Assembly (NCBI RefSeq): GCF_000203815.1
Contig: NW_004457708.1
Coordinates: forward strand, 1,054,001-1,118,000
Length of the DNA: 64,000 nt
From: Cavenderia fasciculata
Lineage: Eukaryota; Evosea; Eumycetozoa; Acytosteliales; Cavenderiaceae
Direction of reading: 5' to 3'
Shown in pieces: positions 1-64,000 of the stretch. The translations under genes and the position numbers were made by a program. The notes beneath the pieces are model-generated. The model did no database searches, was not told where the DNA came from, and saw only the letters and a program-made list of their open reading frames with translations. The first letter of the stretch is position 1. Every line of letters begins with the position of its first letter.

Positions 1-1014
1 TTCATTGATTCATTCATTTGGGTTGTATATTTATTAGAGGATAACCCTGATAAATTATTAACACAGCCTCAAATAGCAGCAGAGATCAAAAAGTATGAAC
101 TCTTTGCTAGATTTACAGAGCCTCAAGTGTTGAATAAAATAAGCAATACATATAGATTAGGAGTACCTGACCCAGATACAGTCTCACGTTTACAAAAGAA
201 ACAAAAGTACAGTGGTGTGTATGCAGATTCTCAAATGCCTCCCATGTCTCCCAATTCAGCAACAAGCATTCAACAGACAGACGATCTAGATCCAATCATT
301 TCTCGTCATTCAAATTATCAACATTTTGCTACAATTAATCGTAACTCTAATATTAGTAAATCATTACAACAAACAGATATATCTACTCCATCATCTGCTA
401 CTCACACTCCAACCCCTGTTTCTACTACTACTGCGACTGCTAGTACTCCTACTCGTAATAATGTTACGACTACACCTATAAAACCATCACCCTTTGTGAA
501 TCCATATGAATCAATTAAATCACCAACACCATCAGAGGTTCCAATTATGACCAATACACCAACATTTTCAACACAAACACCAGCACCAGTACCAACTACA
601 TCACCAACTGTATCATCTAATCATATTGCAATGCCAGATAAAGATGATACTATAGACTCTTTGAACCCCAATAATAATAATAGCATGTTTATTTCATTTT
701 ATGGTCAAGGTAATGAAACTCTGACCATATATCTTCCACTTTGTATGGGTGAGACATTCAAACACACCATCACATCGAGTGGTGATATCATTGTACAGGT
801 GTTTAGATCTGACTTTTGTTGCGATTTTACCAAAACCAAAAGATTGCCCCATCCAATGGCTGGAACATATCGAGCCTACTTTAAAAGACCATTGGATGAT
901 GGAATTCCAGTTTTGGCAACAAACAAAGCGTACAGAGAAATGTATCTTCAAGAAATGTGTGGATTTACTTTTAAAAGAGAGATTAAAGAAATATCTGAAG
1001 AAGTAGAACTATAA
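1..1014 (+). CDS. Unrecognised protein, 5' end outside window
   Basis: The frame is open from base 1 to the TAA at 1012-1014, so the start lies upstream. An alternative is that bases 1-37, which end in TTATTAG, are the tail of an intron and the exon begins at base 38. The first in-window ATG (127) falls inside a conserved-looking stretch and is unlikely to be the true start. The visible protein has a charged N-terminal block, a long Ser/Thr/Pro-rich low-complexity linker (about codons 90-215) and a compact C-terminal region with hydrophobic strands and several Cys and aromatic residues. I do not recognise the family and assign no function. A decayed partial copy lies directly downstream (1078-1310). 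Confidence 0.75.
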   Translation, partial: FIDSFIWVVYLLEDNPDKLLTQPQIAAEIKKYELFARFTEPQVLNKISNTYRLGVPDPDTVSRLQKKQKYSGVYADSQMPPMSPNSATSIQQTDDLDPIISRHSNYQHFATINRNSNISKSLQQTDISTPSSATHTPTPVSTTTATASTPTRNNVTTTPIKPSPFVNPYESIKSPTPSEVPIMTNTPTFSTQTPAPVPTTSPTVSSNHIAMPDKDDTIDSLNPNNNNSMFISFYGQGNETLTIYLPLCMGETFKHTITSSGDIIVQVFRSDFCCDFTKTKRLPHPMAGTYRAYFKRPLDDGIPVLATNKAYREMYLQEMCGFTFKREIKEISEEVEL

Positions 1015-1077
1015 ACAGAAAAATGTCTTCAGATTGTATATATTAACAAACAAATAAATTAATCAACTCCTCCAATT

Positions 1078-1310
1078 ATAATGACCAATACGTCTCCACC
1101 ACCATTATCCTCAACACCAATATCAACCACATCACCACTTTAAAATCGGATCATATTGCAATGCCAGATAAAGAAGATACTATAGATACCTTTAGTTACA
1201 ATAATAATAATAACAACTATAATAGAAAGTTTATTTCATTTTATGGTCAACGATAATGAACTTTGAAGATAAATCTTCCACTTTGTATGGGTGAGACATT
1301 CAAAATATTA
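1078..1310 (+). pseudogene. Decayed partial copy of the upstream gene
   Basis: This stretch aligns base by base with about 540-765 of the gene just upstream. Shared blocks include CATATTGCAATGCCAGATAA, GATACTATAGA, TTTATTTCATTTTATGGTCA and CTTCCACTTTGTATGGGTG. The copy carries substitutions, indels and early stops (a TAA right after ACATCACCACTT), and it ends where the parent still codes. It looks like a tandem partial duplication that has lost its coding capacity. The parent is the likely source because only the copy is broken. Confidence 0.85.
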
Positions 1311-1327
1311 AAATTGTCTAAAAACGT

Positions 1328-3576
1328 TTATGAATCGAAACTCTCCATTGTAGGTAAAAATCCATAATATTGGTTGACAGCTTCAACAATTTCATAGAAA
1401 TCTTCCCTCTTATTAATTGAGGATGCTAAAAGTGAGAGTAGGCTTCCATCATTTACATAATGTTTTTCGATCGATTCTCTTGACATTATTTTGTTTGACA
1501 AAATGTATTTGTAGATATCAGGATGAGTGAGACGAATGGCTCCTTTTGTGCATCCTTCTGTTCGATGTTTGTGGAGGAATGTAACAGTCTCCAAGTCAAA
1601 TCTAATGGCAGCATTGTCCATAGCCTTGGTCGTGCACCCTTCACTACGATTAAAATGTAAAAACTAATGGATGATGGATGATTAGAGTTGGTAAATTAAT
1701 TTAAATAAACAGTCACGATACATACTTTTGTAACTTCGATGTTTTTGGCATTATCCATTGCATCGGTTGTGCATCCTTCACTTCTATTTTCATGAATAAA
1801 CTAAAAGTCAAGTTTAAAAGGTCAAGTTAATAATAAATTATAAATTTCGATCAGTCAATACTTACCTTTACAATATCCAATTTATCAAAAGTAGCAGCCA
1901 AGTTTAATGTATTTCTAGACCACAAAACATTAGATTTTGGGTATTTCTTGTGGAAATATTGAATGACATCCAAACGACCGTATATTATGGCATATTCCAT
2001 ACCTCTAGAAGTACATTCTTGGCCAAGATATTCTATAATCTCCAAACTACAATCCTTCTCAATGGCAGAATCTACTGCTTGTGGTGGACATTCTTTAATG
2101 CCTAAAAGAATAAACTATATAAATGGAATGAATTTTGTCAGCATCAGGACTTTCAAGAATGTGGTATAGATTATATTTTCTTACCTTTATCAGTTCAAAG
2201 TTACCACTATTACATGCATTGATGACAGCTTGTTGGTAACAACCTTCATTTCGATTAAAGTGAATATACTTAACAAAATCCAAATCACCTTTTAAACATG
2301 CATTATCCATTGCCAAGGATGTACATCTTTTTCCATTTTTTTCAAGGAATTGGAATATTTCGAGGGTCTTGGCATTATCCATAGCATTTGTTGTGCACCC
2401 TTTATTACGACTTTCTAACCATTTAACGATTTGAAAATGTCCTTGTTGTGATGCCAAATCCATCGCTTGCTTTGTAACCCCCTCTTTTCTATTATAATTT
2501 AACCATTCCATCACATTTAAATGGCCATTCAATGCTGCCCCATCCATAGCATTAGTTGTACATCCTTCTGTTCGATTAAAATGTAAATACTATTTAAATT
2601 GAATATTTAATTAAGTTAATATTATTAAAAAATGGTTTTCTAAAATAAATATACATACTTTGACAATATCCAAGCGTCCAAACATGGCAGCAGAATCCAG
2701 TGCCTTTGATGTGCATCCTTCATTACGATTTTGATCAAGATACTTTACAATATCTAAATGGTCAAACTTTGCCGCATTGTCCAAGGCTTGAGTGGTACAC
2801 TTTAAACCTTTGATTGAGCATAATAGTTTTACCATTGAAAAGTGTCCTCGTTCAGATGCATCATCAATGCTATGACCATACTTTCCATTCAAAACGATAT
2901 TTGGATATCTTTTTAAAAGAAATTCCATTATATCAGTGTGTCCTTGAATAGCAACATTGTAAAATAATTCTTGATGAACACTCTCGTATTGATCTTGAGG
3001 GTCATAATCTGGTGACCATTCCAATAGATGTTGGAGTGTTGACAATGTTGCATTTCGATGTGCACAATATCTACTAATAACATACCATCTTCTTTTCGAT
3101 AAAACATCATCTCTAGGTGGTAGATAATGTTTGATAAAGTTCCATGGCATTGCACAGCGAGATATCATTTCAAGATGAGGTAGTTTGATTATATCTGTAC
3201 CTGAATAAGATACACCATCAATATTGTTTAACTCTTTTACATATCCAAATATCATACTTCTAATGAATGGTGACCCAATTAAACTTTTAAATCTTAATGT
3301 CATCGTTGTTGAAGATGATAGTTGTACTTTGTTGTTTTGTTGATGGGTCTTTTTATTTAAATCCTGTTGTTGATACTCTTCACCTCCCAACTGATCATTA
3401 TCTCTTTTTTGTTGTTGTAGTAGTTGTTGTCGTTCAAATAGTTGTTCTAGAGTGACACCAAAGTATCTAGCAATCGATGGTATACAATGATTGATACCAT
3501 GTAATCTAAACTCATCGATCGATGTTGATTCAAATGATCCACATACTTTACATTTGATGTTAACTGTTAGATCCAT
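1328..3576 (-). CDS. C2H2-like finger plus divergent ankyrin-repeat protein (intact paralogue)
   Basis: Five exons: 3576-2659, 2589-2185, 2114-1866, 1800-1726 and 1663-1328. All junctions are phase 0 and together code for 660 residues. The N-terminus has a C-x2-C-x13-H-x3-H pattern (CKVCGS...RLHGINHC) that resembles a C2H2 finger. A family-specific block follows (SLIGSPFIRSMIF, LLEWSPDYDPQDQYESVH). Then come divergent ankyrin-like units of the form EGCTTxAMDxAAxxGHLDIVKxLHxNR. Introns fall right after the LDIVK motif, so repeats sit in interchangeable exons. The C-terminus (VNQYYG) is shared with the paralogues. This is the only copy of this family in the window with every frame open. Ankyrin arrays usually bind proteins; the partner and cell site are unknown. 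Confidence 0.88.
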
Positions 3577-3754
3577 CTTTATTTTTATTCTATTCTATTT
3601 ATCAAAAACAAAGGAAAGTAAAGTGAATGAAATAATTTTGTGCAATGTAAGTGAGATGGTTTGACCTAAAAATATAGATCTTGCAAATTTTTTGTTTTTG
3701 TTTTTTATGATCACAAAAATAATTGCCTTTTTTTCGATGGTTTCAGAGGTCCGA

Positions 3755-6376
3755 TCAAATTCCATAATATTTGTTGATGAGATCAATCATTTCATAGTAA
3801 TCGTCCGAGTCTTCATCTTTGAATTGCATTTGTTTGATACGTCCCTGTTTAATAGATTCCATGGATATTAGTTTGTTGGATATAATGTATTCGCGGATAT
3901 CGTGAAACCTGGAATCCCATATGATATCCTCGTGGCATCCTTCTGTGCGGTGTTGTTGTAGAAATTCAACGCTGTCCCAATCATCCCCTAATGCAGCATG
4001 ACACATAGCCATTGATGTACATCCTTCAGTACGATTAAAATGTAACCACTAAAAAAAATGATAACAAGTTGGTACTTTTTTTCTTTTTGAATTAGCTTTT
4101 CATTCTATACTCGTTTCATACATACCTTTATCATTTCAACAGTTTGACCATTCATTGTTGCAAAATCCATAGCATCAGTTGTGCACCCTTCTGTTCGATT
4201 AAAATGTAGAAACTAAAAAAATGATGGAAAAAAAATGTAAGTTCATTACTGGATTCTCTCGGACAAAGGTACCTACCTTAACAATCTCAATATGTCCGTT
4301 ACAAGCTGCTTCATCCATAGCCTTGGTTGTGCATCCCTCAGTTCTGTTTTCATGAAGAAACTAACACAAAAAGAAGATTAATAATAATTATTCAAAAAAG
4401 AGAGACGCATTTAAAATTTCTTACTTTTACTATATCCAAATGACCATATTCAGATGCCATATTTAATACATCTCTATTCCACAAAACATTAGATTTTGAG
4501 TATTTCTTGTGGAAATATTGGATGACGTCTAAGCGAGCATTTTTTATGGCACATTCCAAACCTTTTAAAGTACATGGTTTGTCGAGGTATGATATCATAT
4601 CCAAACTAAAATTCTTTTGTATTGCAGAGTCTACTGCAGTAGATGGGCATTCTACATTCAAATTGGCGAGTATATACTAGAGAAGTTGGGGGTTAGTTTG
4701 TGTTTATATTGTATATTTAAAAACTATTTATCATAAACATTCTACATACCTTTACCAATTCAAAGTTACCACTATTACATGCATTGATGACAGCTTGTTG
4801 GGTACATCCTTCAGTTCGATTGTTGCAAAGGAACTTTACAAAATTCATATCACCTCTCAAACATGCATTGTCCATTGCTTTGGAGTACACATTTTGCCAT
4901 GTTTCCCAAGGAATTGGAATATTTTGAGGGTCTTTGTTCTATCCATAGCATGTGATGTGCATCCCTCGCGACGATATTTATGCAACCACTGGACTATATC
5001 AAAATATCCGTTCATAGATGCATTGTTCATTGCCATTTCTGAGCATCCTTCACTACGATTGTGATGCAACCATTGGACTATATCAAAATGGCCGTTCTTT
5101 GATGCATTGTCCATTGCCCGTTCTGTGCATTTTCCATTGCCCGTTCTATTGTGATGCAACCATAATACAACATCATAATGACCATTCTCTGCAGATTTAT
5201 CCATGGCATTAGTTGAACATCCTTCTGTACGATGAAACTCTAAATACTAAAAATAAAAAAGGAAATAATTAATGAATTCTATCTAATGCAAGTTCCATTC
5301 AACATGTATGTACATATACTTACTCTAACAACATCCAAATGTCCATTCTCTGCAGCTTTATCCATGGCTTTGTGGGTGCACCCTTCAGTACGATTCTGAT
5401 CGAGATACATTACAACATCTAAATGTCCATTCTCTGCAGCTTTATCCATAGCATCAGTGTTACACTTTACTCCTTTCATCTGCGATAATAGTTGAACTGT
5501 TGATAATTGTCCCCATTCTGATGCAACCGTTATTGCATTACGATTTCCATTTGTTTTAATATTTGGATATATTTTCAAAAGGTATTTCAATATATCTGTG
5601 TGTCCTTGAGAGGATATATCGTAAAATAAATTTTGATGAACACTCTCGTATTGATCTTGTGGATCGTAATCTGGAGACCATTCCAATAGTTGTTGTAGTG
5701 TTGACAATGTCGCATTTCGATGTGAACAATATCGACTAATCACATTCCATCTTCTCTTTAATAACACTTCTTCTAGAGGTGGTAGATAATGTTTGATAAA
5801 CTCCCATGGCATACCATACAGAGATATCATTCCAAGGCGAGGTAGATCGATAATCTCTATACCTGAAAGTGATTTATAATTTCCATCAATCTTCTTGTTG
5901 TTTAACTCTTTTACATGTTTAAATATCGTTTGTCTAATAAATTGTGACCCAATTAAACTTTTAAATCTAACGGTCATTGTTGTTAAAGTGAAAGGTGAAG
6001 TTAAACTTGATGTCAAGGTTGAAGTTAAAGTTGTATTGGGTGATTGTGAATTTATTGTATTGAATGTTGTAACAATATTAGGAAGGGGAGGAGGAGTAGG
6101 AAGAGGAAGAGGATGATGGTTGTTGTTATTATTATGATCTATCTTTCTCTTTTTTAATATATCTTGTTGTTGTTGTTGATCTTCCATATATCTTTGATAT
6201 TGCATTTGTTGGTGTAGTGTTGGCATTAGATAAGATAGATTATCTAATTCATGAACACCAAAGTATCTAGCAATCGATGGTATACAATGATTGATACCAT
6301 GTAATCTAAACTCATCGATTGATGTTGATTCCTCTGACCCACATACTTTACATTTGATGTTAAATGTTAGATCCAT
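3755..6376 (-). CDS. C2H2-like finger plus ankyrin-repeat protein with one frameshift
   Basis: Paralogue of the preceding gene. Exons: 6376-5324, 5246-4750, 4676-4425, 4360-4277, 4212-4126 and 4048-3755. Every exon length is a multiple of three except the second (497 bases). In that exon the frame breaks near 4880, just after GKMCTP; the expected AMDNAC continuation is in the next frame, so one base is missing. Otherwise about 755 residues would be encoded: the finger (C-x2-C...H-x3-HC), a Pro/Thr/Asn-rich linker, the LLEWSPDYDPQDQYESVH block and about 14 ankyrin-like units. The start is taken at MDLTF, matching the intact paralogue; two further ATGs lie just upstream at 6379 and 6388. It could be a young pseudogene or carry a one-base assembly error. 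Confidence 0.8.
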
Positions 6377-6513
6377 CATACAATACAAAGTAAATCAACA
6401 AAAAGTAATCATTCAATAATCGATAATAATAATAATTTCGAAGAAGTCTGCAAAGGTGTGTCGTGTTTTGTAATTTATTATTATTTTTTTATTCACTCAC
6501 CCTATTTTCTATT

Positions 6514-8825
6514 ATGGACATACAATTATATAGAGCAATATTTAGATCAAAGTATCTAAAAGAAAAGATATACTACGAGTTGCAAGAGAAATGGGTCAAT
6601 CATGAAGAAAGACCTTACAGGCTATTTAGATTAAAGTACAGCGATTGGGTCGACCCCTTTGACATGATATCATGCGGCTACACAGATTTACTCTTGTACA
6701 AGATGAAACAAGTAAAGTCTCTACAAGACGAGTTATACTTTGGTCCTAAATGTATTGAACTAATCTGTGAAAAGGTTACAAATTATAATCAATTTATGTT
6801 TATTTATAAATTAAAAAGTAAAAGAAGATAGAGAGGATAGAGAAGAAGAGCATTAATAAGTTATTAATTCAAATCTTTCAGAAAACAAATTTGTATTACC
6901 TAGTTTAATAGAGAAAGCATGTCAAGGAGGGAATATAGAAATTATAAAGACGTTGGTAGAACAAACAGAACCTGTACGATTATCAAGAGAAAGATGTTAT
7001 AATGGAGCAGCACGTGGAGGACATTTAAAAGTATTTGAATACTTGTTTGACGAAAAGAATATAGCAATTACAAGTGCATCTGAATTGTATAGTACCAATT
7101 TGGTTGACTTGATTCATGCAACGTCTATTCATGGGAATGCAACCTACTACAATTGGATAGCAACTCATTTACCAGAGATTAAAGATTACTTTAGTCATTT
7201 GGAGAGTCCAGATGCTCTATTCAAGATTGGTGATATTGGTCTATTGCAACATTACATCAAGACCGTCCCACTCAACAAATACTATTACGGTAGTACCAAC
7301 TCTTACACCTATATCTTGGAGCATCCCGTAGAAAAGCATTATGAACTATTCAAAATATTCTTTGGTAAAGAGATGTGTCCCAACTTTAGATACAGAGATA
7401 CATTTGAATTGTTGGAATCACGTGTCAGAAAATTACATCCAACCATCACGCAAGAACAATACCATCGTGTATTGTCGAGTAGATGTTGTTTCCTTAGCAA
7501 CCGTCATCTTCAAGAATCTTTGGTACCTTTTGAATTGTCTCTTTCAACCAAAGACAATAGACAAGAAATCATCCAAGATCTCTATCAATTCACAAGACAA
7601 TTTCACCACCTTTCATGTTCAAACTTTTTTAAATATTTAACAAAACATGATATTACCTTGGTAGATTTAACTCATACTCAATGTATGTAAAAAACAAAAG
7701 TTCAAGTTAATCTCTCTCTCTTTGTTTCTAACATTTTTTTTATTTTCTTTAGTAATATTTCAAGAAATTTGTTTTAGAAATGAAAATATTGATGAAGTAA
7801 TTGAAATTGTTGAATATATACTATCAAAAGTTCCAAATCTAAAATTAGTAAATTCACAATATCGAGGACCAATTAAAACATCATGTAAAGCAATGTATGA
7901 ATACATGTTGACTCATTTTCCAAACTTTGTGGTTTGCGATTTAGATCCAAAGTTTTATGACGAATTGACAGTGGAAGATGTTGGTACTATGAATCTTCGA
8001 GATTCATCCAAACCATTCTTTTATTTTATCACTAAGGAAAACATACCACTCATCGAAGCATTTTCTAAAAAAGGAGGTCAAGTTCTTTCAAGATTCACTC
8101 TTCAATCAAAATGCAAGGTTCTAAAGACATTGGCGCAAATGCAATTCTTTAAATTAAGTAATTTAATAGAACCTCGATTCAAACCAGTTCCAACTCTCAC
8201 ATTCTTTATCACACCCGAGACTCTAATGCTTTTTGAAAGTAAATTCCAAAAAGCCGATCTCCAAACACTTCAATCAAAGGCATTGTCAAAAGGCAATTTG
8301 TCAGTGTACAAATTCATCACTGAAAAGCAAAAAGATCTCAGATACGATTCTGAATTACCAATCAAACATAATCGTATCAATATCTTAAATCACATGCAAG
8401 AATGTCAACCTAAAAAATTTGACTTTAAAAAGGTATTGGATCAAATTATAAGTCATGGATCAGTTGAATTGTTAAAATACTATCAAGAAAAGAAACCAAA
8501 AGAAACAAAATTATTCCTTGACCGTTTGGATATTTCAACAAAAATCATTCCTCTTTTAGCTCCATCCTCGAGAGAAATGGTTTTATATCTTTTGGATTAT
8601 GGATTCGATTTTGATTCAAAATCTCTTTTACGTATGTCAACTATTAAAAGTGATAAATTTTATTTAGAAACTGTTAAAATGATTCAAGAAAAAGAAATGG
8701 AAAATATAAAAGAGAAAGAAGATGAAGAAGAAGAAGAAGAAGAAAAGGAAGAAGAAATTGATAAAAAGAAAAGAAAAAAATCTATACCAGTTTCTACAAA
8801 AAGAATAGTAAAAAAAAAGAAATAA
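6514..8825 (+). CDS. Ankyrin-like protein of a second dictyostelid family
   Basis: Three exons: 6514-6817, 6882-7682 and 7753-8825. Both junctions are in frame and give 725 residues. The start at MDIQLYRAIF is preferred; an ATG at 6463 would add a hydrophobic 17-residue leader. After the N-terminal block there are weak ankyrin-like helical pairs (PSLIEKACQGGNIEIIKTL, RERCYNGAARGGHLKVFEYL). The middle is a long alpha-helical, Leu/Phe-rich region. The C-terminus is a Glu run followed by a Lys/Arg-rich tail, possibly a nuclear localisation signal. It lacks the zinc-finger block of its minus-strand neighbours, and its 5' end faces theirs across about 140 bases. The function is unknown; a protein-binding scaffold is an inference from the repeats. 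Confidence 0.82.
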
Positions 8826-8871
8826 AATAATACTGGTATATAACTTTTTATTTATTATTTATTATTTAATT

Positions 8872-11800
8872 TTACATAAGTTTAAATTTAGCTTCTAAAG
8901 TTTGAGTTGCATTACCACTAATTCTTTTTGTTGTTGATAAGAAATCGATAATGATTCTTGCTTCTTCAGTTGTGAAATAGGGTTGAATCATTTTCTCTAA
9001 TAAATAGGTTAGCAGTTCATCTTCATTGGACAATGATTGATAGAATTGTCTTATTCTATCAAAAAACATTTCACGTTTAACAATGATATTGGTAAGATTT
9101 TGTTGAAGAGTGTAGACATTTTTACAAAGTTTGGCAACTCCATTGATATTGAGTTGTTTGATGTGGACCAATCGATTGATTAATAATTTACCAATCAATT
9201 TGGCAATACCACCAAACAAGAATTGACATTTATCACTTGATAAATAAGTTGACATTGATTCTTCATTTGTTGATAAATCCTTATTCAATTCCACAATAAA
9301 TGTATCTGGATCTGTTCTTTCTTCATCACAAATATATGATCCCTAAAAAAAAAAAAATTAATATAAATACTTTTTGTTTTGTTTTTTACTTCTTTTGTTT
9401 ATATACCTTTTTAAAACCTTCTAAAAAGTAAAAACAATGAATTCTGTATTCAATTCTTAAACCAATAAGACAACGTTTAGCTAAATCTCTAAGATCTTGA
9501 ATGATAAAATCGATTGAACGTAGAGAATCCAATACTTCTGGTGAAAGTTTTTGTAAAACTGGTGGTTGTTTTGATTTGGCAGGAGTCTTTCCTTTTTGAG
9601 CTGGTGTTGATGGTTGAGAGGAATCATTATCTTTTGTTGGTGCCATGGTTGGAGTGGCTGTACTATTGATTTGTGGCCAGAATAAATTTGATACTCTATC
9701 AGCCAACCATTCCAAACTGTAATTGAGATTGGCCAACATTGTCAATTTTTCAAGATCCAACAATAGTTGACTCTTTTGAACTGGTCTTTCTTGATTGGTG
9801 AAAAGATCAGACTCTAGTCTATATTCATTATCTTCTTCTCTTGTATTTTGGAACTTTGGAATCTCTTGTCTCTTATTATCGTATTGGTTTTGTAAATATT
9901 TAAAGAGTTCTGGATGATTCATTAATGCTCCAGTAAGTGTTGGTTCCAATTCCTGTGTAAATTTGGTCAAACATTTTTCTTTATATCGTAATAATGATGT
10001 TTGTATAATAGCTCCAAATTCTTCAACATAATGACTCATTGCTACAATATCTGAATGTAATTCTGTTATAAATTGATAAATTTGTAATGTACTCTAAAAT
10101 AAATAAAAAATAAAAAATTAATAAATCTAATTTAATAGAAATATTCTATTATCTATTATTCTTATTTTCTTTTTCTTATTTACATTTAAAATTGGTTTTG
10201 TATCACGTAATTTAAAAGCCAATTTAAATCTTTCCAAAGGTTTAAATGCATCTGGACCTTCAATTGCAGCTGTTACACGTTCCTTGTAATCATTTTTAAT
10301 ATGTTGTAAGAAATTACGATGAACAAAATCATCAATATATAATCTAAGTAATCCTTTTGGTGATCCATCATCTTTTGAAAGTCCTAATTCTTGTCTTGGT
10401 CTAAAAAAAAAATAAAAAATTAGAAAAAGTATAAGAATTATAACTTTTTTTTTTTATATATCTTACTTTTTACCAGTCATGATTGAATCAATTTGATCAG
10501 TAAATTTAACAATCATTGGATAGATTGGAGTTACATTGTATTGAGAAGCTTTAAATATACTAACTGCATTTGTAATACCAGTACTATTATTTAATCCACC
10601 ACCTGATCCAACACCAATTGTTGGTGATGAAAGTGGACTTGTACTACCATTCCATGATTCTGTTACAATTGAATTTGAAAAACTAAATAACTTTTAAAAA
10701 AAACAAAAGTATAAATACAAAAATATATTTCTTTTTCTTTTTCTTTTTCTTCTTTCTTTTTTGCTTACTCTAACTGAAGAAGTTTTTGATTGATCTAAAA
10801 GAGTTGAATTGGTTCTTAATAATAAACTTGAAGTATCATGAAGATGAATACGTAACATTTCACGAATTTCTTTTTGCATAATTTCCCAAACCAAACCAAC
10901 ACTATAGAGTTCATCAGAATTGGAAGAATCCTGACCAGAGCTGTTTAACGAGTCGGCAGAGATTTCCAAAGAACCATGGAATTGATGACGTCTTTTGTTT
11001 TCTTGTCTCTTTTTAATTGATTCATTGACAATGATGGACAAGGTCATATGATTCTTAAATACCATCATAATCTTGCTGAAAATGGCTTTCAAGAGATCGA
11101 CCAATGGTATAGTACTATCGGTTTTGTGGATATGATCACCAAGTAAAAGATTAAATGTATGGTCTTGAAGTTGATCGGCTCCATTACTATTTGTCAATAG
11201 TCCACCCTCGCCAGGTACTCTTGGTATCGCACGACCCTCTGATTGATATTTAAGTGTGACAGTATTGGAGCATGTATTGACAATATTTCTCAATTCAATT
11301 GAAATCTTTCCAAGTATTAAACCTACTGCCGGTTCCAAATAATCCAATACACTTAATGATTCTACCAATAAATTCATAAATAATTTACCATTTGTTTCTG
11401 GATTTAAATTTAAATCTTCAATTGACTTTGAAAAAAATAAAATAAAAAATAAATATTAATATTTTTTGTTGATAATTAAATCTTTTTTTTTTCTTTTCAT
11501 ATTTTACATTTGATTGTTTTGAAATTAATTCAAGTTCTAATGGTTGTTCATCATCTTCTTTGGGTGAAGATATATTTTTGTTATTTTGATGATTATTCTT
11601 TTGAGTTGTTTGATTTGTTTTAAATTGTGGTGTTGGTAATGGTGAATTACTAATAATAAAAAAGAAAATATTAATATTAATATTTTCTATTTCTTTTTCT
11701 TTTTTTTTCTTATTTTCTTATTTTCCTTACATTGATAAAGCTTTTTTAAGATTTGATTTAAAATCAAATAGATCATCTTCATCATCTTCATCATTTTTAA

Positions 11801-12943
11801 TAGATTTTAAATAGACATGATCATTTAATTTATCGACAATGAGATCATTAAATTCTTCCTTTTTCTCTGACAATGATTGTCTTAGATCCATCAATGCATT
11901 AACATTGACCAAATCCTTTTCATTTAATGCATTTAATGAATTTACTACCAAATTGGATGCATGTACAAAATGATTTCCTTTTACATATCCTTCTAATAAA
12001 TCTGGTACTTTTTTTAATTCTTCCCTATAAAAAAATCAAAGGTATTAATATCATCATTTATATCATGACGAATAAACTAATTAATCATACATTTTTTCTA
12101 AAATTTGAATCATATAATAATATTCAAGATTTCTTCTCCATAGTCTATCGATATTTGAATTATTGAAATAAATTAATTTGTTAATTTCTTCAACCTCTTT
12201 ACTCATTGTTATAGCATTGGAATGCGAATCTCCCATATATTGTAATATTCTTGAATAATTATGAATCGATTTGTTAAATCCTTGAAAGTATACTAAAAAG
12301 TAGGTAGGTTGAAAATGAAATAAGAGTCTTTTAGTTTTTCTATAGATATTGTTTTGTTTCTTTTTGTTTCTTTTCGTTTACCATCAACAATATCATCAGT
12401 ATGATCATTTAATTCATCTAACCATCCTTCAATTTGATTTAATTGTTCTGTACGATGATGTGATCTCATGAAATCGAGAGCAGTCTTTCTTGCCTCGAAA
12501 CTTGGTGCTTGATACATATCTGGTATCTTGTTTAATGTATTCATAATCTTTGCTTCGTGAATGGGTGCATGTTCATTTCTACTCGATAGTGTTGGTGATA
12601 GTTGAGGTAACCCAATACTACTCTTCATACTGTCGCTACCTCTATCACTACCTCCTCCTCCTCCTCCTCTAGGCATACCATCACTTCCTACTCTTGAAAA
12701 GCCGTCGCTTCCCCCTCTTGATAGACCTTCACTGCCTCTAGGTAATAAGCTTTCAAATCGTGGTGTTCCATCGCTACCTCTACTGTATCTGTTGTTGGTT
12801 GGTGTAGATGGTGTTGATGTAGATGTTTGGTGTGGTGGAGACTGTCCTGGTATGATTCGATTAAATGATACTCCATCACTTGATCCTCCTACACTACTAC
12901 CTCCACCTCCTCGAGGCATTCCTAAACTACTTTTAAAATCCAT
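8872..12943 (-). CDS. exoc4: Exocyst complex subunit Sec8/EXOC4
   Basis: Nine exons: 12943-12382, 12292-12091, 12024-11731, 11649-11508, 11425-10769, 10690-10467, 10400-10184, 10093-9407 and 9342-8872. All frames join, giving 1,151 residues. The N-terminus is a dictyostelid-type Gly/Ser/Arg-rich extension. It is followed by the Sec8 region (EELKKVPDLLEGYVKGNHF, ALMDLRQSLSEKKEEF). The C-terminus has GIAKLIGKLLINRLVHIKQL and LCKNVYTLQQNLTNI, which match the conserved EXOC4 end (CRN..ALQQNLTNI in animals). Sec8 is one of eight exocyst subunits that tether secretory vesicles to the plasma membrane before SNARE fusion. Its length is somewhat above that of the animal protein (about 974) because of low-complexity inserts. 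The 3'-splice sites of exons 5 and 6 are AAAG rather than TAG. Confidence 0.93.
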
Positions 12944-13633
12944 CTCTCTCTCTAAATATAAAAGAAAGATAGATATATACTAATACTAATACAAATAAAA
13001 TAGATAGATAATTAATGAATGAATGAAAACGACGACATCCTCCACAGATTTACGGTGTTAAAAAAAAAAATCCGTGTACAATATTAAATTTTTAATCAAA
13101 CATGTTCATCATTTATCAAGTTTTAATCAAAAGTATAATATATACAATAATTTGAAGTATAAATTATATAATATAATTATATATAATATCATAATACTAT
13201 TCGGATTATTTAGTTTTCAAAGTGAGAGAATACCGTAATTGTTTTTTTGTTGGTGATGGATGAAAAAGGAAATTGTTTTTTAGTTTTTAGTTTTTTTTTT
13301 TTTTTAATTAAAAATAAAAATAATAATAATATTAATATTAATAATTAAATCTTTTCCGTATTGAAAAGACAGTTTCCAATGAAACTATAGTTCTTCTCTT
13401 TCTTGGGTTGTTAAATTTAATTTAAATTTTAATATTATTTATTTTTTTAATATTTTGATTTTGTTATAAGAGTTGTCAGAGAGACAGTAGATTGAACAAC
13501 AAGGTGGATAGAGAAAAAAAGAGTAGAAAGGTTGCAGTTTATAGTAAAATAATAATATTTAAAGATAATAATTAAATCATTCATAATTAATACCAAAAGG
13601 ATAATAATAATAATAATAATAATAATTTGAAAA
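12944..13633. other. Divergent intergenic region
   Basis: This 690-base AT-rich spacer lies between two divergently transcribed genes, so it must hold both upstream regions. It contains long T and A runs and an (ATA)n microsatellite at about 13601-13626, just before the plus-strand ATG. I see no RNA gene and no further coding region. Confidence 0.6.
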
Positions 13634-14683
13634 ATGGTTAAAATAGTTAATGGTAATATTATAAGAGAATCTTCAGTTTTGACTTCAAAGTCGTGTCGTA
13701 GAAGACACTCTATCTCTGACATTTTAGATTCTCGATTTGAAACAATCCAAAATTTAAATAATAATAATTATAACAATCCAAAACATCATGTAAGCCAACA
13801 TGAAAATGTCAAACACGATGAATTAATGCATCGTGGTGGAGGAGGAGGAGGAGGTAGTGTAGATGACCTTCATCACCATTTCAACAACCACAACCACAAC
13901 CAACACCAACACCAAAAGAATAGTAATAGTCAAGAGATTATTCATCACCAACAACACCAACAACACCAATTGTTGCAACAGTCTAAAAAGGGGTTACCGC
14001 ATTCGACACGTCTCCGTGACGGAAGCATTGCTCCACCCTGTTCTCCAGCAGTCCAACAAAACTCGTATGATGATGTTGATAACAACAACCATCATGACAA
14101 TGATCATGCATTGAGTATATTGGATAAAGCTAATACTTATGGAGAGACAGTCCGATATTTCTTGTTGGGTAACATTACTCGTCGTATCAGTCGATACTAC
14201 AAATACATCGACAGTCGCATGGACCCGATGAAACAACGTGCCATCATATTTGGTATACCCATTCCAGTCGGGTTACTATTCCTCTCCATGTTGATTGCAC
14301 TAGTCACTGGTGGTATTGAAATACTTTTAGTAGATATTCTATTAATCTATATGGGTACACAATTCAACCGATTGAATTCAAACCAACAACAATACCAACA
14401 ACAACAACCAGACTTAAACCTTCAACAAACCAATGGATACCATCACCTACACCACAACGTTGCCAATCATCCAATAGGCGGTCACAATAGTCATGCTTGC
14501 AATCAATTTGGACACCAATACCATTTAGCTACCAATCCAACCTTTAGACCATTACATTATAACATTCAATCTGCTCGTCGTAATTCTACTTCTGTTGTAT
14601 GTATCTCTCACTCTCAAAGAGATTCATCATTCTATCTCTATCTCTTCTTACTAACATATAATCTATTTCTACAAAAAATATAA
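13634..14683 (+). CDS. His/Gln/Asn-rich protein with a double membrane hairpin
   Basis: A 349-codon open frame beginning MVKIVNGNII. The first half is dominated by Asn, His, Gln and Gly runs typical of dictyostelid low-complexity inserts. The segment at about residues 203-240 (IPIPVGLLFLSMLIAL, then a Gly-rich break, then ILLVDILLIYMG) is hydrophobic and fits two closely spaced membrane helices. A basic-aromatic stretch (RRISRYYKYIDSRMDPMKQR) precedes it. The last about 30 residues, after STSV, may be a read-through intron: a GTATGT donor sits in frame at 14597, with several AG acceptors near 14692-14701 that would replace the tail with a short different one. I do not recognise the family. 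The hairpin suggests a membrane-shaping or anchoring role, which is speculation. Confidence 0.7.
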   Translation: MVKIVNGNIIRESSVLTSKSCRRRHSISDILDSRFETIQNLNNNNYNNPKHHVSQHENVKHDELMHRGGGGGGGSVDDLHHHFNNHNHNQHQHQKNSNSQEIIHHQQHQQHQLLQQSKKGLPHSTRLRDGSIAPPCSPAVQQNSYDDVDNNNHHDNDHALSILDKANTYGETVRYFLLGNITRRISRYYKYIDSRMDPMKQRAIIFGIPIPVGLLFLSMLIALVTGGIEILLVDILLIYMGTQFNRLNSNQQQYQQQQPDLNLQQTNGYHHLHHNVANHPIGGHNSHACNQFGHQYHLATNPTFRPLHYNIQSARRNSTSVVCISHSQRDSSFYLYLFLLTYNLFLQKI

Positions 14684-14810
14684 AGATAAGTAGAAGAAGA
14701 GGATCCCTAACTACACTGTCTGATTTAAATCATCATAAATATTGAAAATAAACTATGAAAGAACTTGTGCTTGTGAGAGGTAAACGTTTGATAGATTTTT
14801 ATTTAAAATT

Positions 14811-14990
14811 ATGTATAAAATTTTGGGTGCGTATGATATTCCCGAAAATGATCAAGCAATGAAGATACTAGCTCCTATGACTTCATCTGATTCATCTATC
14901 ATTAATGCTTTATATCATTCGATTATTTGTCTATCTATTCATAGGAATAACAAGTACAATCATGTTGTTATCAAGAAGAGTATTACGTAG
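14811..14990 (+). other. Upstream ORF overlapping the COQ5 start
   Basis: A 59-codon frame begins with ATG at 14811 (MYKILGAYDIPENDQAMK) and ends with TAG at 14988-14990, out of frame with and overlapping the COQ5 start at 14962. Its base composition is richer in G/C than ordinary spacer. It could be an upstream ORF that damps COQ5 translation, or chance. No family is recognised. Confidence 0.35.
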
Positions 14991-16083
14991 TTCAGTTTCA
15001 TTTATTAGAGGTTATTCTAGTACTACTACAGGTAGTACTAGTAATAACACTACTTCTTCAAATAATAGTTATCAATCATCATCTACTCAATCATCATCAG
15101 AATCTAAACAACAAACACATTTTGGTTTCAAAACTATCAATGCAGAGGAAAAAGAGACAATGGTAAAGAGTGTATTTGATGCAGTTGCTTCAAAGTATGA
15201 TGTTATGAACGATGCAATGAGTTTGGGTATTCATAGATTGTGGAAGGATGAATTCATGAATACTTTAAATCCAGTACCTGGTTCTCATTTATTAGATGTT
15301 GCTGGTGGTACAGGTAAAGAAGAAGAAAAGATAAAAGAACAAAGTAAAAGATGATCTTTACTGACTTACTTTATTATCTATTTTTAGGTGATATATCATT
15401 TAGATTCATAGACAAGATTAAATCAAACCCATATTATCTACCAAACCCACATCCTGGACAATTAAGTAGTACAGCTTCACTGTCATCATCTGCCATTGTA
15501 TATGATATCAATCAAGCAATGTTGGATGAAGGTCAAAAGAGAGCTATTCAAAATGGTTATACTAAAACTTCAGGTAACTAACAAAGATAACATAACAAAG
15601 ATAACAAAAGGCATAAATATAAGCAAAAGACATTATACTTACTTGCTTACTTATTTGTTTTGTTTAGACCCATCAATTGATTTCATTCAAGGAAATAGCG
15701 AACAATTACCATTTGAAGATGAATCATTTAATTGTTATACTATATCATTTGGTATTAGAAATTGTACAAATATCGATGTCGTGTTAAAGGAAGCATATAG
15801 AGTATTGAAAAAGGGTGGTAGATTCATGTGTCTTGAATTTAGTCAGATTCCAAACCCAGCACTGCGATTTGCCTATGACCAATATTCATTCAACGTCATT
15901 CCAATCCTCGGTCAAATGATTGCCGGTGATCGCGAAAGTTACCAATACCTAGTCGAAAGTATTCGTAAATTCCCAACTCAAGATAACTTTGCCGGTATGA
16001 TTCGTCAAGCTGGTTTCAAACAAGTTACCTACAAAAACCTTTCCTTTGGTATTTGTGCAATTCATTCTGGTTGGAAACTCTAA
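14962..16083 (+). CDS. coq5: COQ5, C-methyltransferase of ubiquinone synthesis
   Basis: Three exons: 14962-15313, 15388-15573 and 15668-16083. All join in frame, giving 317 residues. The protein is a class I SAM-dependent methyltransferase of the UbiE/COQ5 family. It carries the glycine-rich SAM motif [10 protein letters not shown] split by intron 1, the [19 protein letters not shown] signature, [29 protein letters not shown] and the C-terminal [11 protein letters not shown]. It methylates the 2-polyprenyl-6-methoxy-1,4-benzoquinol intermediate in mitochondria. The start at 14962 gives [11 protein letters not shown], an Arg/Ser-rich N-terminus suited to mitochondrial import; the in-frame ATG at 14905 would add a hydrophobic stretch and is less likely. 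Residues about 12-55 are a Ser/Thr/Asn-rich low-complexity insert. Confidence 0.95.
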
Positions 16084-16145
16084 AAGAAAAAGAAGAAAAG
16101 TAAATATAATTTAATAGTATTATACATTTATTTATTTATTATTTG

Positions 16146-17519
16146 TTATTTGTTATTTTTTTTATGAGCAAGTTGGATTGTATTGTGAATATTTAATGTA
16201 GAAGGTTTAGAACCTATTAATTTTAATTGTACAAGAGTAGATGGGATATTAGTGTAGGTTAAATCCTTGTCAAACGATGAACCAATGGTTAGATACTTTA
16301 AACTAGGTGGTAGAGATGAATCTTCAATGGTCGATGCAAACGCAGTTCCAAGGATTAGAGTCTCTAATTGGGAATCTTTAGCAAAAGTTGTAGAGGTGAT
16401 TGGATGATCATAAGTATCTCCAACATCCAAATAGACAAGTGACAGTGGTAGAATAGTAGAGTCTAATGAATGGTTAAACAAATGTCCAAAAGTAAGATGT
16501 TGTAAACCAAATGGTAAAAGATTTTTTGAAATAGGTTGGTTGAACCATGTTCCAAAAGATAGTTGTTTTAGGTCAAATGGAAGAACTTCTATTTTACTAT
16601 CGAATCTAGACCCAAACTTTAACACTTGCAGCGCGTTGGGAAGCACGTCTACCGTAATTGATTTGTTGAAAAAGTATCCAAACGACAGATAGGTCAGAGT
16701 TGGAGGAAACAAACCTTGACCAAGTGGTCTGTTAAAGTCATAGGGCATCTCGAGGTATTCAAGATTGGGTGGAAAGTCACCAGGTACAAATTGATCACTA
16801 TAACATATAGAGTTTTGACAGAACGTCAATTTGGTGATATTCGACGCTTGATTTAACTCTGCACTGCTAAACGAGACCCTTGGTAATTTGTAACGGAGGT
16901 TGAGCGTGGTCAGAGACAGCGGGTAGAATTTGGGTGTTGGCATTTTATCATTACACTGTAGCAGCGTCAATTCCTTGACTAATGGTGGGATGACACAATC
17001 TTTGTACGAAAAGAAACTAGTGTTGAGGCGAAGATAAATGGTCGACGCTGGAATTACAAGTTCGTTGCATTGAGAATCCAACGAGAATCTAAAAGTGGTG
17101 ATGGTCGATGGATAGTCTTGTTGTTTGGTATTGATCAACACATTGCCTTTAATGGACAGTTCTTCTATATCTTGTGGGAATACGAGTGGTTCTAACTGCT
17201 CGAGTTGGGCAACCGACAAGATATCGATATCATTTCGAATGACGATTGATCGTAGACGAGGACCCATATCCTCTTGCTCTGAATAACGAGACAGTACCTT
17301 TAAAAAGTAAGAGTACCGACTGCGATGTACCGTAATCTCTCTGTAGCAATTGAGTAATGCCAACAGAGGTTTAAAGTCTGGGTCAAAATAGGCATGATCC
17401 AATTCTATCAATCTTTTCTTTCTCGTTCCTTTACATGTATCATACAATGATAGTGTATCATCGGAATCTAATAATCTATATATCTTTGCTATTACTACAT
17501 ATGATAATTTATTTATCAT
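16146..17519 (-). CDS. FNIP-repeat protein with F-box-like N-terminus
   Basis: A single-exon, 457-residue protein. The N-terminus (LSYVVIAKIYRLLDSDDTLSLYDTCK) resembles a degenerate F-box of the kind found before FNIP arrays in dictyostelids. From about residue 220 onward it carries tandem units of about 22 residues built on L..LP..L..L.FG..F(N/D).(P/S)I, for example LSFGYFFNKSI, LKFGSRFDSKI, LSFGTWFNQPI and LTFGHLFNHSL. These are FNIP repeats, a leucine-rich-repeat variant hugely expanded in social amoebae. A role as a substrate adaptor for ubiquitin ligation is inferred from the F-box-like region and is unproven. It lies in the same orientation as the next gene, with 163 bases between its start and that gene's stop. 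Confidence 0.9.
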   Translation of the reverse strand: MINKLSYVVIAKIYRLLDSDDTLSLYDTCKGTRKKRLIELDHAYFDPDFKPLLALLNCYREITVHRSRYSYFLKVLSRYSEQEDMGPRLRSIVIRNDIDILSVAQLEQLEPLVFPQDIEELSIKGNVLINTKQQDYPSTITTFRFSLDSQCNELVIPASTIYLRLNTSFFSYKDCVIPPLVKELTLLQCNDKMPTPKFYPLSLTTLNLRYKLPRVSFSSAELNQASNITKLTFCQNSICYSDQFVPGDFPPNLEYLEMPYDFNRPLGQGLFPPTLTYLSFGYFFNKSITVDVLPNALQVLKFGSRFDSKIEVLPFDLKQLSFGTWFNQPISKNLLPFGLQHLTFGHLFNHSLDSTILPLSLVYLDVGDTYDHPITSTTFAKDSQLETLILGTAFASTIEDSSLPPSLKYLTIGSSFDKDLTYTNIPSTLVQLKLIGSKPSTLNIHNTIQLAHKKNNK

Positions 17520-17682
17520 TTCTCGAAAAGTATAAAGAGACTATCTTATCTATCTTTTGAATCTAACTAAAACAATTGCGAACCATCAGATCATCTAGAT
17601 CTCTTTTCGTGGTTCGTGGCCCCAAGATCTTTTTTTTTTTGATACAAATTAAATTAATTTATTTATTAATTATTGTTTTGAT

Positions 17683-20439
17683 TTAGTTGGGATGTCTAAA
17701 TTGAGCCAAATGATCTTCATTCTTTCTATAACAGGATCCCCAATATTTACATTTTGGTTTACTTGATGATCTAGTCTTGGGTGGTTCAAAGTCTGAATCA
17801 AAATCATCATCGTCGTCATCTTGATCTTTAGGTGGAACATAATCTTCATCTGATCCTTCGTCTTCTAGATAATCATCTTCATCAATGAAATCATCGTCAT
17901 AGTCGTATTCATCTTCATCTTTCTTTTTCTTTTTGACTTGTTTTTTGGCTGGTGCTTTGGTGGTTGATTTTCTCTTTTTATCTTCCTTTTTCTCTTCCTT
18001 TGCTGCCAACTCGTTCTCTTCATCTTGTAACTTTCTAGCAAATTCTTCATCATCATCAAAATTATATTTCTTTTTTCCAATTGTTCCAAGTGAAATATTA
18101 TTATTCTTCTTTTCATTATTTTTCTTTTCATTATCATTATTTTTCTTGTTGTCACTACTACTACTATCAGTCTTGTTTGATTTACTATTATTATTATTGT
18201 TACTTGTTGTATTATTATTTGAGTTGATATTTTTAATAGTTTCAACAATTAAAGCATATTTTCTATTAGAGAAACTAATGACATCACCATCGGCCAATTG
18301 TGCAGGAGTATCAAATGGTACGGTTGAATAATCGTCTGATCCATTTTCCTTGATGTATAAATGGTTGATACCCAACTTTACAATTTCGATAATAGTTCGA
18401 GCACCAACAATCTTTGCAGTAATGAGTGCTTGTCTTCTACTAATAGCTAGATCCATAATTCCTAAAACAGTTCTACCCAATTCTGTTTCTACTCCATCAT
18501 ATAATGGAATCTTTGTACCATCTTCTTTAATTAAATTTGCTACTATTAATTTATCACCACCATCATTACTACTATGACTATTGTTTGAAGTTGTAGTTGT
18601 AGTAGTCGTTGATGTAGTTGATGGAGATGAAGTTTGTTGTTGACTATTACTTTTTGTTGATTTTGATTCTAATTTAATAGTTGATTGTTCTTCTTCTTGA
18701 TTTTCATCTACATGATCGTCTTCATCTTCTTCATCGTCATCGTCATGTGAAGGAGGTAACCAATCGATCAAAGAATTATCCATACTCTTTAAACTATCAT
18801 TAATCTGTTTTAAAACATTTGAACTGAGGAATGTTTCTAAAATTGGGTTTGGTGTTTCCAATATTTCAATTGGTATAACTCCCATTGATTCAGATTGTAT
18901 AGTTTCAATCTATAGATTAAAAATAAATTAATTAATTAAATTGATCTATTTTATATTTGTTGCTTTTCTTCATTTTCATTTCTTACAATTGATTTCCAAT
19001 TATGAGAATGTTTACCACCAATTACAAAAACAACACCTTTGACATCTTCAGCATCGATTTTAGTTGAAAAGATGGTACGGATGATTTCTTCAATGACAGG
19101 ACGCCAGAATTGTTCGTGTGGCTTTTTGTCATCTTCGTCGTCTTCGGTGACTGTGAGTTGAGTGTTGAGCCACAAGACACCTTGTCTGGCGACGACCTTG
19201 AACCACTCACGCGCACTGTCTGTTGGTAGATCAACCTCTCTGAGGACACCTCTGACAGTGTCAATATCGTCGTCCTTTGTAATGACACCCTTGTACATCA
19301 GAGCAGCACGTACAAGGTTAATGACAGTCTTGCGTCCATCCAATTTCCATGAATTTGATTGTTGATCACAAAATGCATATCCACTTGCGCTAGATCGCTT
19401 TGCAATTGGATTCTGTCCTAAAAATACAACTTTACAATTGATTGGTGACCCAACTGCATTCAATGATGAAAATACATATCTATTATCTGGTAAATATTTT
19501 GAATTTCTATTCTTTCCTAAAAATTCATTTAATCCAAGCTAGAAAAGAAAAGAAATAATTATTAATTATTATTATTATTATTCTATTTCTTATTCTTATT
19601 CTATTTTACACATACAGTATCAGCACACTTTTCTCCACCTAATCCTTGTAACCAAGATTTTGATAAAACAGATTTAATGTCCAAGTTTTGTGGAGTCAAT
19701 GAAGGTTTGGTTGGTTTATGATCATCCTTGTCCTTTGGTGGTGTAGATTTCTTTTTGGAAGAAGTATGATGATTATTATCATCAGAGTCATCAAATAATT
19801 CATCGTCATCGAAATTGTAAGTCTTTTTAACAGTAGCTTTTGATGATGATGATGATGATGATTTCTTATCACCACTAGTACTATCACCCTTCTTTTTAGA
19901 ATTTGTTGCTGCAAACTTCTTTGGTCCTTTCTTTTTTAGTAGACCATTTTTTTGTTCTAAACAATAAACAATAAATGTTGGTTAGATTAATCTTTCTCTT
20001 ATATGTTTTGATACGACATATACGTCAACAACTTACTATAAAGTAGATCTTTAATTTCAGCTTGATCTTTCTTTTCCAATTCTTCAAAACCTTCTAAATC
20101 TTCAATATCTTCTGCTCTTTTTGATGTCTTTCTTGCTCTACCTTGTGCCTATAGAAAGAAGAATAAGATGAAGATAGTTATACATATAAATATATATATG
20201 TTAGTAAAAGATATTCTTTTTCTTTTCTTTTTCTTTTTCCTTTCATTGTTTTTGCATACTCTAAAGAAACATTCAGAATGAAAGTAATCAGTTGCAACAC
20301 CATCGTCATCGAATCTATTCGATGGATACATCTTTGCTATTCTAACCGTATCCTTTGGTATATTTGCTTTGCAATCGGTCGACTTGCAAGATGATCTTGC
20401 AGTCTTTGCATATTCTACTCTAAATGTTCTATCTGCCAT
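17683..20439 (-). CDS. PARP-type zinc finger / UDG-like / FHA / PBZ fusion protein
   Basis: Five exons: 20439-20260, 20148-20037, 19956-19616, 19538-18987 and 18909-17683, giving 803 residues. Residues about 5-60 form a PARP-type zinc finger (C18-x4-C23...H54-x2-C57, with IPKD). Residues about 215-440 align with family-1 uracil-DNA glycosylase: KVVFLGQNP, GYAF, RQGVLWLNTQLTV, VVFVIGG and a final IDW. Asp of the GQDPYH motif is Asn254, Tyr is Ile, and the HPSP His is Thr414. The uracil-pocket Phe (267) and Asn (336) remain. Residues about 511-616 are an FHA domain (LGR, SRRQ). Acidic/basic tails lead to a terminal PBZ finger, C782-x5-C788-x6-H795-x5-H801, which in its family binds poly(ADP-ribose). 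The protein is probably nuclear and joins DNA-break, phosphoprotein and PAR binding to a base-excision fold that may be inactive. Confidence 0.9.
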
Positions 20440-20832
20440 TTAGATGTATATGTATGTATATTTGTCGTGTGTATATGCTTGTATAATATAATCTATTGAA
20501 ATCTCTCTCTTTGTGTGAGCGTTGAACAACAATAAAACAAGCAGTGAAGCATGTTCAAAAATATCCAACGGTAAAAAAACAAATTCGAAGAAAAAAGGTA
20601 CCTCCTCTGTGATAGGGTACCCTATCATTATGGATTAGTTAAAGCATTTTGATACATATGTATATCTACTATTTATTACTTTATTATTATATAAATTATA
20701 TCATAAACTTACTTTTTATGAGAAAAAAAAATAATGGTACAAAATTTTATTATTATTATTATTGAATGCCATGCCATCCATCCATCACACTATTATCTAT
20801 GAGCAGGAGGGATTTCCAACTCACCCCTTTGG
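20440..20832. other. Intergenic spacer
   Basis: AT-rich spacer upstream of the PARP-finger/UDG-like gene. Bases 20603-20629 hold a short inverted repeat around GGTACC (GGTACC...GGGTACC). An (ATT)n run lies near 20746-20763. No gene is seen. Confidence 0.5.
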
Positions 20833-22578
20833 TTAATCTGATAGAATGGAAGGATTAAAATGAAAAGGTTTCATATTTGTGGTGGCACCAATTAAAAAGG
20901 TTTGGATCAATGATTTTGATTCACTAAAATATCGGTGTTGATGAAATGCTAGTCGGTTTATATCTACTAATAAATATTGTACAGTGTCACTCGATAATAA
21001 TGCATCAAATATATCTTGATTAAATTGGTTCTCTGAAATATTCAATATTTTGATCGATTTGTTTTGTTTGAATGCTTGATCCAAATCTTGACTTGGTTCC
21101 AAATAATTATCACTAATGTCTAGTGCAACGATTGATTGGTTGGTCAATATTAATTGACAAAATGATGGGATGAATTGTTTAACCAATGTACCATTGGTCA
21201 ACATCAATGTTGTGATGGTTTGATTAAGAGATAGAGTCGAAAAGAATTGTGGTGAAATCATTTTCGGGAGCTTTGATAATCTAAGTAGTTCAATCGTACT
21301 ATTTTCTTTCCAAATTGATGTAAATGGCAATGCAAATCTTTTATCATTCACTATTGGTTGGTCTTGATTACTGATGTTAGCTTGGTCTTTTCTTTTTCCT
21401 TTTCCTTTTTTTGTTTTTTTTGTTTCTTTTGGTCGACATTTCTTTCATGTGGATTATTCAACCATAGTCTTTTCAAAGTTGTATTGTTGGTGAGATTGGT
21501 GCATAGTTGATCCCAGTCTTCTAGAGTATCTTCAATATTTAGGTCTAAATAACATGCCTCACATCTAGCATATCGTAAATCGCTATTTTCCAAATAACAA
21601 GTCACTATACCAGTTTTAAGAGATTGAATATTAAAGTCAGAACTTGTCAAAAGAAAGTTAGATCTCTCAATTCAATAAAGTCATGTTGAATGTTGATTTG
21701 ATGTGTTGGAATAGAGTTTGGTAGTCAAAATGAAAACGTCCACCTTCATCATCTTGGCCATTGCTAAACCCCACATTGAGATGGGTTGGCTTCAAGTCAT
21801 CATTTTATGACAGTCCTCGATAAGGTATATATTATCGAAATATCCATTGCTTGAGATTGATACGACTGTATTGGGGTCGAGTGGTCCTGTAAAAGATACA
21901 TTGCGAGGCCATTTTTGTCCTTCCCACACACGACTGTCAACGGTGATATCCAAGTTGACTTTAATCTTTGGAAACAAGTTGATAAACTGTGTGATGGCTT
22001 GCATCTCTTGTTGTTTCAAATTGTCTCCAACAATATATATAGATTTTAGGTGTGGTAGTAGAAGAGGTAATCTTGAAATATCAAACTCGATACTACAGTT
22101 TAGTGGTAGTTGTGAAGGTCCTCGAGAGATTCTTTATCGATCAATCTCCATTTAAGTGATTCTACTAGGTTGAGATCTTTTGATGATGAAAAGTAAGATT
22201 CTTTCAACGGACCAACAATCTTTAAACTTTTTGATGTTATTTGACGAGACACCTTCATCCACCATTTCGATACCAGTGCAATATTACTTATCTGTTTGAA
22301 TGTATGATGTTTGTTGAATGTCTTTTTAAGTTGTTGATCATTAGATGTGATGTCATCTGAGATGTTATGTACATAGATCCATTACAATAAGAACGATGAG
22401 TGTTTTTGTTATTATGAACCAACAAGTCAATGATGATCGATTGAATGTATTGAGATAGTTGTACATGCGCACCACCTAAGCAACCAACATCACTTGTTTG
22501 ATTATCTTTTGTAGTTGTTGTTGTTGTAGTTATAGTTGTACTGCTCATGATTTGTTTCTTATTATTAGAATAAAACAA
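20833..22578 (-). pseudogene. Broken F-box-like/leucine-rich-repeat gene
   Basis: One ancestral minus-strand gene can be followed across at least four frame breaks. The N-terminus (22578 or 22548) is a Thr run followed by TSDVGCLGGAH. Near 22340 the frame shifts into an F-box-like segment (KQISNIALVSKWWMKVSRQ) that ends at a stop near 22125. It resumes out of frame (LLPHLKSIYIVGDNLKQQE) to about 21795, shifts to HLNVGFSNGQDDEGG, and shifts again at about 21650 into LRR-like strands (NNTTLKRLWLNN). A last segment runs from 21351 to 20833 (TLMLTNGTLVKQF, ALDISDNYLEP, ILNISENQFNQ). Introns cannot explain the breaks, since most lack GT...AG pairs at the right places. It resembles the F-box/LRR families common in dictyostelids. 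Confidence 0.75.
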
Positions 22579-22669
22579 AAAAATGATAAAGTAGAAGATC
22601 GAAAGACCACATAAAAATGCACAATCAATATATTATTTTTAAAAACACAGGAAACAAGAAAGACAACAT

Positions 22670-24898
22670 TCAAAATGCACGGGACTGCCTCCGATCAAGG
22701 AGAACTATATGTTTTTTTGTTGCTTTACTTGCATTAATTGTGCATCCCTCGGTACGATTCAAGTGTAGAAACTATAATAATAAATGATAAAATTTTAATA
22801 AAATTAAATTTTAATATATCCATTCATTATATTCAGTGTTTGTTGTTTAAATGTTTTTACATCCCTCGATTACATCGAGGTGACCTGTCGATGATGCAAT
22901 ATCAATGGCTTTGGTGGTACATCCCTCACTACGATTAAAATGTAAAAACTAAAGAAGAAATAAATAGAGGAGTGAGTTAAAAGGATGGAATATATTTAAT
23001 TTTTAATTTAAATAATGATATAGTTCAACATTATACATACTTTGACGACCTCAAGATTACCTCTAAAAGCTGCTTGGTCCATAGCTTTGGAAGTACATTC
23101 CTTCTGTACGATTAAAGTGTAAATACTAATGGAGAAAAGGAATAATAAATAAATAGATAAATAAATAAATTGGTTCCACATATAAATATATAAATATCCG
23201 GATTGGTGGATAAATAAATGCTTTGACAATATCTAATTTGTTCTTCTCGGCTGCATAATCAAATACACTTTGCATTGCATCAATGGTCCAAGACGATGCG
23301 AATTCTTTAAACATGTATTGAATAATATCTATTCGATCCAATTCTACTGCACAATCCAACCCTAAACCATCAGTCGTACATGTTTGCTCGAGTGACTTTA
23401 TAACATTCAAACTACAATTTCTTAAGATGGCAAGGTCTACTGCATGGGCCACTGGTATTTCAGTTGTAATATTGTCTAGCATATTCTACACACGTGTGGT
23501 ATAGATCAACAAATTGTATGATATTAATAACGACAAGTATATCGATTTGATCGTTGTGAATAGATATTATCATCATACCATTATCAATTCAGCATTACCA
23601 GATGAACATGCGAATACAATAGCTTGTTCGGAACATCCTTCAGAGCGATTTTCATCAAGGAATTTGACAATATCCAAGTCACCTTTTAACATGCATTATC
23701 CATCGCCTTTTAACATGCATTATCCATCGCTTTAGTTGTGCATGTTTTGCCAGATCTATGAAGGTATTTAACTATTTTGAGGGATTTTGCATGATCCATG
23801 GCCTTTGTTGGGCACCCTTCTGTCCTATTATGATTTAACCATTCAACAATTTCAAAATGTCCATTCATTGAAGCTGCATTCATTGCATATACTGTGCACC
23901 CTTCACTTCGATTATGATGTAAATACTATAGTAGAAAGTTAATAAAAATAAGAAAAAGTAAAAGTACTAGTGGTGAAATCGGTCTATATACATACTCTGA
24001 CAATATCTAAATGTCCATTCTCGGCTGCTTTATCCATTGCTCTAGTACTGCACTTGGCTCCTTTAATCGATGATAATAATTGAACTGTTGATAAATATCC
24101 ATGTTGTGAAGCAATATCAATAATTTCATCTTGTTGATTTGGTGTAACGGTGGTGGTGGTAATAGTGTTGATTTTAGAACCAATGTTGATATTTGGATAT
24201 CTTTTTAAAAGAAATTCCAATATATCTCTATGTCCTTTAGATGCAACATTGTAAATTAAATATCGATGAACACTCTCGAATTGATCTTGAGGGTCATAAT
24301 CTGGTGACCATTCCAATAGATGTTGGAGTGTTGACAATGTTGCATTTGGATGACAACAATATTTACTAATAATATACCATCTTCTTTTAACCAATACTTT
24401 ATCTTTATCTGGTAGATAATGTTTGATAAAGTTCCATGGCATTGCACGGAGAGATATCATTTCAAGATGAGGTAGTTTGATTATATCTTTGCCACAACGT
24501 GATTCACTTCTATCCAATATTATTCAATTCTTTTACATAACCAAGTAGTTGAAGTTGTATTAGATGAAGAAACAAGAAGTACATTGTTATGATTTAAATT
24601 GTTATTATTAATCGCCTTGTTGTTTGATGTTGTACCTTTATTCTCATTTTAATTGTTGTTGTCATGTTGATGAAGATGATCTCTTTCTCTATTTTGATAT
24701 ATCTTCTTGTTGATTATCTTGTAACTGATTACTATCCCTTTCATCTTGTAGTTGTTGTGGTTGTGATAGATCGTAAAACTGAACTCCAAAGTATCTTGCA
24801 ATTGACGGTATACAATGATTGATACCATGTAATCTAAACTCATCGATCGACTTTGATTCCTCTGATCCACAAACTTTACATTTGATTGTTAGATTCAT
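22670..24898 (-). pseudogene. Decayed zinc-finger/ankyrin paralogue, 3'-truncated
   Basis: Same family as the genes at 1328-3576 and 3755-6376. The start (MNLTIKCKVCGSEES) and finger are intact. The frame then breaks near 24690, and the block that holds RFKSLIGS...IF in the paralogues is missing; the frame restarts at about 24517. Exon 2 (23924-23579) contains a perfect 24-base tandem duplication (23683-23706 and 23707-23730) and a lost base that creates a stop in each copy. The exon at 23485-23222 ends in a GC instead of a GT donor. The exon at 23124-23041 has an extra A after EG. The exon at 22948 runs into EGCKNI and a stop. The last recognisable exon (22773) ends in unrelated sequence. 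The family's usual NQYYG C-terminus is absent. Confidence 0.85.
23683..23730. repeat. 24-base perfect tandem duplication
   Basis: Two adjacent identical copies of a 24-base unit (23683-23706 and 23707-23730, starting CTTTTAACATGC). They lie inside the decayed ankyrin exon and duplicate the AMDNAC-coding segment. Confidence 0.95.
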
Positions 24899-25024
24899 TG
24901 ATAGTACTACTATGAATGATAATAACGAATTGACAGGTAAGAAATGAACAAACACCCGTCTTTGAATTCTAAACCAGAAAATGGTTCAAAAATAAATTTT
25001 ACTTGACATATATATATATAATAA

Positions 25025-26786
25025 TTAATCAAATGGTCCATAATATTGGTTGATTAGTTCAACAATTTCATAGTAATGATGTGCTTTATCATAATCTATT
25101 CTCATTTTTGTCATTTCCTTTTCAATTTCGACACGAGGAATTAATTTGTTGGAGGGTGTGGATAGAGCAAGACAAGTCGAACCTTCAGTTCGATGTTTAT
25201 GGAGAAATTCAACTGTTTCTAAATCATTATTCAATGCAGCATTGTCCATCGCCATAGTAGTACATCCCTCGCTACGATTAAAGTGTAGAAACTATATAAA
25301 AATGAGAGAAACAATTTAATTTTAGTTTGCTCCAGCTTTTTTAAAAAAAAAGGATCAATTTAAGAATGTACTTTAATCACTTCAAGATGTATCTATCACA
25401 TTGACTGTGCAAATATATGATGACTGTCTTGATATATCACTTTATCAGCTGCATCCGCGGATCAGTGACAAACAAATGTATCTTTGAAGATGGAATAGAG
25501 TGAGAGAAATTGAATTAATGAATGACATATCATGTTGTCTGATCACTTTTAGATGCGGCATCATCCATAGCCTTGGTTGAAAATCCTTCTGTACGATTCT
25601 GATGTAAAAACTGAATAAATAGAGGTTGAGGATGTTAGGAATAATTAGTAATTTAAATATATATATTTTTGTTTTTTGATATAATACTTTGACAATTTCA
25701 AGTTTTCCTTTTCCAACAGCAATGTCCATTGTATTTGGTTTAAATATTGATTCTGGAAACTTTTCACAAATAAACTGTAATATGTCTAAATGACCATCCA
25801 TAGCTGCAAATCCTACTAAATCATCAACCTGTGTCCATAAAATATCTTGTGGATAATGTTGATAATAGTATTGGATAATGTCTAGTCGACCATGATATGA
25901 GCTTGCATCACCTAACCCAACAATAGTACATACTTGGTCGAGGTACATTAAAACTTCCAAACTACAATTCGTCCCAATAACCGCATCCACTGCAGTAGAC
26001 GGACATTTCTCTTTCCAAATGTTGCTGAGAATAAACTTTAAATAGATTATATAGGTTAAACATATTTGTGTGTATTTTATAAGAGATTTAAAATGTTTTG
26101 GCATACCTTTATCATTTCAAAGTTACCAATTCTACATGCATTGATGATAGCTTGTTGGGTACAACCTTCTGTACGGTTTTCAAAAAGGAATTTGACAATA
26201 TCCAAATCACCTCTCAAACATGCATTATCAATGGCGGCAGCTGTACCACGAAAACCATTTTTGTGAAGAAATTGGACTATTTTTAGACTTTTTGCATTGT
26301 CTATTGGATTGCCAGTGTAAGATTGGTATGAATAATAATTATTCTTAATTTTATAATAGTGGAACCATTCCAAAATATGTAAATGTCCATTTTTGGCCAC
26401 AATTTCCATTACACTATTGAGTGTGTATCCTTCACTACGATTGAAATGTAACCACTCTAAGAAATTCCAATATATCTCTATGTCCTTTAGATGCAACATT
26501 ATAGATTAATCTATGATGGATAGAATCGTATTGATCTTGTGGATCATATTCAGGTGACCATTCCAATAGATGTTGGAGTGTTGACAATGTTGCATTTCGA
26601 TGTGCACAATATCTACTAAAAACAGCCATTCTTCTCTTTACCAATACTTGATATTTGTCTGGTAGATAATGTTTGATAAAGTTCCATGGCATTGCAAACA
26701 CTGATATCATTTCAAGCCAAGACAAATTAATGATATCTTTACCTGAAAGTGAACCACTTTGTCCATCAACATGGAGATTCAAATCC

Positions 26787-26823
<37 letters not shown>

Positions 26824-26980
26824 ACTCTTTTGCATATCGAAATATTGTATGTCTAATGAAAGTTGACCCAATCAAACTTTTAAATCTTATTGTCATCATT
26901 GTTGAAGTTGATAATGATCCACATACTCGACATTTAATAATATTATTATTATTATTGTCAAATGTTAAGCCATCCATCAT
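25025..26980 (-). pseudogene. Decayed zinc-finger/ankyrin paralogue with internal deletions
   Basis: Fourth copy of the family. The start (MMDGLTF) leads to CRVCGS, but the rest of the finger is gone: the sequence jumps directly to STMMTIRFKSLIGS. An (AAC)n run coding for Asn follows. Near 26460 the frame breaks, exactly where EFL of the first exon meets EWLHFNRSEG of a later exon; a deletion fused the two and removed the intervening repeats and intron. Exons at 26035-25688 and 25289-25025 (NQYYG end) still read normally. The exon at 25610 runs into DDAASKSDQTT and a stop, and the 25300-25560 interval is unrecognisable apart from a DAADK...HLEVIK remnant. A short product could still be made from the 5' exon, but the family architecture is lost. 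Confidence 0.82.
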
Positions 26981-27514
26981 GATTATACAATGATTATCAT
27001 ATGACTCCCACCTCTTGAATCAAACCTATTTAAATACACCAGGGTGTCATTTCATTCATAAATTTATAATATTTTATCCATCCTTTAATAAATCGATGCA
27101 TAAATCGATATATAAATATATTAATATATATCTATAATCTCATTAGAATAACTTGAATACTCTATTTTCATAGCTGTGGAAATACACAGATCTTCATCAT
27201 AATGAATCTAATTTTAGAAAGAAGCATCTGATGAAGATCTGCTAAAAAAAAGAAAGATAATACAATTTATTTTATTACCACACTTCCACAGCCACACAAA
27301 CCATAAAAGGGTTGGGGGGTTACTTGTTTTTGATTGAATTTATGGGGTGATTGGATGTTCATCTTTTTGGTTTCATTGCCAATTTACAATACCATTTATT
27401 AATAATAATTCAATTTCATTTCTTCTTCCAAAGATTTAAATATGGTGAATGCATGATAATTTAAATTCATTCTTTGTGTCTCCAAAATAGATAAATAATT
27501 AAATTAAATATAAA
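26981..27514. other. Intergenic spacer with nested inverted repeat
   Basis: No gene is seen. It includes the nested hairpin described at 27173-27292 and a short G-rich patch (GGGTTGGGGGG near 27310), unusual for this AT-rich DNA. It must contain the upstream region of the EF-hand gene. Confidence 0.5.
27173..27292. repeat. Nested inverted repeat
   Basis: The inner arms CAGATCTTCATCA (27187-27199) and TGATGAAGATCTG (27229-27241) are perfect 13-base complements around a 29-base loop. Outer arms GCTGTGGAA (27173-27181) and TTCCACAGC (27284-27292) are perfect 9-base complements. It could be a small terminal-inverted-repeat element remnant or a structured transcript; no promoter or product is identified. 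Confidence 0.7.
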
Positions 27515-28193
27515 ATGAACGTAACCTCTCCAATTCAACAAGTTCGAAATGATGTCAAGGTATGTGCACAAAAGCAAACAAACAAGTATCTCCAAAACTA
27601 TGATGGTACTAACTAATCAATCAATCATCTCTTCTCTTATTTCAATATCTTTTTTTTCTATAGAAAATGTTAAAACAATTTGACACCAACAAGAACAAGA
27701 CCATTTCATTTACTGAATTGGTATCCCACTTGGAAAAGACTGACAGCAAGAATGCCATTGATACTGCCAATGTCATGTTTATGATCCTTGACTCTGATAA
27801 TGATGGCATGATTGATGTTTCTGAATTGGCTACTGTATGTCTATATTAAAAAAAACATAGATTTAAACTTGGTTGCCAACCAAATTAATATTAATATTAA
27901 ATTAATCTTGTTTTATTTTCTCTTTTATTATTTGATAGCAATCTGAATCATTTGATGATCCCCGTGTTCAAGATCGTATTAAATCAGAGACTGCTCGTTT
28001 ATTAAAGTTTTTCGACAAGAATCAAGACGGACAAGTAAACAGAGAAGAAGCCTTGCAAGCCTTTTCCAAGAGCAAGAACCCAGAAATTCAAGTTGACCGT
28101 CTCTTTGCCACCTATGACAGAGACCACAACAACATCATTACCATTGAAGAAATTAGACGTGGAAAGTTTTTGGAAACTTTTGGAGGAAAATAA
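27515..28193 (+). CDS. Four-EF-hand calcium-binding protein
   Basis: Three exons: 27515-27559, 27664-27834 and 27939-28193. All junctions are phase 0, giving 156 residues. Four EF-hand loops are visible: DTNKNKTISFTE, DSDNDGMIDVSE, DKNQDGQVNREE and DRDHNNIITIEE. Loops 2 and 3 have a near-ideal set of acidic ligands; loop 4 has Asn in place of the usual Gly (HNN) and may bind weakly. Size, four-hand layout and intron-rich 5' end match the dictyostelid CBP family of small cytosolic calcium sensors, but the specific member cannot be named from sequence alone. The very short first coding exon (15 codons) makes the ATG easy to miss. Confidence 0.93.
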
Positions 28194-28310
28194 ATAAACA
28201 AATAAAACTACCTGTTGACTATTATTGATATTCTTTATTTAGAGAATTTCAATTTTACCATTGTTTATATTTATATATATATTTAGAATTAATTTTATTA
28301 TTATTAATAT

Positions 28311-29444
28311 TTATTCATCCTCTGAATCTATACCTTTGTGATCATTTAATAGTTGTTTTAATATATCATCAAAACTTTCGACCAACTTGAAACCATCTTG
28401 ATCATCAAAAGAATCTTTTCTTTTTTGGTAATCACCACTGTACAACTCTAAACTACATGATGGTAACTTTCCTTTTTTAATATATTCAATCATTTGTTGG
28501 ATGGCCTTTACTTCTTTAATCTTTCGAATGACGAAATATTTCAATCTAATAACCTTGAGTGATGACTTTTGATGTTTGAACAAGTATTGTAAAATGTTGA
28601 TATCGAGTCTCATGTCTTTTAAAGAGATGCGGCCATCGATTTCAAACTCTTCCAATTGACAACCAACATTGGATATTAAGTATCTAATGAGGTATTGGCC
28701 ACCAGTCTCTTGTTGTTGTTTGTGTGTTTTGAATGATCTACCAACTACTTTTAGTTTTGTGAGGTTTGGCATTGACCCAACTGATGGGAATGTACAAAAC
28801 AATCGTTTAGTGATATCTTTGTTTCTCTTTAGCATTTCCTCTTCGCCGGCACCACTGAACGAACTCCAATGGGTGGCGGCACCAACAAGAGTGAGTGACT
28901 CTGTTTTTGCAAATACATCATCAATGAGATGGTATGGTGTTGTTCTGATGAGAGCATCATAACGAATGGTGGTAGGCGACTGTTTAAAGAGACATAGTGG
29001 TCGACCATAGTTGATTTGTCCTTTAAGGTATTGGGTTGGGATCTGTCCCGCCCAATCCAATCGTTCAAGAACTTGACCTACATTATGATGGAATTGTTTT
29101 GATACTGTCGCCAATCTATATAGTACCGTTGTCATTTCATCAAATAAACCAGTCACCGACCATGAATCTTTTTCTTCAAATAAATTTTGTTTGAGGAATG
29201 TATCGGTCATGAGTGTATATCCAATAATCTTTTGTAATATATATTGGTTTCTTGTTGGTTGTGGGAAGTAACTATTGTTGTTGTCAGATGAGGAGGAGGG
29301 GGAGGAGGAGGAGGAGTAGGTGGGTAGTGGTACCATTTGTTTCTTTAACGATTTAGATTTCTTAGTGGTGGTAGGTTTGATGTACTTGGCTTTTTCTGGA
29401 TCGTCTTCACATTCATCTTGGTTGTAATAGTTGATTTTATCCAT
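28311..29444 (-). CDS. F-box-like dictyostelid protein
   Basis: A single-exon frame of 377 codons. After an acidic/basic and Ser-rich leader (residues about 1-60) there is an F-box-like segment, NQYILQKIIGYTL...LYRLATVSKQFHHNV, then a Trp-containing block and weak leucine-rich strands (LTKLKVVGRSF, LEEFEIDGRI, LKVIRLKYFVI). This is the layout of the F-box/LRR-like families expanded in dictyostelids. The first ATG (29444) lies inside the overlapping remnant of another gene, so translation may instead start at Met37 (MVPLPTYSSS), after the Lys-rich leader. The function is unknown; a ubiquitin-ligase adaptor is a family-based guess. Confidence 0.75.
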   Translation of the reverse strand: MDKINYYNQDECEDDPEKAKYIKPTTTKKSKSLKKQMVPLPTYSSSSSPSSSSDNNNSYFPQPTRNQYILQKIIGYTLMTDTFLKQNLFEEKDSWSVTGLFDEMTTVLYRLATVSKQFHHNVGQVLERLDWAGQIPTQYLKGQINYGRPLCLFKQSPTTIRYDALIRTTPYHLIDDVFAKTESLTLVGAATHWSSFSGAGEEEMLKRNKDITKRLFCTFPSVGSMPNLTKLKVVGRSFKTHKQQQETGGQYLIRYLISNVGCQLEEFEIDGRISLKDMRLDINILQYLFKHQKSSLKVIRLKYFVIRKIKEVKAIQQMIEYIKKGKLPSCSLELYSGDYQKRKDSFDDQDGFKLVESFDDILKQLLNDHKGIDSEDE

Positions 29445-30068
29445 CGAGTAGTAATCATTTTGAGCTGTTGAATAAATTCATCTCGTTTGTCTGCTGGGAC
29501 AAAACCCGATTGTATCATCATGTCCAAGTACTGGGTCATTTGCGATTCAAATTGATCCTCGACACAAATGTCATACTCTTCCAACAATGGTCCACATGCT
29601 TTGACCATGCTCGACGGGTCATTTAGCAATTTATCTCTAAATGCATTGACCTGTCTTACATTCTTATCCTTTTTGTAGTAATAGTAGATAAAGAATTGTA
29701 TAGCGATAAAGACACGTGCAACTTGGTTTGATGTAGAGTCGAAGCTTGAATATCTTGATTGCTTCATTGTACGGTATACATTTGAGTAAAAGTGGGTGTG
29801 TATAGTATTCATTCTCTTCATTGAAGCCTGGTAGAGTGTCTTTGAGATACTCTAATCCAAGGTTATCCTTTTCTATCATTTCAATCACATTGATAGCATT
29901 TTGATAATAGTTTACAGATGTGGTAATATCTGATACGTTTCTTCTTTATATAAATCACTTTCATAATTTAAGTTACTTGTCAACTCTTGAACATTTTGTT
30001 CAAATATTTCTTTTACTAATTTTGTCTATTGCTCTAGTTTTTACTGTAGACTTTTTCTGTCCTGACAT
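29445..30068 (-). pseudogene. Frame-broken helical protein gene, unrecognised
   Basis: The reading can be traced from MSGQKKSTVKTRAIDK (start 30068) through VKEIFEQNVQELTSNL, then in another frame NAINVIEMIEKDNLGLEYL and PLLLKCIPYNEAIKIFK, then in a third frame STSNQVARVFIAIQFF and MIQSGFVPADKRDEF, to about 29450. At least three shifts are needed and there are no suitable GT...AG pairs, so it appears dead. The protein would have been helical. The downstream F-box-like gene begins at its tail. I do not recognise the family. Confidence 0.6.
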
Positions 30069-30276
30069 TAACACTTGTTAATTAAAAATTTTATTATTAA
30101 TATAATATAAATATAAATAAATAAAAGTATAAATAAAATGGTATTAGACAGACATGACTGAAGAAGAAGAAGTTCACCCACCCTCAACCTCCCATTTATA
30201 TTTTAATTATTTTTTAATTTGTTTTATTTATTTATTTATTTCTTTACTGTACTTTTTTCTATTTTTCTATTTCTTT

Positions 30277-33200
30277 TTAGTTTGAAACTTGAACTAAATA
30301 TCTCATTCTAACTTGAGAGACATCATAAACAATATATTCATTCATATTGAGGGTCAAGTCTGTTTGATCTTGTGCGATGACTGGTTGACCGAGTGGGATG
30401 GTGACACCGTTGGTGAGGACAATGCTGTTATCAAAATCACTTCCTTCACGTCCTACTCCCTTTGTACTGTTATAGCCAACTGGAGCCGATTCCATGTATT
30501 CAGAAGACTTGAATTCTTTGAATTTACCAAGAGCCACTTCGGACAAGAGGAGGAACATGTCATTGGTGTGAGATGAAGAGCTGCAATAGTTGATCGACTT
30601 TTTAAAGAGATCGGCAAAGTAGATACCCTTGCCAAACATATAGCCAGTGTGATGAGCTTCGGCTGGAGCAATTTTGAGACCTTGGTGGAGGATAGAGAGG
30701 TAGTTGGTGGTCTTGGATCCGTGCCACAAGAGATAGTGGTTTTCAAGGTTACGTGATTTGACATTGAAACGTTCAGCTTCATCCTTGCGTTGCAATCTAA
30801 AGATATTGACAATCTTGTTGGATTGTGCACCAGTGTTGACACAGTATTGACGGAGTGCGTCAAATTCGGAAGAGTTGTGTTGGAGTGTCTCGAGTGAGAT
30901 ACCAAGTGCAGAGAAACAATAGTCGTATGGATGAAGTGTCTTGTTGTGACTGGCAGCGAGCAAGATCTTGCTGACAACCTCGAGCTCGTCGAGATCCTCG
31001 AGCAACTTCATCTTTTGAGCAACGACATTGCTTTCATTGAGTACCTTCATACGTTCTTGACAGAAATCAGTGTGTGGAATAAGTTCGTAGAATTGGTTGG
31101 ACAGAGTAACTTGTTCTTCACCGTTGGCTTGGAGGTCGATACCTGATACATCTTCTTTTTCCTTTTCCTCCTTTTCTTCCTTTTCTTCGTCGTCGTCGTC
31201 GTCGGCGTGAGAACGACCTTCAGCCTCATCCTTTTTCTTTTCTTGATCGAGTAATTCACGGAGACGTGCGAGGATGGCAATTGCCTGATTAATGACATCA
31301 CGTGACAAACGACCGAGTGGCATGATATCAGTGTTGATACGCAAGCTCTTGACTTGTGTCTCGATGGCCTTGACATCGCAAAATTGTGCCATCACCTTTT
31401 GGACGGGTGCGGGTAACTTGCTGGCGGGATAATCTTCGAGTTTGAAGGGTTGGAGAATTTCCTTTTTCGAGCGGTCAAATCTGTCAAACTGCAACAAATG
31501 GTATTTCTTGGCTTGTTTGACAAATGGATTAGAAGAGTCGAATGCGGCAAAGTTGTTGCCACTCTTGGTCTTGAAAATCTTGCCAAATTCAAGTACACCT
31601 TCATCCTTTGATGGGAACGATGTCTTTTGGTAGTTACCGACTTCACCAATACGACCGAATCTATTGACAACGATATAAGTGTCGAGTGAAGGGTTGTGGA
31701 GCAGTTGTAACTTGTAAAAGGCGTTACGACCATAACGACCGGCCTTGGCATCAACCTTGGTGAGGAGGACGTCATAGATGAGACCATTGTCGACAAAGAC
31801 ACTGCATGTGTCGGCCAAACCAGACGATGGGTCGACAACTGGCTTGAGGGGTTTGGGTGGGTTGGTCTCGGCCAACTTCTTTTGTTCGGCGACGATACGA
31901 TCAACATCCTCTTGGAAGTTGATGACATTCCAGTTGGTAATGACCGATGTGAGACGGGTTGGTGCGAGATGGGGAGCAACTGGCTTGGCACCAAGTGCAA
32001 CGAGTGAACGCAACATCTTACCACTGTCTTGGATCGATGCATAGTATGCAGGGGTATGTTTACCAATATCTTCAAGATCAATTGGTGCACCCTTACCAGC
32101 GAGTAACTCCAACAACTTGACATTCTCATACGACCCAAAGTCTGTTGGATTGACAATATGGTGGACAATTGACTTCTTGTCAGCGTCACGAGCAGCGAGA
32201 TCGGGTTTGTTCTTGAGTAGACGTTCGACGATTGGGATTGAATTGACACGTACTGCATGCATCATTGGAGTCAAACCAATAGAGTCGGCGGTGTTGGCAT
32301 TGGCACCACTATTTAATAACAAGTCGACTAGTTTAAGTTGTTTGGTGAGGACGGCATAGATGAGTGGAGTCACCTTGATGTCGGCAGAGCTGTCATCGTC
32401 GGTACGTGATTTAATGTCAAATGGGAACTTGAGTTCGAGTGATGGTTTGTGAGAGAGCAGAGTCGAGAGTTCGGCATCTGGTGCATCATCTTGCTCGGTA
32501 AAGTCCTTCATAGTGATCAAACAGAGCGAGAGTGGGGTGTAACCCTTCTTGTCGGCTTGGTTAATGTCGAGCTTTTGACCAAGCAAAAAGGTAGTGTATT
32601 GAACGTTGCGGTTGAGACCGGCATAGTGCAATGGGGTACGACCGAGAGCGTCCTTTACATTGGGCGATAATCCAAGAGCCATAAGCTTGCTCTGGACGCG
32701 TTCCGACCAGTTGGTAATGGAACTTGGGTAGATACCGATAAAGTGGAATAGATTTCTTTGCTTGTCGCCGGTTGGTGAAACTTCACGCAACTCTCTTACC
32801 TTGCTACCCAACAAAGTCAAAGCTAAACGATACTTGTCAGCCTTGAAACTATCATGCAATGCATGGAATGATTCCAAACCACTATCCAACATGATATAAG
32901 CAACTCCTTGATCATTGTTTTTAACAACCTTGTAAAACATACCAACCGTTTGAATATTGGTCTTTGTAATCTTTACAATATAATTGTTTGAATCTGAAGA
33001 ATCCAACTTTTGTTGTTGTTGCTGTTGTTGTTGTTGATGTTGTTGACGAGCATGAGGATTACTAAATGCTCCACCCATATTTCTTGGGACTGCTTTGGTT
33101 CTGTGTGAAGCTGGTTGAGGGACAGGTACAGCAGTTTCTTCAACCTTTTTCTCGACACCATTTTGATCAAGTTGAATACGTTCAATCTTTAGGTCAAAAG

Positions 33201-36200
33201 TAGTCAATGTACCAGTGACAGTAGCCTTTTTCTGGATGAGGGTGATGGCACAATCAGGGTGACGACAAAGGAGGGCAATAGAGAGTGGAGTGTTGTTGTC
33301 TTCGTCGAAACGGTTGATTTGGGCACCACGTTGAATAAGATGTAATGCACTGACAGTTGAACCATGTTGAGCTGCATAAAAGAGTGGGGTACGTCCAAAC
33401 TTGTCGGGTGTGTCAATCTCAATGCCCTTGAGTGAGCACAAAGCAGAGACTGTCTGGATTGGATCAAACACAGTACTATCTTGAATCTTGTTGATACCCA
33501 TCTTGATGAAACAATAGTGCAAGGCAGTACGACCAAGAATATCGACAGCATTGATTGGTGCACCATATTGAATTAACAAATCTTCCAATTCAAACGAAGA
33601 GTTGGAATCGGTATTTGAATAATTGATTGAATAGTGAAGTGGAGTACGTTTCTTGTTGTTTACAATCTTTGGGTCGGCCTTGTTTTTGAGGAGCAAGGAG
33701 ATTGGATTTTCCTCACCTTCCAATGCTTCATCATTGATGAGATGCTTGTTGGAGGCAACATAGATGAGTGGAGTGTTTCCACTGTCGTCACGAGCATTCA
33801 CTTCTGATCCCTTGGCAATCAGTGCCTTGATGAGTGGCAAGTGGAGTGACTTGCCCGAACAACATGCCAAATGAAGAGCTGATCTCTTTTTCTTGTTGAC
33901 CATTTTAATCGATGCACCTGCATCAACCAATGCAATAGCAATTGGGTATTCACCAGTTGAAACGGCAAGATGTAATGGTGAATCTCCACTCTTGTTACTT
34001 GGATCGAGATTGGTTGGTTTACAAACATCCAAAATCAATTGAATAATATTAACTTCCTTTGTTAAAATGGCAAAATGTAATATTGATCTATTTTCACATA
34101 AAGCAGGAGAAGATGAAGATTTTTTCTTTGATTCTGAATCTGAATCATCATCGTCATCTGAATCATCCATACTATCATCATCATCATCATCTGAATCATT
34201 ATCCATACTATCATCATTATCCATACTAACATCATTATCCTTTTTATCTTTTGCTTGTTCATTCTTTTCTTGGATATTTTCAATGATATTGAAATCTGGT
34301 TTAGTAGATTCAAAAAGACTACGAAGAGCATGAATAAAGGTGATTTTGTTTGTTTCCTTTTGAGTGGTATTTGATTTCCATTCGGCAAACTCTTCTGGTG
34401 CGGTGTTTGGATAGTTTTCCAAGAGTTCCATGAGTGGGGTCTTGCCAACGAGGTTGGTTTGGTTGACCAATTCGGTGATACGTGGCTGCTTGACGAGTAG
34501 ATTGACAATATCAAGGAATTTGAATGGATAGTATTTGAATACACTGGTCAAGTTGTGAAGAATGTTGTTCTTGCTTGGTGTGTAGGTACCAACAACCGAT
34601 GCACCCTTGTTGAGGAGATAGATCATCATGGGGAGATTGTTTTCTCTAAATGCTACCATTAATGGTGTCTCTCCTTTGGCATTGGCTGCGTTAATGTCGG
34701 CATTGGCATTGACCAACAAGTCACCAGCACGTGAATAGAGAGCAACATGGGCAGTGATACTAGCCAACACTTCATCGGGAGTGGTGAATACTTGTTTGGA
34801 TCCCTTTTGCTTGGCTTGGCTCTGTCTCCATCCATAATGGTAACGTGTCTCTGGTTTGAGTTTGTAGCGGGTGGTTGTCTTTGCCAAATAGTGTAATGGA
34901 CCTTCTTTGTCCTTGTCAGTGTGAGTGACAGACGATCCACGCTCAACCAAATACTTGATGTTGCCAATCGTGTTTTCAGTGACGACCGATGACTCGGCCA
35001 TCGACTGGAGTAGAGTCGAACGACCATACTCGTCACATACGTTGGGGTTGGCACCGTGGTCATTGAGATACTGTGTGATTCTAAAATGACATTTGAGAAT
35101 AGACACAGACAATGGTGTCATCTTCCAATCGTTGGTTTCATTGAGATCAAGTTTAAAAGTCTCGGTAATGTACTTTGTAATCTCGTACCATCCATAGGCA
35201 GCTGCGTAATGGAGTAGTCCATTCTTGGATGAATCTTGAATCTTGGCGATCGAGTTTACATGCAAGAGGTAGGATGCGATGAGAAGGTGACCATTCTTGA
35301 CGGCCAACATCAAAGCAGTACGTTTGTACTTGTCCTTTTTCTCAATATCTGCTCCACACTCTTCGACGAGAATCTTGACAGCGTCAAGGTGACCGGCAAT
35401 CGTTGCCTTCATCAAGGCAGAGAGACGGGTTGTCTTTTCTTGGACATTGACAATGTTTGTGTCGCCGTCGGCTGCCTCATGCAACACACGGAGTGCACCG
35501 AGTTGATTGTTCTCTGCGGCAAACATCAATGCGGTTTGACTCTTTTTGTTTTTGAATAATGCCAAATTAGTGTCTTTGGCAGCCTTGAGGATTGCCTTGA
35601 TGTTTTGGATACGACCATACTGTGAAGCAATGAGGATGGGGGTGAGTTGGTGAAGGTTGGCTTCATTGGGGTCGACTCCCTTGCCAATGAGGAAGAGAAG
35701 GTTACTGGGTGAGGTACCGGCAGCTGCGTAATGGATTGGCTTGTACTGTTGTTGGTCGGGACGGTTTGGCTCGGCGACCGACTCGAGCAGTGTCTTGAGG
35801 TGCTTGGGGTTCTCTGTGTTGGCAGCGGCGCAGTGGATGGGCGACATGTTGGCGTTTTGCAATGGTTTCTTGGTGACGGATGGGCCACGGAAGGTGGTGA
35901 GTGTGTTGTTGCCAGTGCGCAAAGTCTCGGCGTGCAAAAAGTTAAAGTTGAAACCTGAACGATCGACCAATTTTGTGATGATCTGTTCGGCGAGTACAAT
36001 GTTGTTGGCACGGACGGCCAAATGCAGACGCTCGTTGATATGGTCTTCCAACTGTGGGAAGTACTTGTACAACTCTTGCAGGGTGGCGAGTGCGACACCT
36101 GGACTGGTCAAACAGACGATGGCAAGATGAGTGTCGTCGACCGAGTCGATCGACGCTTGCTCGTAACTCTCACGGTCCTTGAGGAACGCCTCCTTGCCCT

Positions 36201-38068
36201 CACGTCCACCTCTGCTGACATTGTAGGCGGCCACGTGGTGACCATAGGTGTAACGCGAGTGGCTGCCAGTACCCTCCTCGGGATAGTTGGGGAGAGGGGG
36301 ACGCTCCTTTTTGGCGTCGTTTTTGAGATCGGTCAAGATGACCTGGATCGCCTGCACATTGTTGTTGGCAATGGCATAGTCGAGTGCCGTCTTGGGGACA
36401 TCGGGCGACCGCTGCACCAAAAGTGTTCCACAGTCGATACGTGCCACGAGTGCACGTAAAAGGGTGATGTTGTTGGTCAACACGGCACGAATAGCTTCAC
36501 GTGCCGTACACATATAACAACAAAATTCAAAGGTGGTCGATGTCGACTCGAACGTTGGGTCACTCTCCAAGACGGGAATGTCTGGATTGGGATTACCCTT
36601 TTTGGTACGTGCCTTGATTTCTGCCTTGGTTGGTGCCTTTGTACTCTTGGCCTTTCCAGTTGCATCCTTTACCTTTTTAACTGCCTTTTTCTTGGTGTCT
36701 GGATCTGAATCTGATTCTTCAGACTCTTCAGATGATTTCTTTCTTTTGGTAGTTGTAGCTTTAACAATTGATTTGGTCACTTGTTTGGCTGCTGCCTTTT
36801 TCTTTGGTTCTGTTGGTTTCTTTGATTTCTTTGATGATGATTCTTCTTCTTCAGATGATGATGAATCTGAATCTGAATCTGATCCAGAATCCGATCCAGA
36901 TTCTTCAGCTGCTGCCTTTTTTCTTTGGTGCAGCTGTTTTCTTGGCGGGTGTTACAACTTTACCCTTTTTGACTGGTGTTGCCGATTTCTTTGAAGAAGT
37001 TGATTTCTTTGATGATGATGGTTCTTCTTCTTCTTCTTCAGATGATGAATCAGAATCAGAATCAGAGTCTGAATCTGAATCAGACTCTACAACAACTGTG
37101 GCAGCCTTTTTTCTTTGATGGAGATTTTGCAGACTTTTTCTCTACTGCTGCCTTTTTTTCAACCTTTTTTGACAACTGCTGCTGCTGGTTTCTTTGAAGT
37201 AGAGGATTTCTTCTTTTTATCATCTTCATCATCATCATCATCATCAGATGAAGATGAGGAATCAGATTCTACAACTTTCTTTGACTTTTTAGAGGTACCA
37301 TTTCCATTTGTTGTTGTTGCTGTAGTTGTAGTAGTTGTTTTGGCAGCAGGTTTCTTTTTCTTTGGTGATGGAGGAGTTGGTTGTTTTTCCTTTTTCTTGG
37401 TTTCTGCAACCTTTTTAACTTCTTTAACTTCCTTTACTTCTTCTTCTTCTTCCTCTTCCTCTTCTTCTTCGGATGAACTATCTCTGTCATCTTCAGCGAC
37501 AGCTTTGGCACGAGTTAATTCACCTTTGGTGATCTTGTAAAACTGTTGAAGATTGTTCTCCACGTCGACTGGTTTCTCGTCCTTGTCGCGTGGCAATAGT
37601 TTTGTGGTAACCAATACTGAATCGACTGGAATCTTGCATGACTGCTTTGATGGTGCCAATTCAAATTCCAACTCTGTTCCTTTTACTTGATTTAACCATC
37701 TAACATAAACTTCTGTATCTTTTAATGATACATCTAAAAAATATTAAAAAAAAAAAAGAAAAAAAAGTTAAAATCATGTGATGTGAAGTGAAGTTCACTC
37801 TCTTTTTTGTTTCTTTTTACCTTCTAAACCAATAGCTAACCAAAATAAATCTTTTTCAGAATCAGGTCTAACAACAAAGAATGAACCTTTAATATATTTT
37901 ATCTATAATCGTCGTAGAACAAAGTTTAGTTAGTAAAAGAGAGAATGATTAATCATTAGTGTGTTTTCTAAAAAAAAGGATATTTTTTTTGAGAGTGGTC
38001 TTTTGAAAAGACATATGTGTACATACTTTTTGAGAAGTTGGGTCATTTCTCCTTCCAAGCATACTCAT
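30277..38068 (-). CDS. Giant ankyrin-WGR-PARP (poly-ADP-ribose polymerase)
   Basis: Exons 38068-38027, 37902-37821 and 37733-30277 encode about 2,525 residues if three single extra bases are discounted (A6 runs complementary to T runs at 37165-37170, 37107-37112 and 36917-36922). Order: N-terminal region of about 120 residues, possibly Tudor/BAH-like (FFVVRPDSEKDLFWLAIG...VYVRWLNQV); Lys/Ser/Glu/Asp low-complexity tract; about 25-30 ankyrin repeats (about 420-1980); WGR domain (about 2015-2120, YGRNAFYKLQLL, NRFGRIGEVG); PARP regulatory helices (KLPAPVQKVMAQF, MPLGRLSRDVI); catalytic domain with the H-Y-E triad (LLWHGSK, GKGIYFAD, NEYIVYD). It should use NAD+ to build poly(ADP-ribose). Ankyrins resemble tankyrase in idea, but WGR plus regulatory helices are PARP1/2-type, suggesting DNA-break activation. 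Likely nuclear. Confidence 0.93.
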
Positions 38069-38945
38069 TTTTGATTTATGCTTTTTTTGTTGATAATAAT
38101 AATGTTATAATATATATACAATTTCTTTTTTTTTTTTTGAAAAGAATAAGGGGTCTGTTGATAATTTAACAACAATTTAAAAAAAAAAAAAAAGTTTTCT
38201 TTTTTCTTTTTTCTTTTTCTTTTGATGAACCAATATAGTTTTAATAAACTAAATATCCTTGACTACAAAACTAAACTAAACTTCTTTTCTCTCTTTATAA
38301 AAAACGTGTGATTTTTGGTAGAGATATGATGAACAAAGTAGAATAGATATGTGAACAAAAGGACAAAAGATATGAAAACTCTCTTCTCTTGATGAATTGT
38401 GAAAAAAAGGCGCAATGAACTCAAAAAAAATGAAAAAAACAGCATTTTTGTGAAGAATCAATAGATTTTTATCTTCCAAGTATGAAAAAATGCTGGGAAA
38501 CAAAATCACATGTCTTTCATAGCACACAAGGAGACACGACCTACAAGTTTTTGATGTTTTTTGATGTTTTTCATGTCAAGTTTGTCCGTGAGAAGACCTT
38601 GTGAATGAAACTTTAAATTTATTATAATTACCCATTGAAAGTTAAAGTGATTTGATCAATTCGTTTTAAGAAGAAGATCCTCTGTCCTTTAGTTTTTTTG
38701 TAAACCCCACCCATTATTATTATGACCGCAAAAATATACAAATTTGTTTGTTTGTTGGTTTGTTGATGTTCTACATATATATACATTATTATTATTATTA
38801 TTATTATTATATACGATTAGAAGTATATTACTACAACTAATATTTTAAATTGTGTTTGTGTTTGATTATATCTATCTATCTATCTCTATTATTATTATTA
38901 TTATATATTATTATTTTGTTATTGATTTGTTATTATTATTTCTTT
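38069..38945. other. Intergenic spacer
   Basis: 877 bases upstream of the giant PARP gene and downstream of the small PH-like gene. It contains long A and T runs and an (ATT)n microsatellite (about 38784-38811). A purine-rich stretch at 38290-38530 yields short minus-strand frames that look like chance (Phe-rich, no family). No RNA gene is recognised. Confidence 0.5.
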
Positions 38946-39356
38946 TTAGAAAGCTTTTTCATAACCATTTGATCTTGTATTTCTAATTAAACCATCTAGG
39001 ATATGATCGGTAGCCATATGCAAGTCGAAAGCCTTGTCAGATTTGAAATAGATTTTTCTGCGATCCTTTAATTCAATTTCCCATTCGGTCCAATTTTCCT
39101 TGAGATTGAATTGTTTGATGCTGACCCAAAGGAATTCATCGAGTACTTGACTTTCATTGGATGTGATAATCTTGATGCCATCTTCGCACACTGCCAATAT
39201 TCTAGGTTGTGACCATTTGCCTTTGATGAATTCATCGGTACCTAGTAATTGTTGAACTTGGAAACGTGACTCTTTTAATTCATTCAATGGTGCTTGATCA
39301 TTTAGTATCTTTGGTTGTTTCTTTAAGAATGAGAATGATGGTCTTGCAATTTTCAT
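38946..39356 (-). CDS. Small protein with PH/FERM-F3-like fold
   Basis: A single-exon, 136-residue protein. After a basic N-terminus (MKIARPSFSFLKKQPK) the central region reads as alternating strands: RILAVCEDGIKIITSN, FLWVSIKQFNLKENW, EIELKDRRKIYFKSD. A C-terminal helix follows (DLHMATDHILDGLIR). This is the strand-strand-helix order of PH/PTB/FERM-F3 domains, so a membrane- or peptide-binding role is possible. No named family is recognised. Codon use is like that of the neighbouring genes, and the frame is clean in otherwise non-coding DNA. Confidence 0.75.
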   Translation of the reverse strand: MKIARPSFSFLKKQPKILNDQAPLNELKESRFQVQQLLGTDEFIKGKWSQPRILAVCEDGIKIITSNESQVLDEFLWVSIKQFNLKENWTEWEIELKDRRKIYFKSDKAFDLHMATDHILDGLIRNTRSNGYEKAF

Positions 39357-40386
39357 TTTGATGGATGACGATGTTGAAAAAAAATAATTTTGATTATATT
39401 AATGGAAATTGGTAAAAAGAGGAAATGAAAGGATAAAAAATATAACAAGAGGAGGAGGTATGGAAGTTTGAGAGTTTATAAATAAATAAAATAACCTTTT
39501 TTGTTGTTATACTAAATTAAATTGAATGATGGTTGGTTTGTTTGTTTGAAATGAAAAGTGTAGGTGAGTCGATAAACTTGGTTTGGTAGTTGTTGGTTTA
39601 CAAATAATTGTTTTAATTATTTAAAAATGGTGAAACGAAGAAGAAAGAGAAAAAGATGATGATGATAATAATATAATAATAATAATAATAATAAAAATAA
39701 TGTTGCTGGCTGGATGTACACTCCATCACCAATTCGATTAAATAAAACAGAAACTGGTAGAGAGACAGGAGAGAGGTGAATTAAAACAAAAATACTCAAG
39801 AGTGATCACCCACTTACCCCATTTTGATCTCCCATGGTGTGTGGTTGGTGATTAAACCCAAACAGTCACTCACTCTTATTCATTTTTGACAGGCATCTGC
39901 CTAATAATACAACAACAGATGAAAGACATCTTTTTGGGGGTAGTGAGGAAATTAAAAATATAAAATTGATTGGTGGTGATGAAAGCGTATGAACTGGGGA
40001 GAGGGTACTACTACTATTTCTTTTTGTTGTTTGTTTGATGCTGACCCAACAGATTCATCGCATGCTTTTTTTAGTAGATTTTGCGTGTTGGTTATACATA
40101 TATATATGTATGTGTATTATTTTTAAAATAAATGTGTGTGTTTAAGGGTAGCTACTCCCTCCACTCTCTCTCCTACTTTCACCGCGTTTGATTGGGGGTA
40201 TCCTTTTCAAGCAATGGATTAGATCAATCAATCGATCGGTCAATCAAAAAAGAGTAATGCTATTAATAATTTTTTTAAAAACACAATCAATCAAAATAAA
40301 TATATATTCTATTATTATTATTTAATTTATATAATTAATTTAAAATTTATTTGTGATTTATAATTTTGATTTGAGTTTATAGTTTT
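39357..40386. other. Intergenic spacer
   Basis: Over 1 kb with no gene. It holds an AT dinucleotide palindrome (ATACATATATATATGTAT, near 40095), a GAGGAGG patch near 39450 and (ATA)n near 39665-39700. Two minus-strand genes flank it: the upstream region of the PH-like gene is at its left end and the 3' end of the modular surface gene is at its right. Confidence 0.5.
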
Positions 40387-43300
40387 TTAGATATCGAATA
40401 AAGATTTTGTTTTATCGTTAAAAGTATTAGTTTGATTATTATTATTATTATTGTCTTCATCACTATCATCCATTATACTAGTTGATTGTTCTTTAAAGCT
40501 GAAAACATGTTGTTTTGGTTTCTTTTCTGTTGATTTTTTGTTGTTGCTACTGTTATTATTGTTGATACTATAATAATTTGAAGATTGATTATCATTTTCT
40601 TCTTCATCACCACTATCATAGAGACCAGGGAATTTAGATGAAGAACCACGGTCATCATCATCTTCAATTTCGAATTTTGGTAACATCTTGTAACGGGCAA
40701 CACCAGCTCTGAAACGGTGTCTGACGTACCATACAGCACCACCAATAACGATGGCACCGGCAACGATAGAGGCAATAACCTCGAGGGCAATGATGGCACC
40801 AGAGCCATCCTTTTTACAGTCGCTTCCATTGTATCCTGGGGCACATGATTCGCAGTGGTCACCTTGGAAGTTGGATGGACACGAACAGGTGCCGACGTGT
40901 TGGTCACAGCTTCCCTTTCCGCAACCACCGCAGTCATAGGTGGCCTTGCAATAGGGGTAGCCAGTGTAACCAAACGAACACTTGTCGCATTGGGTGCCAT
41001 TGTAGGCGGGTGGACATGAACACTCAAAACCAGCTTCAGTGGGTGCGCACTGGCCAATTGGCACGCAGTATTGGGTGATGGTGGGGTCGCAACCACAAGT
41101 GTTGATGTGACATTGGTCAACGACACAGGTTGGTGTGCCTGGAACGGGGTTAACATCGGTATAACCAACTGCGCAGGTACCGCAGACTACACCAGTATAC
41201 TCTTGTTGACAGATACATTGGCTGCCAGAGAATTTACCGGCACCAGAACATGAAGTGTCAATCATCGAGTATTGATGTTGTGGTGGGAGGACAGCAGCAT
41301 TTCCATTGGTGTCAAAGATGTATCCATTACGCAACTGCAAGAGGTAATCACCATTTGATGCAAGTGAGCTGTTGGCAAAGGTGATGGACCATGTTAGACC
41401 GTCGCTGGATGAGCAACTGGCAGATGTAGCAAAGATAGTATTGACATTGTTATTGAGATCCAATAGGACAAATGCTTGTTGGATGATATTGTTGCCATTG
41501 GAGCAGGTTACTGGTTGACCATTCTTTCCGTTGAATGGCTCGGAAAAGGCGAGTTGAATGGGGAGATTCTTGAGTGGCGAGAGGTTGTAACCAGAGGCGG
41601 GTGATACTTGGCCGGCATAGACAGTTTGAGCGTCGAGAATCAACAACGAGTAGATGAATGGGAAACAAAGGTCGCCATAGATGGATGCTCCTACAAACGA
41701 GGTCATTGGTGGATGGGTAATAGTCAATACGTATTGACCGGCATTGAGACGGTTATTGATGAGTGATTGAGTGAGTGTAGTGGTACCGCTAGTGTATTGT
41801 GATGACCATTGACCTGTACCAATGACATGTGGATTACCACTGGCACCACTAGTTGGGACTTGAGCAATTTGAATGATAAAGTTGTTGACAATCGAGTTGA
41901 AACTAAACATTGCCTCAACATGTGATACACGAGTCAATGTGAATGGAATACTATACTTCCAACCAGTGGTAGTGTTGTCAGTTGCATTTGGTGAGAGGGT
42001 ATAACCTGGGATCGAAGAGACCAAGTAATCTGATGAATAACCTTGACCGTTAATCTTTGGACTCGAGGGGAGACTTGGATTAAAGTTTGATGGACAAGTG
42101 AAATCCTTCATGACCAAACTCAATGGGAGCATGGCAACTTGCATAGCATAGTTTGGACAGTTGTCCTTTAGCTTGCCGCTAAACATCATTGACAAGACCA
42201 TCGATGTGTCACCACTGGTTGATGCATTGGCAAAGAATAGAGCTGAACGTTGGTTATTGTTTTGGATACCAAGTGTATAGAGTACTGGTTGTATTTGTTG
42301 GGTAATTGGATTGACTACTTGATAATCAATAGATGCAGCCAATTGCTCACTGGTGTAGACACTAATTAAAGTTGGTTCACCAATGAAAAAGGTAACATTT
42401 TGAACTGGTTGAAGGGGGATGAGGAAGTTTGGACTGTACATGGTCAAAGTTCCACTACCATCGATTGGACCACCGTATGGGATAGATCCATTGCTGTTGA
42501 GATCGGTTGGGAGTGGATCCAAGGTGGAACAGTCAATATGGTTGTTGGCTTGGGAAGCATCACGGATATTGACAATCAAATGGTATGGTGTGCAATGTGC
42601 GTCAAATTGGTTGACAAAGGCAATTGGGTTGGTAATTTGAATGGTATAGGTACCTGGCTCGAGGATAGCATTGATTTCATTGACGTTACGGTTGCTACGA
42701 CCAAAGATGTAGCTGTTGGAACTGGTGATTTGAACGTCGAGATCGGCGGTAATGAATTGATAACCAATTTGAACATAGACCAATGATGGAACGAGAATGG
42801 TAAATTCAATGGTTTGGACAATGCCACCCTTTACAATATCAGTATAGGCAATGGTTTGTTGATCATTATACATGTAGCTATTGGTGAGTGGTGAAACTAC
42901 AATCGTTGGTAATACGGTGGTTGGACATGTGGGTGGGAAGGCGGATGGGAGTCCATTCAAATCCTTTGTAACACGATCGGTTGATTGAATGGCTATTTCT
43001 AGATCTACGGCAGATGGTAATGGGAATGAAGTGAATGCTTCACCAATGGTGATGGTGTAGAGACCTGGTTGGAGAACAACCAATGCACTACCATAGACGT
43101 CGGTTTGGGTAGAGATTGAGATACGTGGGGAGATTACTTCAGTGTAGATATCGGCTTCCTCGGATGGGAGTACGACAGCTTGAACACGGACCAAAGAAGG
43201 ATACTTTAGGGTGAATTGGACGGTATTGTGAGCGGGAACGTCGTCATACATGAGGTATTCACCTTGGAGATGGACGGCACCGTTGTATTTGAGGTACGAG

Positions 43301-46300
43301 TAAGTATCGAGAGACTGTGGGATGTAATGGTAGAACCCATCGGTTTGGTTGATAGCAGCGCTAGTCTGGTCAATCAACAACTCAAAGTTGAACGATGAAC
43401 AACCCATGATCGAGGGGAGTGCAGTGTATGGCTCGTAAATGTAGAGAGTGTAGGTACCACTTGGCAAAGCTTGCACGTCGAGTGTATTTCGGTTGGGACG
43501 GACATCACCATAGATCACCTTTTTAGTGTTGGTATTGACTAGTTTGAGACTGAGATCACCGGTTAAAAAGTCAAATCCAACTTCGGCGTGGAAATTGGCT
43601 GGATTGTTGAGCTTGAATGGCATGCCATGTGATTGAAGTAATGCTACCGATTGTTGGAAGGCGAGTGGGGTGTTACTATCCATACTAGAGAACCAGTAGA
43701 CTGGTGGGAGGGTCGATGGTAAATCTTGTGGCCAAAGGTTTTGTCCACCGGTACAAATGGATTGATCAGATGCAGTTTGGTTTGGACCAATGGCAATTTC
43801 CATGTTGAAATTGTTGCATACTGCAATCTTGCTTGACCATCTCCAGAATTGGATTTGTAAAGTATATCCTACATTTGGTTTGAGTGCAGTGATAAATGAT
43901 TCCTCACCATTCAAACCATTGCTACCGGTTGCAACGACAACATTATTTGGATCAACCAATTTAATGTCAATGTCGATGGCATTGGGTGAAGTGTAGACAC
44001 GCATAATCGAGGCTTGTTGAACGGTAAATGGAATGTTTTGGAAACTAAACATGGTACCGTTGGAGGGTGGGACGATAAAGTTGGATGACTCGTAATGCAT
44101 GAATCCTTCGAGACCGAGGAAACGGACGCTGTTGAGTGTCTGTGGGATACGTTCACCGGCACACAAGGCAACCTTGGAGAGTGGGACCAGCGAGAATTCA
44201 AACTCGAATGGTGTGCAGTTTGGCAGACCGGTGGCATTGTAGTAAAAGTTGGGACGTTCAATCTTGAGGAGATAACTTCCTGGATCGAGGTTGGCATCGA
44301 TAAAGTTATAGTTATAGTCGTGGAAACCAGAGATAAAGAGGGTGTATTGACCACCGATAAGACGACGGTACAAGTTGACACGGAGATCGCTACGGAGGAA
44401 GTCAGAAGCGACGGCAGTGTAAAAGTTGGTAACACCAGACAAGGAGAAAGAGTATTGTGCGACAGCGGTGGTTTGCTTCATGAATGAATAGTAGGTATTA
44501 CGTGGATTGAGGGTAGATTCAAAGGTGAATGGAACGTGAACGTTGGGGATAAGTGGGACACGATCGCGACCATCGGCTGGACACGATGTAGTGGCAACGA
44601 GGGGAGATGGTTCAATTTCAATCTCCATATTCATGAGTGGACAGAAATTGATTGACGATGCGACATAGTCGGTCGAGACAGTGAGCACAAACTGACCTTG
44701 AGCCATGGCAACAAACACCATTCCTTGTTTGACATAGGTTTGGTTGGCAACTGGGTCGTAGAGTGATAGGGTGATGGTGGCACCTTCTTGGTCAGCTGCA
44801 ATTCTAACATAGCTGGTTGTGGCGAGGGTAAAACTGACAGTGTAATGTGTTTGATCCATATAGTAGAGGTCTTGAACGTGGAGATATCCATTTCTCAAGA
44901 ATTGACTGTTATCAAATGATGATGGCAAGAGTTCACCGTCACAGTTGAAATAATCTTCGTCGTCATTGACAAAGGAGATGTCAATGTTTAGATCAAAGGC
45001 AGCACAATCCATAACGTACATTTGTGCTGGGGCATAGATAAAGAGGGTGTAGTTGCCTGGTTGGAGAACTGCATTGAGTACATTACGGTTGATTTCATTG
45101 TCACCAAATACACATCCAGTAACACCAGTTTGATCACCTCCCTTGCACTTGGGTTGTCCAATACCACTTTGGAGAACGATTGCGAGTTCACCTTGAAGGA
45201 ATTGATAACCAATGGCAGCGTTGAGGAGACCTACTTGACCAACTTGTGGTGGTTGAACGGTAAAGGTTGTATTCCACAAATAGATACCTTGTGCACCAGT
45301 ACCCGAGTATGGTAAAGTGTAGGTGGCGGTAGAGTGAGAGCTGTATGGCTTGTTCAAGACAAAGTAGGCGGGGATTTCGGTCATGTTGCCTGGATGGTCG
45401 CAAATGTCCGACCAATTGGCCATATCTTCGGCGAGGTCTGCAGTAGTGTCAATTTGGAGTTCCATGTTGAATGTTTCACAATCAATGGTAATCGAACGAT
45501 CCCAAAGATAGTACTTAAAGACGAGTGCATAGTTGCCAACTGGGAGAGTGTCGAGCATAACTTCTTCGTGACCAAAGGTGATACCACGATCGACGTTTTG
45601 TGCGTACGATCCATCTGGATTGAGTGAATAGAGCCAGAGATCAATATCGACCTTGTGTGGTTCAGAGTAGACACGCATCACCGAAGGTTGAGTGATTTGG
45701 ATAAAGATGGTATGACTACCACTATCCATATCAATGTAATAATTGTCTTGAATATGAAGACGGTTGTTGTAGGTGAGGTATTCGATGGTAGAGAGTGAAG
45801 ATGGCATGAGTGGAGCAATACAAAGTGTACCTTCATCTTCAGAACTCATTGAACAATTTGGATAACCATAGTAACCATAGTCACATGAACCACAGAGTTC
45901 AGTTGGATCGGTGGTCGTGAAACCTAGATTACAAGTACATTCTGGGAAACCATCTTGATCGTTACATTTACCGTTGCCGTTACAGCTGTCGGCTTGACAT
46001 TGAGTATTTTGGATACAAGTGTTACCGGCACCATGATAACCATTCTTGCACTTGCTACAATCAGAACCAGCCCATGGATCGGTACAAACACATGACCAGT
46101 CGTTATTGGCACTGATACAAGTACCGTGACCCGAGCAATCACATTGGAACATATTGTAAATATGGAGAGCAGACGAGTTTTCTTGGGCAAACTTGACACC
46201 GTTGAGTGTTGAGAATTGGGAAGCATCAACATTGAGAGTGTAGAATGCACTGGCGTTGACTGGGAAAAAGGTGACTACCAAAGTGGTCTTGTCCTTCTTT

Positions 46301-49300
46301 TTGATTTGAGCAGAGTTTGGTTGGACGAGTATTCCAATCTTGTCAGTCTTTAGGTAGACAGCGTTGAGATTGTTGATATAGTCGAGGAGGTTTTGAGCGA
46401 GGTTGTATCCGATGGGTTCAGAGAAACGTACGTTGAGGATGAGTGGGAGTGCTGGATTGAGGTTGAATCCACTTGGTGGAAGAATACCCAAGATTCTTGG
46501 AGCAATACCGTCTACAGTACTTTCGGCAATAATATGGAAACTGAAAAAGTGACAAATGGAAGAGTTTACAATCATTGGACTTTGAGAGAGATCCTCATTG
46601 ATGTCGAGGAAATAGTTGCCAGTGGTGAGATTCACTTGGATCATATTGAGGAAGTTGTAGGCAGAGTCGGTCGAGGTTGGGAGTCCCTTTTGACCGGTAG
46701 TGACGAGTGTGGTGCTACCATCGACATTGTGAGTTGACAAGGAGAGAGCAAAATCATTATCCAAATAGTCGTATCCAACTTCGGCATAGAGAACGAGTGG
46801 AGCAGATACTTCGAGTGACATACGGTATCTGAAAACATTGCTACCTGGACGTAGATTGTTTTGAATACGAGCATAGGTAAAGAGATAAGTGTCTGAACCG
46901 AGGGTAACATCTTGTCCGTATGGGAACTCGATTGATTCAGGTGGAACTTGATCAACTTCATTGGGGAGTGGGTTTGGACAGAGCAAGTCATTGGTAATGT
47001 GTGTGACAGTTTCAATGGCCAATTCAAAGTGGAAATAGTTGCATGGTGACTTTTTGTTGACACGGAAAAACATGACATCGAGTGTGTATGGGGTCGATTG
47101 AGGTTGGAGTAACCAGAGTGACGACTCTTCAGCTTGATTGGAGAAGGAACTGTAGATCAAACTGTTTGGATCAGATCCATTGGTGTAGAGATGGAAATCA
47201 ATGTCATTGTTGGGGTCGGGTGAAGCATACAGACGCATGTAAACTGGTTCTTTGGGAACGTTAAAGGTGATGTAGTTGTGCTTCTTGTCGGCAGCATTGG
47301 AGAGGTAGAAATGGTCATTCATAAAGAGGATCTCTCCATTGACCGAGTTTTGTGGACCGCCATAAGGTGTGGCAGAGTTGGAATTGAGTGAGGATGGGAG
47401 CACATTGGTGGTACTGCAAGTTTGTCCGGCTGGTGTACTAGTATTGAGGAAGTATCCTAGTGTATAGGTAGCACATTGTACATTGTTGTAGGGAGAGACA
47501 GACGAATAGGGGTCGTATACATTGAGTTGGTATTTACCGGCTGGAAGAACCTCATTGATGTATGCTTGACCACCATCATAGAGAGCGTGGTAGTACTTGA
47601 CAGTAGAGATACCATTGACAATGATAGTGCTGTTGAGCTTGATGGCAAGCGAGGCAACAGCATCATTGTATTGGACGGTGGTGGTAAAGAGACCGGTTTG
47701 ATTGATGGTAAACACCATTGATTGTGGTTGTTGGGTAACTGCAAGACTACGCATAAACGTGCCAGAGTACAACTGGTTGCCATTGATAAAATCGGGTAAA
47801 TCAGTTGCCGATGCATCACATTGTTGAGTGATCGATGGGACAGCATCCAAAGTCGATGTTGGTACAATCGAAATAAAGATGGGGAAATCAACACAGTCTT
47901 CGACCTTGGGGAGTGGACCGTTCAATCCATAGTAGGTAAACTTGATGAGATAGGTACCTGGACTGAGGAGGTTGTAGGTGATTTCTTCACCAGTGGTACG
48001 TGAAGAGGAGATGGTCTTACCAGTGGCTGCGTTGGCAAGTACTAGATCGATATCAAGTGATGAGTGGACTGGAATATAGATACGGACAAGTGACTTGGTG
48101 GTCAAAGTAAATTGAACATTGTCTTTGGCATTTTGAACGTCGGCGAGGACTGTTTGTTGGAAGTAGAGTTGTTGACCAGTGAGGGTAGAAAGGTAACCAA
48201 TCGAGTTGAAGGTTTGTGGGAAGAGTAAGGATTGACAGACAATAGTATCTTGGTTGGTAGATGCGTCGTCGGCAAGTTGCAAAGCGACACGCAAAGTAAA
48301 TTCAACACAAGTGTTGATATTGAACTTTCCACTACTTGGTTTGAATGGTTCATAGACACGAAGGTAATAATTACCTTGGGAAAGCAATGTGGGTAAGATA
48401 TCAACCTTGTTGTAGAATGTTGTACCGGAAATGACAAGAGTACCATCAGCTTGGAACAAAGCAATCATGACATCATTCCAGACAAAGTCAAAAGTGATGA
48501 TTGCACGGAACAAGGCGTTTTGCTTGGTTACAGAGAATGGTAATTGGGTTGAGAATTGGGTAGTGTTTTGAGTAAACATAAAGTCGCCAGTTTGGTCAAA
48601 AACGGTGGCAGAAGCGTTGGGAATCCAGTTGAGGGGTGGGAGAACGGCGGGGTTGCATACGTCCTTTGGTTTCTCGGATTGAGGGGCAATCGAGAGTTGA
48701 GCAGTGTAGGTGTAGCAGTCGCTCGAGGGGTACAATGGCCACTTGTAAAAGCTGGTGACCAAAGTGTAGTTTTTGCCCTTGGTGAGCACATACTCGATGG
48801 ATTCGTCGCCGTTGAATTGGTTGCTCCACACAACACGCTTGCCATTCTCATTGAGGGTGAGATCAACGTCGATAGAATCTTGTTGCGAGTAGGCACGGAA
48901 GTACGAGTCGACCGAGACGGTAAAGGTGGTTGTCCAGGCGGGTGCGACAATCAACTTGACGGGTGGCACGAGGAAAGTGTCGGTGATCTGGATCGAGGTG
49001 GATGTACCGAGGTAGGCAGGCACGTTGAGACTGGTCGGGAAATAGTTGGCTGTACCCCAACATGGATCGTCGTCTTCAGCAGACTCGATCGACACATTCA
49101 ACGAGAATGGAACACATGGTGGGAAGTAGGTAGAGTTTTTAGAGGTCGAAGCGGTTGTGACGAGGAAAGTGTAGTTTCCAGGTTCGAGGGTGAGAACGAG
49201 TTGATTCAAGTTACGCGAGTGGTCGCCGTCATAGACAACAGTCTGTTCGTCTCCGTCGTCGTCTTGGTTGTCCAATGTCACCGAGAGACGGATATCACCG

Positions 49301-51344
49301 AGGATAAAATTGAAACCAGCGGCGGCATAAAAGTATGATACCTGAGTGAGATTGAATGTCTGCGACACGATCGTGACTGGATTCGACTGACCAGAAAACA
49401 TTTGGTAGAATTGTGTACCATTGAAATAGTATTCACCGGCAGCGTTCAAAGTAGACATTCCACTAACATCGGGCAATACATTGGCAGTAATACCATTGCA
49501 ATAGTTTAGTGTAGTGTAATCGGTAGTTGGTGCAATACCAATTTCAATGTAAAATGTATCACAAAATGTATCAATATTATTACCAAAAAACATTACCTTG
49601 ATTGCATATTTTCCTGGTGTCAATTGTGCTGTAATATCTTCTTCTCCTCCCCATTTAAATGATGATGTTACAATTGCTAAAAAAAGAAACAAAATTAATT
49701 AATTGTAAAATAAATATATTATATATTTGTTTTACTTACAACCATCAGAACTATCAAGGATTTCAACATCAATATCAACTCTATGTTCTGGAATATAAAC
49801 TCTAATATAACTTGGTGTATCAATTGTAAACTAAATAGAAAAATAAATAAAAAAATATAAGTATTTTGTTTTGTTTGTTTCTATTTTTTCTATTTCTATA
49901 ATTTACATTAACAATATCAGAACCAGTTAAAAGATCCAAGAAAACATTATCAGCAAAATAAAGATAACCACCATCATCGATAAAACCTGGATCATCAAAT
50001 GAAGTTGGAAGATTGTAGGAATCACAATTGAGGAAAGTTTCAGTTTCGTGAGCAGATTCAATGTCAATGGCCAAAGAGAAAATGGTGCATGCTCCCGAGA
50101 GGGTGAAATCCTTTTCTTGAGTTTGATCATAAATCCAAAGAGTATAATCACCTGGAATTAAAACTGATTTCAATGTTGAATGACCCTTTGTAATATGTTG
50201 ACCAATAATACAACCATCATTTTGTAAACATGCACTTAATCCTGTTTGAATTGGTGGAATTGTCATATTTTGATTAACAATCATTACACTAAGAAATAAA
50301 AAGAGATTAATACATATTCTTCTATTTCTTTTTTTTGTTTCTTTCTTTTTCTTTCTATTTCTATTTACCCAACACTACCACCAGTTAAAAAGTGAGAACC
50401 AATGGTAACTTCAACACCCCATTTATCAGTTGCAATGACATCAGATGGAAGAGTAAAGTTGTAACCCTTGACATAGGTGAGATTGTTTGCTTTACCGGTA
50501 GCTTGTTGATCAACAAAATTGAATACAGTTGCAGCATCATTGACATCTGAATCATATCTATAAATTCCACTTGAAACATCAAATGTCAATGTTGGGAATT
50601 GATTTTGGCTAGCTGGACAAACAGTTGCTGCTACATTGGTATTAACAGTTGCCTAAAAATTAATTTAAAAAGAAGAATGAATAAGATAAGTATTTGAATT
50701 GTACAATTTGATTCATTTTTCTTTTGTTTGTTTTGTTTTGACTTACAACTGGGGAAATAGCAGCTTCAATAGTTAAAGTTGGACAAGCCATTTTAGAACC
50801 AGAAGCAGCTTTAAAGAAAAGCAAACGTAATTTATATGAACCTGGAGCTAAAGTTGCAAAAACAGTTTCATCTAATCCTGGTGTTGAATCTGTAGAATGC
50901 TAAAAAGAAAAAGAAAAAAGAAAAAAGAAAAAGAATTAGGAAATGAATTCATCTATTATTATTATTATTATTATCTTTACTTACAGTGACTGGAGTTTTA
51001 TTACTAGGATCACTATGATATAACCAAATATCAACATCTACGGTATGTGGTGCAACATAGAATCTAAAGGCACTTGGTACTGTAATGTTAAAGGTAATAT
51101 CCTTGATAAAACTTAAAAAGTCATAGTAAAAGGTATCTTGTATATGGAAATCTTGATTGAATCCAAGATAGTTGTAAGAATCAAACGATGTTGGGAGTGG
51201 TTGATAGGGACATGACTTGTCGGTTGTTACCGGTGCTGCTCCCAAAACAACCGATATTATGCTCGCAATGAGCAATAAATAACCTAGAGGTTGAATTGAC
51301 CTAAAAGATGATGAAGATAAAGATATATTGTTATTATTAATCAT
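40387..51344 (-). CDS. Giant modular cell-surface protein with EGF-like repeats and one membrane anchor
   Basis: Six exons: 51344-50985, 50899-50747, 50652-50369, 50288-49907, 49830-49740 and 49676-40387. All join in frame, giving 3,519 residues. It has an N-terminal signal peptide (PLGYLLLIASIISVVLGA) and then a long array of about 150-residue beta-rich modules in two alternating kinds. Kind A starts C..LP.SL(N/D)S..YL and contains VDIDLWLY-type strands; kind B contains GYxFLxxDLxLxL. Both end in PGxYxLxIY, as in bacterial pre-peptidase C-terminal-like folds (inference). Twice the array is closed by an Ig-like segment (SGFNLNP..., SGYNLSP...) and Cys-rich EGF-like units. A membrane helix (IIALEVIASIVAGAIVIGGAVW) precedes an acidic, Asn-rich cytoplasmic tail. 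Many N-x-S/T sites fit an extracellular role, perhaps adhesion or ligand binding. Confidence 0.92.
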
Positions 51345-52408
51345 CTTTTTTACTCTATTGTTTATCTATCCTATGGTTTATAAATATATATTGGTTGGTT
51401 GGTATTGGTTGATGGATGAATATTGATGGATTGATGGGGAAGAGCGTGATTCTTGACGATCAAAGATTGATGGTCAAGAAGAGAGCTGAAGAGACAGGCG
51501 ATTGGCGGGTATGAAATCGGACAAGATTTTTCTATTTTTTTGAAAAAACAAAAAAGTGTCAAGACCAACAAAAGGGCATCCGACGGACAGAGAAAGAGAG
51601 AGGAAATTTAAAAATAACTATAGTAGTTTGACCTTTTAATGATCATCTGATTCATGAAAAACAAAGAATATTTGTTGTTGTAAACATTGTGGTTTGGTTG
51701 TGGTGATTAGTGTGAAAATTGAAAGACGATGGGTGTGTGTGTGTGTGTTTGTGAGGATCCCACCACTCTTGATGATCATCACTTTTGGGTTCTCCTCCTT
51801 TTTCATAGTCGACCGAGTGAGTATGAAGATACATCACATCCAAGTACTTGAATATATATAATTGTTGAGTAAAGTTAAAAATAAAAGAAAAAATATCTTC
51901 CTTTGCTTTTTCGAATTTTTCATTCTCTTTCGAAGCTGGTGGAATCGACAAATTTGTGAAATGACACATTCGACGTCGTTCACGATCATCGTAATCGTCA
52001 AACTCTATCTATCTATCTGACAATACTATCCTATCCTATCTATTATTATTATTATTATTTTCCTTGTTGTTTTTAAGAACTATAACCACACATTGTGAAG
52101 TGAACTTGACATTTTGGTTGTTTGGTTGTTTGTGTTTATTCCTCTTACCTCATTAGTTTTTTGTTTTGTTTATACTGCTAAACTAGTACTATTACTATTA
52201 CTAATTGAGAGGAGGAGTATTATCCTTTTTCTATTTCTTTCTTTCTTTCTTGGTTAAATATCTACTACTAACCTAACTACTCTTGTTGTGTGAAGTTGTT
52301 TGTTGTTGTGAATATTATTAAAAGATTCAAGAGAGTCAAAGAGGGGGATAATCGTCGAGTTGACTGCTACTAACGATCGTTTGGTCCAAGACTTTTGAAG
52401 CAAGTAAG

Positions 52409-52441
<33 letters not shown>

Positions 52442-53104
52442 GTAGAGATAAAGATATTTAGGACTATATTGAAATAAGTTCAAGAAGTGTTGGTCAAAAA
52501 AATTATAAAGGAGAGAGAACTCGACTCTGGGGACTGACAGATTTTTAAAAAAAAAATTAAAAATATTTTGCAAAAGGGCGCCCTCTCCTCTCTCGCTCTG
52601 ACAACCGTGAAAACTCCAGTGAACATTATGCTTTTGGTTTTTTCCTTCAAACCGGTAGAGGTACAGGTACAGGTAGATAATTATCTTCTACTATGAGTCA
52701 ATAACAGTACAGTCGGTTGGTTGGTTGGTTGCAACCAAATGCATTTGGTACAATCCTACCAAAGATATTTATCTAACTAGTTATGTATTTGTTCAAACAC
52801 CAACCAGTGTCCAGTGTTTCAAACAACAAAGAAACAACTTTTTGAAATTATTATTTAATAAATTACAAAACTTTGTTGAATCAATCAAATAAAGAGATAG
52901 AGAAATAATAATATAATATTATATATATTATCTTATAGTATTTATTCTACATCTCTCTCTTTCTACAACAAAAAAAAACGAATGAAAGATTTGTGTCAAT
53001 TTTTGAGTTTTTTTTTGAAACATTGAGTGCTTCAAAGGAGATAATACACAACTTGTGTTCATTAGATTAAATCATCATTATCATCAAACAGAGAGAGATA
53101 GAGA
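51345..53104. other. Long intergenic spacer
   Basis: 1.76 kb between two divergent genes (the giant surface gene and the small complex-I-like gene). It contains a (GT)n run near 51728, a (TAGA)n microsatellite (52408-52442), GGTT tandem copies (52713-52731) joined to a 16-base perfect palindrome (52734-52749), and A/T tracts. A 105-codon minus-strand frame at 51652-51969 lacks any recognisable feature. No tRNA or other RNA gene is seen. Confidence 0.5.
52408..52442. repeat. (TAGA)n microsatellite
   Basis: About eight uninterrupted TAGA units in the spacer upstream of the giant surface-protein gene. Likely length-variable. Confidence 0.95.
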
Positions 53105-53464
53105 ATGGGTCATTATATTCCAAAACAAGATCATAACGGTATCGATATACCATACAGACTTCAAAAGGCTGCCTATTGGAGAGAAAACTCTCAAGTATTC
53201 TTTAAGTTTACTCCAAAGGTTACTTGCTCTATCATCTTGTTTGGTGTTGTCATCCCAAGCTTTTGGTTCTTTACTTCAAGAGCTCAAGGTGTATGTTATA
53301 GATAGAAGAGAAGAAAAGAGAAGATAGATTAGATAGATAGACGATATATATATATAGAAAGAAGGAGGATTATTAATCATTCATTCATTCATTCATTTTA
53401 TTTATTTATTCGATACTTGTAGAAATACAAAGACCCAATTGACAGAAAGGAAAGATTAATTTAA
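53105..53464 (+). CDS. Small single-span protein, possibly complex I NDUFB4-like
   Basis: Two exons: 53105-53290 and 53423-53464, phase 0, giving 75 residues. The N-terminus is polar with Tyr/His; one membrane helix follows (TCSIILFGVVIPSFWFF), then a short charged tail ending DRKERLI. The single-span layout and the (D/R)RKE(R/K)LI tail resemble the B15/NDUFB4 accessory subunit of mitochondrial NADH:ubiquinone oxidoreductase, where RDRKEKLI follows the membrane helix. The match is short, so the function is a tentative inference; the gene itself is well supported by the clean splice (GGT|GTATGT...TGTAG) and conserved-looking sequence. Confidence 0.7.
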
Positions 53465-53782
53465 ATAGACAACAGATATAGAATGAATGAATGACAACAA
53501 TAAGTTCATTCAAAATTGGGATAATAGTAATAATGGTGGGATAAACAACAACAACAAACAACAACAAACAACAGCAATTGATAGATATCATGTCTATTAT
53601 AACAATTGTGTATCATACGAAAAGAAAGAATAAAATCAACAAATCAATCACTCTAAAAATGATAGATGGATTAAAGATAAATAGATAGATAGAATGTTTT
53701 GAATGAACAAAACAAACCTATAAAAATGTATTACATTTTTTTTTATTTAAAAAAAGGAATCTTTTGTTATTAGTCGTCGTCG

Positions 53783-55633
53783 TTAATCATCGTGATGATC
53801 ATCGTCGTGTTGATTAGTATTACTACTATTATCACTGTTATTACCACCACCTACACCAAGTAATCTTTTGGCAAGTGATACCATGAATCTGTCACTTGGT
53901 TTGGTAGAAGTGGTTGATGTTGGTAAACTGGAAATTAGATTGGTAATGCTTTGGTTCGATGAAGTGATAGTTGAAGAAGAAGAAGAAGAAGAGGAGGAGG
54001 AATTAGAGTTTGATGATAAAGAGTTGGATGTTTGATTTTGAGATGGTAATGAAAATGATGGTGGTGAAGGTAACAATGAATTTATACTAAATCCATTACT
54101 AATTATATTATTAATAATAATATTATTAATATTATTATTACTACTATTATTATTATTTAGTATAGTGTTGGTTGATTGATTATTATTATTATTATTATTT
54201 ACATTATCATTTAATAAAGAATTGGTAAGAGATGTAAAAGTATTGGTTGATGGACCACCTCCATCACCTGTACTAACACCTTGAATAAACGCTTTTACAA
54301 TATCAGGTGCACTTATACCATTTCCTGGGATGGTATTACCACCACCATTACCATTAATATTACCATTGTTGTTGGGTACAACAACATTACCATTATTATT
54401 ATTTTGATTATTAATATTTTGATTTTGATTTTGATTATTTAAATTATTATTATTATCACTGTTGTTGTTATTTCTTTTCTTTTTGTTTTTTCTATTTTTA
54501 ATAAGATTACCAATTACATTGGAAGTTGTAGAAGAGATTGTTGGTTTGGTTGCTGGTATGACGATAGGAGGTTGTTGTCTTTGTTGAATAAGTGCCAATT
54601 TCTTAGCAGTACGATTACTCCACCAAGACTTGAAAGCTTTCCAAATAAAATGAGAAACAATTGGCCATACAACCAAAATAATAGTAACAACTAATAATTT
54701 TCTCCAAACAGTTGGATTCTTTCCAAAAATAAATAAATAAATCTTTTTAAATAATGTCATTGGTTTGTTTTGTGATTGCAATTGTTGTAATTGTAATATT
54801 TTTTGTTGTTGTTGTTGATATTCTTCATTTTCATCTACTACTAGATGTTCAGATGATAATAATGATTGTTGTTGTGGTGATTGTTGTCTATTTCCATAGA
54901 TTTCCATTATACGATGTTTAATAGTATCCATTTCCAACTCCCAATATTGTTCACGTTGAGATAATAGTATTTCATATTGTTTTTGTTTCTCCAATAGTCT
55001 ATGTACCTCTGCCAAACAATTAGTTAACAATCTTTCATTATTTGCCATATCATCGTCAAATATAATTGATGGATGAGTAGAGGAGGAGGAAGAAGCAGAG
55101 TTTAGAGATGAAAGAGGAAGAGGATTATTTCTTTCATTGTCAACACTCTTTTCAAGATTTGATATTCTTTGAATCAAAGTTTGTGAAAGGTTTTTAAATT
55201 GATAGATCTCTCTTTTCAATACACCCATACAAACTTCTAAATCTTTTCTATTCGTCACAGACAATACTGAAAAGTCAGAGTTTGAATCATAAAATGCTCC
55301 ATCTCCTTCCTCCTCTTCTTCATTCTCTGTATTATTATTATTATAGTTGTTAAAGTCTTCTGTTACTACTTTTGTATATGGTATAATTGACTTTTTAACA
55401 ATCCCTCCTTTTCTTTTCATTCTTTTACTATTATTATTATCATCTGAAGATGAAGATGAAGAACCAGAAGATGAAGTATAATCTGATTGTTGGTGTATTA
55501 TATTATTACTATTATTATTATTACTATAGTGATTAATGTTACTATGTTGTTGTTGTTGTTGGTGACGTTGATTACTATTATTAAAGTATCTTGGTGATAA
55601 TGGTGAAGGTGGTGTATAGATATTACTATTCAT
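53783..55633 (-). CDS. Coiled-coil membrane protein with Asn-rich tails
   Basis: A single exon of 616 codons. Residues 1-110 are Asn/Ser/His low complexity. Residues about 125-175 (DLEVCMGVLKREIYQFKNL...RISNLEKSV) and about 200-245 (LLTNCLAEVHRLLEKQKQYEI...) form heptad-like coiled coils. A basic-aromatic stretch (FKKIYLFIFGKNPTVWRKL) leads into one membrane helix (VVTIILVVWPIVSHFIW, about 313-333). The remaining C-terminal half is Asn/Ser/Gly-rich. The layout (cytosolic coiled coil, single anchor) recalls organelle tethers or peroxisomal/ER membrane proteins, but no family is recognised. The open frame is long despite the low-complexity content. Confidence 0.8.
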   Translation of the reverse strand: MNSNIYTPPSPLSPRYFNNSNQRHQQQQQHSNINHYSNNNNSNNIIHQQSDYTSSSGSSSSSSDDNNNSKRMKRKGGIVKKSIIPYTKVVTEDFNNYNNNNTENEEEEEGDGAFYDSNSDFSVLSVTNRKDLEVCMGVLKREIYQFKNLSQTLIQRISNLEKSVDNERNNPLPLSSLNSASSSSSTHPSIIFDDDMANNERLLTNCLAEVHRLLEKQKQYEILLSQREQYWELEMDTIKHRIMEIYGNRQQSPQQQSLLSSEHLVVDENEEYQQQQQKILQLQQLQSQNKPMTLFKKIYLFIFGKNPTVWRKLLVVTIILVVWPIVSHFIWKAFKSWWSNRTAKKLALIQQRQQPPIVIPATKPTISSTTSNVIGNLIKNRKNKKKRNNNNSDNNNNLNNQNQNQNINNQNNNNGNVVVPNNNGNINGNGGGNTIPGNGISAPDIVKAFIQGVSTGDGGGPSTNTFTSLTNSLLNDNVNNNNNNNQSTNTILNNNNSSNNNINNIIINNIISNGFSINSLLPSPPSFSLPSQNQTSNSLSSNSNSSSSSSSSSSTITSSNQSITNLISSLPTSTTSTKPSDRFMVSLAKRLLGVGGGNNSDNSSNTNQHDDDHHDD

Positions 55634-56177
55634 TTATCAGTTTATATAATCTAACAAAGTTAGTTAGTTACATATATTAATTAACCCTTCCTTTTGATAA
55701 TGTAATTAGTTGATTGTTTGTTTGTTTATTTATTTGTACAAGAGCCTTTTAAAAAAAAATAGAGAATACACTTTTTTAATGATGAAGGGTGGGGGTTGGG
55801 TAGAGTGGTGGTTATGGGCGATGAATTCATTCTTCGATTGGCCCATAAAAACTATAAAAAAATTAAATTAAATTCAAGTTTCACTACTTTTACAGATTTC
55901 TCACAAGAGCCAAAGAATCCAAGATGTAGAGTAAGAAGGAGAGAGAACAATATCATATATTTATTTAATTATTTATAATGTCAAATAACAAGCCATGAGA
56001 ATGTCTTTTTTTGGATGATTCGAAAATGTAATTCATACTTCATTATTATAATAATGATGAATTAAAAATATTAAATATTCTAAATCACATTTTAATGAAT
56101 GAATCTAAAAAACTATAAATAAAGGATGTCCAACATATATTTTATAATACCCATATACTATTAAAGATAAATCAAAA
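55634..56177. other. Intergenic spacer
   Basis: AT-rich DNA with one G-rich patch (GGGTGGGGGTTGGG near 55788). A 60-codon plus-strand frame at 55796-55978 has no recognisable features. It separates two divergent genes. Confidence 0.5.
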
Positions 56178-56481
56178 ATGTTATACAGTATGTTTAAAAT
56201 ATTAAAATATTAAAAATAGAAAATAATATTAATTTATTAATTAAATTAATTAATAAATTTTTTTTGTAGAATCATTTTTAATGTTAAATCCTGGTGATTC
56301 ATTACAAAGATCAACAGGATCATCAATGCGTTCGATGTCCGGTGGAGTATCAGGAGATGCACTAAACCAAGTGGCCGGTAGAAGAGGTGGAAAGAAAGGT
56401 GGAAAAGGTGGAGGTGGAGGTGGTGGAGGTGGTGGAAATGTTGATATCGACATTGATATTGACATTGATATTAATAACTAA
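56178..56481 (+). CDS. Tiny Gly-rich protein with Asp/Ile repeat tail
   Basis: Proposed as two exons, 56178-56187 (ATG TTA TAC A) and 56270-56481, around an 82-base intron with GTATGT donor and GTAG acceptor; 73 residues result. Without the splice, translation could start at 56281. The product has a Ser/Arg/Met-rich middle, a GRRGGKKGGKGG basic Gly tract, poly-Gly and a (DI)n tail ending in NN. The frame is much richer in G/C than its flanks. No family is recognised. Small Gly-rich genes of this size are common in dictyostelids, often developmentally expressed, but that role is only a guess here. Confidence 0.5.
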
Positions 56482-56611
56482 ATCAGAGTCCATCCACTCC
56501 TTTTATATATTTAATATTTAATATTTAATATTCCTTATTATTATTTTTTTTTTCTATCCAACCTTTTAATTTAATATTTACTTTTTTTTTTCGTTTCCAA
56601 ATTTCTTTTGT

Positions 56612-58718
56612 TTATTTAATTCTTTTATAATAAACTTTATATTCTGGATAAACTTGACCAGATTCATAAACAATATATTCTCTTAATTGAAGTGTAGCCT
56701 TTGAACCGTGATTTGCCTTTGATTCACCTACGACACTATTGTAGATATTGACACCATCAGGTCTCTTTGGTTCTGTACGACGACCATGCCAGAATTCACC
56801 TGGATTGTTACCACGAAACACGTTTTCGACCAATGTTTCACCGAGGATGACACGACACACCAACAGACACACTTCATCCTTTTGAGTACATTTACAATTG
56901 TTTGCTTTGAATCCACTGCTTGTACAGGCACCTGCGTGACAGTACTGATTCGATTTGGAAGAATTCTCGGCAAAATAAAGACCAGCTCCAAACATACCCT
57001 CCAAAGAACAAAATCTTGGATCGAATCCAAATTTCGTAATACCAGTAATCGAACTAACATTTAAACCATGGAAAAGGAAACATTCATTTGCATCTTTATC
57101 AACATCTGGTCCATTTGATAAATTACTTATTATCTTGTCTACTTTTGTACATTTACCATTATTATCTTGAATAATCTTTTCTTTTCGACTAAAGAAATGA
57201 AAATAAAAGAAAATATAAATAAATAAATATAAATCTTATTTCTATTTTTCTTTTACATACTGATTATAACGTAACCAAAGTGAAGCATTTTGAATTCTAA
57301 CAACTCTAGTAACCTTTAAATCTTTAAATATAATTGGTGAAAGAGTCATTGTATTCTTGTGATTAGAGGCAATGGTTTTTGAAAATAGATCACTCATCCA
57401 ATCAAATTCAGCGGTATGTGGGTACACATCAACCTCTTTATAATCCATTGATACATCTACCCATGTACTTGGACATTTCAAAGCTTGGGATATTGCCAAT
57501 GATTGTGACATTGGTGCTGTATTTGCATTTGTACTTCCATTTGTTGTAATTGAGTTGGCAGTTGAAGGCGAAGTTGAAGTAGTTGAAGTAGTAGATGTAG
57601 GAGTTGTTGTAGTTGTTGTAGTTGTTGAAGAAGTAGGTTTTCCAGGTTTTGCTTTGCTTGCTTTCTACAATAGAAAATAAAAAAAAAAAGGAATAAGTAA
57701 AAATATATATATATATATTTCTTTCTTTCTTTTCATTTCTTACAATTGGATCTTCTCTTTTTAACATTCTACGTTTGTTTTCATCATCGTATCTACGTTG
57801 AAGCATATTTTGCATGTCACAAAAACGATCACTGTCAACTTTAACTTTTGGTTTGTTTTTGACGTAGGCCTTTTCCAGTTTCTTGGCAAATGCAGAGTCA
57901 TATTTAACCCACATATCTTGATGGCCACCACCTGCACTATCACCAGCCCAATACCAAGTTGCATGGTAATCTTCATCATCACTATCACTATCATTTTCAC
58001 TTGAATCACTGTCGTCACTACTAACAGCTTTTTTCTTTTTCTTTTTTGCTTGTTTTGTTGTTGAGGTTGTTGTAGAAGTGGTTGTCAAAGAAGTACTAAT
58101 TCCTCCTCCAATTGCTGGAACCAAACCATTTTGACTACCATCACCAACATCTACATCATCGTCACTATCATTTGCAGATCTCTTTGTACCTTTTTTAACA
58201 GCAGCTTTTTTCTTTAATACTCTTTGTGGTAACGCTAATTGAACTGGGATATTTGGATCACTTGAAACCAACAACAATAAATAGAATAGAAAAGATTAAT
58301 AATCTCTATTTTCTTTTTCCTTTTTTCTTCTAATTTCTTACACTTCTTTTCTATCAATGGTTCTTTGTTTTGATGGATCATCATATCTACATTGAGCCAT
58401 TTGAGTAAAATCAACGTATCTTTCTTTATCAATCTTCATTCGATCAAGTTTATTGTTTCCTTGAAAGTTTTGATAGGCATCCTCAATTTCCTCTGCTACC
58501 TCTTCGTCATATTCAACCAATGTATCTTGTGTTCCTTTAGTTGAATCTCCTGCCCAATACCATTTAATTATCTTTGCCGCAGAAGAATTAGTAGTAGTAG
58601 ATGAAGTTGAAGTAACTGGAGTAGCTACAACTGTCGGTGCAGCAGCAGCAGTAGTAGCAGCAGCATTAGTTGTTGAGGTTGTTGCAGTAACTCCAATTGG
58701 TTTCTTTTTTGGTGGCAT
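56612..58718 (-). CDS. WWE-WWE-PARP protein
   Basis: Four exons: 58718-58342, 58260-57744, 57664-57261 and 57188-56612, joined in frame, giving 624 residues. Two WWE-type domains are visible (WYWAGDSTKGTQDTLVEYD at about 51-125 and WYWAGDSAGGGHQDMWVKYD at about 226-290), each ending in a C/L-QRRYDD-like motif; they are separated by an acidic/Lys-rich linker. WWE domains often bind iso-ADP-ribose units of PAR or mediate ubiquitin/PARP contacts. A Thr/Ser-rich stretch precedes the catalytic domain (about 349-624), with FLFHGLN, GAGLYFAENSSKSNQY and LREYIVYESGQVYPEY giving a His-Tyr-Glu triad, so polymer synthesis is possible. The short tankyrase-like loop region carries extra Cys/His (HAGACTS..KANNCKC) that may bind zinc. 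Confidence 0.93.
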
Positions 58719-58893
58719 CCTATTCTATTACTAGTACTAGTACTTTATTTCTTTTTGTAAAAGAGAGATAACAATATTGATGAACAACAAGAAGGAATCA
58801 AAAAATTTGATGAACTATGCTTAAAGTGCATTTTACTTCGAAATTCAAAGATTTTTATTTTTGAAGCAGTTCAGATGTGAGCTAGCAGAAATA

Positions 58894-60260
58894 CTATTTC
58901 TTTTGTTTTTTTTTTGCTTGGTCAGAGCTTTGGTTGTTATTTGTATTATTATTATTTCCTAATTGTTTTTGTTTAGCAAATCTATGATCATTACCATGAA
59001 TAACTTCTTTAATATTAAATTTAAATAGTGATTTGAAACCTCTGACCACCGATGTACACATGGCCGATTTAATAACCTCGATGATAATAGTGACATCTGG
59101 ATTACTCAAATCAACCTTGTTTGTCAATAATTTGGCAACTGATTCAATCACCTCCTCTTTACCACATTTATGACTATTTCTAGTTCTATATTCTATGCTA
59201 AACTATAATAGTTTATGAAAGTAAGGGGGGATAGGGGTTAGGGTTAGGGGTTTTAAATTTAAGTGATATTGTTTTGGACCATACAGTAGACTTTGTATCA
59301 TTATTTCCAAAATGATCTTTAATTAAATTTGAAATGACGGGTGCGAAATCAACCATAACGGTTTGAGTTGATCGTTGGAATGGAATGAGTCTAAAGGTGA
59401 ATCGAATGTTGAATATATTTTTGGTTGGGTGTTTGGGAATTTCAGAGTCTGGTTTGGCATTGGCCAACATGTCTTTGACCGATTGTGGAAGATTCTTGAA
59501 TCTCTCTTGTTGTGCTGTCTCGTCTTCATAGGTGTGCACGTGTTTGAAACGATTGTATAGATCGACGATAATAGCTGACCCAAAGTCAACAGGATTGACG
59601 TCTTCCTGTACTATACTGATCACATATAATCCTCCACACGCCGAATTGATCAATTCAAATCGCTTTCTTGTTTGTACTAATTCTCCAGTCTCTGTTTTTT
59701 TAATTTCAACTTCTTCACCATCATCATCCTCTTCATCATCCTCTTCATTTTCTTTTCCATCTTTTCCATCCTTTCCATCTTTTTTATCATTATCATTATT
59801 CTTTGGTAATTTCTCTTTAACTACTAACGGTATAGTATCTTTAAATTCAGGTAAGAATTTTAATGCATACTATAAATAAATAATCAAACAAACAAACAAA
59901 AAGAATAAGTAAACAAGTCAACTTGTATGCATGTATGTATATGTGTATGTGTATATTTACAAAATGTAATAAATCCATAGTTTCAGAGATTGATTGAGAA
60001 TCTCTTGCCTTTTCACAAGCTACCAAGAATCCCTTAACTTGTTCAGATGTTGCAAAGAGACGTGTATGCTTTTTATATCCTCTAAATTTGCCTCGATACA
60101 ATGTTTGTTTTGAGGCAGCTGATGCAGCAGTTGCAGTCTCAGCTGCATTGTCATTCGACGTCAAAATTGATGTTGTATCTGTAGTAGTTGCAGTAGTTTC
60201 AGCAGTTACAATATCTTGATCATCAACTGATCTCTTTTGTCCTTTTTTATCTTCTTCCAT
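58894..60260 (-). CDS. thumpd1: THUMPD1/TAN1, tRNA acetylation adaptor
   Basis: Exons 60260-59961, 59869-59285 and 59202-58894 join in phase 0, giving 397 residues. The N-terminus carries a Thr/Ala low-complexity stretch and the CEKARD segment; the THUMP domain spans the middle and end (FNIRFTFRLIPFQ, SIEYRTRNSHKCGKEEVIE, VDLSNPDVTIIIEVIKS, VVRGFKSLFKFNIKEV). TAN1/THUMPD1 delivers tRNA to the acetyltransferase Kre33/NAT10 for N4-acetylcytidine at position 12 of Ser and Leu tRNAs. An acidic/Lys insert of about 35 residues sits before the conserved middle. Intron 2 contains a telomere-like GGGTTA tract. The C-terminal Asn/Lys tail is low complexity. Confidence 0.9.
59224..59254. repeat. Telomere-like G-rich tract in an intron
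   Basis: GGGGGG ATA GGGG TTA GGG TTA GGGG on the plus strand, inside the second intron of the THUMPD1 gene. It can form a G-quadruplex in DNA; the transcript has the C-rich strand. Confidence 0.9.
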
Positions 60261-60447
60261 CTTGAAGTAGCTACTTGTAGTTGTATGTTTTTAGAAAGAT
60301 GAATGATTGATAAGTTTCGTTTTCATCGTCAAACTCTAAGTCAAAGATTAGAAGAAAAAATGAAAGTTTCAAAATTAAAGTTTATTACTATCTCACGTGT
60401 ACAGATAAAGATAAGATAGATAAACATACATATATATACCATTAAAG

Positions 60448-61174
60448 ATGACAATGAAAACAAGATCAAAATCTAAAAAAGAACAACAACTACAACTACA
60501 ACAAGAACAAGAACAACAAGATGATACAATGAATGAAGATAATCAGCTGACAACTACGGTAGTTGAAGAAGATAAAGAAGATGAAAAGTTAAAGAAAAAA
60601 AGAAAAGTTAATACTACAACTACAACTACAACAACATCTACGTCAACAAAAATAACAAAATATGATCAACTAAGTATAGGTTTACAATCAGAGATTAAAG
60701 AAGCATTTGATTTATTTAAAAGTGATAATGGTAAAAATAGAAAAGTAGAAGAAAGAAAAGAAAAGAAAGAAATGATTGATTGATTGATTCTAATATTTCT
60801 TTTGTTTAGGGAAAATTGATACAAATCAAATAAAGTATGCATTTAGAGCATTAGGAGTTGAACCAGATTCATCTATCAATTCAATGACAAAAGATACAAC
60901 ATCAATGACATTTGGAACATTTAAAGAAATGACAACCAAACTATTACCAAAACGAGAATCACAGTCTACGCTGGAACAAGCATTTAAACTATTTGATAAA
61001 GACGACAATGGAAAGATTAGTTTTGAAGATTTAAAATTGGTTGCTGTCAATCTTGGTGAGGAATGTTCAGATGACGATCTACGTGAAATGATTGAATTTG
61101 CAGATTTGGATGGTGATGGTGAAATTAATAAATCTGAATTTATTACTGTATTGACAAGTAAGAAAATTATTTAA
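60448..61174 (+). CDS. Centrin-like EF-hand protein with Gln/Thr-rich leader
   Basis: Two exons: 60448-60730 and 60810-61174, joined at GG|GG in phase 1, giving 215 residues. A basic/Gln/Thr leader (about 70 residues) precedes a centrin-like body: YDQLSIGLQSEIKEAFDLF...IKYAFRALGVEP, then KESQSTLEQAFKLF-type helices. EF-hand 3 (DKDDNGKISFED) and EF-hand 4 (DLDGDGEINKSE) are canonical; EF-hand 1 (KSDNGKIDTNQI) is short and lacks ligands, and EF-hand 2 is replaced by a Thr/Ser/Met stretch. Centrins act at the centrosome and nuclear pore. Two active hands in the C-lobe is a known centrin pattern, but calmodulin-like membership cannot be excluded. Confidence 0.85.
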
Positions 61175-61236
61175 ACATATAATGTAAATAAGAAATAGGT
61201 CAAATAATTATTATTATTTAATTTAATCTTTTTTGG

Positions 61237-64000
61237 TTAATTTAATTTTTTTGGAGTTAATTCTTGATTTACATGTAAATGTAATATTGATCGATGATAG
61301 TTTAGAATGACACTTGAGAGGATTAGAGACACCAAGACCATTAAAAGTTGAACCGTTTCAAAGATATATTTAGGTGCAAATACTCTCCACACCATTAAAT
61401 GTCGACGAAGACCGTAAACCGTGAAACAAATCACTACTGAATTATAAAGGAAAAATAATAAATAAAACATATATCCAATTATTATATCATTATTTGTTTT
61501 CCATCTTTTTTTTTGTGAAAATGAAGATGAAGAAGATGAAGAATATTTGATATTATTTTCCTTTTCTTGCATTTCAATACCATCACGATCTAATATTAAT
61601 TCATTTTCACTATCACTATTATTACTATTACTATTATCTAATTTGTTATTATCTGTTTTGTCAAAGTTGAATTTAATAAATATAATAAAGATTGGAAGTA
61701 GTAATGAGAATAGGATGGGGGAACTAAATGTGTTGAGTAATACGAGGAGAGCACCACGCCAATAAACATGTTCTTCAAATCCAATATAAGCAGTTTCAAA
61801 TTGAATCTTGTTGAAAGAATAGTCATGACCAGTAGAGAAGAAATGATTCAATGCAAGGAATGAATATAAACCAATTGAAACAATCCAATGAACCAATGAA
61901 AAGATTACATTATTATTATTACTACTACTGTTATTATTGTTTGAGCTAATTGAATTATTAAGGATATGAATAATAAAATAAATTTGAATGATTGACCAAA
62001 GTAAAGTTGATAGAGTTGATGGACCGAGCAGCAAGAGAGCTACCATGAAAAAGTAAACGATAAATTCGACCAATTTAAAGAGTAGTTTTTTGAGTTGTTG
62101 ACGAAATACCTTTTCATCATCCTTGACCGACGAGTGAGGAGGAGTATAGGATAGAGGACGTAGACTACGAATGACACCAACAATCGAGATGATATAGACC
62201 AAACATGGAAACAGCGATTTGACAATAGCATCTTGAGTATTTTGAAAACACCAATACACCATTGTACAAATCATACATAGTCCAGTTAGAATACGTGTAT
62301 ATAATCCTGCTCCCAATTCCAATATACCATCTTTTTTAATATTTATATTAAATGAAAAATATGAAGAGGATGATGATCTATTTTTCTTTTTACTATTGGG
62401 TTCTTGTAATAATTTTGAAATTAAGATTTTAAATAAATAATACAAGATTGGGACACACCAAACCCATTGAGTTGAATGATTAACAAATTGATGCCAATCG
62501 ATAGATGTTGTAGGATCACGTTTAAATTTGATAATGTCACCCAATTGATGTGAGAGGAAACTTGGTGAAGTAAGATGAAGAGTGACGATTAGACCAAGAC
62601 TGTTGAATAGATCGTGACGAGAGAATTCATTCTTTTTAACGGCCAATAATAGGATGATGGCAAGATAACAAAAAGTCATTAAAAAGTAATTGACCACCTT
62701 TTGTTGTGACTCTATAAAACTGTTGCTTGCCAAACTAGCACCATGTAATATCATTGACAACATACCAATCGATCCACACACTATCGCTGCCAATATTGAT
62801 ATGGTTGATGCGAGTGAAAAGAATGAGTAGGAATAGGTCATGTGGAGATGAGATTGTACCAATTTAGTCAATACTCCAAAATTACAAAATAATGCTACTA
62901 CGCCAAGCATGATTGGTAGCAGACTTTCATTGGTTGATGAAAACATTAAATAGGTTACTGGTGATGAAATCACCCCAACCACAGACATGAGTATGATTGT
63001 TTTAATGGGGAGTAGGATGAGTGGAGTAGTTGGTGACATGATACTAGTATAGATAATGGCCATAATAACCAATCCTGTACTAATCAATACAGCTTCACCC
63101 CAAACCATTGATTCAGTGTCGAATGTAGCCCACATTTCACGACAATATTCGACAATTTGTGATTGTAATCTACGATATCCACTATATACTTTGTAAAATT
63201 GATCATCCTTTGGTTGATTCGTTTCGAATAGTTTAGCATAACCTTTTTCAGTTTCTTCCAGCAGTCTTGAAAATAAAGACAATTTATCTTTTGTAAAATC
63301 TTTTGATATTTTTGAATAACTATCAACATATCTATGAATTTGCCAACTATTTAAACGTTGAGCATCTATTAATTTCTTCCATCCACCATTGTCGTTTATA
63401 CTATGATGAATAAATGGTTCTGGAATAATAGTACCCAAATTTGCATATGGTATTGGTACTCCAAGCAATAACGACAATGTTGATACCAAATCAATTTGAC
63501 TAATTGTTCTAATATCCTTTCTATCATTATATTCAAATTGATTCCATTTTTCAATTTGATCAGTCGATGATGATGACGATGCAGCAGTTTGATTTAAAGT
63601 TATTTTTTTTGAATACATAAATAATCCTGCTTCAGTTTCATCTTTACTTGATCCTCCATGATTACCTTCTGTTGTCATACCATGATCTCCCATTAATATA
63701 AATAATGTTTCATTATCTATATTATTTATAATCTATAAAAGAAAAATAAATATAAATCATTTGTTATCTTTTCTTTTTTTTTTCTATTTTTCTTATTTCT
63801 CTCTTACAGATAATAAAAATTGATCCATTTGAGATAATTTTTTAATCATTTCAGGATGATAGGGACCATGAAGATGACCGACATGATCAACACCCAATAA
63901 ATGACCAATGACAACTTGCCAATTATCCGATTTCATTTGAGTGATGGTTGGTAGTAGATTTTCAATGACTCCATTGTCTACTGTATGAAGATCTTTTACG
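61237..64000 (-). CDS. pigo: GPI ethanolamine-phosphate transferase 3 (PIG-O), 5' end cut
   Basis: Exons 64000(partial)-63808 and 63732-61237. The N-terminal part of the gene lies beyond the window end. Within the window the alkaline-phosphatase-like catalytic half shows [19 protein letters not shown] and [14 protein letters not shown], which carry the Asp/His metal ligands of the family, then [19 protein letters not shown]. The rest is a multi-span membrane domain (about 12 hydrophobic helices, for example [20 protein letters not shown]). PIG-O with PIG-F adds ethanolamine phosphate to the third mannose of the GPI precursor in the ER, the group later linked to protein. The 3-versus-7 (PIG-G) assignment rests on the [10 protein letters not shown] and [12 protein letters not shown] style motifs and is fairly secure. 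Confidence 0.92.

Follow-up and report, generated by a model that had tools for sequence, protein, structure and literature searches.

Gene and domain organization at the locus

The window is the whole stretch of 64,000 nucleotides of Cavenderia fasciculata DNA that was analysed. A gene on its minus strand encodes, in a spliced model with four GT-AG introns (111, 80, 77, and 77 nt), a protein in which a PARP-type zinc finger (zf-PARP) is followed by an altered uracil-DNA glycosylase (UDG) domain, an FHA-like part, and a PBZ finger. Its features are as follows:

17683..20439, minus strand: whole gene, zf-PARP / altered UDG / FHA-like / PBZ (spliced model, 5 exons, 803 aa)
20260..20439, minus strand: exon 1 (spliced model)
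20037..20148, minus strand: exon 2 (spliced model)
19616..19956, minus strand: exon 3 (spliced model)
18987..19538, minus strand: exon 4, bulk of the altered UDG domain including GQNPIA and Asn336 (spliced model)
17683..18909, minus strand: exon 5, end of the altered UDG domain with TPNP, FHA-like part, charged linkers, PBZ, and stop codon
20044..20415, minus strand: zf-PARP finger, residues 9-95, split by intron 1 (Pfam E 4.9e-21)
18775..19660, minus strand: altered UDG domain, about residues 197-440, split by introns 3 and 4
18238..18558, minus strand: probable FHA domain, residues 513-619 (FHA_2 E 0.0013, below the curated cut-off)
17686..17760, minus strand: PBZ, residues 779-803, Cys2His2 ligands present (Pfam E 5.4e-11)

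The best PDB matches of the zf-PARP finger by phmmer were PARP1 and DNA ligase III, and the PBZ scored 42.7 bits, over its Pfam cut-off of 22.7. In the whole protein, Pfam recognized the UDG part (residues 241-419, E 3.6e-05) with 24.3 bits, exactly the curated cut-off, and the domain searched alone scored 28.4 bits. Its top matches among PDB sequences were uracil-DNA glycosylases (best E 5.8e-07), and the first codons of exon 5 align with the C-terminal part of the altered bacterial UDG domains described below. Searched with the whole protein, Pfam listed no FHA domain at E<=1. The excised region matched FHA_2, which we take to be the PNKP kind, with 19.1 bits vs. a cut-off of 23.1, and FHA (E 0.055) with 14.3 bits vs. 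20.7; a search of PDB sequences gave no match at E<=1. Because the Pfam scores are below cut-off and no PDB sequence matched, we grade a PNKP-type FHA domain as probable, not proven. The first-pass annotation had proposed this same order of PARP finger, UDG, FHA, and PBZ. Pfam and the splicing bear it out, but the FHA domain, despite the sub-cut-off FHA_2 match, is weaker than claimed there. No ART (ADP-ribosyltransferase) or macro domain in the protein was matched by Pfam. Elsewhere in the window, we noted by eye a 457-aa open frame with repeated FNIP-like leucine-rich units (16146-17519, minus strand) and a frame resembling a UbiE/COQ5-type methyltransferase (15496-16083, plus strand).

Active-site residues and family placement

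The residues of the UDG pocket were located by alignment:

19410..19412, minus strand: Asn254 (GQNPIA), replaces the water-activating Asp (alignments)
19404..19406, minus strand: Ile256, replaces the thymine-excluding Tyr (alignment)
19371..19373, minus strand: Phe267, uracil-stacking Phe retained (alignment)
19164..19166, minus strand: Asn336 (LNTQLTV), uracil-binding Asn retained (alignment)
18853..18855, minus strand: Thr414 (TPNP), replaces the catalytic His (alignments)
18841..18843, minus strand: Ile418, aligned with the intercalating (wedge) Leu (alignment)

Profile-profile alignment by hhalign against six UNG sequences placed GQNPIA on GQDPYH and TPNP on HPSP (Prob 99.7, E 1.1e-25). 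The same placement was obtained by MAFFT in an alignment of 97 proteins, comprising the C. fasciculata domain, 84 bacterial relatives (the best 80 of 191 plus four plasmid proteins, see below), and 12 other UNG-like proteins. Both alignments thus agree with the earlier assignments of Asp to Asn254, His to Thr414, and Tyr to Ile, with Phe267 and Asn336 kept, and the numbering of N254, F267, N336, and T414 is reproduced by the spliced 803-aa model.

With family 1 UNGs such as human UNG and E. coli Ung, the domain shares the overall alignment, the Gln of motif 1, the stacking Phe, and the uracil-binding Asn, and the model of a bacterial relative suggests that it may have their fold as well. It differs from them by GQNPIA in place of GQDPYH with its catalytic Asp, by TPNP in place of HPSP with its catalytic His, and by the changes of Tyr to Ile and wedge Leu to Ile; the Pro-rich loop could not be recognized by eye. 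Five NCBIfam ung equivalog models matched, all below cut-off (63.8/162, 56.2/185.75, 53.4/223, 35.1/237, and 28.9/143 bits). Motifs 1 and 2 led us to reject a canonical active UNG for this gene. The family 2 motif 1 of TDG/MUG is GINPG. Like these enzymes, the domain has an Asn in motif 1 and no motif 2 His, but it reads GQNPI and its overall similarity is to family 1. With the actinobacterial proteins described below it shares GQNP and full-length similarity, and a tree joined it with them at 93/85 (not starred), the branches being long and other long rows being included. AlphaFold predicted the isolated exon 4 poorly (pTM 0.52), and this prediction was set aside; in the model of a bacterial relative residues 69-93, directly after the GQNP motif, were also weak. 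The predicted family-1-like UNG fold of the C. fasciculata domain rests on the alignment together with the model of this bacterial relative.

A UDG-family search of the C. fasciculata genome (31.0 Mb, 21 contigs) returned four genes including this one. The second (L003) has intact motifs GQDPYHG and HPSPLS, and the third (L004), spread over two exons, has intact GQDPYF and HPSPLS. In the fourth (L005:1174-2904, minus strand; C8:695592-696056), the motifs read GSDPYHG, with Gln changed to Ser, and SHPFSF; it encodes a long Gln/Asn-rich protein and is possibly another altered UDG. Since UNGs with intact motifs exist elsewhere in the genome, uracil excision need not rely on the gene described here. 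Six PBZ and three zf-PARP places were found in the genome, this gene being counted in both, and an XRCC1 N-terminal domain (XRCC1_N) is encoded as well; the protein carrying it is a possible partner of the FHA domain.

The domain might nevertheless be a slow but real glycosylase, in which the water is held in place by Asn254, as happens in TDG/MUG or SMUG1, without need of a motif 2 His, and in which the pocket, widened by Ile256, accepts thymine-like or 5-modified pyrimidines for removal in certain settings. The first-pass annotation had named a TDG/MUG-like role of the Asn as its own alternative. SMUG1 also has an Asn at the position of the motif 1 Asp. The uracil-binding Asn and the stacking Phe are retained, the motif 1 Asn of family 2 is proposed to be catalytic in enzymes that still cut without the motif 2 His (PMC5387724), and UNG1 Y147A excises thymine (PMC11162499). 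However, in the UNG frame the combination D145N/H268N is called inactive (PMC8070346) or dead (PMC11162499). Moreover, the remaining motifs are UNG-like (GQ-P, LN..LT) and not GINPG, and UNGs with intact motifs are already encoded elsewhere in this genome. We consider a slow glycosylase unlikely.

Actinobacterial relatives with macro and ART domains

A tblastn search of plasmid records with the altered UDG domain gave 13 records. The four best proteins, from two Streptomyces, Embleya, and Nonomuraea, showed 33.2-36.6% identity over the whole domain (E 5e-30 to 2e-33), and as judged from these sequences the similarity to actinobacterial proteins is beyond chance. An annotated plasmid protein of 801 residues carries macro and ART domains flanking the UDG-like part. 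In the four plasmid proteins, Pfam gave no match to UDG at E<=1 and assigned the ARTs to the arginine (protein) type (PF01129). We then scanned the genome contigs of 84,980 species and obtained 217 pattern matches, of which 191 were confirmed as relatives and the best 80 were examined. All of these 80 are actinobacteria by record title, and together with the four plasmid proteins they form the bacterial sample of 84. One of the two scan patterns contained GQNP, so that the count of this motif is biased.

An ART was found in the same open frame in 83 of the 84 loci (best 80 of 191 plus four), the exception (L035) ending at a contig end. BLAST detected a macro match likewise in 83 of the 84, in the same frame in 28 and in another frame of the locus in 55; the sole locus without it (L052) starts near a contig end. 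A stricter macro signature was present in 69 loci of this sample vs. the 83 by BLAST. Flanking frames common to more than 4 of the 80 loci overlie the macro/UDG-ART genes (ten most shared frames, five query loci). A profile survey without motif seeding yielded 13 carriers in 394 genomes at E<=1e-20, all within one actinobacterial class. Twelve of them were read, and all have GQNPYPR, the His, and an ART; the thirteenth (L108) is the place of a locus already within the 84 (L039). Viral contigs contained 31 stretches matching a pattern, none of which was confirmed, and a search of phages for the domain gave 45 records with a best E of 3e-8. By these sequence searches, the closest prokaryotic relatives found are the actinobacterial macro-UDG-ART proteins. 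In a search of non-subscription literature, no paper on a UDG-macro-ART fusion was found. Two papers that mention 'uracil dna glycosylase' as well as 'macro domain' concern PARP1 and ALC1 by title, and neither uracil nor UDG nor DNA glycosylase is mentioned in PMC9503650.

Comparison of the pockets in the 97-protein alignment, in which the bacterial sample is the best 80 of 191 plus four, showed Asn at the Asp position in C. fasciculata and 84/84 bacterial proteins, and Asp in 12/12 UNG-like proteins. The uracil-binding Asn336 is identical in 97/97. The Tyr position is Ile in C. fasciculata and Tyr in 84/84 bacterial and 12/12 UNG-like proteins; the His position is Thr in C. fasciculata and His in 84/84 and 11/12, respectively. 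At the stacking position, C. fasciculata and 12/12 UNG-like proteins have Phe, and 84/84 bacterial proteins have Met; at the wedge position, C. fasciculata has Ile, 84/84 bacterial proteins have Ala, and the others are mixed. A UNG-like protein from a Variovorax plasmid (L020:3848-4711) reads GQDPYP and has LPHP replacing HPSP, which looks like another natural case of a lost catalytic His.

By sequence, the parts of the classic pocket that are gone thus differ between the two groups, and the only altered residue they have in common is the Asn. Earlier, the substitutions had been treated as one set. The Asn does recur in all 84 bacterial proteins (best 80 of 191 plus four), but Thr414 and Ile256 occur in none of them and, on this alignment, are particular to the C. 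fasciculata protein among the relatives examined. The change from Asp to Asn marks a UDG subgroup that, judged by the domains accompanying it, is tied to ADP-ribose enzymes. Because the bacterial relatives have the same Asn, a single sequencing error at codon 254 is unlikely. The ligands of the two groups need not be the same, since the bacterial domains keep Tyr and His, whereas neither the stacking Phe nor the wedge Leu is left in them.

Such losses would also fit a domain that has ceased to contact flipped bases and instead has a structural role or binds proteins, as poxvirus D4 does in its processivity factor; for vaccinia UDG, a role independent of catalysis has been published (PMC1936997). 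Against this stand the invariant Asn336 and the retention of GQNP in 84/84 bacterial proteins (best 80 of 191 plus four), which suggest a pocket under selection, and we regard a purely structural role as distinctly improbable. A pocket that reads an ADP-ribosylated or otherwise modified DNA base would suit both the company of ART and macro domains and the opening that Ile256 would create in C. fasciculata. However, the four bacterial ARTs scanned belong to the arginine (protein) type, and the R (LWRGV), S (WWGVSSCTS), and ExE motifs are present in 80, 78, and 76 of the 84 ARTs, respectively (best 80 of 191 plus four). We give this last reading very little credence.

A putative DNA-damage-type promoter upstream of the bacterial genes

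The bacterial loci were scanned for a RecA-NDp-like motif, allowing up to 2 mismatches in its 14 fixed bases. Such a site precedes the macro or UDG-ART gene in 74 of the 84 loci (best 80 of 191 plus four), although these are not independent events because the loci come from related species, mostly Streptomyces. It stands on the sense strand 150-1500 nt upstream of the GQNP codon in 63 of the 84, the 868,477 bases of the loci holding no further plus-strand site, and 11 of the remaining 21 have a minus-strand site 305-518 nt upstream. The macro gene is co-oriented in 59 of the 63 sense-site loci, where the site stands before it, and oppositely oriented in the 11 loci with a minus-strand site. 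In the other 4 of the 63, the macro gene is opposite and the site faces the UDG-ART gene; in three of these four, a further site points towards the macro gene. Of the 84 loci, 10 yielded no such site; the macro gene is divergent in 8 of them, and the other 2 are truncated. Across both strands of all 84 loci, the reversed motif used as a control turned up a single time. With 3 mismatches allowed on both strands, the count was 77/84 upstream vs. 3/84 downstream, the full downstream stretch being available in 79 loci, and a LexA-like pattern (1 mismatch) was found in 41 upstream vs. 7 downstream stretches.

In one Streptomyces genome (G006), the RecA-NDp-like motif occurred at 17 sites with up to 1 mismatch, and the reversed control at none. 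One site each precedes recA, ung, and the macro-UDG-ART gene. Another Streptomyces macrodomain gene is reported to have a RecA-NDp promoter upstream, in a section whose heading calls the gene UV-inducible (PMC5087735). Taken together, the macro/UDG-ART genes look as if they were under DNA-damage control. Other sites of the same genome were inspected by eye. One (L138, C1:6195377-6195399) precedes a protein whose start resembles WGR, a PARP-associated domain, and sites near both chromosome ends (L132, L133, L145, and L146) precede apparent cas3- and cas5-type CRISPR genes.

A putative damage-reading module and its relation to known systems

We lean, with little more than even confidence, towards the C. 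fasciculata protein being a PAR-linked repair scaffold whose altered UDG domain reads damaged DNA rather than cutting it efficiently. The PARP-type finger and the UDG domain would bind DNA at nicks, abasic sites, or flipped-out pyrimidines, the PBZ would hold the protein on poly(ADP-ribose) made nearby, and the FHA domain would bring in a phosphorylated protein, for instance XRCC1. Replacement of the Asp by Asn and of the His by Thr is expected to abolish base excision or slow it greatly; a pyrimidine could still be held by Phe267 and Asn336, and Ile256 would make room in the pocket for 5-substituted bases. The first-pass annotation had already suggested a non-cutting reader linked to PAR, which is supported in part: the nearest relatives found are fused to or adjoin ART and macro domains, the genome holds UNGs with intact motifs, and the double change resembles UNG D145N/H268N, described as inactive (PMC8070346, PMC11162499). 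The strongest argument for a reader serving ADP-ribose systems is the bacterial context of ART, macro domain, and apparent damage-type promoter, which was identified without recourse to the finger or the PBZ. This context suggests a damage-reading module that may be used with ADP-ribose signals in both amoeba and bacteria.

More tentatively, and with more doubt than conviction, one may think of a portable lesion-reading module dedicated to the ADP-ribosylation machinery, combined with a macro eraser and an ART writer in bacteria and with the PARP finger, FHA, and PBZ in dictyostelids. In actinobacteria, the damage-induced macro/UDG/ART set would mark proteins at damaged DNA, similar to the PARP response; in dictyostelids, the module joined to PARP finger, FHA, and PBZ would read both damage and PAR. 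If true, streptomycetes would possess an ADP-ribosyltransferase that is so far unstudied and probably inducible by DNA damage, together with a reader and an eraser of its own, and nature would have made much the same double change, in a PAR pathway, as that of an engineered UNG uracil sensor.

The actinobacterial proteins resemble the C. fasciculata domain in their identity (33-37% for the four plasmid proteins), GQNP, and the link to ADP-ribose, whereas Tyr and His are retained in them, the stacking Phe is replaced by Met and the wedge residue by Ala, and they carry ART and macro domains where C. fasciculata has zf-PARP, FHA, and PBZ. A PBZ-bearing 'Ung' of Dictyostelium is already known in print, among PBZ proteins of this organism described as repair or damage-response proteins (PMC5087659, citing Ahel 2008 for the PBZ family). 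It is likewise a UDG-family protein with a PBZ in a dictyostelid and probably the orthologue of the protein described here; the passage concerned is without mention of catalytic-residue loss, finger, or FHA. A search of non-subscription literature combining UDG, Dictyostelium, and PBZ gave no match. In the engineered sensor for U-DNA, which is based on human UNG D145N/H268N (PMC8070346), both catalytic positions are replaced as well, with Asn at the Asp; it differs in being man-made, in having Asn at the His position where C. fasciculata has Thr, and in its unchanged Tyr. DNA ligase III shares the PARP-type finger, as seen in the PDB match. To our knowledge, neither it nor APLF carries a UDG domain. 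APLF and APL share with the C. fasciculata protein the combination of FHA and PBZ (PMC5087659).
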